From Candidatus Nitrosopumilus sp. (GTDB taxonomy: Archaea; Thermoproteota; Nitrososphaeria; Nitrososphaerales; Nitrosopumilaceae), in assembly GCA_029263475.1 (NCBI GenBank), contig JAJCXK010000056.1:1-64000 (forward strand): DNA of 64,000 nucleotides. Direction: 5' to 3'. The translations under genes and the position numbers were made by a program. Under the pieces are notes generated by a model. The model was not told the DNA's origin. It worked only from the letters and a program-made list of their open reading frames with translations, and made no database searches. Positions 1-64,000 of this stretch are shown piece by piece (the stretch's first letter is position 1; every line of letters starts with the position of its first letter).

Positions 1-9
1 GAAATAAAT

Positions 10-38
10 TTTGATCATGGATAAATTATGCTACTTTA
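10..38 (-). promoter_or_regulatory. Repeated promoter cassette copy A (drives a gene beyond the left window edge)
   Basis: Reverse complement TAAAGTAGCATAATTTATCCATGATCAAA, near-identical to the copies at 3701 and 5431. Confidence 0.7.
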
Positions 39-199
39 TGGGGAATTATTTGATTGATGCTCGTTGTTGTTAAATCGGACAACTTCCAATAATCTCTATT
101 TGATTCACACTGGAAGCATATGGGATTTCCAGATATCGTATTCCCAATTAATCCTACTATGACAACTGATAGCAAAGCCATAGCAAGAAGTGATTTCAT
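26..199 (-). CDS. Small secreted protein (57 aa), MKSLLAMALLSVVIVGLIGNTISGNPICFQCESNRDYWKLSDLTTTSINQIIPHKVA; not in ORF track
   Basis: Manual translation; signal-peptide-like start resembling the 3021..3683 protein; ATGA overlap with upstream ORF 196..375. Confidence 0.7.
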   Translation of the reverse strand: MKSLLAMALLSVVIVGLIGNTISGNPICFQCESNRDYWKLSDLTTTSINQIIPHKVA

Positions 200-375
200 G
201 ACTTTTTCTCATACAAAACGATTGCCAGCCAAACGTGACTTGAATCATCCGCACGTCCGCCTACTGAGACGTTTATGATTTCATTCCCTGCAGACTGCAA
301 CTCTTCAAGTTTTTTTTCTAAATTTTTATCAAGGCTAGACTGAAAATCACCTTTGACCGAAATCGCATGTTTCAT
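196..375 (-). CDS. Small protein (59 aa), MKHAISVKGDFQSSLDKNLEKKLEELQSAGNEIINVSVGGRADDSSHVWLAIVLYEKKS; loosely like Cse60/DUF2758-type small proteins
   Basis: Manual translation; repeated promoter cassette ends 13 nt upstream of ATG; overlaps next ORF by ATGA. Confidence 0.65.
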   Translation of the reverse strand: MKHAISVKGDFQSSLDKNLEKKLEELQSAGNEIINVSVGGRADDSSHVWLAIVLYEKKS

Positions 376-388
376 GACTGAAATGAAT

Positions 389-416
389 ATTGATCATAGT
401 TAAATTGTACTACTGA
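389..416 (-). promoter_or_regulatory. Repeated promoter cassette copy B
   Basis: attgatcatagttaaattgtactactga upstream of ORF 196..375. Confidence 0.7.
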
Positions 417-617
417 CGTATAATAGATTCAAACATTTTCCAAGTAGTTCTTTTCGCATTCTTGCTTGGACCTGTGGTTTTTGCTTGAGATGGAATTCTT
501 CCAATGGACTCATGAACAATAATTGAAAATTCCGTACATGAGGGATGTTTTTTCCTTATTAATTTTCTAGGAACATGTCTGTTCATGAACAGTGTAATTT
601 CACATCTGCAATCTTAC

Positions 618-1016
618 TTATTTTTCTTCCATTAAAACAATCAGAATTTCTGCAGGTATGCTTCCGGTATTTTTTCCATCATGAACATGATCAATTGCCT
701 CCATGAAAGAATCACCTTTCAGATATGTCTTGGTCCTATTTTCTCCGTAATCCACCGTAATTTCGCCTTCCATCATGTATGCAAACATGGGATATTCATG
801 AACATGTTCTCCGGTTTCGGCACCTATGGGTATTTCAACAATCTTTGATATGATTAGTGCGGGTCCAGATGGATACTTGATGTCTTGTCCAATTACGGTG
901 GTGTCCGTTTCTAAGATATTTTGAGATGTTATCTCATCAGTTGCAATGGCAAGATACGTTCCTATGGATAACAATGCTGCCAATCCGACAATAATTGAAG
1001 ATAGGAGTAATTTCAT
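618..1016 (-). CDS. Cupin-domain secreted/membrane-anchored protein
   Basis: Cupin-like core GAETGEHVHEYPMFAYMMEGEITVDYGENRTKTYLKGDSF; start reassigned from 1031 to MKLLLSS at 1016 by analogy to the repeated promoter/start context. Confidence 0.8.
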   Translation of the reverse strand: MKLLLSSIIVGLAALLSIGTYLAIATDEITSQNILETDTTVIGQDIKYPSGPALIISKIVEIPIGAETGEHVHEYPMFAYMMEGEITVDYGENRTKTYLKGDSFMEAIDHVHDGKNTGSIPAEILIVLMEEK

Positions 1017-1030
1017 GACCAAAATATCCA

Positions 1031-1058
1031 ATTTCTACTAGAAAAACTATGCTACTCT
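1031..1058 (-). promoter_or_regulatory. Repeated promoter cassette copy C (diverged)
   Basis: atttctactagaaaaactatgctactct; same GTAGCATA core and spacing to ATG. Confidence 0.5.
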
Positions 1059-1226
1059 AAGAGCGTACCTGTTCAGAACCAAGTTTCTCAAACAATCTGG
1101 AGTATCAGCACATGAGATCAGAATTCAGTGAAATCTTTGAGAAGCGAACGTCTGAAAAAAAGGATAGCCCATTACAAGAAATGCCATAACGAGGTTCATG
1201 GATGGGGATTAAATGTTTGAAACATA

Positions 1227-2152
1227 TTGCTAGTCATGCCAGCTTGGTCTGAATCATTTGCAGTCAACCAAACCAGTGAGGCATCGCCTGCGTTATCCGC
1301 TTATGGTGCTAATGGGGCTTTCCTTGTGCATCTGGGTAAAAACAATATTGACTTGTACAGTACCATGTATGATGGCAGGTGGGAACGGGGTCACAGAATT
1401 TCAAAAAAATCTAGTTTTGGAACACCTGCGCTAACTCATACTAATAATGGACTTGTTGTCATGGTGTGTCGTAAAAAAGGCTCTAACGAATTATTGAGTA
1501 GTATTACTATGCCTGGTACAAATGCGAAAGAATGGTTCGATGACATACGTACTGGTCTTACAAGTATACGATTACCTGCAGTGATACTTCATCGTAAGAC
1601 TTTCAGGTTCCACATGGTATATGTTAAATCCGACACTGGCCGCATCATGCATACTATACGTGATGCTAATGGACGGTGGAGTGAAGGGCATGTTATCCCT
1701 GATGCAATACTGCCCCATCTAGAATCCCCCGCATTGACATGTGCTGATCGTGGTGACATTCACATGGTATACACTGCAGACAATCCGTATCAAGATATTC
1801 ATCATTTGATATATGATTATGATGATGGGAAGTGGAGTCGTGATGTTACCTTTTCCAAGTACAGTTCCCATCAACCATTTTGACGGCTCTTCATAATGAC
1901 ATTCACATGGTATATTGTAGTAGAACGCACAACCACATGGATCACACGATATTTAGCGATTCTACTAAGAGATGGGATTTTGGTGGAACTATATCAAACA
2001 AAACAACTGCAATGGCACCTGCATTAATTGGTACTCTTGATAGAAATCAGTTAATCATGGCATACCGTGATGTTGGTTCTAAACAACTCTTTTGTGCTAC
2101 AAAACTGGAAAGACCAAGTACAGTTTCTTTTGATGTGGACCAAAAAAAATAA
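1227..2152 (+). pseudogene. Lectin/beta-propeller-like repeat protein split by a -1 frameshift at ~1878-1881
   Basis: ORFs 1227..1883 and 1880..2152 share the repeat (S)PALT..gDIHMVY; restoring one base in the TTTT run joins QP-x-LTALHNDIHMVYC. Confidence 0.75.
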
Positions 2153-2175
2153 TAATCTATTGATGACGTGCTTTA

Positions 2176-2550
2176 TCACTTCAAATCCCAAATGCATGTA
2201 TCATGATTAAACAAGTGCGTGCTGTTTCCAATGTTCTTAACGGGTGCAAATCCTCCGGGAGTACAAAACTCCACATACGGACTTTTACCTGAACTCTCAC
2301 TTTCCTGCGGGACCGCACAGCTTATGGCCTTGGAGTTCCCTACCTTGGCGTTTTCTGAAGTCCAATAGTCATTTGAAGAGTCCTTCAGCAGAATTTCAGC
2401 ACAGTTCATCTCTTTCATCTCCAGTCTTTCCAGTTCGGCGTTGGGAAAGATCGTATTCACTTTGTAGTCCAGAGAAAAGGCAAATATTGGAACTATTACC
2501 AACATACATGCAATTGGAATGATCCAATAGTGAAGAGAATCCTCTTCCAT
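2176..2550 (-). CDS. Hypothetical protein with N-terminal membrane anchor
   Basis: ORF with N-terminal hydrophobic helix and Cys residues. Confidence 0.6.
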   Translation of the reverse strand: MEEDSLHYWIIPIACMLVIVPIFAFSLDYKVNTIFPNAELERLEMKEMNCAEILLKDSSNDYWTSENAKVGNSKAISCAVPQESESSGKSPYVEFCTPGGFAPVKNIGNSTHLFNHDTCIWDLK

Positions 2551-2637
2551 GTTTGGAAATAATTGTTCTTCTATTTAATCACTTGAATTCCAAACTGTGA
2601 CTGGTTGCAAAATGACAATGTATGATCCGAACATCTT

Positions 2638-2937
2638 GTGAATTTCACAATAACCAGACACTTTATGCCTAATTCATCCTACTCTAGGATCTTGATTTGC
2701 AATATACTGGGATGTGATATCAAAGCTTACACGAAGGTAATGTTCTACTATTCCCAAGATGGTATCAGACACAAGCCGTTTGCTAGGTGCATCATGCGGT
2801 TTTGCATAAATCACTCAAAGAAGATATCTCAGGATGACTGCACTATCAGCGTTCAGGTGCTAAATCAATTGAGAAGAATCAACGTGGATGTCACGTACAG
2901 GAATAGCATGAAGATGAAGAACCAAAAATTATTCTAA
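2638..2937 (+). CDS. Hypothetical protein
   Basis: ORF only; no domain recognised. Confidence 0.3.
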   Translation: MNFTITRHFMPNSSYSRILICNILGCDIKAYTKVMFYYSQDGIRHKPFARCIMRFCINHSKKISQDDCTISVQVLNQLRRINVDVTYRNSMKMKNQKLF

Positions 2938-3020
2938 TTGATATCAATTAATCTCTAAAGATTGAAAAAGCATTGATCTGCGGTTCGCACATACGAATAC
3001 TACAATGTAACTATCTTGTA

Positions 3021-3683
3021 TTAATCATTCTTGTAACTGTGATATACTTTTTCTATCTCACTGAGTTTGATGTTTAGGACACTATCAAAATCACCAACCC
3101 ATCCACGTTCAACTAGGGATGTTCTAGTGTCTTTAGTTACACACACCACTGTTGAAAAATTGGGTTTTATTACGGATTCAAGACCTTCATTGCATTCGTT
3201 ATTTTTTTCGAATGTCTTGCTAAACTTTTCTACAACATAAAATGCATTGACTGTCCCAGTGCCTTCTGAATCCGTAGCAGGTATTTCCTCATGTAAAAAA
3301 GTTCTAAAAATCCCAAGATCTGCTGGAGTATGTGTTGTTGAAATTAATTTGTCAGTTACTTGCCATGAATTAAAATCATTCTCCGATACAGATACAAGGG
3401 TGTCCCTCAGATCGTCTAGAACAAGAAAACTCAAAGTTCCATTAGAAAATTCTGGTATTGAACGACCGTATACTATTTGTTGAATCTGCATATCTTGTTC
3501 CATCTCAAACACCTGTTGAATTTTTTCAGCGGTGATGGGAAATTCTTTAATTTCTCTTACCTCGATAGAGTGATGTGCAGTGCCATCAACATCAAATTTG
3601 ATTTCCCCCTCATAAGCCTCAGTAATCCCCACACCGCCAACCAAAACTACTGACAGTAAAGCTAGAACTAGAATGGATTTCAT
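3021..3683 (-). CDS. Secreted hypothetical protein (MKSILVLALLSVVLVGGVGITEAYEGEIKF...)
   Basis: Signal peptide, repeated promoter cassette upstream. Confidence 0.75.
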   Translation of the reverse strand: MKSILVLALLSVVLVGGVGITEAYEGEIKFDVDGTAHHSIEVREIKEFPITAEKIQQVFEMEQDMQIQQIVYGRSIPEFSNGTLSFLVLDDLRDTLVSVSENDFNSWQVTDKLISTTHTPADLGIFRTFLHEEIPATDSEGTGTVNAFYVVEKFSKTFEKNNECNEGLESVIKPNFSTVVCVTKDTRTSLVERGWVGDFDSVLNIKLSEIEKVYHSYKND

Positions 3684-3700
3684 GAGTATCTAAAATGAAG

Positions 3701-3728
3701 ATTGATCATAGATAAATTATGCTACTTT
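3701..3728 (-). promoter_or_regulatory. Repeated promoter cassette copy D
   Basis: attgatcatagataaattatgctacttt. Confidence 0.75.
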
Positions 3729-4453
3729 AAGAAAGGAATATTCAACAATTTTGATTCAGCTTCTGTCATTGGTTGAGTACTAAACGTAGGATCAAATATC
3801 CTGATGTTGAGGATGTCCTTCTGATACCGATACAGTTCATGGTCAATCAGATAGCCTCTTTCAAACATCCGGTCAATGCTTGTAGGATACACCAAGACCA
3901 ATTCTTCGTTGAGATTTATCCATTGAATTTTATCCGTATCTTTGAATGTTCCACCTTCTGCAAACAATTCTCCTGCTTGAATATTTTGTTCGACAACCGT
4001 TGGAACAAATGACAACATTCCTACTATTTTTGTTTTATCCTCATAACTTATATCCAGATCGTAGTTAACATTTGGTGTAAAATTTGAACTACCTGTGTCT
4101 ATGGCATATCCAATCTTCCAAATTTTATCAGGATAGAAAGTCTCAATATCATGTTTCCAATCTGGAACAAATGTCTGTGTTTCTACAATGTTTTTTGTTC
4201 CGGTTTCAAGTATTGAAATCGTGATTGAAGTATCAAAATCGGGTTGTATTTCTTCAACATAGATATTGGCATGAATCACGTCACCTTCAACAAAATTACT
4301 ACCATCTATTCTAACAACTAGATTTCCGTCATAAACTTCAGTCTCCTGTCCTGATCCTCGATTGTAATATTCTTCATCACCAGCCCATGCCACACCTGCT
4401 GTAGTTGTGACGATAACCCCAAGTAAAACAGGTAGAATGAGAAGGGATTTCAT
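3722..4453 (-). CDS. Secreted hypothetical protein (MKSLLILPVLLGVIVTTTAGVAWAGDEEYYNRG...)
   Basis: Signal peptide; start reassigned from 4507 to 4453 by cassette position; 4507 start would lie upstream of the cassette. Confidence 0.75.
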   Translation of the reverse strand: MKSLLILPVLLGVIVTTTAGVAWAGDEEYYNRGSGQETEVYDGNLVVRIDGSNFVEGDVIHANIYVEEIQPDFDTSITISILETGTKNIVETQTFVPDWKHDIETFYPDKIWKIGYAIDTGSSNFTPNVNYDLDISYEDKTKIVGMLSFVPTVVEQNIQAGELFAEGGTFKDTDKIQWINLNEELVLVYPTSIDRMFERGYLIDHELYRYQKDILNIRIFDPTFSTQPMTEAESKLLNIPFLK

Positions 4454-4466
4454 GAGTAAAATGAAG

Positions 4467-4493
4467 ATTGATCGTAGATAAATTCTACTACTT
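4467..4493 (-). promoter_or_regulatory. Repeated promoter cassette copy E
   Basis: attgatcgtagataaattctactactt. Confidence 0.7.
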
Positions 4494-4671
4494 GAAGAGA
4501 AAGCCATAGGAATTTAGTGAAAAGTTTCTGTTGATTATCTTTGCATGGCCCATCCTCTTAGGAGTAATGTCACATCAGTACCAGATTTGACACATGCTGG
4601 AGATCCATCTGAATTTTTAAAAATCAAAATCATATTCTCATCACAGACGATTTTTTTTGGATATGTGCCTT

Positions 4672-5322
4672 CTATTTCTTTAACATTTTTTTATGTTCAA
4701 TTAATTCAAATTCGTATTGTATGGGAAGGAGCCCTATGTGTACAAAAGTTTCTGCTTTTATTGGAAATGGATAGTCTTTCACAATCCATATTTTACTTGT
4801 TTTATTACTTAGAGGCCAATTGACAACAGTTGCCTCAATGCTATTTGAATTTATCAAAATCATTTCATTGCCTCCTGTGGTGAATGGAACTCCTCCTCCA
4901 ATATTTCCAATTTGACCCCAATATTCTCCTAATTTGAGATGTTTTGGTGTGTCTTGATTGGAAAAATTATTTAACCAAACCAAAGAATTGTTAAAAACCG
5001 ATGCCAATTGTCTCATGGTATGTCCTGAACCGATGAATTTCATTTCATTTTTTGACAATCTCAATACCTCATCGATTTTGGTTTTTTGATCCGTGACAAT
5101 TGTTTGAATATACCAATAATTTTGAGTCTCATTAATGATTAAAAATTCCAATTCTTGTGAACGACATTCAAAATAATCTATGTGACAAAAATCATATTTG
5201 AAATAGTCTCCTTTCTCAAGATTGATTCCGGGATACCATTCACTTTCTGCAAACGATTCTGAGTTCAGCAATGTGCCCAAGGAAATTAATCCAAAAATAA
5301 TTCCTAATGCTAATCTAAACAT
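4672..5322 (-). CDS. Secreted hypothetical protein
   Basis: ORF with signal peptide (MFRLALGIIFGLISLGTLLNSESFAES). Confidence 0.7.
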   Translation of the reverse strand: MFRLALGIIFGLISLGTLLNSESFAESEWYPGINLEKGDYFKYDFCHIDYFECRSQELEFLIINETQNYWYIQTIVTDQKTKIDEVLRLSKNEMKFIGSGHTMRQLASVFNNSLVWLNNFSNQDTPKHLKLGEYWGQIGNIGGGVPFTTGGNEMILINSNSIEATVVNWPLSNKTSKIWIVKDYPFPIKAETFVHIGLLPIQYEFELIEHKKMLKK

Positions 5323-5324
5323 CT

Positions 5325-5417
5325 TCAAATCCTGATTTTACCATCATACGCCTCAGCAGATCCAATTAATCCAACAAGAACAATCGAAAACAAACCCAAA
5401 ACTAGAATGGATTTCAT
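5325..5417 (-). pseudogene. Truncated signal-peptide fragment MKSILVLGLFSIVLVGLIGSAEAYDGKIRI, homologous to the N-terminus of 3021..3683
   Basis: Alignment by eye to MKSILVLALLSVVLVGGVGITEAYEGEIKF; ends in TGA overlapping the next ORF. Confidence 0.7.
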
Positions 5418-5430
5418 GACTAAAATGAAG

Positions 5431-5458
5431 ATTGATCATAGATAAATTATGCTACCAA
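5431..5458 (-). promoter_or_regulatory. Repeated promoter cassette copy F
   Basis: attgatcatagataaattatgctaccaa. Confidence 0.75.
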
Positions 5459-5693
5459 ATAAAAAATATGAGATATGTTGTCTAATCTGATATCTCGATT
5501 CCACATTCTGTCGAACAGATTCTTCGATTAAAGACATCCTAATATTCTCTGTCACAATGTACACAATTTCTAAAGGACATGATTCTATTATGATGATTTG
5601 ATATTTAACAATGGTTTGACTTCTTGAGATTTAGAACTGAACCTAGAAGGATTGCACCGTAATCCTTTTGTAAATAAAAAACATAATGATATC

Positions 5694-5921
5694 ATGAATA
5701 AAATTATAAAATATTCATTGTTTGGTCTTTTCACCTTTGGTGTGGCAATTTCATCCTATACGTTGTTTGTACATCAAAGCACAATATTTGCATAGATTTC
5801 ATCAACAGAAAGCAGTGCAGGAGCAGGATTAGCTTCAAGTTTGCCTTCAAAGCCTGAAGCATATATCAAAATAAAACTGAATGGTGTTGTAGGGGTGGTA
5901 TCTTGGTATCCGTTAACCTGA
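5694..5921 (+). pseudogene. Small secreted protein interrupted by in-frame TAG at 5793 (MNKIIKYSLFGLFTFGVAISSYTLFVHQSTIFA*ISSTESSAGAGLASSLPSKPEAYIKIKLNGVVGVVSWYPLT*)
   Basis: Manual translation; open frame continues after the stop. Confidence 0.5.
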
Positions 5922-5923
5922 TT

Positions 5924-6151
5924 CTATCTGTCTAATTGAGAAACAAACCATTCGTTGAGCTGCGTAACGGAATCTGCAAATCGCTGTCCGATGTTATCCA
6001 ATTGTTCCTGTAGGAAGTCTACCTGCTTTTGCAATTCCTCGTTTGCGTTTTCCAGTGTAGATTTCTCACTTTACAAATCCTCTATTCTCTGTTCAAGTTC
6101 CAATATCTTCAAGTCCTTTGGTTCATCTGGCGGCGCTTCCGTCCTTACTGG
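5924..6151 (-). pseudogene. C-terminal coiled-coil fragment with in-frame TAA at 6071-6073
   Basis: PVRTEAPPDEPKDLKILELEQRIEDL*SEKSTLENANEELQKQVDFLQEQLDNIGQRFADSVTQLNEWFVSQLDR*; no start codon, stop directly upstream. Confidence 0.65.
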
Positions 6152-6231
6152 TTAAAATCAGTGTAATTCATGTCAAAAATATGTGAAATAGAACGTTTTG
6201 CATTATATTATCTCCTAATACTAAAGTAATT

Positions 6232-6912
6232 ATGAAAGTAGCTGTTGTAGTTTTTCCTGGCAGTAACTGTGATCGAGATATGTATCACGTACTAACTGAC
6301 GTGTTTAATCTTGATGCGCAATACTATTGGCATGAAAAGGGACTGCCAAAAAATATTGATGCTGTAATTCTTCCTGGCGGATTCTCTTATGGTGACCGGC
6401 TCAGAGCAGGTGTAATTGCAGCTCATAGTCCTGTCATAAAAGATGTGCAAAAGATCGCTGAAAAGGGAATTCCTGTTTTGGGCGTATGCAACGGATTCCA
6501 GATTCTCGTAGAGTCTGGATTGCTTCCGGGGGTTTTACTCAAAAATGAATCACTTAATTTCATGTGCGAATGGACCAGTCTGGTTGTCGAAAACAACAAA
6601 ACCCCGTTTACAAATAAATTCAAGTTAAACGAAAAAATCCCAATCCCCATAGCAAATGGCGAAGGCAGATACTATGCTGATGATAACACCCTGAAACAGC
6701 TCAAGAAGAAAAACCAAATTGTATTTCGATACAGTGACGTTGTAAATGGCTCATCCAACGGAATTGCCGGAGTGTGCAACGAGGATGGAAATGTGGTGGG
6801 CATGATGCCTCATCCTGAAAGAGCCGTGGAATCAGAAATCAATCCTGCTGATAACGGACCTTCATCGCTAATCTTTGAATCTTTACTGACAAAAATGGGT
6901 GTGAAAAAATGA
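6232..6912 (+). CDS. purQ: Phosphoribosylformylglycinamidine synthase subunit PurQ
   Basis: Class I glutaminase motifs (FPGSNCDRD, GVCNGFQIL, MPHPERA). Confidence 0.97.
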   Translation: MKVAVVVFPGSNCDRDMYHVLTDVFNLDAQYYWHEKGLPKNIDAVILPGGFSYGDRLRAGVIAAHSPVIKDVQKIAEKGIPVLGVCNGFQILVESGLLPGVLLKNESLNFMCEWTSLVVENNKTPFTNKFKLNEKIPIPIANGEGRYYADDNTLKQLKKKNQIVFRYSDVVNGSSNGIAGVCNEDGNVVGMMPHPERAVESEINPADNGPSSLIFESLLTKMGVKK

Positions 6913-9095
6913 GTCTGAACGAACATGAGCTGTCGGAGCTAAAATCAAAAATCGGCAGAGAGCCTACTTCCACGGAGCTAAACATCGTGGCTGCTGAATG
7001 GTCTGAGCACTGTTCTTACAAATCATCAAAAAGACATCTCAAAATGCTGCCGATGACTGGTCCACTAATAATTAATGAGAAGGGATACGATTCTGGAGTA
7101 CTGGATGTCGGTGACGGATATGTGGTCACTGCGCACATTGAAAGCCATAATCATCCGTCTGCAGTGGAGCCATATGGCGGTGCTGCAACCGGGGTAGGCG
7201 GAGTCATCCGAGACATCTTGTCTGCGGGAACAAGACCAATTGCGCTTTTTGACGGGCTGAGGTTTGGAGATATTGAGAAAGACTTGCAGGCCCGATGGCT
7301 CTTCAAAAATGCGGTGACCGGAGTTGCAGATTATGGAAACTGCTTGGGAATTCCAACCATTGGAGGTGAAGTGGAGTTTGACAAATGCTATGAGAACTAT
7401 GCTCTGGTAGATGTTGCAGCGTTAGGATTTGGCAAAAAGGAGAATCTCATTAAAAACCATGCAAAGAAAGGCGACCTGGTGGTACTGATGGGTGGCTCTA
7501 CTGGCCGAGACGGGATTGGAGGTTCCCAGTTTGCTTCCGATGCGTTGGAATCTGAAAATCGTTCTGCAGTTCAAATTCCTGATCCGTTCATTGAAAAATT
7601 GATCATCGAAGCTGTTTTGGAGGCTAGGAACGACAATCTGATTCATGCCATGAAGGATCTTGGCGGCGGCGGATTGTCATGTGCAATTTCTGAAACCGCT
7701 GATGCCATGGAAATAGGAATAGAGATGGACGTTGAGAAGGTCTATACTCGAGAATCTGACATGATTCCTGAGGAAATCATGGTTTCAGAGTCCCAGGAAA
7801 GGATGCTGATCATTACCAGTGCTGCAAAGCTAAAAAAACTGGAAAAAATATGTAAAAAATTCAGCATTGAATGCTCTGCAATTGGACATGTAAAGTCTGA
7901 CAGTCAGATGCATGTCAAAAAAGGCAAAAAGACTATTGCGAATCTTCCTACCGATGTTGTTGCAAATGCAACTCTGCTTGACTTGCCATCAAAAGAGCCT
8001 GCATATCTGAAAACAATTGAGGCTGAAAAGAAATTCAAACCAATTTCGAACTATTCAAAAGTTCTGATGAAGATGCTTGCATCGCCAAACATCGCAAGTA
8101 AGATCTGGGTTTACCAGCAGTATGATCATGAGGTGGGAATTCGAACCGTCGTAAAACCTGGAAGCGACGCGTCTGTTTTACGATTGGACAACGGAAAGTA
8201 TCTTTCTGCCAAGATTGACGGAAATCCAAAGCACTGCTACATCAATCCTCGCGAGGGGTCGATTGGATGCTTTGAGGAGGCATGCAGAAACGTCGTCTGT
8301 ACCGGTGCCAGGCCCATTGGAATGCTTGATCATCTTCAGTTTGGAAATCCAAATGATCCTGAAATATTTTGGACCTTTTTGGAATCCCTCAAGGGACTGA
8401 CTGACTTTGCAAAATACTTTGAGATTCCGTGCGTCGGAGGCAAGGTCAGCCTGTTCAACGAGACTCCAGCAGGTCCCATAAAACCAACTCCTGTCATCGG
8501 CGTCTTGGGATTGATCGAGAAGAATCTGCACATGCCTCAAAGAATTTCCAAAGGTGATTACCTTGTAATTGTAGGCGATACAAGAGACGAGCTTGGTGGT
8601 TCGGAATACTTTGAATACATTCACAAGTTTGTAGGTGGCAAATGCCCTGTAGTTGATTTTGAAAATTCTAAAAAGCACATGGATTCTGTTTTGAATGTGA
8701 TTGACAATGGCCTTGCAAAGTCCGTTCATGACTGTTCAAAGGGTGGACTGGCAGTTGCAGTATCCGAACTGTGCATGACCAATCAAATCGGTTGTAATGT
8801 GTCTTTGGATAAAGTTCCAAATAAAAAACTGCCAATTGATAGAATTCTGTTTTCTGAGAGTCATTCCAGGTACCTCTTGATCATTGAAAAGAAAAACCTC
8901 GAGGAATCTGAGAACATTCTCAAGGAAAATGATGTGTCATTCAAGCGCATTGGCAAGTTTGGCGGTGATGATATCCAGTTTACAAGTAAGAAAAAGCCTA
9001 TCATAGATCTAAGAGTCAGCAAGGCGCAAAAAACTTGGCTAAATTCGTTAAGGGAATTGGTGCTTAATGGCCAGGGGACGATGAGTAATAATTGA
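6909..9095 (+). CDS. purL: Phosphoribosylformylglycinamidine synthase subunit PurL
   Basis: EWSEHCSYKSSK, HNHPSAVEPYGGAATGVGG; ATGA overlap with purQ. Confidence 0.97.
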   Translation: MSLNEHELSELKSKIGREPTSTELNIVAAEWSEHCSYKSSKRHLKMLPMTGPLIINEKGYDSGVLDVGDGYVVTAHIESHNHPSAVEPYGGAATGVGGVIRDILSAGTRPIALFDGLRFGDIEKDLQARWLFKNAVTGVADYGNCLGIPTIGGEVEFDKCYENYALVDVAALGFGKKENLIKNHAKKGDLVVLMGGSTGRDGIGGSQFASDALESENRSAVQIPDPFIEKLIIEAVLEARNDNLIHAMKDLGGGGLSCAISETADAMEIGIEMDVEKVYTRESDMIPEEIMVSESQERMLIITSAAKLKKLEKICKKFSIECSAIGHVKSDSQMHVKKGKKTIANLPTDVVANATLLDLPSKEPAYLKTIEAEKKFKPISNYSKVLMKMLASPNIASKIWVYQQYDHEVGIRTVVKPGSDASVLRLDNGKYLSAKIDGNPKHCYINPREGSIGCFEEACRNVVCTGARPIGMLDHLQFGNPNDPEIFWTFLESLKGLTDFAKYFEIPCVGGKVSLFNETPAGPIKPTPVIGVLGLIEKNLHMPQRISKGDYLVIVGDTRDELGGSEYFEYIHKFVGGKCPVVDFENSKKHMDSVLNVIDNGLAKSVHDCSKGGLAVAVSELCMTNQIGCNVSLDKVPNKKLPIDRILFSESHSRYLLIIEKKNLEESENILKENDVSFKRIGKFGGDDIQFTSKKKPIIDLRVSKAQKTWLNSLRELVLNGQGTMSNN

Positions 9096-9940
9096 ATTCA
9101 AAATCCACTTTTGTCGCAGCTGTTGTTGCTGCCTTTGTCGCGGGAACTTTTCTTTCCGTTGTGTTACTGGGAGTTGGAATGTCATTTGCGCCTTCAAGTA
9201 CGATATCTGGCGAACCAGAACTAAAGTCATTTTCCGCTAGCGATGAGTTTCCGTCTCATGTTGAACTTACCGATGCACTCCGAGTGGTGGTCAAAGAAAA
9301 CAATGGTGGATTTGGATTGAACATGTGGGCTACGGTTGTTGACCGCGATGGCATTGTACAAACGGTGACTTTCACAGGTGATGATAGGGGCGACCAATGG
9401 CCCGGAAGTCGAGTTATCTCTGCGCAAAAGGCAAACACTGCTAATGCGTTTAGTCTGCCCGGATTGTCACTGTCAACTGCAAATTTGTTTTCTGCTGTAC
9501 AACCCGATGGATCTCTATTTGGTTTACAGGCAAGCAATCCTGTTGATACGAGCGTAGCCTATGGTGGGGATTCATCTGACTATGGTACAACCCGTGACTT
9601 TATGGTTGGTCAGAAAATTGGAGGGGTGAACGTATTTGGAGGTGGCCTGCCCCTTTATCATGAAGATGGGGTGCTGATGGGAGCAATAGGCGTTAGCGGT
9701 GATTCATCATGTGCTGATCACATCATTAGCTGGAAGCTTCGCGATGCACTTGGATTGGACTACATTCCTGGCGGAATTAGCCCTACGGGTGATGATAACA
9801 TTGTATTTGATGTTGTATCTGATACTAACGGCCATCCTGCCAGTGCTGGTGGTTGGGGACATCCACTGTGTGCCGAAGCAGCATTGTCTATTGCAGAGAA
9901 TCTCCCTACATCTAATCCTGTAGGTGTAAAAGATGTTTGA
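9092..9940 (+). CDS. GlcG/HbpS-type heme-binding-like (DUF336) protein with N-terminal signal/anchor
   Basis: Family-like pattern (YHEDGVLMGAIGVSGDSSCADHIISWKLRDALGL); overlaps purL end. Confidence 0.75.
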   Translation: MNSKSTFVAAVVAAFVAGTFLSVVLLGVGMSFAPSSTISGEPELKSFSASDEFPSHVELTDALRVVVKENNGGFGLNMWATVVDRDGIVQTVTFTGDDRGDQWPGSRVISAQKANTANAFSLPGLSLSTANLFSAVQPDGSLFGLQASNPVDTSVAYGGDSSDYGTTRDFMVGQKIGGVNVFGGGLPLYHEDGVLMGAIGVSGDSSCADHIISWKLRDALGLDYIPGGISPTGDDNIVFDVVSDTNGHPASAGGWGHPLCAEAALSIAENLPTSNPVGVKDV

Positions 9941-10162
9941 GATATTTTTGATTTTATTGTGATTGAAACTTTGATTAGAAATAACTCTGGTTGATCATGA
10001 CATTATGATCATAACCTGAAACGTATTGATGATTGTGTGATTGAGATCTTGGGGTTGGTCTTTCAACAGGTTGTCATGGCGTAATGTTATGATCTAAAAA
10101 ATCTTTCACGAAATAACTGATATCTATGATCTGTTTTTATTTCATTCACCTGAATAATCTTT

Positions 10163-10597
10163 CTAATCAAATTTGGATTTGCAAACGCCGCAATAACCAA
10201 ACAACTCAAAACTGCTTCTTAGAATCTTGTATTTTGATTTTTTTGCAGCCCTATTTTGAATCTCCATGAGGGAATCCTCGTCCACATCGTCAATCTTGCC
10301 ACATTTCACACATACCAGATTGACATGTTCATCCGTATGCGCGTCAAATCGCGCCTCTCCACTCACTTCAATTTCATTTACTAGTCTCTTTTCTTTTAGA
10401 AGATCCAGTGTCTTGTATACTGTGGATAGGCTTGTCATAGGATATTTCTTTCTTATGATTTTGTGTACTCTTTCTGCACTTGGATGATCCTCTGTCTTTA
10501 GCAGGTAGTCGACTATTGCGGCTCTTTGCGGGGTTATTTTGAATCCGTCCTCTCTGAGGACTGTAATGATCTGATCTAGTTGCTGCATGTCGTTCAT
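10163..10597 (-). CDS. Fur-family (PerR/Fur-like) transcriptional regulator
   Basis: FKITPQRAAIVDYLLKTEDHPSAERVHKIIRKKYPMTSLSTVYKTLDLL; CVKCG...CGVCKSKF. Confidence 0.93.
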   Translation of the reverse strand: MNDMQQLDQIITVLREDGFKITPQRAAIVDYLLKTEDHPSAERVHKIIRKKYPMTSLSTVYKTLDLLKEKRLVNEIEVSGEARFDAHTDEHVNLVCVKCGKIDDVDEDSLMEIQNRAAKKSKYKILRSSFELFGYCGVCKSKFD

Positions 10598-10676
10598 TGC
10601 ATTATATTCTATTTAATATTTATTATTTGATAGGATTATTTCCTAAATAAGAACAATACCTAAATAGGAATCATTA

Positions 10677-10859
10677 TTGATACTATGCATGCTCACGCCA
10701 CGTATTCAACCAATACAGCAGATCATGAAAAGAAAAGATTTTGTGAATAGATTCATTGGAATTTGCATTGATTGTGGAAGCTTGAATGTTCTCATTGATG
10801 ACTGTGAAATTCGTTGCAAAGATTGCAATTCTCAATTTCGGATAGAGGGAGAATATTGA
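10677..10859 (+). CDS. Small TFIIB-like zinc-ribbon protein
   Basis: GICIDCGSLNVLIDDCEIRCKDCNSQF. Confidence 0.75.
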   Translation: MILCMLTPRIQPIQQIMKRKDFVNRFIGICIDCGSLNVLIDDCEIRCKDCNSQFRIEGEY

Positions 10860-10861
10860 TA

Positions 10862-11065
10862 ATGGGCGCATCCTGTAGGGGAATCTGCTGCAGGTTTGAA
10901 TCCAAACCCTTTGGAAACGTATGCAAATATGATGCAGGCTACAAGAGATGCAACTACTGCGAGGTATTTATGAAGATCAACGAGTTGAGGTGTCCTTGCT
11001 GCAAACTAATACTCCGTACCAAGTCTAGGGTGAATTTCAAGCGAAGAGGAAAGCAGCGTGTCTGA
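10862..11065 (+). CDS. Tiny Cys-rich (C4) protein, family member 1
   Basis: MGASCRGICCRFESKPFGNVCKYDAGYKRCNYCEVFMKINELRCPCCKLILRTKSR; start refined from 10814. Confidence 0.75.
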   Translation: MGASCRGICCRFESKPFGNVCKYDAGYKRCNYCEVFMKINELRCPCCKLILRTKSRVNFKRRGKQRV

Positions 11066-11225
11066 TTCCTGCAGATGTATTTGCAGATATTATGATGCAA
11101 ATTCAGAATTTAGAAAGTCGCAAAACCACACTTTTCGTAAATGGTGTCCTGAATGCAAGAAAACAATTATCTCAAAATATCATAGGTGTCCGTGTTGTCA
11201 CTGTAGTCTGGACAGGAGAATTTAG
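11058..11225 (+). CDS. Tiny Cys-rich protein, family member 2 (55 aa, GTG start); not in ORF track
   Basis: MSDSCRCICRYYDANSEFRKSQNHTFRKWCPECKKTIISKYHRCPCCHCSLDRRI; overlaps upstream ORF end. Confidence 0.7.
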   Translation: MSDSCRCICRYYDANSEFRKSQNHTFRKWCPECKKTIISKYHRCPCCHCSLDRRI

Positions 11226-11432
11226 AGGCCAAACTTTCTTGCTAATTCCGTTGCTTGGAATTGAATTGATGTACAAACGCAATCTGTTCTGGAGTGGTTG
11301 AAATTCTGATTGGTCCGTTATTTCCGTAATTGGCAACCTCAATTAAAAATATTCTAATCCCTTCCTGACTTCGTGGTGAAATACTGCATGACCAGCAAGA
11401 AATGTGTTAATGATGATGTGATGTGAATGCAA

Positions 11433-11876
11433 TCATTTTTCATCCGAGTCATCTTCAAGTTGCTTGTCTATTTCTTTTTGATTCGCCTTGAATTTTTGAT
11501 ATTTCTTATCCCACTTGGAGATGACTATCCATTGCCTAATTCCTATTCCCAGCCATGCTATGGAAATCACAATGATTATCAGCTGTGGTGGATGTAACGG
11601 GTCACGGGGTTTGTGATTACCAAACTTGTCTTTGATGTCATCATGTTGTTCCTGGGTTATGTATCCATTGTCTAATCTTTCCTGAAGTCTTTGCTTTAGC
11701 TGCTCTTGAAATGGCTGCTCAGTTACAGTTGACATTGCAAGTAGGGCGACAGGTGGTATTATCAAAATCGTTAAAATCATGATTAAGAACATCTTTTTTG
11801 TTTTACTTAGTTGGAACATGATGCCGTCCAGGATTTCAAAAATGTTTTCACGATTTTCTTTTCTATCCTTGGACAA
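11433..11876 (-). CDS. Membrane protein with two TM helices
   Basis: Two hydrophobic helices; SHOCT-like LDNGYITQEQHDDIKDKF. Confidence 0.7.
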   Translation of the reverse strand: MSKDRKENRENIFEILDGIMFQLSKTKKMFLIMILTILIIPPVALLAMSTVTEQPFQEQLKQRLQERLDNGYITQEQHDDIKDKFGNHKPRDPLHPPQLIIIVISIAWLGIGIRQWIVISKWDKKYQKFKANQKEIDKQLEDDSDEK

Positions 11877-11878
11877 CT

Positions 11879-12172
11879 TTATTTCTCTCCGCCATCTCTT
11901 GGGAACATGTCCTCATAGCGTTGCAGGACTTCCTCTAGGAGGATCTTTCCTTTTTGGGCAATCTTGTATTTGAAAATCGTTTTGCTACCCCAGGCCTCTT
12001 CTCTTCTATCAATCATGCGCTTACTTACCATGCTGTCCAGAATTCCCTTGTGTTTTACGTTGTTCAATCCGCAAACACTCATCAGCCTACTCTGGTTCAT
12101 TTCACCATACTCGTAAAGCTTCAACAGTATGTCCTTCCTGATGTAGATTCTGTCTCTGTATTCACGTGCCAA
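11879..12172 (-). CDS. Archaeal winged-helix DNA-binding protein
   Basis: KLYEYGEMNQSRLMSVCGLNNVKHKGILDSMVSKRMIDRR wHTH pattern. Confidence 0.8.
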   Translation of the reverse strand: MAREYRDRIYIRKDILLKLYEYGEMNQSRLMSVCGLNNVKHKGILDSMVSKRMIDRREEAWGSKTIFKYKIAQKGKILLEEVLQRYEDMFPRDGGEK

Positions 12173-12319
12173 AAAACGTCTCCTCTAAAAGCATATTCCA
12201 TAAATCATCATTATTCCTAATTTCATTCATCTTCATCATTTAACTAGATAAAGGTCAGGTAACATTGTTGCGTATCAACTGTTAACAATCCCTTTTATTC
12301 AAAAACACATCCGTTATCC

Positions 12320-12799
12320 ATGAACAGAAAAATAACATATCTGATTCCAGCATTTGCTGCAGTCTTTGCACTAATGTTCTCCGTTGCAACCCCGCTTGCA
12401 ATGGCAGAATACGGTGATGGGATGCATGACAAAGGCATGGGGCAGAAAAACCACAAAATGCACAAGGTAATTGAGGTTGGGGAATTTGTCGGCTCTATTC
12501 AGATAACTGAAGATGCGGACAGACAAGCCCTGAAGGACAAGGTCACCGTATCCCTTAGTGAAGCTGCTAATGGGCTAGACGTTATCGGTGGACATATCGG
12601 AGTCGTTACAAATGAAAATGGTGACAAATACTTGGTATGGACGTTAAAGTCAATCGAAAGAGATTCGGAATCTCAATTTGCCATCGCTACAATACACATA
12701 GTTGATGCAGGAGATGCCAGCAATACGACATCTGTCACAAAAGAATTTGATAGATCCAATTGGGATGGCAAACTCGTCATGATGGTAACAAACGTGTAG
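12320..12799 (+). CDS. Secreted PepSY-like hypothetical protein
   Basis: Signal peptide; ORF. Confidence 0.6.
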   Translation: MNRKITYLIPAFAAVFALMFSVATPLAMAEYGDGMHDKGMGQKNHKMHKVIEVGEFVGSIQITEDADRQALKDKVTVSLSEAANGLDVIGGHIGVVTNENGDKYLVWTLKSIERDSESQFAIATIHIVDAGDASNTTSVTKEFDRSNWDGKLVMMVTNV

Positions 12800-12801
12800 G
12801 C

Positions 12802-13002
12802 ATGATGGAGAAAATCCAGCAAAAACTATCTGAACCCACAGGTGACGTCGTTACTGATGCAGCCCGATCTACATTTGTAGAAAAATTACGAGAACTAAAC
12901 GCAGCACTTGAAAGCGGAGATTCTGAGAGCGCATCTGAATTAAGAGACGATCTCAAAGATCTAAGAAGTGAGTTGGGAAACATCAGATCATTTGGAAGAT
13001 AG
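12802..13002 (+). CDS. Small helical hypothetical protein
   Basis: ORF immediately downstream; start refined to ATG 12802. Confidence 0.5.
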   Translation: MMEKIQQKLSEPTGDVVTDAARSTFVEKLRELNAALESGDSESASELRDDLKDLRSELGNIRSFGR

Positions 13003-13129
13003 TATGATCCCAATACCCTTTTCTTTTTTTACGTAAATTCAATGCCCTCTGCTTTACTTTAGATGTGTCATGAATATCGATAATACTTTGTTTTGAATAT
13101 TTTTTTCACTATGTCTAGTTGTATTTTTA

Positions 13130-13912
13130 TTGCATTACTTCATATTCAAAGCAATGCAATCGCGTATAATTTTAGGAATCACAATAATTTTTACAGCTAG
13201 CTTACTTTCAGTATCCTTTGTCAGTGCTCAATCCTCATCGCAGATTCCGCCCTGGATAAAGACCGCTGTGACATTTTGGGCAAATGATCAAATAAGTGAT
13301 CAGGAGTTTATCGACGTAATCCAGTATTTTGTTGAAAATGAAATTATTACGGTTCCACAAAACTATGACGTCGTGATAAATTTACAATCATTGCAATCTG
13401 AATTAAATGAAAAAATTCGGGATTCGAGGGTTTTAGCAAATAACATCCATGTCCAAAATTACATCGTAGAGTCAAATGACCTGTTTGATACTTTGGATAA
13501 CGCCGAAACCGTGATATCTCAATTAGATGACCTGTGGAAGGACAGCAATCCTGATGAGCAAAATTCTGTTGCATACAACCTAATTCACAACGAGGTGGGG
13601 GATATCATTCGCCAATTCATTCAGGATGACCTGGACTCTGAAAGCAAATTCAAGTATGCGGAAATAATTATCACGAATGCATATGGGGCAAATGTTGCGC
13701 AATCTGCAAAGACCACAGACTTTAGACAAAGTGATGAGAAATGGTGGCAAGAGGCAAGGGAACATGGAATATTTTTGTCTGAGGGGGGATTTGATGAGAG
13801 TGCAGGCGTTTATTCGTTCGATGTTGCAATCAAAGTCTTGGACAAAGAAGGAAGATTTGCAGGAGTTCTAAAGGCCGTAATCAACGTGGAATCCGTCACG
13901 TCTGGAACCTGA
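13130..13912 (+). CDS. Secreted protein: thaumarchaeal 'IPPWIKTAVTFWANDQISDQEFIDVIQYFVENEII' domain plus Cache-like sensor domain
   Basis: Motif shared with 26180..26941; C-terminal SFDVAIKVLDKEGRFAGVLKAVINVE resembles Cache domains. Confidence 0.7.
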   Translation: MHYFIFKAMQSRIILGITIIFTASLLSVSFVSAQSSSQIPPWIKTAVTFWANDQISDQEFIDVIQYFVENEIITVPQNYDVVINLQSLQSELNEKIRDSRVLANNIHVQNYIVESNDLFDTLDNAETVISQLDDLWKDSNPDEQNSVAYNLIHNEVGDIIRQFIQDDLDSESKFKYAEIIITNAYGANVAQSAKTTDFRQSDEKWWQEAREHGIFLSEGGFDESAGVYSFDVAIKVLDKEGRFAGVLKAVINVESVTSGT

Positions 13913-14185
13913 CTTTTAGTTAAAACCTTTGAGTAAAGTAATTCAATACCTCGAAATTATGGCCTATTTTATTTCAGAATGCAAGTTTTTGCCAAACTAG
14001 TTGGAATTGGAACGTCTAGAATTGAGACCTTCTGTGATGTACAATTCGCGTGATTGGTGCAAATTATGGAAAATTATTGGTCGCATCAACGTAGACAAAC
14101 ATGAAAAGTTGAGAAAGGGATGCTGATTCATGTAAAGTAATTCAGGCATTCTTGCCATTGTGACACCTGCAAGTAATGATGTTTT

Positions 14186-15721
14186 TTAATTTAATGGTAG
14201 TAAAATAATGAATCTCGTGAATTTTCCCTGTTCTGATTCGGCATTTATTATCCCTTCATGGATATCGATAATCCCCTTAACAATCGCTAATCCTAAACCT
14301 GTCCCACCATAGTCTCTTCTGACGGATGAATCTGCCTGATAATACTTTTGGAATGTGCTTTCAATCTGATCCTTGGCGATTCCTGAACCGTTATCTTCCA
14401 CTACAAGTTTAACGAAATTATCTTGTTTTGATAAAGAAATCCTAATTTGTTCGTCAATGGATGGTGTAAAATCAATCGAATTTCTAATCAAATTAAGCAG
14501 AACTTGAGATATTTTGGATCTATCACAAAGATATCTAATTTGTTGTAATTCGAGAATCACTTTGATATTTTTTTTGTCTAAATCTGGTTTTAGTTGGATT
14601 ATTGTTTCGTTGATGATGTCTGATATGGAATTTTCTTCTCGAGATATTTTCATATTTCCAGTCTCGAGTTTTTGAACGTCAAATAAATCATCAATGAGTT
14701 TGTGTAACGAATCAGCACTTGAGCGTACAATTTTTAATTTTTCTATTTGTTGAGATGTAAGTGAGCCTATTTTTCCTGAAATTAGCATGTCCAAATAACC
14801 CTTTATTGGAACCAGCGGCGTTTTTAGTTCATGAGTAATCATGAAAGAAAATTCATCTTTTCTAGTTTCAACTTGTTTTAATTCTGTGACTTCTTTTGTT
14901 TTTATTTTTACCTTTGTCCTGAAGAAAATGATTATAACTATAGTTGAAATTCCAATCGCAATGATAATTGGAGCAACATTCTGATATAGTCCCTGAATCG
15001 TTTTTTGTGTCACTGCTTTTTGGATTAAAATCTTTTGAGAAAATTCTGAAGTTTGATCCCATGCATTCAAAATAGAAATTTTTTGTTCATCAATTATAGC
15101 TTAATCCGTAAACTCTTCTGTAAATGACACTTCAATACCCGTTTGAGGTTCTATAAAATTAGTGGCTGAATAATCTTCAAATATCTGTTCTTGAAGTTCA
15201 GGATAAATGGCAGATACATCAAAAGTTGTTTGTCCTGAAAACTCGTATACTTCTAATCCGTTGATTTCTGTTACGCCGATAAAATCATAGTGCATAACTG
15301 AACCTCCTACATCATATACCCGATAATCTTTTTTCTCTAAATTACTTGGAAACATAAAGTTACCATGTTTATCGATATACTTTCTCGTATTTTTTTCTAC
15401 GGATTCTTCAAATACCGTCTGCCAAAAAATTTCATCAGTAAGTATGTCTTTGTAAGTATATGTTGTTTGTAAAATCAATTGATTTCTTTTCTGTTCCTCT
15501 ATTTTTGTATTCCAAACAAAAACCATCTTTATTGGATCCGACAACGGCTCTCCAACGTTATCTGCAATCTGAATCATTCCAATATTCTCAGCGGATACTT
15601 CAAACACTTCGGGAGTATTTGTTAATTCAGGAATTGCGTAAAAAAACCATACAATGATAATGATAAACCCTGTTGCCAAAACAACTCCCAAGTTCGTCTT
15701 GATCATATTGAATATGTTCAA
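14186..15721 (-). pseudogene. Sensor histidine kinase with DUF3068/PorA-like extracellular domain, split by in-frame TAA at 15101-15103
   Basis: ORFs 15101..15721 and 14186..15070 are in the same frame separated by 10 codons; HisKA (FMITHELKTPLVPIKGYL) and HATPase (VEDNGSGI, GGTGLGLAIVKGI). Confidence 0.85.
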
Positions 15722-15791
15722 TCAATTCAGATAAAAATAATTTATTGCGAGATAAAATAGTCTGACATTAGAGTGATTATTTGAACCTGGG

Positions 15792-16991
15792 ATGGGTCTA
15801 TGGGGATTTGCCCGCCTTTTTGGGCAGGAAAACGAACGTCTTAGGCATGATGAGAAGAAAAGAAAATGTTTGAATATAATTTTATTTTCTAAAAAAAAAG
15901 ATCAAATATTGAAAATAAGTAATAATCAGTTGGAGATATCATCAAAACTTTCATTGTACTCATTTGTCATATCTCTTTGCGGCGTTACTCTATCAATGTG
16001 GGGGGCAAGTTGGGACATTACATCCCATCTACTTAGGATACCTGAGACATTCTTTACTCCATCTCACATCGTGTTGTACTCTGGAGTTGGAATAGGTCTA
16101 GTTAGTGCAATATTGAATCTGATCTTACTTGTTGTAAAAAAACAGATACGTGTAAGCCCTTTTGCATTGGGTTCAAAATTAATTGTTTTAGGAGGAATAA
16201 TGCAGATTGTAGCTGGGCCCGGGGACTTTTACTGGCATGAATTATTTGGGATAGATGGTTTGCTCAGTCCAACTCACATAACACTCGCATTGGGGGTATT
16301 GGTTATGTTGACAGGAGTCATGATAGGTTTTGCAAGAATACGCTCCAATATTGGTCAAAATAATAAAATCATCCAAGCAATGCTTCCAATATCATTTGGG
16401 ATTTTTTGGTTTAGTATTATGTGGCTGATCTTTTTCTTTGTATTGCCAATTTCTGATGGAGATACTCACAACTTAAATCCAGATCCACATGTTGCAATTA
16501 TCATAAGCTTTTTAGCTATACCTTTTGTGTTTTCAATAGTATTTTGGTCCGCGTCAAAAACTTTGAACATTTTTGGTGCATCCACTGCATCAGCATTGGT
16601 GTTTGTTATGATGAATGTAACATCTAACATATTGACATCAGAAGGACTTTGGAGCTATTTACCATGGTTTGCAGCGTTAATGATGTGTGCAATTATTGCA
16701 GATTATTTGTTAAGCAATAGAATCAAATCTGAGTTCGTTCAAAGACATTGTGAAAAAATTTCAGGATCCATTTTAGGTTCAATGTTCTTCATGTTCTCCT
16801 TCCCGATGCTATCAATGACATTTTTAGAGATTTATGTTTTCAATGATGTTTTTCCTTACGATATACTTCCAGAATCATCAAATACAGTATTTGAGATATG
16901 GGTGATGACAATTATTCCTGGTGCGGTGGCTGGCATACTTGGAATGATGTTTGCCTCAAGAAAATTAAATCAAATCACCTTCAAAGTATGA
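15792..16991 (+). CDS. Multi-pass membrane protein, paralogue of 23582..24667
   Basis: SWDITSHLLRIPETFFTPSHIVLYSGVGI versus SWDITNHLLSKPDTFFSPPHAWMYFGVTI. Confidence 0.8.
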   Translation: MGLWGFARLFGQENERLRHDEKKRKCLNIILFSKKKDQILKISNNQLEISSKLSLYSFVISLCGVTLSMWGASWDITSHLLRIPETFFTPSHIVLYSGVGIGLVSAILNLILLVVKKQIRVSPFALGSKLIVLGGIMQIVAGPGDFYWHELFGIDGLLSPTHITLALGVLVMLTGVMIGFARIRSNIGQNNKIIQAMLPISFGIFWFSIMWLIFFFVLPISDGDTHNLNPDPHVAIIISFLAIPFVFSIVFWSASKTLNIFGASTASALVFVMMNVTSNILTSEGLWSYLPWFAALMMCAIIADYLLSNRIKSEFVQRHCEKISGSILGSMFFMFSFPMLSMTFLEIYVFNDVFPYDILPESSNTVFEIWVMTIIPGAVAGILGMMFASRKLNQITFKV

Positions 16992-17420
16992 ACTGCTGAT
17001 AAAACTTAATTATTAAGATCATCATTGCCAAAAACTGTAAATTGTGAACGTGGTGTGGGTAGATTGGTACTAATCCATCAGTTTGGGAAAAAATGAGGTT
17101 TGAATATGCATGAAAATTGAATTTTGTTTCAACTCTTTAGATTCTCTGATCCAACTTGGCTGAAAATTATCAAATTTGAGCAAGACAGAATTAGCATGTT
17201 TTAGGTGGAGGATTGATATCAATTAGACATAAAATCAATTTAATTTCCTATTTTATCCACTACACATACGTCATCTTGATATGTTATTTCATCTCCGTAA
17301 TCAATACTGACAATTACACAAACATCGTTTTTTACCATGGTTCGATATGGGCAACTCAGTTCTGAAAACATGAAAGACGATGTAATGCATGTAAACAGAA
17401 TGACTGAAAATGTTGTTCCA

Positions 17421-18017
17421 CTAATTATTGTGTTTTTGTTTTTTTCTCAAAATTGCGTAGATAGAATCATCTTTTTGATCCTCAGTGTAAATTTTTAATT
17501 CTAATATTTCAAAATCAGGCTCAAATAATTGCCTCAACGTATCCAACTCGTAATACACAAACAACAATCCCTCCATGTTTTCAGTTTTGTTACCCTTCCA
17601 AAATGAATGAAAAAGGATTCCACCTGGATTGAGAATTTCTTTTTGTTTTTTCAGTGATATTTTCAAATCATCGGTGATTAAATGATGTAAAACTTTGTTG
17701 GAGTATATACAATCAAAATTTCTATCCGTGGAAAGTGTCACTGCATCTAGATTTAGCAGATCAGCATTTTGATTTAATCTCTTGTATCTGTCCAAGAATA
17801 TTTGCGAGTTATCCGAACCCGTGACAGCGTAAGTTTTTCTCAACATGTCCAAATCCTTTCCAGGACCGATCCCAATCTCCAATACCAAAGACTTTTCAGG
17901 CAGGAATTCTTGCAAAATTTTGATCAGCTCCGCACCATCAAATCCTGCTGCTATCTTCACATATTCCTCTACGCCTTTCTCGGTATCAAAGAATCCCATC
18001 TCAGTTTTCGTCATCAT
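17421..18017 (-). CDS. SAM-dependent methyltransferase
   Basis: VLEIGIGPGKDLDML motif I. Confidence 0.85.
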   Translation of the reverse strand: MMTKTEMGFFDTEKGVEEYVKIAAGFDGAELIKILQEFLPEKSLVLEIGIGPGKDLDMLRKTYAVTGSDNSQIFLDRYKRLNQNADLLNLDAVTLSTDRNFDCIYSNKVLHHLITDDLKISLKKQKEILNPGGILFHSFWKGNKTENMEGLLFVYYELDTLRQLFEPDFEILELKIYTEDQKDDSIYAILRKKQKHNN

Positions 18018-18154
18018 AATTACGGGTTTATGTCTAACTTGTGATAATAGATCTAATTTGATAATTGAGTTTTGGATTCAAATCCATAAATTTCTGAATC
18101 CCTCTTGGGGATAACTTTTGATTCTGAAATCTGGTTCAATAAAGCGATCTATTT

Positions 18155-18265
18155 TTACTCAAAGGACTTGACAACTCTTGTTATTCGATGGCCACAATTT
18201 CCACAAAGATTAATTTTTTTATCAAATCTTAGTTCACCGCATTTGTCACATCTAGTAAAAGCCAT
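18155..18265 (-). CDS. Mini zinc-ribbon protein (36 aa); not in ORF track
   Basis: MAFTRCDKCGELRFDKKINLCGNCGHRITRVVKSFE, paired CxxC motifs. Confidence 0.6.
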   Translation of the reverse strand: MAFTRCDKCGELRFDKKINLCGNCGHRITRVVKSFE

Positions 18266-18434
18266 AATTCACTCACAACGAACTAAGAATTAAGAATTTT
18301 CCTGATTTTTACAAATTTGTGACTAAAAGAACTGTTTGGAGATGGATTTTGGGTCTAGAATTTCTAGATGTTTAAATCATCTTGATGCATTATTCCACCA
18401 TCGTTTTAGCGATAAAAAAACTCGTAGATAATGA

Positions 18435-18941
18435 CTATTTCAAAACCCTGTAATGCATGACTGTCAATTGAGCATATTTTTCAGTTTTTATTAATTCGAG
18501 TTTTGTCTCGTTTTCCATGTTTTTGAAGAGAGGAATCCCCATACCTAAAAGAATCGGAATAATACTTACGATTATCTCATCTACCACTTTTTGTTTTAGA
18601 AAATATGCAATGGTTTGTGCACCTCCAACTAACCAAATGTTTTCACCTGCACCGGGAAAACCATCTTTAACAAATTTGTCCACATCAGATACAAATTCAA
18701 CATTTCCATCTTTGATCTGTTTGGATGCTGTGAAGACAAATGATTTCTTGGCCTTGTACGGATATTCTCCAAATGTTTTCACCTGTTCATACGTGGTATT
18801 GCCCATAATCACAGTATCCATAGATTTGTAAAATGCATCATATCCTGATTCGGCAGATTCGGGAAGCCAGTCTACACTACCATCTTCTCTTGCAATGTAT
18901 CCATCCAAACTCGCTGCAATGTATGCGACAATTTTTGGCAT
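18435..18941 (-). CDS. Dihydrofolate reductase family (RibD C-terminal-like) protein
   Basis: IAASLDGYIAREDGSVDWL...VIMGNTTYEQV...IWLVGGAQ. Confidence 0.9.
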   Translation of the reverse strand: MPKIVAYIAASLDGYIAREDGSVDWLPESAESGYDAFYKSMDTVIMGNTTYEQVKTFGEYPYKAKKSFVFTASKQIKDGNVEFVSDVDKFVKDGFPGAGENIWLVGGAQTIAYFLKQKVVDEIIVSIIPILLGMGIPLFKNMENETKLELIKTEKYAQLTVMHYRVLK

Positions 18942-19011
18942 GTAAATTATTGTTGGATGAGAGTTATAATCTTAGATTTAATATCATATGTGCTTGAATC
19001 GTTTTCAGAGT

Positions 19012-19464
19012 TTAAGCCACATTCTTTGTAAATGAGATACCGTATTGCTCAAATCCCAAATGCATGTAGAATTGATGAGCTTTTTTTCTTTGATTTCCTG
19101 ACTCCAATCTTATTCTATGACATTTTCTCTCTTTGGCAAGAGCCATGCATGAATTGATCAATTTTTCCCCAATTCCTTGACTTTGGTATTTTTGAAGAAC
19201 TATTAGTTCTGGAATATACATCTCCAAAGTGGTTTGATTAAGTCTTGGCAAAAACATAATGCTTACCATCCCAACTATTTCCACATCATCATATTCTGCA
19301 ACAAGAATTTGTTTATCTGAATCAGTAATGTATTTTTTTACCAGTTTACCAAAGTTGTCAATATCAAAATCTTTTTGTGGTTCTGGACGTCCTAATTCAT
19401 AGAGTAATTCAAGAATTATGGGAATATCTTTGCTAGATGCCTCTTTGATTGTTACATTTGCCAT
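19012..19464 (-). CDS. GNAT family N-acetyltransferase
   Basis: PELIVLQKYQSQGIGEKLINSCMALAKERKCHRIRLES; start refined to MANVTIKEAS. Confidence 0.88.
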   Translation of the reverse strand: MANVTIKEASSKDIPIILELLYELGRPEPQKDFDIDNFGKLVKKYITDSDKQILVAEYDDVEIVGMVSIMFLPRLNQTTLEMYIPELIVLQKYQSQGIGEKLINSCMALAKERKCHRIRLESGNQRKKAHQFYMHLGFEQYGISFTKNVA

Positions 19465-19886
19465 AAGTATGTGAATTGTGTCCAATTCTATAAGCAATTT
19501 GTCATATTTTCTATCATGAATGGAAATGATAACCTGGACTGCTAACCAAATTGGGAACATAAAGGGGTGCAGATGTACCTGACTAAGAAGATTTTTTGTA
19601 TGATGCAGTTCTCTGTTCACATATCTTGTGTTTTTCTGTAACGATATAGTTGATAGCATCACTAATGATAACTGCATGATCTCGATTCTTTCAATACGAC
19701 CTGAGTGCAAGTCTTCAGATATGACTCATTTGATCTTCTTTGATTTAATTAGATTGGGACATTTTTCTTTGTGGATTTTATCTATGAATATCTAATATTT
19801 TTATTAATTTTTTGTTTCTATTTCTGCATGATTCGTAACGTAATAATGATGGAATTATTTATCAAGATCATATTTGGTCTCTTATT

Positions 19887-20138
19887 GTGGTTGAAAATGA
19901 TTCTGCAGATTTATCTCAAAAACCAAATAATCATCTTGGGAAGATCGGTCTTTCGATTATGGTAATTGGCATGGTGATTCTTTATTACGATGGAATGAGT
20001 TTGATTTCGATTGTTCCTTCAGGTTACCAATTCTATGAGCATCCTAAAATCTATGTTCCTATAATTAGCATGATTGTATCTTTTGTCGGTGTTGGAATTT
20101 TCATATATAATTTCAGCAAAGGTGGGAAAGTAATTTAA
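19887..20138 (+). CDS. Small two-TM membrane protein
   Basis: ORF with two hydrophobic helices. Confidence 0.55.
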   Translation: MVENDSADLSQKPNNHLGKIGLSIMVIGMVILYYDGMSLISIVPSGYQFYEHPKIYVPIISMIVSFVGVGIFIYNFSKGGKVI

Positions 20139-20928
20139 TCAATATTTCATTTTTACTAATTTTCATGGTCCTGTCTAGGATGAAAACATAACGATGTGAT
20201 TTTTTATTTTATTATTATTATTTTTACACAAAATATGGCGAGTGTATGGGAATTGCAAAATAATTGATTGTGATGAATTTGATCTATTTTGATGACCGTG
20301 TTTTAGATACAAACTTTGTTGCCTCAGGCTAGGTTGGATTTATTCATGATGTTTCATTGGAGTTTTATTTCATGTATGTCTAAAGGACAATTTTTGGTGT
20401 ACTTGAAGACAACGTAGAAGTTATGTTTACGGGAATGAATACATAATACAAAATATCACTCATGACAACAATGATAATTACCGTTATCATTCCTGATGTT
20501 GGTGCCTATCTCAAAAACTGATGGTTGCTATTTTGTGAATGGAGTCAATTTATCATCTGATTTTCACAGATGCCATAAAATCTATGCAATTCATCATGGG
20601 TGAACATGACTGTGATGACTTTGTCATCTGTACAGTCATCTTCTATGCTAAAACATACTCGCAGCAACAAGGTTTATCCACAATCATGTCCTCTGCATAC
20701 GTGAATCCAGTACATTCAAACCGTAAAATTACGGGGGCGAATGACCGTTCTTTTTATTTTTAAATCAATACCTTGAATTCGTCTAATTAAAAAAACCAAT
20801 TATAGATCCTGTTGACTTGCAATGTGATCGCTGCTATTGATTAGCGTTTTTATTGTGAAAAGATCAACATTCATTATTGATTGCTGAAAATTCAGTATCT
20901 GTTTTATTGTTGACAATTTACGCACGAT

Positions 20929-22380
20929 TTGGGAGTGACAATAGATTTGGTTAAGGAAAATTGTGGCGTAGTTGGAATCTTTAGTCTTACTGGAACCAAT
21001 GTTGTTCCGATGGTTATTGACGCGTTAAGGGCACTGCAGCATAGGGGTCAGGAGGCATGGGGTCTTGCAATTCCAAATAAGCCTCCTCTAAAGAAACTCG
21101 GATTGGTTTCATCAGCATCGTCTGAATTTAAAAAAATCTCTGAGGAATATGCCTCTTCGTCTGTAATTGGACACGTTCGCTATTCCACCATGGGTAAGAG
21201 CACCTTGGAAAACGCACAACCTCTCAAGGTAAAGGATCTCTGCATTGCCCACAATGGTACCATCGCAAATGTTCAGGAACTATCAAACCTGGTTGGCGGA
21301 TGCTCGTTTACTCCACAAAATGCCAGTGACACTCTTGTTGCAGCTCAAAGACTGGTCTCATTAATCTCTGAGAATGGTGGGATGGGAAAGGCACTTTCTA
21401 TTCTTAAAAACGAAATGGTTGGCTCTTACTGCTTTACGTTTATCTCCGATGATAATTCCGTCTATGCCGCACGTGATCCAAAGGGATTTCGTCCTATGGT
21501 CTTGGGACACAAGAAATCTGATGACACATACATCGTTGCGTCTGAATCCTCCGCAGTCTCTGCAGTAGGTGCGGAACTCCAAAGAAACGTAAATCCTGGT
21601 GAGCTCATCAAACTAAGCAAAAATGGATTGGAGACTGAAATGTTCTCTGATGATCCTGCGCGTGCTCACTGTTCATTTGAATTCACTTACTTTGCTCATC
21701 CCTCAAGCAACATGGAGGGAACCAACATCTATGTTGCAAGAAAAAACATTGGGCGATTCTTGGCAAAGAAATTCCCAATCGATGATGCGGATTTGGTGAT
21801 ACCCGTACCTGATTCCGCAAGGCCCGCAGCATTGGGATATGCACAAGAACTTGGCGTATCATTTGATGAGGGACTTCTAAAAGACAGATACAGCAAGAAA
21901 GGACCCCTGAGAAGCTTCATTGAGCCGCATCAGTCTGACAGAATCGAGATTAACAGGTGGATAATTCCAATCAAGGAAATCATCAAAGATCAGCATGTGG
22001 TTGTAATTGATGACAGTCTGGTTCGGGGAACAAGCTCCAAAGCAATCATAAAGGCACTCAGAAGAGCAGGTGCCCGAAAAATCAGCATGGTCATCACCTA
22101 TCCTCCAATCAAATTCCCATGCTATGCCGGAATAGATTTCCCTTCTCAAGAAGAGCTTGCAACATTCTCTGATGGAAAGGAACTGAATCAAGAGGAGACA
22201 ACTGAGATGGTAAGAAAAAGCATCGGTGCTGACTTTTTGGGGTATAATGATGCTGAAAACCTTGCAGTTGCAGTAGGAATACCTCATGACTCGATGTGCT
22301 TTACATGCTCTTCGGGAAACTATGATTCTCTTGGAATTACGCCTGAATTCCGAACTCGTCAAGAGATGAAAGGCGAGTAG
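20929..22380 (+). CDS. purF: Amidophosphoribosyltransferase PurF
   Basis: ENCGVVGIF N-terminal nucleophile; VVVIDDSLVRGTSSKAI PRPP motif. Confidence 0.97.
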   Translation: MGVTIDLVKENCGVVGIFSLTGTNVVPMVIDALRALQHRGQEAWGLAIPNKPPLKKLGLVSSASSEFKKISEEYASSSVIGHVRYSTMGKSTLENAQPLKVKDLCIAHNGTIANVQELSNLVGGCSFTPQNASDTLVAAQRLVSLISENGGMGKALSILKNEMVGSYCFTFISDDNSVYAARDPKGFRPMVLGHKKSDDTYIVASESSAVSAVGAELQRNVNPGELIKLSKNGLETEMFSDDPARAHCSFEFTYFAHPSSNMEGTNIYVARKNIGRFLAKKFPIDDADLVIPVPDSARPAALGYAQELGVSFDEGLLKDRYSKKGPLRSFIEPHQSDRIEINRWIIPIKEIIKDQHVVVIDDSLVRGTSSKAIIKALRRAGARKISMVITYPPIKFPCYAGIDFPSQEELATFSDGKELNQEETTEMVRKSIGADFLGYNDAENLAVAVGIPHDSMCFTCSSGNYDSLGITPEFRTRQEMKGE

Positions 22381-22412
22381 AATAGAATATTTTTTAAGCG
22401 TGTTAATTTGAC

Positions 22413-22700
22413 TTGATAATCATGCAGGCGATATGGAATGATGTTGTAATTGCTGAAAGTGAAGATACTGTGGTAGTTGATGGAAATCATTATTTCCCAT
22501 CTGGTTCTATAAAGCAGGAATATTTCAAAAAAGCTGAGTTAACAACGGTTTGCGGTTGGAAGGGAATGGCCAATTACTATTCAGTTGACGTGAATGGAAA
22601 AATCAACAAGGACTGCGCATGGTATTATGCCGAACCAAACGATGCTGCCATGAAAATTAAGGGGATGATTGCCTTTTGGAATGGCATTGACATCAAATAA
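22413..22700 (+). CDS. DUF427 domain protein
   Basis: AIWNDVVIAESEDTVVVDGNHYFP...CGWKGMANYYSV..KINKDCAWYY. Confidence 0.9.
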   Translation: MIIMQAIWNDVVIAESEDTVVVDGNHYFPSGSIKQEYFKKAELTTVCGWKGMANYYSVDVNGKINKDCAWYYAEPNDAAMKIKGMIAFWNGIDIK

Positions 22701-22848
22701 TTTGTTCCATTTGAAATGAATCCAATTTTACATATTTTACAGAATGCGTCGCTCTAGGCAGTGGTTGAATTTAGTTTTCTCATATCACATTTATTAAAAA
22801 ATAATTCCGTATGGTAACTCTGATTGCACCCTCCATTTTTTTCCTATC

Positions 22849-23367
22849 TTGATGGATCAATTCATGAATCTCATTTTTCAACGAGAAATAAATAATTCAT
22901 ATACTGTCATTGGTATTCAAAAAACAGTGGAATTATTCAAAAATATTACCGTCGCACTGATTACCCCTACGCACACAAAAAAATCATTTGATCTGGGATT
23001 GGCGCTGGCAAAGAAGTTTGATGCAGAATTATCCGTAATTGAATGTGTTTACAAGACTCCTCCAAAATTCTATTTCTTTGAAACCGATTCTGATAAGAAA
23101 ATTCTGCAAGAACAGATTTCCAAACTCAAAGAAGAATTAAAAAAATGGAAAGAACTAGGTCAAAAAGAAGGCGTTAAGGTAAACACCAAGTTTACTTTGA
23201 CTGATTCAATTGCCCATTGGGTGATTGACTATGCCAAGGAACACAAAGTAGGCCTGCTGATCGTGGACTATCCTAAGCTTTCCATGATTGAGGCAAATCA
23301 CTTTGATGATATCATTAACACCATTCATCATAAGGCACATTGCCATATTCTGACCACCAAAAACTAG
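22849..23367 (+). CDS. Universal stress protein family
   Basis: ITVALITPTHTKKSFDLGLALAKKFDAELSVIECVY. Confidence 0.8.
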   Translation: MMDQFMNLIFQREINNSYTVIGIQKTVELFKNITVALITPTHTKKSFDLGLALAKKFDAELSVIECVYKTPPKFYFFETDSDKKILQEQISKLKEELKKWKELGQKEGVKVNTKFTLTDSIAHWVIDYAKEHKVGLLIVDYPKLSMIEANHFDDIINTIHHKAHCHILTTKN

Positions 23368-23581
23368 CTTCTGAAATCATTCTTTTAGAAAGTATACATT
23401 TCTACTATATTGAGATGTATGTTTTTAATTTGTATTTTTTAATGATTATTGAATGATTATTCTGAAATGATTTGAAAATATGTCTAGCATTTTGAGTGAT
23501 TTTTATTGCAAAATGACTTATCTGTCCGTACTCTGTCTGGTACCACTATACGCCAAATTTCTGTTTGTAAGAACTCCATCA

Positions 23582-24667
23582 TTAGACATCTACTTTTAGA
23601 ATCTTTTTTGATGCTCTTTCAGAGATAAATACTGCCAACATGCCCATGATGATTGCAGGAACAATTGTGAGAATTAATACATCATCAATCATTTCAAAAT
23701 AAACAAAATAGATCAAGCTCGGCGAGACCAGTTTTCCAAGCAGGCTCTCGTTGAACGTATACATGACATATGGATAGTATACCATGTAAAATACAGAGCC
23801 CAGTAATCCACCTACAAAAACTAGTGCTTTTCTACTTTTGTTTAAAAATAGAATAATGTCTACACTTACAAACGGAATTAGATTCAATGAATAGAACATG
23901 ATAGAATCAATCAATGCAAAATTTGGAATGATTGCTGTTGAACTGTAGATTAACAAAAACAATCCTCCCAGACCACTAATCATTCCGAACCTGAAATTAG
24001 ATAACCTGAGAATGAGCAAACTGGACATTGAAATTAGCAAAGGAAATCCCAGGGTTGCTACAATAAACGCAAACGTAGGTTCTGGATTAAATTGAAAATA
24101 GTCCGTATTTGAGAAAGGCAGGGATAATGATGAAATAATTCCTGAACCTGCTAGCCATACAGGCATCACTGCCAAAATTAGCAAGTATTCGTGATAGTTT
24201 TTTGACTGCCTGATTCTCAAGAATTTTGATATTCCAACCATTCCCCCCACTGCACAGAAAAACATTCCTGCAATAAGGGTCAAATGTGGTGGGCTCAACA
24301 GTCCGTCTAATCCAAAATTGGAATGCCAAACAAAATCAAATGGTCCTGCACTGGACAATAATGCAATTCCAATTAGGCTAATTCTTAGTGAAGAAAAATA
24401 AGAATTTTTAAAACTTTTCAATTTTCTCCAGCTTAGAAAAGACACAATCGCCCCTATCAGGGATATCGTTACGCCAAAGTACATCCAAGCATGAGGTGGA
24501 GAGAAAAATGTGTCTGGCTTGCTTAGTAAATGGTTTGTGATGTCCCAGCTTCCGCCTACCGTGACAAGTAAAATTCCAAGGCTTATCAAAACAGAACCTA
24601 TGAGAAAAATACGTTCAGCATTGGCATTCAGATTATTCCTTATGATCTTTGTTTTTGAGTTGGTCAT
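23582..24667 (-). CDS. Multi-pass membrane protein, paralogue of 15792..16991
   Basis: Shared SWDIT.HLL and DGLLSP.H motifs. Confidence 0.8.
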   Translation of the reverse strand: MTNSKTKIIRNNLNANAERIFLIGSVLISLGILLVTVGGSWDITNHLLSKPDTFFSPPHAWMYFGVTISLIGAIVSFLSWRKLKSFKNSYFSSLRISLIGIALLSSAGPFDFVWHSNFGLDGLLSPPHLTLIAGMFFCAVGGMVGISKFLRIRQSKNYHEYLLILAVMPVWLAGSGIISSLSLPFSNTDYFQFNPEPTFAFIVATLGFPLLISMSSLLILRLSNFRFGMISGLGGLFLLIYSSTAIIPNFALIDSIMFYSLNLIPFVSVDIILFLNKSRKALVFVGGLLGSVFYMVYYPYVMYTFNESLLGKLVSPSLIYFVYFEMIDDVLILTIVPAIIMGMLAVFISERASKKILKVDV

Positions 24668-24691
24668 CTTTCAGTAATGCCTTACAAAATT

Positions 24692-25273
24692 CTATGGATT
24701 TACCATAACCGAATAAACATTCACGTATTCACCTTGATGATCTAAAATCCCTGTTTGCGGATAGTGCGATAGGTTGCTTGTATGTGGAATGTTGACTGTT
24801 TTCACATATATTGAAAAATTCTCTGCTTTCTCAGGCGTAATGACTTGTGATAGATTGTATGTTGAACCTGGTTGAACTGGTCTGCTCATTGCCTCAATTG
24901 AAGGATATTTTGCATTTATGTGTTCTAAGCCTCCGCTGTATTTGGCAATAATTTTTTCACCTGAAATGATGTTGTTTGGAGGTTGTGTAAAATCATATGT
25001 CGATATTTTGACTATGCTGCCAACTTCGTTCAAATCTGGAAACGCTGTTGAGAGGATGTGGATATCTCCGTATTCTCCGCTATTTCTCGTGGTAATATCA
25101 AGTCTGAATGATTCTCCCAAAGTAATCTCTTTATCTGAAATTTTAACCTCAAAATGAGGTTGCGAAACCAATTTTTCGTGTGACATGTATTTTTCTGGAA
25201 GAATAAACGCAGTCAGTGCAAAGTATGCTGTTAGAGAGACTCCAATCAATACAAAAATCGGCAATCTTTTCAT
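24692..25273 (-). CDS. Membrane-anchored hypothetical protein
   Basis: N-terminal TM, Ig-like beta-rich ectodomain; adjacent to 23582..24667. Confidence 0.65.
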   Translation of the reverse strand: MKRLPIFVLIGVSLTAYFALTAFILPEKYMSHEKLVSQPHFEVKISDKEITLGESFRLDITTRNSGEYGDIHILSTAFPDLNEVGSIVKISTYDFTQPPNNIISGEKIIAKYSGGLEHINAKYPSIEAMSRPVQPGSTYNLSQVITPEKAENFSIYVKTVNIPHTSNLSHYPQTGILDHQGEYVNVYSVMVNP

Positions 25274-25425
25274 ATCTCATTTTCTCATACACCATTAAAA
25301 AATGATGAAACACGCTTAGAAAAAATATAATTTTTTATATTCCTGGAATTTTGAAATGCTATTTTTCTTGGAATTTGAGGCTGCGATATTTTACCGTCAC
25401 TTGCTAACAGTTGAAAAAATCCCAA

Positions 25426-25974
25426 TTAACAAAAGTTATGGGTGACAAGTATTTTATTTTGACTCCACGTAATTCCGATTCCGTCTACGTGCAACAATTT
25501 GTCAAGAATTACTGCATTATGCTCTGGTGAATTCATCCACCATTCTACGGTATCCTGAGCAATCTCTTTGGGAATCGCTGAAATTAATGATGACTCACTC
25601 TCATTGATGAATATGTTCTCTTTGATCCCATCATATTTTATTTCTTCATCCGATATGTAATTCCTGCAATCATATCCTGCATTTTTACCCCTGTCTTCCG
25701 GACCGACCCCATTTGGAGTAAAATGAGAAAAATAATCTCTCTTGACCATGTCTATGCTGTGTGACTTTGCTATCTTTCCTAGTTCTCTGTCATAGATTAG
25801 AGGCTCAAGACCGTGCTCTGACCTTTGTATGTTGACTAGCTTGTGTATTTCAGCTTCAGCTTGAGATTCTCTTTGTGCGATGTTTGGATCGTTTTGAGGA
25901 AGCATGCTCATTGAACCCAATGCAATGACAGCGATGATCACTGCTGCAGGAATGGCAATGAATTTTGGTTCCAT
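25426..25974 (-). CDS. Secreted CAP/SCP-like domain protein
   Basis: LVNIQRSEHGLEPLIYDRELGKIAKSHSIDMVKRDYFSH; WWMNSPEHNAVIL. Confidence 0.92.
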   Translation of the reverse strand: MEPKFIAIPAAVIIAVIALGSMSMLPQNDPNIAQRESQAEAEIHKLVNIQRSEHGLEPLIYDRELGKIAKSHSIDMVKRDYFSHFTPNGVGPEDRGKNAGYDCRNYISDEEIKYDGIKENIFINESESSLISAIPKEIAQDTVEWWMNSPEHNAVILDKLLHVDGIGITWSQNKILVTHNFC

Positions 25975-26179
25975 ATTTTATAATAATAAGTTCCAAGTAA
26001 AGAATGATTCCACGACTTATGCCTGTCTAATATAATTTAAAATTGAGAATTATGCATGCATTCTGTTCCCGTGTTTTTGCAGAAAGTTTTTGTAAGGAGT
26101 TGGTACATGATTTAATATTTTTCTTGTAATCTTCAAACGGGATCATTGAGAATATATTCAAAAATTAAAAATATTTTCG

Positions 26180-26941
26180 CTATTGCAAGTTTAATGAAAT
26201 AGATGCTTTTCCAAAGTCTTCATTTACTCTAAAGAAGTACTCCTTTGAGGAATCATATTCAAATTTGGTTCCACCATATCCGATATTTGGGCCAAAGAGA
26301 ATATTGAATTCTCTTGAATCACCTGAATTCATTGCAATTTGCCCACTAGTAAAGTCCATGCCTGAATACTTGAATTCTTTTTCACCATTCCATACGTCAT
26401 AAGCGCATATTTGAGGACTGGTACAATTCATTGCCACAACTTTTGAACTGGTATTTTCTGCAAGCATGCGGATTGACAATATGTATTGCCCTGCTGAAGT
26501 GACTGAAAACTCATTGCCTTCAGAGTTTATCCCTTTCCAATAGTAAGTGATCGGTCCTACGACAAATCCCTCTCCATCTGCTTTGTATCCGTCTAGGGCA
26601 ATTGCTTTCTTGAAGGGTTTTTCGCAATCAATTCTTTTGTATGCCGTGGAAATTTCTGAGCACTTGTCTAGATCCGAATACAGTGATGCCCATTCAGAAT
26701 TCATATTTTTCAAATTGACAGGGATGAGTTCTTCTGATTCTATTTCCGTGTAGACGCTCACTATTCCGCTCTTTATCAGATGCTGAATGCCTGATACGAA
26801 CTCGCCATCAGATATCGCTCCTTCTGACCACCAGTCTGCGTTGTTCTTTACCCAGTCAGGGATTCCTTCTTGAGCTGAAGCAAACGAAGTAACTGATCCT
26901 ACTAATAGTATTGCGAATATTGCGATTATTGTTGGTTTCAT
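26180..26941 (-). CDS. Secreted protein with GIPDWVKNNADWWSEGAISDGEFVSGIQHLIKSGIVSV domain
   Basis: Signal peptide and thaumarchaeal repeat motif. Confidence 0.8.
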   Translation of the reverse strand: MKPTIIAIFAILLVGSVTSFASAQEGIPDWVKNNADWWSEGAISDGEFVSGIQHLIKSGIVSVYTEIESEELIPVNLKNMNSEWASLYSDLDKCSEISTAYKRIDCEKPFKKAIALDGYKADGEGFVVGPITYYWKGINSEGNEFSVTSAGQYILSIRMLAENTSSKVVAMNCTSPQICAYDVWNGEKEFKYSGMDFTSGQIAMNSGDSREFNILFGPNIGYGGTKFEYDSSKEYFFRVNEDFGKASISLNLQ

Positions 26942-27060
26942 TGGATTTGTTTATGACTCATAGCATATAAACTAGTTCTAATTTATTTTCTAGTGGTAAA
27001 AAACTTCTATGTATCATGAAAAAACTAGTGCTAATCGCTTTTCTCTCTTTTGGAGTTTAA

Positions 27061-27624
27061 ATGCAATCATTCATTTTTCAAATGGTGAGAGACAATTTTG
27101 TACACGGTAATCCTCTGGAATCCACTCTAAGTGAAAAAGACGTCGTTACTTTTGTAACTGATAGGTTTTCAAATGTCAAAAAATCAAAAAAGATTGTCAA
27201 ATTAGTAGAATTTCAAGCCATGAACAAGTACATGTTGACGGTTCACAATCCAGTAGAATTAAAGATCCTCGGAAATCTTGTCGCTAGTCATAAAAAAACC
27301 AACATTCTTGATATTTTGGAGCAATACGAAGAGCATCTAAAAATTGCCCTTGACAAGCAGCCCACCACAAAGACTCATCTTAATGCAATGATGCATATCT
27401 TTGGATATTTTTCAAGGCATTTTACTGTGTCAGAAAAAGATCTGTTTCATGAATTGCTGTGTCAGTTTAAAAGTGGCAAAGTATCTACTGGTAAAATGCT
27501 GTCTGAAATTGCTCCGTTAATTTATCGATTTGATGACACATATCTTGCTAGGCAGACATATTTTTTACTGTATGCTGATCCGAGACCTGGGATTCTTTTC
27601 GCCGTTTTTAACAATAAAGTATGA
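27061..27624 (+). CDS. DUF1722 (YbgA-like) protein
   Basis: QAMNKYMLTVHNP...YEEHLKIALDKQPTTKTHLNAMMHIFGYFSR. Confidence 0.88.
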   Translation: MQSFIFQMVRDNFVHGNPLESTLSEKDVVTFVTDRFSNVKKSKKIVKLVEFQAMNKYMLTVHNPVELKILGNLVASHKKTNILDILEQYEEHLKIALDKQPTTKTHLNAMMHIFGYFSRHFTVSEKDLFHELLCQFKSGKVSTGKMLSEIAPLIYRFDDTYLARQTYFLLYADPRPGILFAVFNNKV

Positions 27625-27693
27625 TTTTCTGAATAATTGGCACTATTATAAATAATGGGCATTAGTTAAATATGTCCTCTTAGGAAATTTGAC

Positions 27694-28542
27694 ATGGTAT
27701 ACATCCGTACCAAGAAAGTAAAAGGAATTCAGTATCTTTATCTTGTAAAAAGTATTTGGGATTCTAAAAATAAGACCTCCAGACAAGAGATAGTCAAATA
27801 CCTGGGCAAGGCATCAGAAGTGATAAAGGACGACATCCCTGTAGAGTATAGGGATAATTCAAAAGTATTGTCTGTTTTGGCAGCACAGAATCCTGAAGAC
27901 ATCAAGAAACGGGAAGAGGCATCTGAAAAATCAAAAAAACTCCTGTACAAAAGGCTCACAGAAGGTGACATAAACAGTTGTGTTAAGATTTATGGTGATT
28001 ACGTAAATATTTTCAATTCGGCAGATTTTTTTGATAAGATTTTAAAACCTGTCATGTATCAGATTGGCGACGAATGGGCTAACAACAAAATTAGCATCGC
28101 TACAGAACATGTTGCAAGCAATGTTGCTCAGACACTTGTAAAAATTATCATGGATAAAGAAAAAACTCATGGCAAGAAGAAGAAAATTCTTTTGTGCGTT
28201 CCACTGGGGGAAGAGCATCACTTGGACTGTGATGTGATTGAGACGTTTCTTACTAGTAAGGGATACCACGTGTTTAACATGGCTACATCAATTCCCTCCG
28301 ATTCAATTCTTTATTTTATTGAAAATAACCATCCTGATATTGTCATGGTTTCAATTACATTGGAAGACAATTTGAAAACTGGTCAGAGACTAATCAGAAA
28401 GATAAATGATAATTTTGATGTTCCAATAATGGTTGGTGGCTATGCGCTAGAGCAAGAAAAAATCCCAACGTTTGATGCCGAGGTTTTTGCAAACTTGACT
28501 CTTACTGATCTACCAAAGATAATTTGTACAACCATCAGTTAG
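27694..28542 (+). CDS. Cobalamin-binding (CarH/MerR C-terminal-like) protein with IS1634-transposase-like N-terminal motif
   Basis: IGDEWANNKISIATEHVASN (W...I...H) and VPLGEEHHLDCDVIETFL plus VGGYAL; N-term YLYLVKSIWDSKNKTSRQEIVKYLGKASEV. Confidence 0.75.
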   Translation: MVYIRTKKVKGIQYLYLVKSIWDSKNKTSRQEIVKYLGKASEVIKDDIPVEYRDNSKVLSVLAAQNPEDIKKREEASEKSKKLLYKRLTEGDINSCVKIYGDYVNIFNSADFFDKILKPVMYQIGDEWANNKISIATEHVASNVAQTLVKIIMDKEKTHGKKKKILLCVPLGEEHHLDCDVIETFLTSKGYHVFNMATSIPSDSILYFIENNHPDIVMVSITLEDNLKTGQRLIRKINDNFDVPIMVGGYALEQEKIPTFDAEVFANLTLTDLPKIICTTIS

Positions 28543-29871
28543 AATTTTCTAAGAATTTCTCTATCTTGGGATGACATAAAATTGAACTGTGAGCCACAGA
28601 ATCTGTTCCTATTCCATAACTAACTGTGGAGTCTCCTACAAAAAATAGTCCTTTAATATGTGATATTTCATGTGACATCTTTGATTTCCATACCGGACCT
28701 GGCTCTTTTACTACTGATTCTACCAATTCTAAGCCATCGGCCTGTCCCAAATCAGAGATTCTTTAAAATCTGGATATGTCAAATTCAGTTCATTTTTCAT
28801 TCGCTCAACTATTTCTTTGATTTTCGTTGAATCCTCCACTATTGAGGGCGTAACGGGAGTTCCTGCTATCATCAAATGTTCTCCTTGAGGGCATACAGTT
28901 GGGGTGATATTTGATATGAAGAAAAAACCCTTTGTGGTAAAATCACCTACTGGGAAGACTATCTGCCTGGAATCAATTTTTTTGTTCAAGGCAAAATGAA
29001 CTTCCACAACTGCAGTGGTTTTATCCAAGCGATTTACTTTGTCAATGAACTTTTGCTCAAATACATTACTGTCAAATAGACGGTTGACTGCTTGATATGC
29101 TGGCAATGACACTATCACGCATTTTGAAGGATGAAAAATTCCATCATTTGTGATGATGCCGTTAACTTTGGAATCTTTTATGACAATTTTTTTGATCTGA
29201 GAATTAAGATGTATTTTTCCTTGATTTGCAATAATGTGATCATGTAGAACATGGGATATTGCATCATAGCCGCCATCTTGAGGATATACAAATTCGCTTG
29301 TTCCTCCCCTGAATGGATTTGCGCGAATCATGGTTCGAGTGAATTCTCCCAATGATATGTGATCAGATGTGTCTGCAAATGCCAACATGCAAACAGCCTC
29401 AAAGAATGCATTTGTATTGTCATCAAGCTTTTTTGTAATTTCAGTCAGTGATAGACTGTCCAATTCCTCTGTCTTTTTCATTGATGTAAATGCCATCGGA
29501 AATAAAATTCTGAGAATCTTGATTCTGCTTGAAAATGGAATAAGTGAAAGTTGAAGAAGATCTCCTATTCCTTTTGGATACTTGTGAAATCCTTTATCTG
29601 AGTAAAATGCAATATTGTCAACTTTCGCAAGCTTGAGTTTGGATTCAATGCTCAGTTTTTTTAGAATTTCAAAGATGGCTGATTTTTTGTAAAAAGGCAT
29701 TATGTGAAATCCGTTGTCAAGAATGTGGTTTTTAAAGACAGTTGAGGCCGTTCTGCCTCCTATTTGCCTTATTTTTTCAAAAATCTCTACTTGATGACCG
29801 CTATTTGCAAGCAATGCGGATATGGTTAATCCTCCGACTCCTTCCCCTATCACGTGGATCTGTTTGCACAT
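28535..29871 (-). pseudogene. Phytoene desaturase/FAD-dependent amine oxidase-like protein, frameshifted near 28732
   Basis: ORF 28729..29871 (Rossmann GEGVGGLTISALLANSGHQVEIFEK) and ORF 28535..28750 (GLFFVGDSTVSYGIGTDSVAHSS) join with one added T. Confidence 0.82.
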
Positions 29872-29925
29872 GAAAGTTTATGCTGAAATTGATATTTAAA
29901 ATCGTGCTAATTTATTTTCATAGTG

Positions 29926-30369
29926 CTAATTTCTTTTTCTGCCTGAATCTGACATGAATTTCTCAGAAGATTTAAGAAATTCTTTCGTCACTTTGGACAT
30001 CTGAAATTTAAAGAGGAATTTCAGCGGCGATAATATTTTTGATATTCCATTTAGTTTGATTGAAACGGCAATGGTAACGTTTGTTCCTTCGTCTGTTTTT
30101 TCATAACATTCAATAAAAGATGTGCCTTTCATCATGCCTGACATGATGTAAACCTCGTGAATATCTGGATGGATGATCACGTGTTTAACTTTGACGTTTA
30201 AAAAATAAATTCTTTCGTCAACAAACATCTCATTATGAGACCTTCTTGTTATCTTGAGCGATTTAAAATGTTTTGGCATAATCTTTGAAAAATTTTCAAC
30301 ATCTATGCTAATTGAATACAAATCATCTCTTTTCATTTTGGATTTTTTCTTTAGGATAAAATGCATCAT
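29926..30369 (-). CDS. SRPBCC/polyketide cyclase-like protein
   Basis: Fold-like pattern; ORF. Confidence 0.6.
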   Translation of the reverse strand: MMHFILKKKSKMKRDDLYSISIDVENFSKIMPKHFKSLKITRRSHNEMFVDERIYFLNVKVKHVIIHPDIHEVYIMSGMMKGTSFIECYEKTDEGTNVTIAVSIKLNGISKILSPLKFLFKFQMSKVTKEFLKSSEKFMSDSGRKRN

Positions 30370-30682
30370 TAATCGTTAGTGTATTTCCAAATATTAGACA
30401 ATTATCTTATTCATACATTTTTGTATATAAAAAATCTAAAATTCAGTTATGGTGCCAACTCTGAAATAATTTATGTGTAATACGTAGTTTTTGCAAATTC
30501 TAATTTTACGCGTTTACCACTAGGTAGTTTTTTGACTCCGCTTTAAATAATTTATTTCCGTAATTATTTCATGATGTCAAATTATAATTCTAAAACAATG
30601 TTCAAAAAGATCAACACGCATTCTTTGTCGGAAAAGCATCTTGCTGAATGTTGTGAATTTGAATTAAAGGAAAATAATTAAA

Positions 30683-31583
30683 ATGGATAATTTAATCCAT
30701 TTGAGAAACTGTAAAAAAATTTCACTGATCACAGATCTGACTACTGGGGAAATTGCATGCAGTCACTGTGGCGCGGTGGTTCCCGAAATATCTGTGGATG
30801 CAACTTCCCAACCATCACATTCTACTGGTGAAGAATACATGAATAATTCTAGGACTGGACAGAAAATTTCATTAAAAATGGCAGACATGGGGTTGTCGAC
30901 GATCATAGAATCAAAAGATAGGGATTCAACAGGTAGGACTCTTTCGGCAGAAAATAAGAGAATGTTCTACAGGCTAAGGATGTGGGACAGAAACAGCAGG
31001 TTTGCCAACACTAGTCAGTCATACGTGAAGGCGTTTACCTTGCTGGATGGAATAAAAGCAAAGCTAGGACTTTCGAATGTCGTTGTAGAGCAAACTGCAT
31101 ACCTCTTTAGGAAAATAACCTTAAAAAAAATACTTGTCGGTAGATCTACTGTTAGAATGCTATGTGCTACTGTATACATTGCATGCAGGTTGACAAACAC
31201 CCCGAGAACGATTCAGGATGTTGCTGATGCGGGTAACATAAAAAGAAAGCATCTTCAAAGCATCTATCGGTTTCTTTTACAGCAACTTGAGATATATCCT
31301 CAATCATACAGTCCTGTTGAATTTGTAACTCTGATTTCTAGAGTCAAAAGTTTCAGAAAGAACAAAGCGTCATGCACTGAAAATCCTGGCCAAATCAGAG
31401 AAAATTGGCATAACTGCCAGTAAAAATCCCATGGCAATGGATGCTGCGGCCATCTATCTTGCATCATTGGTAAACCAAGAGAAAATTTCTCAAATAAAAA
31501 TTTCAAAGGTTTCGGGAATTAGCTCGGTTACCATTCGTAATAGGGCAAGCGAAATCAAAGAAAGATTGGGAGATGATCTATAG
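30683..31583 (+). pseudogene. tfb: Transcription initiation factor TFB with +1 frameshift at AAAA 31346-31349
   Basis: Cyclin repeats in ORF 30683..31423; C-terminus LKILAKSEKIGITASKNPMAMDAAAIYLASLVNQEKISQIKISKVSGISSVTIRNRASEIKERLGDDL* continues in the +1 frame. Confidence 0.88.
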
Positions 31584-31783
31584 TGGGCAGAACTTGCAAG
31601 GGTCTTTGCATTCGATACAAGGCTGAACCTGTCTCAAACAAAATACGATATAAAATTGGACAAAAGCATTGCACATTTTGTGGTCTGTTCTTGAAAATTG
31701 ATGAGACTAGATGCATATGTTGTAAGGCCGTATTGAGAACAAAGTCAAGAAGCAAGAAAAAGAACCTTGAATTATTTGTTTGA
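31583..31783 (+). CDS. Tiny Cys-rich protein, family member 3
   Basis: MGRTCKGLCIRYKAEPVSNKIRYKIGQKHCTFCGLFLKIDETRCICCKAVLRTKSRSKKK; GTG start overlaps TFB stop. Confidence 0.8.
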   Translation: MGRTCKGLCIRYKAEPVSNKIRYKIGQKHCTFCGLFLKIDETRCICCKAVLRTKSRSKKKNLELFV

Positions 31784-31940
31784 AATTCCTGTGCTATTCT
31801 GAAAATCTCTTTTTGCACAAAAATTGATGCTTAGCTTACACAATTATACATTCTAACTTTTTAAGAGAATTTACTGTGTGTTGAATAAATTTTGATGAAT
31901 GACCCATGTTATGATTTTCCATCAATAGCTAATTTTTCAT

Positions 31941-33071
31941 TCATTTGTTTATCGTACTGGATACTAAAAACAAATCTTCGAACTCATTTTCTGGAAAAAA
32001 ATTCATGACAATTGATTTTTTGATTAGTTCCAAATTTTTACCTGTCACTCTATAGTTATATCCGTCTGAGAAATCCACATTATACATTCTAAATGACTTT
32101 GATTCGTTATTGCTCTCCTCCATGGCCGAACCGCCAATCCTAATTATGGTGTCCTCAATCTGCCAGTATTCCAAGTTTGGTTTTTCAAAATTTGGATAGA
32201 CAATTCCGTTGGCCAATTTTCCGATAGTTATCTCAAAATACCCTGATTTGCCTGGAAAATTAAGATACTTTACAGTCACAGTGTGCCTCTCTGGACTAAT
32301 CTCCGATAGAATATGTCCTCCAAATTCTACTGGGATTGGAGGATAGTCTGGATGATGTTTTGCAAATGATTCGGAAAGAAATGCAGAATTGCTACGTATT
32401 TCCTCCATGGACAGATTCCTCCCATGCCCAATCACTCCGTTTTCAGACGTGGAGAATTTTGGAGGATTCACATACATCTTGCCGTTATCGTCCGTTGACA
32501 AATCAAGGTGTGGCAGTGCGGTAAGTGCTGTGGAACGATGTATCGCACCATATGTCATTGCTCCGTCTATCACCCTGTACATGGCTCCCTGGCACGGATT
32601 CTCTATTCTTTGCCGTCCCTCATTTGGCCAATACCTTACACTGCATGAATCATCCAGCGATTTTGCACTGTATGCCCTGAATGCAGAAGTATCGTTTGCA
32701 GAACCCCCCATCCATTCGGGCAATCTAATCAGCATGAATGGCTTGTACGTGTCTGTCTCTTTGGATGGGTCTGGATAGTAAAATATCTCCACGCTATTGG
32801 GCTTCATCGTTTTAATTTGAATTGAATTGTCCGTTGTATTGGAATCTTCTCTTGCTGTGTTGGTTAAGATCGGAACCATGCACATATCACCATTACGCTT
32901 TCCGCCGCTATCTTGGCATATTTTGTCAAGTGTCTGGGAATCATATGCAAGCAATGACATCGTTCCCAACGCGACAGTAATGGAAATCATTGCCAAAATC
33001 TTTACATTCAATTTCCATGATCTGATACCTGCATCAGTCTGCCTGATTCCTTTTCTAGTATTTTGGAACAT
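31941..33071 (-). CDS. Membrane-anchored secreted hypothetical protein
   Basis: Long ORF, N-terminal TM helix. Confidence 0.75.
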   Translation of the reverse strand: MFQNTRKGIRQTDAGIRSWKLNVKILAMISITVALGTMSLLAYDSQTLDKICQDSGGKRNGDMCMVPILTNTAREDSNTTDNSIQIKTMKPNSVEIFYYPDPSKETDTYKPFMLIRLPEWMGGSANDTSAFRAYSAKSLDDSCSVRYWPNEGRQRIENPCQGAMYRVIDGAMTYGAIHRSTALTALPHLDLSTDDNGKMYVNPPKFSTSENGVIGHGRNLSMEEIRSNSAFLSESFAKHHPDYPPIPVEFGGHILSEISPERHTVTVKYLNFPGKSGYFEITIGKLANGIVYPNFEKPNLEYWQIEDTIIRIGGSAMEESNNESKSFRMYNVDFSDGYNYRVTGKNLELIKKSIVMNFFPENEFEDLFLVSSTINK

Positions 33072-33077
33072 ATTTTG

Positions 33078-33272
33078 TCAGTATCCCCATTTTCGTTCCA
33101 ATTGCTTTCCTCCGCATGAGCACTCGTTGGATTCTTTCCAATGCTCGTCACAGAACCTGGTGGAGCAGTGGGGACATCTATGAGTTTCCAATTTTACCTC
33201 TTTGTGATATTCTTCAGGCAATCCTGTATTCTCTCCAATGCAAAACTCACAGTATTTTCCCATTACTGACAC
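33078..33272 (-). CDS. AN1-like zinc-finger protein
   Basis: HRCPHCSTRFCDEHWKESNECSC. Confidence 0.75.
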   Translation of the reverse strand: MSVMGKYCEFCIGENTGLPEEYHKEVKLETHRCPHCSTRFCDEHWKESNECSCGGKQLERKWGY

Positions 33273-33285
33273 CCGTACTTAAAAA

Positions 33286-33435
33286 TCATTTTTCCAGTAA
33301 AACCTCGTGGCATTCTACCTTGAAAAATGTTCCACATGCCGCATATACCAAAAGAAATGCGACTGTAGAAAATATTATGAAAAGCACCATTTGCTCTTTG
33401 AAACTTAATTTCATTCTATGCCAAATCCGTTTCAT
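33286..33435 (-). CDS. Small single-TM protein (49 aa or 42 aa); not in ORF track
   Basis: MKRIWHRMKLSFKEQMVLFIIFSTVAFLLVYAACGTFFKVECHEVLLEK. Confidence 0.5.
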   Translation of the reverse strand: MKRIWHRMKLSFKEQMVLFIIFSTVAFLLVYAACGTFFKVECHEVLLEK

Positions 33436-33559
33436 TTACAGTTTAATTCATTTACAATCTTTGTGATCCATGTGAATTCAGATGATCCTTTTTTTATTTT
33501 CACAAAACAAACAGGATCTTATTTTTGGGTGTTGACTTGCACCATCGTGATGTTCTGAT

Positions 33560-33742
33560 CTAGTCCTCTTTGTCTATTTTCTTATTGTCTTCATCAATTT
33601 TTTTATTGTCTTCATCAACATCTTCCTCAAAAAGTCCGGGATTCTCTTTTTGTGCCTTCTTCATCAGTTCCTTGAACGTGTCCGGATCATCCTTTTGAAG
33701 TTCAAGCAATAATTTTCCTATAGATTCATCAAGATTACTCAT
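33560..33742 (-). CDS. Small acidic protein with duplicated DEDNKKI
   Basis: ORF; 21-bp tandem duplication at the C-terminus. Confidence 0.5.
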   Translation of the reverse strand: MSNLDESIGKLLLELQKDDPDTFKELMKKAQKENPGLFEEDVDEDNKKIDEDNKKIDKED

Positions 33743-33819
33743 CTGCTTGAATCATGTTCATGGTCTTTTTGAACATTTCCTCAAGAATGTGCCACTAGCA
33801 GTTAAATTCTTCAAAATTC

Positions 33820-34656
33820 ATGCATAATTGTTTGAAATTTCTTACCAGTGGTAAAGTAAAGGATCTATATGATGTGGACAAAGACCACTTGCTGTTTAAT
33901 TTTTCAGACAGGGTATCTGCATTTGATGTCAAATTCAAGCAGGATATTCCGCGCAAGGGTGAGGTGCTGTGCAAGTTTGCAGAGTTTTGGTTCAACGAAC
34001 TGTCTGTAACGAATCATTTTATCCGAAGAGAATCAGATAACGAGATTGTAGTAAAAAAGATGAAAATGCTTCCTATGGAATGCGTGGTCAGGGGATACTT
34101 TTACGGTAGCCTGATAGGCAGGTGGAAGAATGGAGATGTATCCGTTCCTAAAGGAACTGACACCACACTGGCAGCAAAGCTTCCAGAACCTGTATTTGAT
34201 CCTACCACGAAATCTGAACACGACATTCCGATTGACAAATCTGGTGCATTGGAGATGAATTTGGTAACTGAGGAACAATATGATTGGCTTGAATCCACAT
34301 CCATTGACATTTACAAGAAGATGGCAAAAATTGCAGATGATGCAGGATTCATCTTGGCTGATTTGAAACTTGAATTTGGAGTGTTGGATGGTGTTATCAC
34401 TCTGGGTGACTCGATTGGACCTGATGAATACAGGCTATGGCCAAAGTCCTCTTATGAGATTGGAAAGATACAGGACGCATATGACAAGCAGCTATTGCGC
34501 GATTGGCTTTCTGCAAACGGATTTCAAAAGCAATTCGATGATGACCGTATCTCTGGAAAAGAACCTGTCGCCCCACTTATCCCGCAAGAGATCATCTCAA
34601 AGATGACTCAAAGATACGTAGCTGCATATGAGAAACTCACTGGCGACAAGATTTAG
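33820..34656 (+). CDS. purC: SAICAR synthetase PurC
   Basis: SGKVKDLYDVDKDHLLFNFSDRVSAFDV; MLPMECVVRGYFYGS. Confidence 0.96.
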   Translation: MHNCLKFLTSGKVKDLYDVDKDHLLFNFSDRVSAFDVKFKQDIPRKGEVLCKFAEFWFNELSVTNHFIRRESDNEIVVKKMKMLPMECVVRGYFYGSLIGRWKNGDVSVPKGTDTTLAAKLPEPVFDPTTKSEHDIPIDKSGALEMNLVTEEQYDWLESTSIDIYKKMAKIADDAGFILADLKLEFGVLDGVITLGDSIGPDEYRLWPKSSYEIGKIQDAYDKQLLRDWLSANGFQKQFDDDRISGKEPVAPLIPQEIISKMTQRYVAAYEKLTGDKI

Positions 34657-34909
34657 CTTTTGAATGACATGCAGATGCATGTTTCTGACATATTGTTGCC
34701 TTAGAGATCATGCAAATCTGATTGTGCCAGTTAATTTCGTCACATTTTTCTATTTTATGCATAACGCTATTGGTTCAACTCGATTTTGATTTTTGAATCC
34801 TTTGCAAACGCTGTCATGATGGCCGTTTTGGGACATTGTTTTTTTGATTTCCTCTTTTTTTGATATTTTTTGATTTTTTCAAATGCCATGTCATATTTTT
34901 CCCATTCTT

Positions 34910-34991
34910 ACCATTCCAATCATAGCGGTATCATTGCAATCGAGTGCATTACCATTCCAATCATAGCGGTATCATTGCAATCAAGTGCATT
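34910..34991. repeat. 41-bp tandem duplication (2 copies, one mismatch)
   Basis: accattccaatcatagcggtatcattgcaatcgagtgcatt / ...atcaagtgcatt. Confidence 0.95.
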
Positions 34992-35123
34992 ACGATGTCG
35001 GTAGTATCTGTAAAGCAATTATGATGCCTGTCTGATGTTGTTAATAGTAAAGAAAAATTGATGCGATTAGACAAAAAAATATGATACGAGGATCTTTTAG
35101 ATCAGATTGAAAGGTAATTCTGT

Positions 35124-35627
35124 ATGTCAACCCTGCTAGAAAAGCAAATCAAAGTTAATCGTACTGTTACGACAAATATCGGACAAGCACGTGCAATAGA
35201 AGATCCTGCACGCGCAAAAATTGTAGAAATCTTGTATCATCAGGCATTGTCAGCTGATCAGATTACCACCGCTTTAAAAAAGGCGGGATTCAAAAAAGCA
35301 CTCACAACCGTACGTCATCATTTGGAAATTCTAAAACAATCTGGATTAATTGAAATAGTGAGAATTGAAGAGTCCCGTGGTGCCATAACAAAATTCTATG
35401 GCACGTCAACTAAATTATTGGATTTTCAAACTCCGCTGGATTTTGATTCTACGTATTCTAAAATTATCACTAACACATCGGCAAAAATTGAAAAAATCCT
35501 AAAAGGTCTAACTCCAAAAACCAGTAAATCAAAAGGAAAAAAATCTGAAGAATATTCCCAATACCTTGTGATGGAAATAATGAATCGTGCAATGACGAAT
35601 GTTCTTGAAAAATCTGGTGGAAAGTAA
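35124..35627 (+). CDS. ArsR-like winged-helix transcriptional regulator
   Basis: EDPARAKIVEILYHQALSADQITTALKKAGFKKALTTVRHHLEILKQSGLIEI. Confidence 0.88.
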   Translation: MSTLLEKQIKVNRTVTTNIGQARAIEDPARAKIVEILYHQALSADQITTALKKAGFKKALTTVRHHLEILKQSGLIEIVRIEESRGAITKFYGTSTKLLDFQTPLDFDSTYSKIITNTSAKIEKILKGLTPKTSKSKGKKSEEYSQYLVMEIMNRAMTNVLEKSGGK

Positions 35628-35779
35628 ACCTGACTCTGGACCTGTGACTTAATGTGGTGGCAGAATCTGTTTGAATCCTGATTTGAAAAATCTAAATCTA
35701 ACTATTTCAATTCCAAACACGCGTTTTCATCTAGCGATTGGGGAAAACCGTTATCAACGGTTGGATGTGACTGTTATCT

Positions 35780-36184
35780 ATGAATGAAAAAGCTGCAGGA
35801 TTATTTTCTGAAAAAAACCTTGTCTATTTAGCCACTGTAATGAATGACGGTGCACCTCAGGTATCTCCAGTTTGGGCAAACTATGAAGATGAACATATTT
35901 TGATAAACACAGCTGAAGGGAGAATAAAACACAAAAATGTCCTGCGAGATCCACGTGTTGCTGTATCTGTAACTGCAATTGATAATCCTCTTGATATGGT
36001 CACAATTCGCGGTATTGTAGTGGATTTGATTCCTGATTATGAATACAAGCATGCAGACAAACTCACTTTGCAGTATATGGGCCGAGAACACTATCCTTTC
36101 AAGCGTGATGATGAAAAGCGAGTTATTCTTAAAATCAAACCTGACCAAGTCTTTGTTTTACCTGAATTAAAGATGTCAGGCTAG
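35780..36184 (+). CDS. PPOX-class (F420/FMN-binding) pyridoxamine 5'-phosphate oxidase-like protein
   Basis: NLVYLATVMNDGAPQVSPVWANYEDEHILINTAEGRIKHKNVLRDPRVAVS. Confidence 0.93.
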   Translation: MNEKAAGLFSEKNLVYLATVMNDGAPQVSPVWANYEDEHILINTAEGRIKHKNVLRDPRVAVSVTAIDNPLDMVTIRGIVVDLIPDYEYKHADKLTLQYMGREHYPFKRDDEKRVILKIKPDQVFVLPELKMSG

Positions 36185-36334
36185 TAATTTAGAATATTGC
36201 TAAATTCGAATTTAGAAATATAATAAATTTAACAAGGTAATTCAAAAATAACTATGACTGGTCTTAGTGTGAAGTCTTAGAGATGATTTTATTCAAGTTA
36301 TTTTGATTGGTATTTTTTAAATAATCTCTATTTT

Positions 36335-36823
36335 TTATTCGCAGTTTGTCAAACAGATGGAAGCCGTATCTACTGTCGATTGATCTTTTTGTGGACGAAT
36401 GACAATCTTGTATTGACTTTCCTCGTCAAACTCAATATCAAACTGTGTGGTGATCTCTACTGGCTTGTTCGGATCTAGGCCTACCATGAGGAGGTCTTTG
36501 GAAGAAAATTCACCGTAAACTGCCTTGTGTTTTAGATCTTTTTCATCTATGAGATAAAATTGTCCTCCTGAAAGTAGTGTTTTATCCTCGCTGACGTTCT
36601 TTGCTGTTACTCCGATCATCACAAAAGTATTTTCTGGGACCGTCTCTTTGTCTCCTCCGTGTGTTCCTTCAAATGTGATAACGTATTCGACTGGGCCAAC
36701 TTTGACCGTTTCTCCTGTGACTGTTTCTATGTAGTTTGTTTGATACTGCGTATACGTGAACATTGCAAGTGACATCGATACTATGATTGCTCCAATTACA
36801 ATAATTAATCCAAAATTTGCCAA
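36335..36823 (-). CDS. Membrane-anchored DUF4352-like protein
   Basis: N-terminal TM; NTFVMIGVTAKNVSEDKTLLSGGQFYLIDE. Confidence 0.6.
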   Translation of the reverse strand: MANFGLIIVIGAIIVSMSLAMFTYTQYQTNYIETVTGETVKVGPVEYVITFEGTHGGDKETVPENTFVMIGVTAKNVSEDKTLLSGGQFYLIDEKDLKHKAVYGEFSSKDLLMVGLDPNKPVEITTQFDIEFDEESQYKIVIRPQKDQSTVDTASICLTNCE

Positions 36824-36999
36824 TTTATCGGATTTTACAAAATCAAGTATATAGACGACTCGATCAGTCTGTCATGATAATTTCTATAATGTGGATAATT
36901 CGTCTTTTTATCTGGAAAATCCTTATTTTACTTAAACATTTTAATTTTTTTGATAGAATTTCTACAAATTCTTAATTATGTCTGAAATAACACTTTCTA

Positions 37000-38010
37000 G
37001 TGGCAAAATTTCATTCTGTTTCAATTTTAATGCTATTTGTAATAATTTCAATGTCTGTTATTTCAGGCATCTTTTCTAACCAAAACAATGTTGCATTTGC
37101 CCAGGAAAAGAGTCTAAAAGAAATTGATGTGTTTACTGGAGAATGGTGCGATCCTGACGGGTTGGAAACTCCCAAGATAATCCATATTGGAATCCTGCTT
37201 AACAACATTGGCAAAATAGACATGAAGGCGGGAGAATATGAGGCTGACTTTTGATATGTAATTTGGTCTGATGATGTAAATTTCATAGAGGATGGGTTGC
37301 CTCCTGTGGGCTTTCCAAACGGGTTTGTAAAACAAATTTCGTCTGAGTATATCGAAGAGCACTATTATGAAGTAAGAATGATTGGCATGTTTTTTGCAAA
37401 TATGGACCTGAGTTTGTTTCCATTTGAAACAATCCCCTTGACAATAGAGGTGGAACCTGACACTCCATGCTATACTGATTCCATAGTTTTTGAATATGAT
37501 GCAGATACAAGCGGTGTTGATTCCAGGGCATATGTTCCTGGATGGACTATGAAAAATGCCTCGTTTGAATCGATGGAGCATTACTATGAGGGATATGACT
37601 TGACATATGCCCGATTTGTTGCTCAGTTTGATATTGAAAGGCCCATGACCAGCTCAATTATGAACATACTGTTTCCAGTAATCATGATCTCTGCCCTGTC
37701 CATGATGGTATTTTGGATACCTGAGAATTACACTCCTAGGATTTACCTGTCAGCACCACTTTTACTTGCCTTGGTGTATCTTCATACGGGTGCCATGAAG
37801 GATCTTCCGCCATTGGCATATCTTACAATCTATGACAAGGTAATGTTCATTAATTTTGCATTGTTTGCAAATACGATACTTTCACTTGCAATACAGATGA
37901 GATTACATGTACATGGAAATGAACTGTTGATCAGAAGGGTTAACCGCATTCAACGATATCTGATTCCTGTAATTGCAGGTGTTCTAGGATTGATTCTGTG
38001 GAATCTGTAA
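37000..38010 (+). pseudogene. Pentameric ligand-gated ion channel (Cys-loop)-like protein with in-frame TGA at 37252-37254
   Basis: ORFs 37000..37254 and 37297..38010 share one frame (EADF*YVIWSDDVNF...); C-terminal TM bundle SSIMNILFPVIMISALSMMVFWIPENYTPRIYLSAPLLLAL. Confidence 0.78.
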
Positions 38011-38829
38011 TTATTTAAGTATCTAGAAATGTAAAATAACATTCATTCTGTTTTTCGCAAGTTTGGAGGTGATAAATCTCCACAACATTCTCTAATCTAA
38101 AACTCAAGTCTTGATTTTTGGTCATTTATTTTCAATATGTGGGGGGTTTAGCTATTGTGACTGGTGATGATTGACTGGGTATGTTGTATTGACATACCGT
38201 GGTGGAATTATGTTTGCATTTTGTATCTAGGCACAAGTGTCGTACCCCCCCCAAAAAAGAATATTTTTGAAAATACCGCTATGTGACTAAACCCTGTATT
38301 TTTCATGGGGGGTTTAACACTTAGGCTCGGTTTTACAAAATTACAAGTTTTGAAAAATTTTCCGAATATTTTATGACTTTACATCATACGTTAAAAACAA
38401 CCTGAGTAGGAATGTACTTTACTAATCCAACTAGTCCATGCTAATTCATTTACCATTCATTCATCTGTTTGAAAACATGTTTTTTGTATGTGATTTTACA
38501 AAAATTGGGATTTGTTGTACTTGTTGAACATGTATTCTTTATAGGATGGATGGATATCGTATCAAACACCCCTCCCTTTTCACATGTAATTCATGTATGT
38601 TAGGGATCAAATTTCACAAAATGTCCATATGAGTTTAAATTTCCCAACTTTGTTTATGAATTTGCACTTTCTATGAATAATGACTTGGAATATTTTATTA
38701 GTTATTTGAGGTGTATTGACAGATTCTAATTCAAACGATTATCTAGTTTGTTTTGGTCTTTGCTTGCCTGCGTATTAGATATTTTTTCATCCTATTTTTT
38801 GTGATAAAACTGATAATTCATTAGTTTTT

Positions 38830-39288
38830 TTAAAATGTTTTTAATAGAAATCTGGATGTCTGATCATATTTTTCTGAAACACTGTCGATTGCTTCTAACA
38901 TGGTTTGTTGGTTGATATTTTCTTTATCATCTAAAACGACATAAACTCCAATTTTTTGCTTTCCGTCTTCTGTGATGATTTTGTTAATTACTTGAATTGA
39001 ATAGCAAAAATCAGCAACTTTTTTCTCAAATTTTTCTTTTTCTGTAACGTTAAATCCCAAATATCTTGAAATTTGACTGTTTTTCATTACCACTTTTGCA
39101 CCTATCACTAGTATTCCTGGCTGTCCTTTCGGTTCAAATACTTCTACGGGAATTCCATACTGTCCTGCATGTTTTATTAGAATTTGAAACGCATTTTCGG
39201 GATTTTTTATTTCTTCACATGATAAGCCCTCATGAATCATCCATCTTTCCACGTTGTCTCGCATTCTGGATATGCCCATAGAACACAT
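38830..39288 (-). CDS. Archaeal conserved hypothetical (DUF2299-like)
   Basis: ORF; alpha/beta pattern. Confidence 0.65.
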   Translation of the reverse strand: MCSMGISRMRDNVERWMIHEGLSCEEIKNPENAFQILIKHAGQYGIPVEVFEPKGQPGILVIGAKVVMKNSQISRYLGFNVTEKEKFEKKVADFCYSIQVINKIITEDGKQKIGVYVVLDDKENINQQTMLEAIDSVSEKYDQTSRFLLKTF

Positions 39289-39406
39289 GATGAACTAGTT
39301 CTATATGATTCTAAATTCAAATGATCAAGGTCCTAAATTTACATTATTTCTAAATTCGAATTTAGACATATCTTTTTTCTATATGTTAAACACAAATTGT
39401 TCCTTA

Positions 39407-39634
39407 TTAGATATTTACGTTAAAACCTGAATCTAAATCTGGAATGGATGCTGCAATCACAATATTGAGTATGATTCCAATTACCATGAAAATTAATCCT
39501 AGGTACAGACAATTTTTTGCCTTTTGAGGATCATTTTGTCTTAAAATAAAAAATGCGATTATCCCTCCTATCATTCCAAAGAATATTGGTAGCAAAAACC
39601 ACGCATTACTTTTGGGTTTGTTTGAGTGTGACAT
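39407..39634 (-). CDS. Small two-TM membrane protein
   Basis: Two hydrophobic helices. Confidence 0.7.
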   Translation of the reverse strand: MSHSNKPKSNAWFLLPIFFGMIGGIIAFFILRQNDPQKAKNCLYLGLIFMVIGIILNIVIAASIPDLDSGFNVNI

Positions 39635-39643
39635 GTTCTTTTT

Positions 39644-39892
39644 TTATTTTGCTATGATTGCTTTTTTTTGTAATTGTGTGATTTCGATTTCAACTGTCTC
39701 TAATGGATCTTCAACTTGATTACGTTTAATCGAGAACATTTTAGGTTTTTCAAAGTCCTCTGTACAGTCTGGACATGCATAAACAAGTACCCTGTGTTCG
39801 TTAGGAGCTTTGGGATTGGATAATCGTGGATAATACACTAGTCTTGCCCCACAATCCACACAATACCTGTTGGCCCTTCTAGTTCTGACCAA
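39644..39892 (-). CDS. Zinc-ribbon protein
   Basis: YCVDCGARLVYYPR...YACPDCTEDF. Confidence 0.75.
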   Translation of the reverse strand: MVRTRRANRYCVDCGARLVYYPRLSNPKAPNEHRVLVYACPDCTEDFEKPKMFSIKRNQVEDPLETVEIEITQLQKKAIIAK

Positions 39893-40083
39893 TGTGAACC
39901 TCCTGCATCGTTATAGATATGCGATCATCTATTAGATCTGTATTGTCTAATAGTGTAAACCAATTACTGTTAACCTATCTATATTTCTAATTTCGAATTT
40001 TGAAATATTCTAAATTCCTCTCAATCTGATTTATCTTTGATGCTAACAAAATGGATTTTGAATCTTTAATTTGAAAAGTAAGC

Positions 40084-40156
40084 GCCTCCCACCAGACTTG
40101 AACTGGTGACCATCCGATTAACAGTCGGATGCTCTACCACGCTGAGCTAGGGAGGC
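40084..40156 (-). tRNA. tRNA-Asn (anticodon GTT)
   Basis: GCCTCCC/GGGAGGC acceptor stem, TAGCTCAGCGTGGTAGAGCA D arm, CTGTTAA anticodon loop, GGTTCAAGTC-type T arm. Confidence 0.96.
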
Positions 40157-40226
40157 ACAAGTTTGTACCTTGGTAAAAGTGATTTAATCTTTGCGACTAC
40201 TTCATTTGGTCTGATTTCATTAAAAC

Positions 40227-40514
40227 TTAGCCAAATTTGGCAAAAAATTCTTTAATGTCTTTTGAATGTTTTTCAACCAGTTCTATGATCTCTAAATGCT
40301 CTTCTGCAGATGGTTCTCTTTGATGCACAATTTGAAATGCACTGAGTGCAGAACCTACCATCTCGCCAACAAAAAATCCACACAAAAAATCCCCGATGCT
40401 TGAACAATCCCATATCTGTCCTACACGTGGCGATGCTCCTGATTTTTTGTATAGATCTAATGTCTGAACAATTAATTCTGTTGTTTGTTTGGCAAATTCA
40501 GGATCAAGAGTCAT
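40227..40514 (-). CDS. Conserved hypothetical protein
   Basis: ORF. Confidence 0.65.
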   Translation of the reverse strand: MTLDPEFAKQTTELIVQTLDLYKKSGASPRVGQIWDCSSIGDFLCGFFVGEMVGSALSAFQIVHQREPSAEEHLEIIELVEKHSKDIKEFFAKFG

Positions 40515-40524
40515 TGGGAAAAAT

Positions 40525-41088
40525 TTACTTCAATTTTTCTTGACCTTTCATTTTCTCAAACACGTAAATACCATCTAAGAAAACTCTATGATCTTTGTTT
40601 TTAACCTTGGTTTTTAGTTCAATATTTGCCGCAGTTTGTGTAATGTCTGTCCAAACTTCGCCTGTAAGAATTACGTCTTCTCCTTTTGGTACGACTTTTG
40701 TGTTTCCAACAATATGTGTGGATCTTGGTGCACGTTCACCTTGGAAATTCTCAATTAAGATTTTTTTACCATCTACTTTCACTGTGATTGGAAAGTGCGC
40801 ATACACAACTTTCATTTTGATTGTGTATCCTATGATCAACCCTTCACAGATATTTCTAATAATTGATCTTGCTGTATGTAAGATTGCATAATCTCTTTTT
40901 TTCATATTAATTGTTTTCAGGAGTATTTTACCTTCTTCAATTTTAATATTTACTGGAATGCTTCTGAAGCTCTTGTGCGTTTTACCTAAAGGTCCAACAA
41001 ATGACAGCATATGCTTAGTTAGCGTTACCTTTACTCCTTCCGGAATATCTACCTGATCTTCAAATTTACTTAATTGCTCAGTAGACAT
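40525..41088 (-). CDS. rplF: Ribosomal protein L6
   Basis: IPEGVKVTLTKHMLSFVGPLGKTHKSF; operon context. Confidence 0.96.
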   Translation of the reverse strand: MSTEQLSKFEDQVDIPEGVKVTLTKHMLSFVGPLGKTHKSFRSIPVNIKIEEGKILLKTINMKKRDYAILHTARSIIRNICEGLIIGYTIKMKVVYAHFPITVKVDGKKILIENFQGERAPRSTHIVGNTKVVPKGEDVILTGEVWTDITQTAANIELKTKVKNKDHRVFLDGIYVFEKMKGQEKLK

Positions 41089-41470
41089 ATCCTATCAAAA
41101 ATCCCCCTATTCCTTTCTCTGATGCCTCGTGATGTGACATTACTCCTTGATTAGTTGTCACTAAAAGCATTCCTCTATCGTATGCTGGTAAATATTGCTG
41201 CTCCCAACTGTTATACTCGTCAGTTTTCACTTTAAATCTTGGAGATATTGCTCCACATTTTGTTATTTTTGCCAATAGTTTGATTTTAAATTTCCCGCCT
41301 CTTTTGTCATCAATATGTTCAAACTCTCCTATGTATCCATCTTTTTGAAGTGTTTTTAGAACCTCTATTCCCAATTTTGAAGTTGGAAGAATAACGCAGT
41401 CGCTCTTCCTTCTGGTCTCATTGTTGGTAAGTGTGACGAATAGATTTGCTAAAATATTAGTTGCTGGCAT
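41078..41470 (-). CDS. rpsH: Ribosomal protein S8
   Basis: LANLFVTLTNNETRRKSD...GVMSHHEASEKGIGGFLIGYVY. Confidence 0.96.
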   Translation of the reverse strand: MPATNILANLFVTLTNNETRRKSDCVILPTSKLGIEVLKTLQKDGYIGEFEHIDDKRGGKFKIKLLAKITKCGAISPRFKVKTDEYNSWEQQYLPAYDRGMLLVTTNQGVMSHHEASEKGIGGFLIGYVY

Positions 41471-41476
41471 TATATC

Positions 41477-41656
41477 TCACTTGTTTTTCCTGAACCCTAA
41501 AGATGTTGCGACTTCTCTGAAGCATCGTCTGCATAGCATTAGATCATATTTTTGAATAACAGCTGTGTAGTCCCCGCATCTCTTGCACCATTTAGAACCT
41601 CTTCCAAAATCATGTTTCTTTCTTCCAGTGGCTTCGTATGATCTATCTTTAGGCAT
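41477..41656 (-). CDS. rpsN: Ribosomal protein S14 (59 aa); not in ORF track
   Basis: MPKDRSYEATGRKKHDFGRGSKWCKRCGDYTAVIQKYDLMLCRRCFREVATSLGFRKNK. Confidence 0.95.
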   Translation of the reverse strand: MPKDRSYEATGRKKHDFGRGSKWCKRCGDYTAVIQKYDLMLCRRCFREVATSLGFRKNK

Positions 41657-42177
41657 TATGTTACAGTGACTCCAAACTCTTTAACAAAATAATCCTTTGC
41701 TTCCTGATTTTTGATAATGTGATCTTTTCCTACTCTAGCTTTATGCTTGCTTCTGGTTCTTATCCCATAACCTGGTCTCGTTAGTGTAATTGAAATTCCT
41801 AACCCTAAAATTCCTATTTGTGGATCGTACTTTACACCTGGTATGTCTATATGTTCTCTAATTCCAAATGAAAAATTACCAAAGTTATCAAATGATTTAC
41901 CATTGATTACATTGCCTTTGGATTCTAGCAGTCGCTTAACTAACGCAATTGCGTCATCTCCACGCACTGTTACTGCTGCACCTATTGGTTCCCCTTTTCT
42001 TACTCCCCAATCTCTTTGCTGTGATTTTGCATTTCGGGAAGAAGATTTCTTTCCTGAAATTTCATCAAGTGCTTTTCTTGCAATGTTGATTATGTCTCCT
42101 GATTTGCCGATACCCATATTCAGCACCACCTTCTCTAAGGATATTTTTTTCATTGGGGTTTCTGTTGTTTGAGACAT
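41656..42177 (-). CDS. rplE: Ribosomal protein L5
   Basis: SLEKVVLNMGIGKSGD; operon context. Confidence 0.96.
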   Translation of the reverse strand: MSQTTETPMKKISLEKVVLNMGIGKSGDIINIARKALDEISGKKSSSRNAKSQQRDWGVRKGEPIGAAVTVRGDDAIALVKRLLESKGNVINGKSFDNFGNFSFGIREHIDIPGVKYDPQIGILGLGISITLTRPGYGIRTRSKHKARVGKDHIIKNQEAKDYFVKEFGVTVT

Positions 42178-42181
42178 ATGA

Positions 42182-42898
42182 TCACTTTAATTGAATTATT
42201 GGTTCTCCTTTTCCAACGGGCATGATTAATTCTGCAGGTATCTCAATTTTTCTATCTCCTAGTGTCATGATGACTCTTTTTGGAAGGATGAATGTCCCTT
42301 CTTCAACAGCTTCAATACTTCCTATTTGTCCTACATTATTTCCACGTGTGACCAATCCTTGACAGCCCACTTCTAACTTGATTACTTCAAGAATTTTGAA
42401 TTCTGGAACCTGTATGAGGCATGTATCTCCCACGTTTACTTTGGTATCTGATATTGTTGAGCGACCGTCACTGAATCCGATTTGTAACTTACCTTTGTTA
42501 ATAGTTGTTTTAGTTTTTACTGTAACTAATTTTTTCAATTTTTCTGACTCGTTTATTTTAATTGGTTTTAACATCTTTTCCTCTGTTGGAACCATGCGGT
42601 AGATGTCATTGACATTTTCTAGTTCTACAATATCCATCAATCCTATGCCGTGATGAAGTGATTTTCTTATAACTCCATCAATTTTCACTTTGCCTGAATA
42701 AATTACAGCTTTTGCCTCTCTGAGAGTTGTGACAATTTTTAGCGTATCTCTGAGAAATACTGCTGTAGGTATTGCTTGACTTTTTTTGTGTGGACCTGGT
42801 CGTACGGTAACTACAAACCTTTTGTCTTTTCTGGCTATTCCCCAAAACTGTGGGGCCATTTGACGTTTGAGTTTTTTACTGCCTGATATACTAACCAT
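42182..42898 (-). CDS. rps4e: Ribosomal protein S4e
   Basis: S4 domain, operon context. Confidence 0.95.
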   Translation of the reverse strand: MVSISGSKKLKRQMAPQFWGIARKDKRFVVTVRPGPHKKSQAIPTAVFLRDTLKIVTTLREAKAVIYSGKVKIDGVIRKSLHHGIGLMDIVELENVNDIYRMVPTEEKMLKPIKINESEKLKKLVTVKTKTTINKGKLQIGFSDGRSTISDTKVNVGDTCLIQVPEFKILEVIKLEVGCQGLVTRGNNVGQIGSIEAVEEGTFILPKRVIMTLGDRKIEIPAELIMPVGKGEPIIQLK

Positions 42899-43290
42899 TA
42901 ACTTTCATCTTCCTTTACTTTGGTTTTATCTGCTCCTTTTGTTTCTTTACTCTCAAGTTTTCTAATTCGCCATTTATCATCTGTGTTGAGTGATGTAACT
43001 ACTAAATTGGATGTATGAATGTAAACATCAAATTTATCTCCCTTGGTCTTTTCCTTTTTGATTCCTTCAATTGCAACGCTATTTTTTGATGTGTCAACTA
43101 TTGATACTTTACCGTCAACGCCTTTGAATTCTCCCCTGAGAATTGTGATGCTGTCTCCTTTGATTACTCTGATGCTTCTCTTGCCGTATTTTTTATGAAG
43201 ATCTTTGGATAGTGCACTTCCGAGTTGCTTACTTTTGATCTGGAAAGTTGCTTGATAAATCATCTTATTGCGCATCTTGGTTGGCTTCAT
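42898..43290 (-). CDS. rplX: Ribosomal protein L24
   Basis: KOW motif [18 protein letters not shown]. Confidence 0.95.
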
Positions 43291-43294
43291 TTTA

Positions 43295-43717
43295 TCATAC
43301 CACCATTGATGCCAAGTTTGCGACTCTTGGCCATTTTTCTGATGCTTCCACAGCTACCGGTCCTTTGATGTCTGTGCCTTTGGTTTCACCTTCTGGGGTA
43401 ATCAAAACAGCTGCATTATCTTCAAAGCATACTCTAACACCGTTTAATCTGCGAACTGCATACTTTTGTCTAACAATTACTGCTCCATAGACCTGCTTTC
43501 TTAATTCTGCTGGGCCTTTTTTTACTACGACGTTACAGTAATCCCCAACTGATGCTGAGGGGAGTCTGGATGCTCTGGTTTTATGTCTTGGAACGTTGAT
43601 TATCTCTAAAATTTTGGCACCAGAATTATCTGCACAGACAATGTTTGCGCCGACTGGAAGTACCTTAGTTACATATGGTCTGAACTCCTGTACTCCTTTA
43701 CCTGCTTGCTTTGCCAT
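43295..43717 (-). CDS. rplN: Ribosomal protein L14
   Basis: [16 protein letters not shown]. Confidence 0.97.
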
Positions 43718-44040
43718 TATGCCTTTACCTCAACCACTACATATGATACTGACTTTGACAGTGGTCTGCATTCTGCGGTTAGGACGTGATCTCCTGTTTC
43801 AACATCTATGCAACCTGGTACATGTGCATGAATTGTACTTGTACCTCTTGCATATCTCTTAAACTTGCTAAAGTAAATCGGTGCATCTTTTTCTAACGTT
43901 ATCGTTTGTCTTGCTTTACTTGCTGTAACTTTACCATCAAAGAGCTTGCCTCTGATTGAAAGACCTCCATGAAATGGACAATGCTTATCTGTGCATTCTC
44001 TGTCTGGTGCCTTTACATCTAGTCCTATGTTTTGAGTCAT
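43717..44040 (-). CDS. rpsQ: Ribosomal protein S17
   Basis: CPFHGGLSIRGKLFDGKVTASKARQTI. Confidence 0.96.
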   Translation of the reverse strand: MTQNIGLDVKAPDRECTDKHCPFHGGLSIRGKLFDGKVTASKARQTITLEKDAPIYFSKFKRYARGTSTIHAHVPGCIDVETGDHVLTAECRPLSKSVSYVVVEVKA

Positions 44041-44303
44041 ATTTTTCCTCCTAATCTATCAAATGGTCTTTTTGCAATGTTTGCACCGTTAAGTATTATG
44101 TCTTTATTCTGAAGTGAGAATTTCCAACTGCTTGTAGATTTGGCAATTGATCTTGCTCCATTTTCTGTATCTATTTCAAACATCGATTTTGTTTCATTTA
44201 TGATTCTTCCATTTAATCCTATTACTTGTGGATTGCTGGATTCTGTGATCTCAGTATTCAATCCTATGAATTCATGTGATCTGATATTATCTGCAGTGAT
44301 CAT
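44037..44303 (-). CDS. rnp1: RNase P protein Rpp29/Pop4 (Rnp1)
   Basis: Operon position between S17 and L29; VIGLNGRIINETKSMFEI. Confidence 0.9.
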   Translation of the reverse strand: MITADNIRSHEFIGLNTEITESSNPQVIGLNGRIINETKSMFEIDTENGARSIAKSTSSWKFSLQNKDIILNGANIAKRPFDRLGGKI

Positions 44304-44506
44304 TTCTTTTTCTTAATCTCCGTCATTTGTGTAAGCATTCTTGCAATATCGTGTCGCAATGGTTTTAGTTTACCACTTTCTTTTCTTAATGTCCCTTTAG
44401 ATGCATCTACTCTAAGCTTTGCAAGCTCACTTCGTGTTTCTTGAATTTTACTGTGAAGATCCTTTTCGTTTAGCTTTTTAATTGTCTTCATACTTAATCT
44501 GGTCAT
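44300..44506 (-). CDS. rpmC: Ribosomal protein L29
   Basis: [14 protein letters not shown]...IARMLTQM. Confidence 0.94.
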
Positions 44507-45309
44507 TTCAATTTTGCCTCTTCTTCTTCTAACGTTTCAATTTTTTCTATCTTCTTTTCTTCTAATGCAATAACTTCTGATTCTGATTCTGCCTCATCTT
44601 TCTTGCCTTCTATTTTTACAACTTCTACTTTATCATCACCTACTACAATTTCTTCTACTTTGACTTTTTTAGGATCACTTGCCTTTTTGTCTTGATTTGC
44701 TTTCACCTTCTTTGGATTTTCTACCTTCATTTCAAATTCTGGCACGATCTTTTCTTTCATAGCAATTCTAATCCTAATTCCAATTAATCCCATTGCTGTC
44801 TTTACGTGTGCAATGTCTTCAGAAACGACTAATTCTGCATGGTGACCTGCTCTTGGCAGAATTCCCTGTGTATGTTTTTCAAATGCAGAACGATCACCTC
44901 TAAGTTTACCTGAGATTGTAATTTGAACTCCCATGGCTCCTCCTTCCATAATTTGCTTTAATGTCCACATTGTTGCTCTTCTGAATGCCGTTCCTCTTTC
45001 AAGGTGTGATGCCATTCTGTTGCACATTACACTTGGTGCTAATTCTGGCTTTTCTATTTCCACTACAGAAATTTGTGGGTTTTTTAATCCAAAGTCTGTG
45101 GCAAGTTTTTCAGTAAGTGCTCTGATACCTGTACCTTTTCTACCTATTACAATTCCCGGTCTTGTCACGTGCAAAGCAACTCTAGTTCCTACAGGTGTCT
45201 TGGAAATTTCTGCGTGGGAAAATCCTGCATCTTTGATTGCTTCCCTTAGATAATCTTTGAGCAACATCATACTGTAGTTGTCTTTGATTACGTTTTTGAC
45301 CGCTGACAT
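44503..45309 (-). CDS. rpsC: Ribosomal protein S3
   Basis: KH domain [16 protein letters not shown]. Confidence 0.96.
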
Positions 45310-45311
45310 AT

Positions 45312-45779
45312 CTAAATCTCCCTTGCCACCAATTCAACATGTGTTAATACGTTATTTTTTGGAGTTGCTCTTCCCATTGCTCTGGGGGTGAATCTTTTTA
45401 CAACTACGCCTTTGTGAACTGTTGCATTAACAATTCTTAATCTGTCCAAATCCATTCCTTTGTATTCTGCATTTGATTCTAAATTATCTAAAACTTTAAT
45501 GAACTCTTTTGCGGTCTTTTGAGGATAACGTCCTGCCATCATGCCTGGATCCGATCTATGTCCGACCTGATTTTTGTATCTTCCAAATGCGACTGCTCTT
45601 TTTTTGTTAATTACATCTTGCAAATAATCTCGAGCTTTTTCGATAGAAAGTCCTTTGATTGATACTGCAACTTCACGTGCATGTTTGTGAGAAATGTCTT
45701 TTTCTCTTAATGATGAACGTACATGTCTTGTTGCATCATAATTTTGGAAAGCGTAATCGAATCTACTCATATCAATCAC
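45312..45779 (-). CDS. rplV: Ribosomal protein L22
   Basis: Operon context, [15 protein letters not shown]. Confidence 0.95.
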
Positions 45780-46171
45780 TTCAATGGTACGTAAAGGCTG
45801 GATCTAGATGCACCTACGCCTGGTGCTCCGTGTGAAACCTTTTTGTTCGTTATCGCATATTCTCCCAAGTAATGTCCAATCATCTCTGTGGTGATTGTAC
45901 GTGGAAGGAACTCCTTTCCTGTGAAAATATTTACTGTAACGTCTACCATGTATGGAAGAATAATAAGATCCCTTACGTGGGTCTTAATTGGATTCTTTAG
46001 TTTGCCTGCTTTTGCAGCTTTAATCTCTTCAATCAATTTTCTCTTTCCATCTGTGATTCCTCTTGTAAGTGATCTTCGTTGTCTAGAATTGAATAACAAG
46101 AATAATTTTTCTAATGACAAGTTGTCTAGATCATCTTTTGGAATGCCTCTGTATAAAAATTCTTTAACCAT
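45776..46171 (-). CDS. rpsS: Ribosomal protein S19
   Basis: ITTEMIGHYLGEYAITNKKVSHGAPGVGASRSS. Confidence 0.96.
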   Translation of the reverse strand: MVKEFLYRGIPKDDLDNLSLEKLFLLFNSRQRRSLTRGITDGKRKLIEEIKAAKAGKLKNPIKTHVRDLIILPYMVDVTVNIFTGKEFLPRTITTEMIGHYLGEYAITNKKVSHGAPGVGASRSSLYVPLK

Positions 46172-46215
46172 CTCTCTTCTCCTCTGTTAGTATACTTGGA
46201 GTTCTATGGTCCATA

Positions 46216-46482
46216 TTATAGCATTCCTATCTTCGTGGCTAGATCTCTGGCTTTTTCTGTACTTTCAAACTGAACAAATGCTTTTTTACCATAAATTGTT
46301 CTTGCGGTGTTTACTTTCTTCACATTTTCTTTGTAGAGTGCCTTTACAGCTTCTGCAATTTCTGGTTTGCTTGCAGATATTTCTACGATGAAACAGATCT
46401 TGCTTTCATTTTCAATCATTGCAAAAGTTTTTTCTGTAATGTATGGTTTGATAATTACTTTCATTGCTTGATCTACGTTCAT
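46216..46482 (-). CDS. rplW: Ribosomal protein L23
   Basis: IIKPYITEKTFAMIE...KALYKENVKKVNT. Confidence 0.95.
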   Translation of the reverse strand: MNVDQAMKVIIKPYITEKTFAMIENESKICFIVEISASKPEIAEAVKALYKENVKKVNTARTIYGKKAFVQFESTEKARDLATKIGML

Positions 46483-47294
46483 TGTGTATTCACCATTAGT
46501 TCTAGATGTGTTGATTTAATTTTTCCAATTTCTTCAATTGCTGATTTGGAGTATACCGTTAGTCTAATTGGATCTGAACCTGGCGCCAAATCTAATACGC
46601 TCAAATTTTTGGCATTTCTTACTTCCACGCCTGGGAATGCACCTAATGCCTTTGATAGATTAGAAGAATTTGCTGTTACAAATAAAACACTCTTTCCAAC
46701 TTTCTTACTTCTTCCTCTGAGTCTTGATTGTCCTGAACGTGGCCTTCTACTTTCTAGTCTTTGGACATCTTGTGATAATTTCAATGAATCCAGCACTTTG
46801 GAGATTTCACTTGCTTTAGAAATTGATTCAATGTCATCTGACACGATTATGGGAAAAGATTCTATACCTTCAATTTTGTGACCTCTTGCCTCTACAAGAT
46901 CTTTTGATGCTGTAGCTGCAATCGCAGAACAAAGTGCTAATTTGTTTTCTTTTTTGTTTAATTTTTTATAAATTACCTTCTCTACAATTGGTGGATGTGC
47001 TTGTCTTCCGCCTCTGGTGGATGCTACTTCTGCACCCTGACCTTGTCTGCCTCCGCCGCCACCTTGCATTCTTGCGACACGGGATACGCCTTGACCTGTT
47101 GGAGGATCATTGGAATCTGCTACGACATCCATGCCTGCCATTGGTTTTCTTCCTTGTCTTTGGAATTTATGTGATGTCAGATTAGTGAAAGCCTTGTGAA
47201 TTAATTGTCTTCTGAATGGTGTTGAGAATATTGGTGGTAATTCTATTTCTGCATCTTTGGTTCCTGTAGTTGTAAATATTGCAGTCTTCATCAT
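46479..47294 (-). CDS. rpl4: Ribosomal protein L4
   Basis: Rpl4 pattern GRKPMAGMDVVAD...ARMQGGGGGRQGQGAEVASTRGGRQAHPP. Confidence 0.95.
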   Translation of the reverse strand: MMKTAIFTTTGTKDAEIELPPIFSTPFRRQLIHKAFTNLTSHKFQRQGRKPMAGMDVVADSNDPPTGQGVSRVARMQGGGGGRQGQGAEVASTRGGRQAHPPIVEKVIYKKLNKKENKLALCSAIAATASKDLVEARGHKIEGIESFPIIVSDDIESISKASEISKVLDSLKLSQDVQRLESRRPRSGQSRLRGRSKKVGKSVLFVTANSSNLSKALGAFPGVEVRNAKNLSVLDLAPGSDPIRLTVYSKSAIEEIGKIKSTHLELMVNTQ

Positions 47295-48286
47295 ATAACT
47301 ACCTCTAAGATATTTGGCTTGGTAACTTTTACAGGTGCATTTCTAATTTGACTTCTTAGCTTGATTAATCGCTTGTATGTTCCTGGTACTGAACCTTTTA
47401 GAATGATAAAATCTCCTTTAACTAATCCAAAGTGTTTGTATCCTCCGTCAGGATTTATTTTAATCTCATCTGCTTCTGTATTACCGATAATCATAATTCG
47501 CTTATCATATTCTACCCTCTGATGAAATCCTGTTTGACCTGCTCTTGGAACTGTATACATGACACTCTGTGGAGAGATTGGACCTAATGAACCAACCTCT
47601 CTGACGGTCTTTCTTGACTTGTGCTGTTTCTTTTTTACATTCCATCTTTTGAGTACTCCTTGCCATCCGTGGCCTTTAGTAATTGCTGCAACATCTACTG
47701 TTGCTCCTGTTTCAAAGATCTGATCAATTTTAATTTCTTTTCCCAATGATTCCTTTACATGAGCAAACTGTTTTTCGATATCTCCTCCACTGACTGATGC
47801 TTCAAAAATATATGGTTTCTTTTGTTCCAAACCTGCGGCCCTTGGAGAAACTGCGACGATTGCAAAAATTTCTTTAATTTTCTTTAATCTCTTTTCTGCA
47901 TTTTCCAATGATCCTTCAACGTTTTTAATTGTAATTTCTTTTGCAATATTTTTTGGGATGTCTTCTGCATAGACGTCAAATTCTGCATGTCGTCCATAAT
48001 GATCTTTTGAATATCCTCTAATACCTAGAATCAAAACTGGTGGTGTTACTAATACTGTTCCAAGACTTACCAGCTGCTTTCCTGCATTTGGTACTTTATC
48101 ACGATCATCAATGCTGACAATCTGCACACATCCTGCCTTGAAACCACAGTGTGCCAAAATCTTTGGCTCTGCTGATGCATCAAGTTTTGGCCATGCTCTG
48201 ATTCTTGCCTCCATGGTTTTTGCACGAACTCTGCGTGAGTATGCAAGACTTCCCCTACGTGGTGAATGACGTTTTCTAGCTCCCAT
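47291..48286 (-). CDS. rplC: Ribosomal protein L3
   Basis: ITKGHGWQGVLKRWNVKKKQHKSRK. Confidence 0.97.
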   Translation of the reverse strand: MGARKRHSPRRGSLAYSRRVRAKTMEARIRAWPKLDASAEPKILAHCGFKAGCVQIVSIDDRDKVPNAGKQLVSLGTVLVTPPVLILGIRGYSKDHYGRHAEFDVYAEDIPKNIAKEITIKNVEGSLENAEKRLKKIKEIFAIVAVSPRAAGLEQKKPYIFEASVSGGDIEKQFAHVKESLGKEIKIDQIFETGATVDVAAITKGHGWQGVLKRWNVKKKQHKSRKTVREVGSLGPISPQSVMYTVPRAGQTGFHQRVEYDKRIMIIGNTEADEIKINPDGGYKHFGLVKGDFIILKGSVPGTYKRLIKLRSQIRNAPVKVTKPNILEVVI

Positions 48287-48378
48287 GGTTAAATCGTTTT
48301 CACAAATTCCCTCTATTAAACCATGTGTAACATCGTTAACCTACTAATTTTTTTTGGTTAACGAACTATGAAAAACTT

Positions 48379-48489
48379 CTACGGTGCTAGCAGATCTGAT
48401 GCAGTATTCCATATAGTTACGGCACCTATGATGACTCCTATGATTCCTAAACCTATTGCCAACGCAAGAAAATTCTTTTTTTCGGCCAT
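48379..48489 (-). CDS. Small single-TM protein (36 aa); not in ORF track
   Basis: MAEKKNFLALAIGLGIIGVIIGAVTIWNTASDLLAP, directly after 48491..49324. Confidence 0.6.
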   Translation of the reverse strand: MAEKKNFLALAIGLGIIGVIIGAVTIWNTASDLLAP

Positions 48490-48490
48490 G

Positions 48491-49324
48491 CTATGATGTA
48501 CTTTGAATGTTGAGGATTGCAAGTGTTCCAAGTATGGCCTCTTCCAAACGTACCGTTTCTGTTGCTTGATTTGGGAAAAAGTTTAGTGATTTTGCATTTT
48601 GTACCTTGTTCATCTTTCCTCCGACGATCTCATGAATACCCTTATCTGGAGATCCAAATACGACCAGAATTGATTCGTCTGTTTTCGTATATTTTGCAAG
48701 CTGATCCACTGTTGCTATTTTTCCTTTTCTTGACGTCATGATTATGCTTCCTTTCCATTCTGACAATACTGAATACAGATTTGCTCTCTCTTTTACAGAA
48801 TAACCCCAGTATGATGGAACTTCACTCTTATCGATTTCCTTAATTGACAATCTGGGATGTCCTTCCTTGAATTGAACCGTTATTCTTTTCCCTACTGATG
48901 TGGCACCATAGTATTGTATCATCTGATTGATGCCAACATCGACAAACCTTTTTCCCTTCACGCTGACTACTATTCCTTCCCGAATGTCTCCTCTTACAAT
49001 CTTTTTGGAATTGGCTGGAGTAATATGACTGGCAATCTTTAGTGGCTGTAATACTCCTGCAAACTTAAGATCATTCATTTTTGGAAATAACCTTCTTCTC
49101 AAGAATTGTGGTGTCTCTAAATATTTTAGAATCATTACCATGAGGGCACCATCATTTCTGCTTTGGCCTTCTTGGTAGACATAGATCGTATCAATTTTAA
49201 AAATTGCACAGGCTCTTGCAAGGACAGAAATTTTTCGAGTCTTGTCGATTTTTAGTGATTCATCTGATAATGCCGATTCAGGGATGGCAAGGGATAATTT
49301 CAATATTCTTAATCTCTCGTTCAC
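48491..49324 (-). CDS. SPOUT-superfamily putative RNA methyltransferase
   Basis: N-term ACAIFKIDTIYVYQEG; LVVFGSPDKGIHEI...NFFPNQATETVRLEEAILGTLAILN. Confidence 0.88.
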   Translation of the reverse strand: MNERLRILKLSLAIPESALSDESLKIDKTRKISVLARACAIFKIDTIYVYQEGQSRNDGALMVMILKYLETPQFLRRRLFPKMNDLKFAGVLQPLKIASHITPANSKKIVRGDIREGIVVSVKGKRFVDVGINQMIQYYGATSVGKRITVQFKEGHPRLSIKEIDKSEVPSYWGYSVKERANLYSVLSEWKGSIIMTSRKGKIATVDQLAKYTKTDESILVVFGSPDKGIHEIVGGKMNKVQNAKSLNFFPNQATETVRLEEAILGTLAILNIQSTS

Positions 49325-49335
49325 ACTATGAATAA

Positions 49336-50073
49336 TTATTTTGGATCGTGTGGATATTTTTCTTTAGCAGAACTTGCATACTTTGTAATTTGATCATCTG
49401 AGACTATCTCGTATAATCCTGTTTCCTTTTTGATACAAGCCATTCTGATGTGATTTGTTCCTTCCTTGTCTTCACTTGAAAGATAAATTCCTGCAGTAGC
49501 CAATGTTGCAGCCTCGTCTAATGTAAGATCCTTTTTGTAACTTTTTTCTAAAAAGTCTGTTACCTGATCAGAACCTGATCCTATTGCAATTGCATCATAG
49601 GAGATGTATGTTCCACTAGGATCTGTCAAATATAATTCCGGCTTATCATTTACTACGCCGCCAAGGATAAGTGCAACACCATAAGGTCTTACACCTGCAT
49701 ACTGTGTATACTGCTGACATTGATCAGCCAAGTGTTTTGCAATGGTCTCAACCTCTACTGGTTCGTCGTAAATCATCTTGTTACTTTGAGAAAAGAATCT
49801 TGCATTGTCAACTTGACTCCTTGCATCCGGAATGTATCCAGCTGCTGCGACACCCACATGATCATCAATTTGAAATATCTTTTGAGCTGTACTAGAAATC
49901 TGTAATTTTCTTGGTTTTTCTTCAACTGCGATTATGATTCCATCTTTGCATTTTACACCGACAGCTATTGTTCCTCTTCTTACTGTCTCAATGGCATACT
50001 CAACTTGGTAAAGTCTACCATCGGGTGAGAATACTGTAATTGCTCGGTCATAACCTTGTTGTGCAGGAAGCAT
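49336..50073 (-). CDS. psmA: Proteasome alpha subunit
   Basis: GYDRAITVFSPDGRLYQVEYAIETVRRGTIAVGVKCKDG. Confidence 0.97.
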   Translation of the reverse strand: MLPAQQGYDRAITVFSPDGRLYQVEYAIETVRRGTIAVGVKCKDGIIIAVEEKPRKLQISSTAQKIFQIDDHVGVAAAGYIPDARSQVDNARFFSQSNKMIYDEPVEVETIAKHLADQCQQYTQYAGVRPYGVALILGGVVNDKPELYLTDPSGTYISYDAIAIGSGSDQVTDFLEKSYKKDLTLDEAATLATAGIYLSSEDKEGTNHIRMACIKKETGLYEIVSDDQITKYASSAKEKYPHDPK

Positions 50074-50164
50074 TTGATTCCAATGCTTAGAATGTACAAT
50101 TTAAACTGTACACACAATCAGGCATGATCATTAAAATGATCGGAGCCTAAGAAACAAGCTTAAT

Positions 50165-50605
50165 TTGAAACTGATCCACTTTAAATTCATGATATTTGAG
50201 ATTGAGTTTTCAGGACATGAGAACATTAGTTCAAACCATAAAAATACACTTGAGATCACAAAGGAATCGCATCTTACACCCAGAGGGGATTGCATTGTGG
50301 GCGTAAATGCAAATTCAAGCTGCAATGATCTTCCTCATGAACTAAAAGACAAACTCAGAAGTTCTGATGCACATGTGTCAATTTCAATACGTGCAGGTGA
50401 TCATGAATTTGTCATACGTGGAAACGGTCATCCTGATCTCATTCTTACCCACAAGGATGACATTGTGATCCGAAAAAGTGACTTTGTATGTCCAAGAACA
50501 TTGGCTGTAAAATGTGACAAGGCATCTGATTTGCTTCCCCGAGACATGGTTTTACTGTTGCAGGATCCAAACACGAAAGGCATTCTCAGTATTGCAGTAG
50601 ATTGA
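50165..50605 (+). CDS. DUF371 archaeal protein
   Basis: FSGHENISSNHKNTLEITKESHLTPRGDCIVGVNANSSC. Confidence 0.93.
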   Translation: MKLIHFKFMIFEIEFSGHENISSNHKNTLEITKESHLTPRGDCIVGVNANSSCNDLPHELKDKLRSSDAHVSISIRAGDHEFVIRGNGHPDLILTHKDDIVIRKSDFVCPRTLAVKCDKASDLLPRDMVLLLQDPNTKGILSIAVD

Positions 50606-50642
50606 CACTGACAATTTTATAGGCGTTATTCTAAGATCAATT

Positions 50643-50762
50643 ATGGGTCGTAAAACCAATATTTTTCTTCTAGTTCCGTTGGCTGCCTTTGCTGCAATAA
50701 TTATCGGAGCCGGCATGTACATGACCCTGTGTAAAAATTCTACAATTTCCTTGGGTTGCTAG
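50643..50762 (+). CDS. Small membrane protein (39 aa); not in ORF track
   Basis: MGRKTNIFLLVPLAAFAAIIIGAGMYMTLCKNSTISLGC. Confidence 0.5.
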   Translation: MGRKTNIFLLVPLAAFAAIIIGAGMYMTLCKNSTISLGC

Positions 50763-50877
50763 ATCCAGACAATTCTGATTCATCTTTTGACATAATTCTT
50801 TAATAATTTCATTAATGGATCTTGTCGTCTTAACTTGATTGCAAAAAAGAATGCTTATCATAATGTTTTAGCTAATT

Positions 50878-51261
50878 ATGATTCAGCAAGATTTTCTTAA
50901 GGTATGGTCTACAATGAATTGCATGGCAAAGCCCACGATAGAGTTGTCAATTACACAAAAGCCTACAGATGAAGAGTTATTACAACTGCAAGACTATTTC
51001 AACGAAATGCCAGTCACTGAGATCCTCACCGGGTTGAAGTTTGCAAAGAGCAGATGGTCTGCAAAGGATGCGGGGACTCTGAAGGTTGGTAGAAAAAGCA
51101 TTATCAAAAAAGAAGTACATTCGGTAACTGTCGAACAAGCACGATGGAGATTGAAGAATTGGAAGATGATGATTGCAAACTATCGTAGACGTGGATATAG
51201 CTACCCTACAATTTCCAGGATAAAAAAAATCTTAGTGGAAAAAAGTAAAACCACATCTTGA
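50878..51261 (+). CDS. Hypothetical basic protein
   Basis: ORF. Confidence 0.65.
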   Translation: MIQQDFLKVWSTMNCMAKPTIELSITQKPTDEELLQLQDYFNEMPVTEILTGLKFAKSRWSAKDAGTLKVGRKSIIKKEVHSVTVEQARWRLKNWKMMIANYRRRGYSYPTISRIKKILVEKSKTTS

Positions 51262-51474
51262 TGACAAATAACAGTATAAGTTCAAGTTTGGTTTTTAGTA
51301 AGTTTGTTTGTTTGTTTGATATGTGTTTGAACCCAATTTCATATTGTGGTCTGTTGGATATTTTTCCTAGTTGAAATCAAAAAGATCGTTCAACCTATTC
51401 TCAAAAACAATATGATTTGGAATTATGAACTGGAATGGTTGTACGGTTTGTATTTTTAAAAATACATTTTCAAT

Positions 51475-51684
51475 TTATTCAACATGCAAGGTTACGACAA
51501 TTTCAGTTTGATCTTTGTCAAGATCATCATCCAATGCAATTTTTTTATCTAAGAGTTTGAATTCTTCAATCATGGAACCATCCTCGTTAAACGTTCTAAC
51601 CAGTTTACTTTTTGGTAGGACTGAGACATCACTAGAATCATGATGCACCTTGATCGAATCTCCCTTCTCTATTATAATTTTCAA
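51475..51684 (-). CDS. Hypothetical small protein
   Basis: ORF. Confidence 0.5.
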   Translation of the reverse strand: MKIIIEKGDSIKVHHDSSDVSVLPKSKLVRTFNEDGSMIEEFKLLDKKIALDDDLDKDQTEIVVTLHVE

Positions 51685-52287
51685 TCTACCAGTATATGTG
51701 AAATCAGATAATAAAAAGCAAGATTATCTCAAAGTACAGAAAATTTCATGGTATGATTGATGCATACTGCTCAAAATATTTGGCTATCACATTATTGTAA
51801 AACTAAAATCCAAAATTTTGTAACCTGTCCTGCTATGATGTCTAAACTCTTTTCCAATATGGGTGATTTCTTACATTTTTTGCACTAAAAATGGATCCGG
51901 AATATCAAATTTATCCAAACTTATACTGGATAGATTAATCATGTGTTAAAAAACCCTGCAAAGAAAGAACAAGTCAAATCCCTGAAACTATGATGCTTCA
52001 AATGTGTTAATGCTTTGTTAAATAATGACTGTGTCGTGTCTGAATCAGAAATTTAAAAACAACTCCTTGGGGATTGGATTATTGCGTTGAATTCTTGTAT
52101 GAGATTGTTCCAAACATCAGTAATTAGTGTTTATGACATTCAAGAATTATTCATACGAGTCATTGATATTTCTGATACTGGATATTGAAAGAAAGGAAAA
52201 CGCAAAAGATGATTTAATCAATATGGTGTATTTCGATATTTTCTTAATTCAAGAAATATAGTTCTGTGAAAATTTCTGAATGATAAC

Positions 52288-52611
52288 TCAAATACCTGTG
52301 TTTTCATCTTTGGAAAGATCGAGATAGACTTTGTCCCCTACAGAGAGATTCATTGCCTTGTATTCATGCATGTCAAGTTTTAATGATGTGCCTTCACTTC
52401 CGGGCATCATTCCACCCGCACCTGAAAGCATTTTGTTTAAATTCTTCACCATATCCCCCATCTTGGAAGGGTCCATCATCTTTGAAGGATCAAACTGGGA
52501 TTGAGGTTTGATTCCTTCTTGAAGATCTTTTGAAGATGTCAATGAGACTATCACGTAAGGTGCACCATCCTGCGATGCATCTATTCTCTTTACAATGAAT
52601 TCCTTGCGCAT
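52288..52611 (-). CDS. Conserved hypothetical protein
   Basis: ORF with DPSKMMDPSKMGDM repeat. Confidence 0.65.
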   Translation of the reverse strand: MRKEFIVKRIDASQDGAPYVIVSLTSSKDLQEGIKPQSQFDPSKMMDPSKMGDMVKNLNKMLSGAGGMMPGSEGTSLKLDMHEYKAMNLSVGDKVYLDLSKDENTGI

Positions 52612-52648
52612 GTATTGATCTTATAATCATGAGGTTATAACTAATTTT

Positions 52649-53233
52649 TCATCTATAGCGAGCTGCAAATGTATTTGATTCTTCACTTTGCAAGTCTTTG
52701 TTGTATTGTTTTGTGATCAGACTTCCATACATAGTCAAGTCCCTGCCGAGTGTTTCAATTCGTGAGATGATGTTTTTGTTGGTTATGTTACCTTGTTTGT
52801 CAAAGTCTTGGTCAGAGTTTACAGATACGCCATATGGCATACTCCATCCGTAACACTGTCTTACTGCTGTTCTCATCTGGTCCATTACAGTAAGGCCCTT
52901 TTCATGTGATGCACATATGTAGCCAAATGTCTTTCCTGCAAAATCAGACCAGAAAAAATCCAAAAAATTCTTCATTACTCCAGACATGGAACCATGATAA
53001 TCTGGAGATGCCAGCATAAATGCATCTGCCCATTTTACATATTCTGTAACTTTGTCAAGTTCCTGCGAATTGTTCTGTTCTGGATGATACATGGGTAACT
53101 GTAATTCTCGTAAGTTCAACATTCTTGATTCTGCGCCGTTTTTTTCTGCTTCCTCTAGCGCTAGTTTCAGAACTTGTGTGCTGTATGATGTTTCTCGCAT
53201 ACTGGATGCTACACCTAATATTTTTAGATTCAT
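52649..53233 (-). CDS. NADPH-dependent FMN reductase-like flavoprotein
   Basis: LGVASSMRETSYSTQVLKLALEEAE...LASPDYHGSMSGVMKNFLDFF. Confidence 0.93.
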   Translation of the reverse strand: MNLKILGVASSMRETSYSTQVLKLALEEAEKNGAESRMLNLRELQLPMYHPEQNNSQELDKVTEYVKWADAFMLASPDYHGSMSGVMKNFLDFFWSDFAGKTFGYICASHEKGLTVMDQMRTAVRQCYGWSMPYGVSVNSDQDFDKQGNITNKNIISRIETLGRDLTMYGSLITKQYNKDLQSEESNTFAARYR

Positions 53234-53460
53234 CTTACCTTGTGCATGATCAAACTGCCTCGGTTATATTTTTTCAGAGTTTCATATGGGTTTGTTAATT
53301 ACCCTCAAAACTATAATTACATACACGTCATACTGGGATACGGATAAGGAAAATAACAACGTGCTCACATGGAATCCGTTTTTTTTGAAAGAGGACACGT
53401 TTCAGAGAATTTAATCAAAAAAGTAATCCTATAGATTAGAGAGATCATCCGATATATTCA

Positions 53461-54030
53461 ATGGCTGAAGAATTCACAAAACTTCCAGATGGTCTGCCTC
53501 AACCAAATGATGATGGGGCGTCTGATCATCTTTTGGGAATGACAATTCCAAACATCATACTACCATCAACAAAATGTTCTGTACTGGATTTTTCAAAAAT
53601 TCATTTGAATTACAAGGTCCTGTATTTCTTTCCGATGATTGCCATTCCTGGTCAGAATGTACCTTCATCAGGATGGAATGACATTCCAGGTGCACGAGGA
53701 TGCACTCCTCAGAATGTTTCAATGAGTGAATACAATAGTGATTTGCAAAAATATGGTGCAATGTCTATCGGGATCTCCACTCAATCCATTAATGAATTGA
53801 CAAAAGTATCATTCCTTAGAAAGTTTTCACAGCCATTAGTTTCTGACAGTAATTTAGAATTTCAAGAAAAATTCAACATTCCCACATTCCAATTTGAAAA
53901 CAAAGAAATGTACAAGCGACTTACGCTAATTGTACTGGAATCCAGGATCGTCAAGGTTTTTTACCCTGTTTTCTCCCCTGACAGACATATTTTTGAGATT
54001 CTGGAATGGCTAGAAAAAAATTCAAAATGA
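53461..54030 (+). CDS. Peroxiredoxin-like protein
   Basis: LYFFPMIAIPGQNVPSSGWNDIPGARGCTPQN. Confidence 0.85.
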   Translation: MAEEFTKLPDGLPQPNDDGASDHLLGMTIPNIILPSTKCSVLDFSKIHLNYKVLYFFPMIAIPGQNVPSSGWNDIPGARGCTPQNVSMSEYNSDLQKYGAMSIGISTQSINELTKVSFLRKFSQPLVSDSNLEFQEKFNIPTFQFENKEMYKRLTLIVLESRIVKVFYPVFSPDRHIFEILEWLEKNSK

Positions 54031-54107
54031 GATAAAATCCATAAAATTGAGATGTATGTTCATTTGTTTTCATGTGGGGATTACACTAAAAAGATATCCT
54101 AACTGAT

Positions 54108-54776
54108 TTATCTTCGTTTTTTCTTTTCAATGATCTTCTTTTCTTGAATTTTTTTAACTGCATACAATGCGATAAAAAACATAATCAGAATTGGACCCAT
54201 ACTCCCGATGATTATGGATGTAAGCGCACCTGATTCGGATATGATCTCGCCTGTCTTCAACGATTGATGTGAAAACGCTTCATCATCAATTCGAATGAAC
54301 CGACCATTATCTTCCAGTAGGTTGGCTGTTGGATGGTGAATCGTAATGGAATCTGAAACTTCAAGTTCCTTTGAAGAGTAGGATGATGGTAACGTCCTGT
54401 CTTCATATGTTGCAGTTACCATGTCCCCAGCATATACGCGTAATCTTTGTCCTGCAGAAACATCCTCGGAGAAGTAAACAGGACTATCAAATATTCCTGA
54501 ATTTTTCTCTGTTTCGTACACTGAAATTATAATTCCTATGGGATCAGAATCGGACCAAACGCGAATCTTAAATTTGTCCATCTTATCTGTATTTTTATTC
54601 ATATCCTCATCCGTAACTTGTATTTTGTATGAGGGAATTTTAGAATTGATATGTAATCCAAACCATTCCGTTTGTCCTATTTTTTGCAAATCTATTTTTT
54701 CCGCAAAAGATTCGGGAATGAATGATATTCCCATGATTGTAATTATCCCAACAATAATCAAACATCTGAACTTCAT
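54108..54776 (-). CDS. Secreted C-terminally anchored hypothetical protein
   Basis: Signal peptide and C-terminal TM helix. Confidence 0.7.
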   Translation of the reverse strand: MKFRCLIIVGIITIMGISFIPESFAEKIDLQKIGQTEWFGLHINSKIPSYKIQVTDEDMNKNTDKMDKFKIRVWSDSDPIGIIISVYETEKNSGIFDSPVYFSEDVSAGQRLRVYAGDMVTATYEDRTLPSSYSSKELEVSDSITIHHPTANLLEDNGRFIRIDDEAFSHQSLKTGEIISESGALTSIIIGSMGPILIMFFIALYAVKKIQEKKIIEKKKRR

Positions 54777-54779
54777 GTT

Positions 54780-55562
54780 CTATTTCTCCAAAACTATCAC
54801 TATACCTGTCATCTATGGACCTGGATTTCCATGATATTCAAATGTCCCTGTGTTGTTGAATGTGACTGATGATGACTCTCCTGGTTTTAGAGGTCCTGTA
54901 GACCATTTATTATCATCACTGGAAAATGAATGATGTGTGTCGTCTTCGTTGATCCATTTGATCGTATTATTTTCTCCTAGTATGACCGTGACTACTTTTG
55001 GATCTAGACTTTCATGTCCTTCAATAACCGCGTCTTGTAAAATCAAAACAGTGGAAGTAATTTCGTCGTATTCTGCAGCCTGTTTTCCTCCGATTGCTTT
55101 TTTGTGAGTTTCAGGTATGATGCATTGACCATTTTGAATCAAAGTGTTCTTGCCATAACAAGTCAAACCTGTTTGTCCGTCTGTAATTCCTTCTACAGTA
55201 CCTGCCCATTCACTTATTCCCACATGCTCGGTTCCTGGTTCATACTGCTCTCGTTCTGCATTTGAAGAAAATTTCGGTGGCAATACCCAATAATCTTCAA
55301 TGCTCATGCAGTTGTAACCTCTATCAGGATGAGCCATCACCCCTCCGCAAGTATACGTGTCAGTCCACCCATACCACTCGTAGATATTTGTCTTAAACTG
55401 CATTCCAAAAAATGACATTCCAATCACATGACAGTGTATGCCCTTAATGTCCAAAGTATTACAAGAAAATACGGCAACATTTGGTGGAACAAATGGAATT
55501 GCAAAAACCATTAAAATAACAATTAGAATTTTATATTTAATTTTCATATTCAAATACACCAC
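54780..55562 (-). pseudogene. Secreted cupredoxin-like protein with in-frame TAG at 54813-54815
   Basis: ...GTFEYHGNPGP*MTGIVIVLEK*; stop falls at the usual PW(M) tryptophan. Confidence 0.78.
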
Positions 55563-55790
55563 TTATCTTAACTGTTGCATCTCTTATGCATACTTTTACT
55601 TCAACATGGTCAACATCAATTTTTCCAATGTATGTACAGGGTGGCATGACATCCTCGCTAAGATAAATCCTGGATATGTCGTTGCAAACTTGCATTAATT
55701 TAGATCCTTACAAGTTGAAGATTATCAACATAAACATTAGTGGTATGCATACAATCGATATTGGTCGTAAATGCATAGTGAATTTAATGG

Positions 55791-56360
55791 ATGGGTAATT
55801 TGAAAGTAAAATCTTTGCTTTTGATATCATCTATGACAATCTTGCTAATTGGCATATCTGATGAATCTTTTGCAGACAAGAGAATAAAATTACATTTGGA
55901 GCAGACAATCAGTACAAATGATCTTAAGTTTACTTTTTTGAATGTGAGTGATTCACGATGTCCCTCTGATATCACATGTGTCTGGGCAGGACATGTAACT
56001 GCCACGATTCGAATTGAGAATCAAACTCATACAAATATATCTAATTTAATTCCTGATGATTCACCTATCTTTTTTTCACCTTACAAAATTATCTTGCTTG
56101 ATGTGAGTCCGTATCCTACTAGTATGGAAACATCCGATGATCATATTGCAACACTTGCTGTGTACGGTTTGGATGGCAGGCCTCCATGTGAAAAGCACAT
56201 GACGGTCAAAGAAGGATTATGTGTCACAGAATCTCCAAGACCTCTTGATTTTAGAGAATCCGGAGGAGATGTGGGTTTGCTTTACTCCTATTCCAGTTTA
56301 GGTTTTGTGGGGATTGTAATTGGATTTTTTATGATTAAAAAATGGAGAAATAGAAAATGA
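55791..56360 (+). CDS. Secreted, C-terminally anchored hypothetical protein
   Basis: Signal; DSRCPSDITCVWAGHVTATIRIEN; C-terminal TM. Confidence 0.7.
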   Translation: MGNLKVKSLLLISSMTILLIGISDESFADKRIKLHLEQTISTNDLKFTFLNVSDSRCPSDITCVWAGHVTATIRIENQTHTNISNLIPDDSPIFFSPYKIILLDVSPYPTSMETSDDHIATLAVYGLDGRPPCEKHMTVKEGLCVTESPRPLDFRESGGDVGLLYSYSSLGFVGIVIGFFMIKKWRNRK

Positions 56361-57262
56361 GTAACAAATTACTACTGATTGGGATTATATCTGTGGCTAC
56401 AGTGTCACTTCCAGTATCATTTGAATCCCTGTACAATTATACAACTTTTGTTATGCCGATAAAAAATTCCAATCTGGGTGTACAAGCAGATCACTATGAC
56501 GTAATTCTCGTCTCATCTCCTAACGCGCTTTTTATCCATGACATAAAACTGGTCTCTTAGAATGCAATTGAAATTGAGTTTGGTGAAAATCTAGATAATC
56601 CAATCAACCCCAAATATCATGAACAAGTATCAAAATTTTCTTTTACTACAGTCATTAAAGAGGGACAAACATTTTTGGACAGATGCAGTACAGAACGTGT
56701 TCCAAACAAACCTGGAATTGGAATTTACAAGTATGTGGGATTGGCAATTGACAAAAGAGACAATGAGAAAGGACCTGTTTTCTTGTTTTATCATGCATCC
56801 TCCATTGTTCAAAGTGCTATGCCATGTAAATTCCCACAGGTGATTGAGAACTCTATTGATGTAATACAGTTAGATGCAAAACCCAATCCAAACTATCCCT
56901 TTATTGAAAACACATTATTTGAAGATGAGAAAGAACAAGTCGAAATAGGGGCAGAAAAATCAGGGGTAAATGAAAATTTGAGCTTGATAAATCCTGAAAA
57001 AGACATCCCCGCATTCTTTGCAGTTATGTTGATGGAACAAAACATTGAATGGGATGTGCTGCAAAGAGAATGGAATAATCCTGACTTTGAACTTGAATTG
57101 CCTGCCCGTATATGCTTCCAAATCTCAAACTCTTATGGAAAAGACGTGTATCTTTCTACAGTATTGTTAAATCCTTATGAATTATCAGATATGATTTTTC
57201 ATGATTCACTTCCTGAAGACTGTATGAAAGTATTACCAGTTACGCAATTTGGAAGAAAATAA
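56357..57262 (+). pseudogene. Secreted hypothetical protein interrupted by in-frame TAG at 56558-56560
   Basis: ORF 56357..56560 continues in frame (NAIEIEFGENLDNPINPKYHEQVSKFSFTTVIKEGQTFLDRCSTERV) into 56675..57262. Confidence 0.72.
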
Positions 57263-57431
57263 AGACTGAACTTTAATTTCTTGTCGTCACTACATCTATT
57301 CAATCATTGGGAATTTTTGATGCTTGTGTCGCATGCGATATACTACTTTTTGGATGATGCCTTGTTTCTGTTTCTGATTAGCTGAATCTAAGTTTAGCAT
57401 TGTTTAAATCCGTGATTTTTTTTGCAAAATC

Positions 57432-57686
57432 ATGGTAACATATTGCAGAAATTGTAAAACGGCATTTAATGCTAAAAATGCACTATTTTGTTCTACGAGT
57501 TGTTACAAGTTCTATACGGATGCATTAGAAAGAAATGTGATTGTATCTTTAAAAGACAATACTCAGAAAGTTAAAAGGTCAACCAATTTTTCAATTTTAA
57601 TGTATGATCAAATCCATTGCGGTCATGAATATTCAAAAAATGGTACAATGAGTTGTAAAAAATGTGGTCGTACAAATATCGCATGA
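57432..57686 (+). CDS. Small zinc-binding protein
   Basis: YCRNCKTAFNAKNALFCSTSCYKFY...CGHEYSKNGTMSCKKCGR. Confidence 0.7.
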   Translation: MVTYCRNCKTAFNAKNALFCSTSCYKFYTDALERNVIVSLKDNTQKVKRSTNFSILMYDQIHCGHEYSKNGTMSCKKCGRTNIA

Positions 57687-58223
57687 ATTAGATATAATGA
57701 GGATCACTAGACCTGAAAATTAATTGAATGTCCCTAAAATACCTGTAAAATGATCGTGTAATGAAAAGACTTCCAAAAAATTTCTTAAAAAGTAAATTCA
57801 TCCAAAAATCTTTTCTCAAATACCATTTTTGAATTAGAATGTGATGATCGAAATCAAAACGTGTGACTTTTCCTTGTCTATTCAACTCCAAAAGATGAAC
57901 AATCTTTTCAAGTAATTTTAAAAATGTGACGTTCCTGGTATTCTATCCATATTTCCACACACGTTATGCTGGGGATGTGGTTGGGCACTTGGGTTTTGCA
58001 CCCTGTGAAACGGTTCAAAATCATACCTACACGGAAATCTTGAAATATTTAAAAATAGGCATTTAATATTTTAGCATCTTCATCTATATGAAATATGGTT
58101 TGGTACGTATTTGAATAGTCTAAATTATATCCAAAATGAATAAAAATAATGAGAATCAGATTTGTGATGGAATTTTTTAATAAACATGGTTCTATCTGTT
58201 CTTGTTTGGATGGTAAGGATTAA

Positions 58224-60044
58224 TTGGCAGGCGTAGAAGTTACAGAATTCCTGGCACTACTTGCGCTATTACTTGGAGGTGGCATGATTGGAGCAGGAAT
58301 CATGAAGAAGATAAAATTCCCCACCATTATTGGGTTCATCATTATTGGTATGATTGCCGGACCGTACGGATTGGGAATTGTGGATGATGTTGAACTGATC
58401 AACCTGCTTGCAGAACTTGGAATAATAATATTGCTTTTTGTGGTGGGTTTGGAATTTAGCCTTCAAAAGCTCAGAAAGGCAGGAATCAAGCCAATCATTG
58501 TGGGCATGTCAGAACTGTCCATAATGTTTTTTTTGGCATATGTTGGAGCGTTCTCATTTGGTTGGTCTCACATAGAGGCCCTGTACCTTGCAGGAATATT
58601 GTCAATCAGCAGTACTGCCATATCGCTAAGGCTGATGCGTGATCTGAAATTGGTAAAGACAAAGGAATTCAACACAATAATCACTATCCTGATTGTCGAG
58701 GATCTTGCAGCTGTCTTACTGCTTGTGATATTGGGCAATGTCTCAGCAGGGGAGGGTATTGAGATTGCAGGCATAGGAATTCTGATACTTCAGAGTCTTA
58801 CCTTTTTTGTAGTTGCTCTGGCTGCAGGGATTAAGCTGATTCCAAAACTTTTGGAAAAGATTCAGGGGTTGGACATTCCAGAGGGGCCATTCATAACAGC
58901 ACTTGCGTTGGGATTTGGTTTGGCAGTACTTGCGCACTTTTTAGGTCAGAGCTCCGCAATTGGAGCATTCATTATGGGAATGATAATTGCATCATCAAAA
59001 CATTCGGAGGCGATAATTCAAAAAGTGCTGCCATTGCGTGACTTTTTTGGAGTAATGTTTTTTGTGTCAATTGGGATGCTGGTAAATATCACTGCAATTC
59101 CAGAGGTGGCTTTGATCTCAATTCCCATCATAATTTTGGCAATAATAGGAAAGTTTGTTGGGAATTTTTTTGGTGCTGCTATGTCAGGTCATGATATGGC
59201 CGGAGCATCAACGGTCGGTTCAGTAATGGTTCCAAGAGGGGAATTTTCATTTATCATTGCAAAGCAGGCAGTAGATAGTGGTGCAGTCCGAGATTCTTTG
59301 TATCCAGTTACGATGCTTGTAACATTGGCTACGATGCTTTGCATGCCATTGTTGCTAAAGATTCTTCCTACGCTGGCAGACAAAAGCAGTTCAATACCGC
59401 TAAAAATGATAAATCCAATATTCATAGTTGGAAAATTCTTCAACCAACTAATGCAGTCATCTGATGACAATGCTAGATTAAATAAAATGCTAAGAAATCA
59501 TGGTCCAAAGCTTTTCATAAACATGGTAACCGTAATTGCAATTCTTGCCATTATAGAGTATTTTGAGGGGGATATAGTCAACCTTATCTCGGGTACTGGC
59601 ATTCCGCTTTTGATAGAGGCTGAATCATTGTTAACAATTATCAGTATAATTCTAATTATTTATCCCATCGTTGCACTATTTGGAAAGATTGAGAGAGTTG
59701 TTACAGCCATATCTGACATTATATCTACAAAGCTTTTGCCTGGGGATACAAGTGAGATAGAACGCAAGCCGCTTCACAGACTAGTAAGAAACATCTTCTT
59801 TGTGGCTGCTGTATTGGTGATCGTTGCACTAGTTGAGCCGTATATTGTAGAAATATCTGGAATAGAATTCATATCTTTGATAATTTCAATAATCGGATTT
59901 GCAATAGCAATAATATTGATCGCTGACAGCGTATTTGTATTTCAGAAGATGTCTCACGGACATATCATGGAAATCCTTCTCAAGGAAGATGAGGCAAAGG
60001 AACATGATGAGAATGAACATGATGAGAATTCACATAAGAAATAA
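58224..60044 (+). CDS. CPA2-family cation/proton antiporter (Kef-type)
   Basis: GFIIIGMIAGPYGLGIV; LLFVVGLEFSLQKLRKAG; about 12+ TM helices; acidic/His-rich tail. Confidence 0.93.
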   Translation: MAGVEVTEFLALLALLLGGGMIGAGIMKKIKFPTIIGFIIIGMIAGPYGLGIVDDVELINLLAELGIIILLFVVGLEFSLQKLRKAGIKPIIVGMSELSIMFFLAYVGAFSFGWSHIEALYLAGILSISSTAISLRLMRDLKLVKTKEFNTIITILIVEDLAAVLLLVILGNVSAGEGIEIAGIGILILQSLTFFVVALAAGIKLIPKLLEKIQGLDIPEGPFITALALGFGLAVLAHFLGQSSAIGAFIMGMIIASSKHSEAIIQKVLPLRDFFGVMFFVSIGMLVNITAIPEVALISIPIIILAIIGKFVGNFFGAAMSGHDMAGASTVGSVMVPRGEFSFIIAKQAVDSGAVRDSLYPVTMLVTLATMLCMPLLLKILPTLADKSSSIPLKMINPIFIVGKFFNQLMQSSDDNARLNKMLRNHGPKLFINMVTVIAILAIIEYFEGDIVNLISGTGIPLLIEAESLLTIISIILIIYPIVALFGKIERVVTAISDIISTKLLPGDTSEIERKPLHRLVRNIFFVAAVLVIVALVEPYIVEISGIEFISLIISIIGFAIAIILIADSVFVFQKMSHGHIMEILLKEDEAKEHDENEHDENSHKK

Positions 60045-60122
60045 TTACCAAAAATAAAATCCCTTTGATCATTACATTAATCCAGTTACTGTATAAAGTA
60101 AAGTTAATAAATATGCAAGGGT

Positions 60123-60551
60123 ATGTACAATAACATGATACCGTTACAGCAACATTTAGATGAATTTGGTATGAAACACTGTCCTCTTGAGATCAGTCTA
60201 AGGATTATCGGAAAAAAATTTACAATACATATCATTAGAAACATGATTTTACTAAAGCAAACAAGATTCAACGAATTTCTAAATTCGATGGAAGGTATCA
60301 GTACAAAGACACTGTCAGTAAGACTTCGAGAAATGGAGGATGCAGGACTGATAACTCGCAATATCATTGAGAAAAGGCCGCTAAGGGTGGAATATCACCT
60401 AACAGAGAAGGGAGAAGCACTGGCTCCGGTCATGATACAGATGGCAAATTTTTCCATGCATTGGGAGTCAAAAAAAGTATTCAAGAATCAAGAGCCATCA
60501 ACCATCAAAGAGACATTTGGCACTGAAAGGCTGGCCAAAGTGTGGGATTAA
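60123..60551 (+). CDS. HxlR-family transcriptional regulator
   Basis: CPLEISLRIIGKKFTIHIIRNMILLKQTRFNEFLNSMEGISTKTLSVRLREMEDAGLI. Confidence 0.92.
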   Translation: MYNNMIPLQQHLDEFGMKHCPLEISLRIIGKKFTIHIIRNMILLKQTRFNEFLNSMEGISTKTLSVRLREMEDAGLITRNIIEKRPLRVEYHLTEKGEALAPVMIQMANFSMHWESKKVFKNQEPSTIKETFGTERLAKVWD

Positions 60552-60707
60552 AATAATCATAGATGTCCTTTTTTGAACGTTCAGTTGTGATTTTGTATTA
60601 ATCAAAGACATTAATTTAGATAACTAAATTTTACAAAAGAATTTTTTGTGTGTTACCTTTTGGTTACTTTACATCTTATGTACTTACTTTTATGAAGTAC
60701 ATGTATA

Positions 60708-62069
60708 ATGAAAAGTCAATCTAAACAACACAAAAAAGTAAGTTCAAGCCAAAAAATGAGCCAACCAAGTACAAAAAAACTCTCAATGTTCAAAGGAGTG
60801 TCTTCTGACATGCTGAGAACAATATGTCTGGAGGAAGGAGCTGATGATGCAGGCTTTGTAGAAATCGAGCGCAAGGAGCTGGGTTCCGTCAAGGAAGAGG
60901 CATTGGAATTATACTACAAAACAAAGACGATAATCTCATTTTGTGTCAGGACAAATCCTGAGAATATTCAGAGTCCGTCGAGATCATTAGCAAGTGAAGA
61001 GTTTCACAAAACCTATGCTGACCTATCAATCATTGCAAGAAAAATTGTAAAGCGCCTGAACAAAGTTGGGATAAGGGCAGTTGCCTGTCATCCCGTCTTT
61101 CCAATGGACATGAACCGTTGGGCTGGCAAAATCTGGGAGATAAGCCACAAACCCATTGCAGAGCAAGCTGGACTGGGGACAACTGGAATAAATCGGATGA
61201 TACTCCATCCAAAGTTTGGAACATTCATGCTGCTTGATTCCATACTGATTGACACGGATGTGGACAAGTATGACCGACCGTTAGACTATGATCCGTGCAT
61301 TGGATGCCAACTCTGCGTTGCATCATGTCCAGTTGGAGCACTTGATGTCAGAAAAGGCGTTGATTTCAACGCATGCATGACTCACAACTACAGGGACTTT
61401 ATGGGTGGATTTGAGGATTGGATCGAAAACATAGTAGATGCAAAAGATTCCAAGGAATTTAGAAAAAAGTCCAGTGATGGTGAAAACGTGTCAAAATGGC
61501 AGTCATTGTCATACGGACCTCAGTACAAGGCAGCCTATTGCATCTCTGTCTGTCCTGCAGGTGAGGATCTGGTTGGAGTGTACAAAAGTGACCGCAAAGG
61601 ATGGGTTGAAAATATTCTAAAGCCATTGTCAAACAAAAAAGAGCCAATCTATGTTGGAAATGGCACATACGCAGAAGAATATGCACGAAGAAATCCCAAC
61701 AAAGAAGTCAAAGTGATCCGTAACATCTTTCGTCCTAATTCCATCAACAGTTTTCTGACTGGCGTAAGGGTTGCCTTTGAGCAAAAACATGCCAGGGGAG
61801 TAAACATGACCGTACACTTTGAATCCCACGGTAAAGAGACTGCACAGGCCACCATAATAATTGCAGAATGTACAATTGATGTCAAAGAGGGACATGTGGG
61901 TACCACAGATCTTGGCATAATTGCTGATTCTGAAACCTGGCTCAAGATAGTAAACAAGGAAACGTCATCTTCTGATGACATGCATGCAATCACTTCTGGA
62001 AAGGTCAAAGTGCAAGGCGATCTCAAATTGTTGAAACAGTTTCAAGAATGTTTCATTGGTCAAGAATGA
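60708..62069 (+). CDS. 4Fe-4S protein, QueG/reductive-dehalogenase-like, with C-terminal SCP2-like domain
   Basis: CIGCQLCVASCPVGALDV; AAYCISVCPAGE; C-terminal MTVHFESHGKETAQATIIIAECTIDVKEG. Confidence 0.83.
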   Translation: MKSQSKQHKKVSSSQKMSQPSTKKLSMFKGVSSDMLRTICLEEGADDAGFVEIERKELGSVKEEALELYYKTKTIISFCVRTNPENIQSPSRSLASEEFHKTYADLSIIARKIVKRLNKVGIRAVACHPVFPMDMNRWAGKIWEISHKPIAEQAGLGTTGINRMILHPKFGTFMLLDSILIDTDVDKYDRPLDYDPCIGCQLCVASCPVGALDVRKGVDFNACMTHNYRDFMGGFEDWIENIVDAKDSKEFRKKSSDGENVSKWQSLSYGPQYKAAYCISVCPAGEDLVGVYKSDRKGWVENILKPLSNKKEPIYVGNGTYAEEYARRNPNKEVKVIRNIFRPNSINSFLTGVRVAFEQKHARGVNMTVHFESHGKETAQATIIIAECTIDVKEGHVGTTDLGIIADSETWLKIVNKETSSSDDMHAITSGKVKVQGDLKLLKQFQECFIGQE

Positions 62070-62091
62070 AAATTATTTGATAAAATTATAG

Positions 62092-62286
62092 TTAGAGAAT
62101 AATTGTCGTTTTCTTTCTAGGCTTTGTTCTGAGTATAACTTTACAGCAGGGACATCTTGTATTTTCAATGTTCATTAAAAGACTGCAGTAAGAACATCGC
62201 TTGTGTCCTAGCTTGTATTTTAGTCCATTTGGTACGGGTGTACTTTTGTATCTGGTGTATATTCCAATACATCTTCTGCCCGTTAT
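62092..62286 (-). CDS. Tiny Cys-rich protein, family member 4; no standard start codon (possible ATA start); not in ORF track
   Basis: (I)TGRRCIGIYTRYKSTPVPNGLKYKLGHKRCSYCSLLMNIENTRCPCCKVILRTKPRKKTTIIL. Confidence 0.6.
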   Translation of the reverse strand: MTGRRCIGIYTRYKSTPVPNGLKYKLGHKRCSYCSLLMNIENTRCPCCKVILRTKPRKKTTIIL

Positions 62287-62501
62287 GCCATCGCCTCGTA
62301 AGAATGAACATGATTACACATCTTACAATGTAATGCATGCTTGCCTCGTGTTACTTTTCCACTTCCACAAGAAATGCAAATTAGAATTCCTTGCACTAAA
62401 TTCTTTTTATCATTTACTTTTTCTAAAACTTGACTGTTGTTGTACATATTGTTGTTATGTCTGCACTGAAGATAAGTTGGAAGGTTACCTAACGGTAACA
62501 T
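62283..62501 (-). CDS. Small TFIIB-like zinc-ribbon protein
   Basis: ILICISCGSGKVTRGKHALHCKMCNHVHSYEAMA; precedes Cys-rich member 4. Confidence 0.65.
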   Translation of the reverse strand: MLPLGNLPTYLQCRHNNNMYNNSQVLEKVNDKKNLVQGILICISCGSGKVTRGKHALHCKMCNHVHSYEAMA

Positions 62502-62562
62502 GGTGTGGATAATATCACTTTACGATTTATCTTCGATAGTGTCGAAATAACAATGAGAACAA

Positions 62563-62886
62563 ATGTATAAACAACAAAAACAAAACAACGAGAAAAAATC
62601 TGCAATGAAAATGGCTTTGCTGATGGTTGCTGCAACTGTGGTGATTGTTGTCCTCACCGTAACTCCCTGGAACTATATTCCGACACAAGTTACAGAAAAT
62701 GCAGAGGTTCTTGCAATCATTGAGGCCGGATGCGTAGTGGAATCAAAACATGGACACAGCTTTGTTGTACCTAACTGTGATTCATCAGTTGGAGATCTGG
62801 TTTCAGTAACGTTTCATGTTCCGGGGGCAGAACTGAATGGATACTACGATAGGATACGGGACAAGCTAGAGACGGTTGAACCCTAA
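62563..62886 (+). CDS. Small single-TM hypothetical protein
   Basis: N-terminal TM; ORF. Confidence 0.65.
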   Translation: MYKQQKQNNEKKSAMKMALLMVAATVVIVVLTVTPWNYIPTQVTENAEVLAIIEAGCVVESKHGHSFVVPNCDSSVGDLVSVTFHVPGAELNGYYDRIRDKLETVEP

Positions 62887-63160
62887 CCCTATCTTTTTTC
62901 TAGTTTCTAAATAACTTTTAAATTTTTAGAATTTAATAATTTGATTTTTACGCGGGTACACTTTCCAACCTACTAACTATGTTCCCATACACGTAACACG
63001 GGGGTTATACTTAGTAGACTAAAAATCCGACCCACATAGAATAAAATTTAAGAATAAAATGTCTATTTTGATTTAATCTTGTCCAACTATTTTGTCTGAC
63101 AATGCCAGAAAATACTCAATTTAATCCACAAGTGTCAAGTAATGTCCAAAATTCTGATTC

Positions 63161-64000
63161 ATGATCAAAACATCAGAAGTGCTTATGAACTTGTCAAAAA
63201 CAATTCCGATATTGAATTGCACGTTTTTGATTCTATTTTTTATATCTGTGGGATTTTTGTCGTCGGTTGATTATGATGCATTTGGGTGGTGGATGCCGCT
63301 TTCCACCGAAGAACTAATCCAAGAAAGCAAGACAATCTTTGTTGGAACCATCACGGGAATTGCACCTGTGGAAGTAGAGTATCAAAGCCAGATGTCCAGG
63401 AATGGAGTAGTAAAGGAGACTGTAGGACCTGAGACAATGACTCTGGATGAATACACGATAAGTGTAGAGGATTTTCTGAAAAATCCTCGAGATTCTGACA
63501 CCGTCAAAGTGCTTCAAGCAACAGTAGGCGGAGTTCCTGGAGGGCCTGCCAGAATCAGCGGATTTGAAATAGGGGACAGGGCACTGTTTTACCTTCCAAA
63601 AGATGAAGGGCGGACTCATTTTACAGGACAGTATCTGCCCGAGTCTTTCAATATTCCAGGACAGTGTGACGCAAAACAAGTGTTGGGGCAACCCCGTATA
63701 GAAGGACGCAATTCCTTTGACATGTTGCAAGATGGAGAGATAAAACGTGACAACTTTACGGCTGGTAAATCTATCCAGTTTGTCTATGAAAGAGACATGG
63801 ATAGTTTGGATGAGAAAAATTTTAACTTTCAGCTTACAATAAGAAAAGAGACAGATCCCAACAAATTTGATGAGATAGTTCTGAGTGAAAAGATTCACGC
63901 CAAATCTAATCAATGTGAATGGATTGCATCTGCAAAAGTAGAATTTATTCCACAAATGGGCAATTATAGGACATGGGTTCACATAACAGAAGGTACGGGT
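63161..64000 (+). CDS. Secreted hypothetical protein, truncated by window end
   Basis: Continuous open frame MIKTSEVLMNLSKTIPILNCTFLILFFISVGFLSSVDYDAFGWWMPLSTEELIQESKTIFVGTITG... Confidence 0.8.
   Translation, partial: MIKTSEVLMNLSKTIPILNCTFLILFFISVGFLSSVDYDAFGWWMPLSTEELIQESKTIFVGTITGIAPVEVEYQSQMSRNGVVKETVGPETMTLDEYTISVEDFLKNPRDSDTVKVLQATVGGVPGGPARISGFEIGDRALFYLPKDEGRTHFTGQYLPESFNIPGQCDAKQVLGQPRIEGRNSFDMLQDGEIKRDNFTAGKSIQFVYERDMDSLDEKNFNFQLTIRKETDPNKFDEIVLSEKIHAKSNQCEWIASAKVEFIPQMGNYRTWVHITEGTG

Follow-up and report, generated by a model that had tools for sequence, protein, structure and literature searches.

At the left end of the window (the whole 64 kb stretch analyzed, which is the first part of contig C56 of the draft genome G000), genes for different small proteins begin with nearly the same DNA, and this raises the question of how one start region came to stand in front of such different cargo. 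The draft comprises 2.29 Mb in 91 contigs and is 95.6% complete, with a contamination estimate of 8%. Its gene content suggests a Nitrosopumilus-like archaeon, apparently an ammonia oxidiser.

The start module and its genes in the window

The six element copies that a sequence-only reading had placed at 10-38, 389-416, 1031-1058, 3701-3728, 4467-4493 and 5431-5458 were all found, and all six lie on the minus strand. The 21-nt core TATGATCAATNTTCATTTTAG with up to three mismatches occurred 4 times in the window, where shuffled sequences would yield 0.04, and the copy at 1031-1058 was recovered by a profile search (E=1.3e-8, for a copy that belonged to the training set of the profile). In the 16 copies with fixed spacing the conserved block covers 48 bases, from -39 to +8 around the ATG. 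It is more sharply bounded than had been described and has an abrupt upstream edge: mean information per column was 0.27 bits upstream and 1.3-1.5 bits inside the block. Past the block it was 0.4-0.55 bits (0.55 in codons 4-8 and 0.39 beyond), showing that conservation persists at a lower level past +8 and into the signal-peptide codons, as had been described.

The TATA-like AATTTATC spans -31 to -24 from the ATG in the fixed-spacing copies, with its centre near -27, in agreement with the earlier estimate of about 25-30 nt before the start. Because the centre of an archaeal TATA box lies at -26/-27 relative to the transcription start (PMC8553660), the natural reading is that transcription starts at the A of the ATG, and the spacing suggests that the module is a leaderless archaeal promoter. 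In most copies 37 nt separate the ATG from the T of TAG; in the others the distance is 36, 38, 41 or 42 nt. Several of the elements extend into the 3' end of the preceding gene, whose stop is the TAG or TAA within GTAGCATAA; this is seen where the unit at C56:4467 runs into that at 3701, at C88:68877 and at C29:31151. The description of ATGATCAA as palindromic held for the 6-bp TGATCA, but the remainder is not symmetric, and a role as palindromic operator is a guess. In two element copies, L020:14669 (C88) and L024:15454 (C39), ATA replaces ATG, and each leads into a truncated signal-peptide ORF.

The units of the window array are all on the minus strand. Copy 1 (1-34) is cut by the contig end, and identical copies stand at the ends of C14, C39 and C88. 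The ORF at 26-199, with signal peptide MKSLLAMALLSVVIVG, has no element directly ahead and overlaps the stop of the 59-aa gene at 196-375 (TCATGA). It is a copy of the gene at C14:43077 with an internal deletion and a tail in another frame, and not independent cargo; window positions 140-203 and 1-141 are 98% and 100% identical to C14, respectively. Copy 2 (367-414, -39 to +8 around the ATG at 375) precedes the gene at 196-375, which encodes a 59-aa dodecin-like protein (MKHAISVKGDF...) with paralogs on C88 and C29 and a dN/dS of 0.16-0.35. Copy 3 (1008-1056), strongly diverged and with an ATG offset of 38, leads into a 132-aa cupin protein (PF07883; 618-1016) that is secreted or anchored. Copy 4 (3675-3726, ATG at 3683) has a 4-nt insertion (AGATACTC), and its TAG also serves as stop codon for the gene before it; the 220-aa secreted protein that follows (3021-3683) has signal peptide MKSILVLALLSVVLVGG and a C-terminal ERGW motif, and a Pfam search with it gave no match. 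Copy 5 (4445-4492, ATG at 4453) precedes a 243-aa secreted protein (3722-4453) whose C-terminal 72 residues match the related genome G118 near 1782.9 kb. Copy 6 (5409-5456, ATG at 5417) leads into a 30-aa ORF (5325-5417) made of signal peptide MKSILVLGLFSIVLVG and a short remnant, which ends 2 nt ahead of the next ATG; directly 3' of it is a protein of about 216 aa (MFRLALGII..., 4672-5322) secreted by its own signal peptide. The description of the locus as an array of secreted proteins is thus right for most cargo but not for the dodecin-like gene behind the element at 389, which has no signal peptide. Likewise, most pairs of downstream proteins are unrelated, as claimed, but the ORF behind the element at 5431, like several beyond the window, is short and probably a truncated form, and some of the cargo is also present at other genomic sites.

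Distribution of the module and the purS-purQ-purL locus

By purQ-purL DNA the nearest relatives of G000 are G118 (85%) and G174 (82%), the rest being at 79% or less. Strong profile matches numbered about 31 in the 2.29 Mb of G000 and about 17 in G118. When a 32-column pattern was allowed as many as three mismatches, it matched 20 times in G000, 7 times in G118 and never in 248 other genomes of the family. The core TTTATCNATGATCAA gave 20 and 6 matches in G000 and G118, and single or double matches in other genomes at the rate of a reversed-pattern control. These counts refute the view that the element is a generic promoter for this species. The G000 copies are grouped on C14, C29, C39, C56 and C88, with singles on C17 and C81, and they share one orientation within each array, as do all copies in G118. 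Near the array on C29, L023:14230-15723 encodes a lysine/alanine-rich repeat protein and a protein with collagen-like GXY repeats.

A search of all GTDB r220 genomes and IMG/VR with a 22-nt core returned only isolated single matches on unrelated contigs, in collections from which records close to G000 may be missing. The IMG/VR match L066 was rejected as a chance hit, sitting in an open, protein-like stretch. No phage match was found by tblastn with one cargo ORF. A start-anchored scan of about 97% of G174 revealed only tandem or coding repeats and paralogous families, with no common module on unrelated genes, indicating that such amplification is not a general feature of the nearest outgroup. 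Five G174 loci (L174, L211, L228, L237 and L241) hold paralogs (…LTVDG…) with the upstream motif TAAGTTCTACGTGC..TTAAGCAAAA, and their downstream genes are homologous.

The array had been expected to continue past the left edge of the window, and it runs on into contig C39. At its start, C56 shares 114-141 identical bases, one element copy among them, with the ends of C14, C39 and C88, as is to be expected of an assembly broken at a repeat. The left flank, purS, is on C39, and purQ-purL (6232-9095, plus strand) forms the right flank on C56; the window array is therefore part of an island that splits purS-purQ-purL, the link between the two contigs being based on the common 114-bp end and on synteny with G118 rather than on reads. 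The purS-purQ gap amounts to about 18 kb in G000, of which about 12 kb lie on C39 and 6 kb on C56, and to 5.6 kb in G118, against 0.13-0.17 kb in outgroups; in G174 purS ends about 0.17 kb ahead of purQ, and purS adjoins purQ in the other relatives that have the locus. The C39 part of the island encodes a tyrosinase-domain protein (PF00264, E=7.8e-43; L024:8910-9827), a DNA/RNA nuclease, an HNH nuclease, a methyltransferase and a CBS protein, together with a fragment resembling the N-terminal domain of phage integrases (tyrosine recombinases; PF02899, E=2.7e-4, just under the curated cut-off). Since the array lies within a core biosynthetic locus, its effect on purS-purQ-purL expression is testable too.

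Exchange of cargo and signal peptides

The DUF4377 gene carries signal peptide MKSIFVLALLSVILVFG at C88:68877 and MKMLFTSILSIILVAT at C29:31151. The two copies are 86% identical over 464 bp, with homology running from the cleavage site through the stop and the next element to the ATG of the latter; the C29 copy is frameshifted, and this is the sole pair with high DNA identity right to the junction. The EEVVYFDM gene has mature parts 72% identical between G000 and G118 and signal peptides that cannot be aligned, and the STDKQEY cargo stands behind two signal-peptide types, on the basis of 26 residues (61.5%, E=1.7e-7). In G000 an element stands directly before the GGPSLKMQKDW gene (C14:43077), and in G118 the gene has none of its own and overlaps the stop of the preceding gene. 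The AYDGEIRI cargo, also considered as standing on two signal-peptide types, was too short for proof.

Joins were also found at the start codon. The dodecin-like gene begins exactly at the element ATG on C56 and C88, and on C29 it follows a short signal-peptide ORF. At C14:27649 the element's ATGAAATCC is fused directly, out of frame, to the MNYKN gene, and at the related C14:42693 a signal-peptide ORF lies between element and MNYKN gene.

Codon choice was compared at identical residues of signal peptides that lead into different proteins, and the codon was the same at 362 of 946 sites; codon resampling predicts 246 +/- 18 (maximum 314 in 1000 simulations). The pairs are not independent, and the null retains the same pairs. 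These common synonymous codons, the DUF4377 gene on two signal peptides and the exact joins at the ATG support the proposal that the module was duplicated onto different cargo. One signal stands on different cargo and one cargo on different signals, which is terminal reassortment as a process. Some of the exchanges could be old divergence of the signal peptide instead of replacement. A C-terminal segment (..C V ..T..L.ERGW) recurs on otherwise different secreted proteins at C56:3701, C88:68877, on C39 and in G174, and is perhaps a second, 3' module.

Tandem duplication of whole proteins, named beforehand as grounds for refutation, accounts for some copies only: the dodecin-like units (C56, C88 and C29) and the MNYKN pair (C14), which are whole-segment duplicates, the DUF4377 copies and ORF 26-199. 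About 9 of the 22 G000 copies inspected lead into ORFs of 13-50 aa, and dN/dS values of 0.16-0.42 indicate purifying selection on the intact cargo that was tested.

Origin of the module and comparison with known systems

A single-copy gene (MKLLVTI) has the same promoter, with the ATG at 37 nt, in both G174 and G000 (C17:23136). Versions of this promoter also stand before a zinc-ribbon gene (MSILY) in G164, with 41-nt spacing, and in G118 and G000; farther MSILY orthologs are without it. The G164 and G174 sites have profile E-values of only about 1e-4 and are credible because they are orthologous to sites in G000. The occurrence of the promoter on single-copy genes of relatives indicates that this promoter type predates the amplification in G000 and G118. 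We consider it probable, at roughly three chances in four, that an old promoter type was amplified together with a signal peptide and reassorted onto other cargo by recombination.

The amplified module consists of the 5' part of a gene, with the TATA-like box, the conserved ATGATCAAT between TATA and start, and the start codon, and in most copies the signal peptide as well; judging from the spacing, it would drive leaderless mRNAs. Its amplification in the lineage of G000 and G118 would have produced the same-orientation arrays, at least one of them inserted at purS-purQ-purL. Copies swap their downstream cargo, presumably by homologous or illegitimate recombination. The observed outcomes are joins at the ATG, with cargo lacking a signal peptide, joins at the signal-peptide cleavage site, producing new secreted chimeras, and genes taken up behind a short signal-peptide ORF through overlapping stop and start codons. 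Whole segments have also been duplicated, and copies have been truncated or have lost internal parts. The position of the junctions, at ATG and cleavage site, may result from selection for in-frame or coupled joins, and the promoter would place the cargo under common regulation, perhaps by one of several TFBs. It is possible, if rather doubtful, that a standing stock of modules in the islands continually yields new secreted or surface proteins, with junctions preferred at the ATG and the cleavage site, so that the exported cargo differs between individuals of one population.

Ordinary birth and death of one family, with genes duplicated together with their promoter and mature parts that diverged or decayed while the 5' ends stayed alike, agrees with the whole-segment duplicates, ORF 26-199 (from C14:43077) among them, and with the several ORFs cut down to 13-50 aa. 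With several truncated copies or pseudogenes among the units, birth and death by duplication does account for part of the pattern. As an account of the whole it is unlikely: the cargo folds clearly differ (cupin, DUF4377, dodecin-like and unassigned), one cargo is found with different signal peptides, and the mature parts are under purifying selection, which leaves conservation of the 5' end alone unexplained. A regulon, in which selection keeps one binding site for a dedicated regulator, a TBP or a TFB on unrelated genes with no movement of the module, would fit the rigid spacing and block conservation, the same promoter on single-copy genes in relatives, and the presence of about six to eight TFBs per genome; co-regulation of the array members is compatible with the pattern. 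In place of module movement, however, a regulon seems improbable, since it explains neither the common synonymous signal-peptide codons nor the clustering in arrays nor the conservation of ATGAAATCC, including the 4-nt insertion variant common to one signal-peptide type. It may be true in addition to module movement.

An integron-like or MITE-like element, with the 48-bp repeat as a recombination or transposition site, is suggested by the head-to-tail arrangement of different small genes with a short repeat between them and by the tyrosine-recombinase fragment (PF02899) in the C39 island. On the other hand, the copies in the arrays all point one way and the repeat stands at the 5' end of the ORFs, not at the 3' end. 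RNAalifold found no consensus base pairs and no attC-like hairpin among 27 element copies, and TIGR02249 found no integron integrase over its cut-off in the G000 draft, with two matches below the cut-off on other contigs. Phage integrases occur on C10, C26, C48 and C81, with none on C14, C29, C39, C56 or C88 and none within the array. We regard this explanation as extremely improbable.

Reassortment of modules with their cargo has counterparts elsewhere. In type III effector genes the upstream regulatory sequence reportedly moves along. Terminal reassortment of these effectors (Stavrinides, Ma and Guttman 2006, PLoS Pathog 2:e104), as outlined in PMC7555288, adds an existing secretion domain to an existing gene by genome rearrangement and so yields chimeric secreted proteins, as would the module described here. 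The differences are the archaeal host, in which no type III secretion system would be expected, the general secretory signal peptide, the many-copy arrays in one orientation and the lack of a pathogen context. The archaeal arrays also resemble integrons, including the archaeal ones treated in PMC9668308, in having small genes with a short repeat between them, but here the repeat is a 5' promoter without a conserved hairpin or an integron integrase.

A partial literature search gave no archaeal report of promoter and signal-peptide shuffling. The Vpma, vsp and vlp lipoproteins of mycoplasmas have a conserved 5' region and signal peptide before divergent mature parts and are encoded in clustered arrays, and the archaeal arrays resemble them in both respects. 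In mycoplasmas, as in the Vpma switching by Xer1 dealt with in PMC5634654, a site-specific recombinase switches one promoter among genes, whereas here nearly every unit has its own promoter and there is no linked recombinase gene. We would not file the module arrays as a member of the effector or the mycoplasma system; they work like the former and resemble the latter. The arrays would be an archaeal example of how fusion to a ready-made start module can give a gene expression and export at once, and with two sister species and an empty-site outgroup the gain, exchange and loss of modules can be read directly.

Some minor observations were made on transcription factors and repeats. In the seemingly interrupted TFB (TFIIB-family) gene at window positions 30683-31562 the second cyclin fold shifts frame past residue ~230; its pieces at 31013-31276 and 31350-31562 are in different open frames, reflecting either a pseudogene or an assembly frameshift. 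At the G174 loci L168, L176, L212, L234 and L235, five coding stretches have one TBP-like sequence (MYEPEQFPG...) in common, so that this genome may hold about five TBP genes, the family being assigned by eye. Window positions 34908-34989 are a tandem duplication of a 41-nt unit (98% identical), and three related AT-rich palindrome-like repeats of 36-52 nt (families D5, I1 and I2) between 36183 and 40019 are probably another dispersed repeat.
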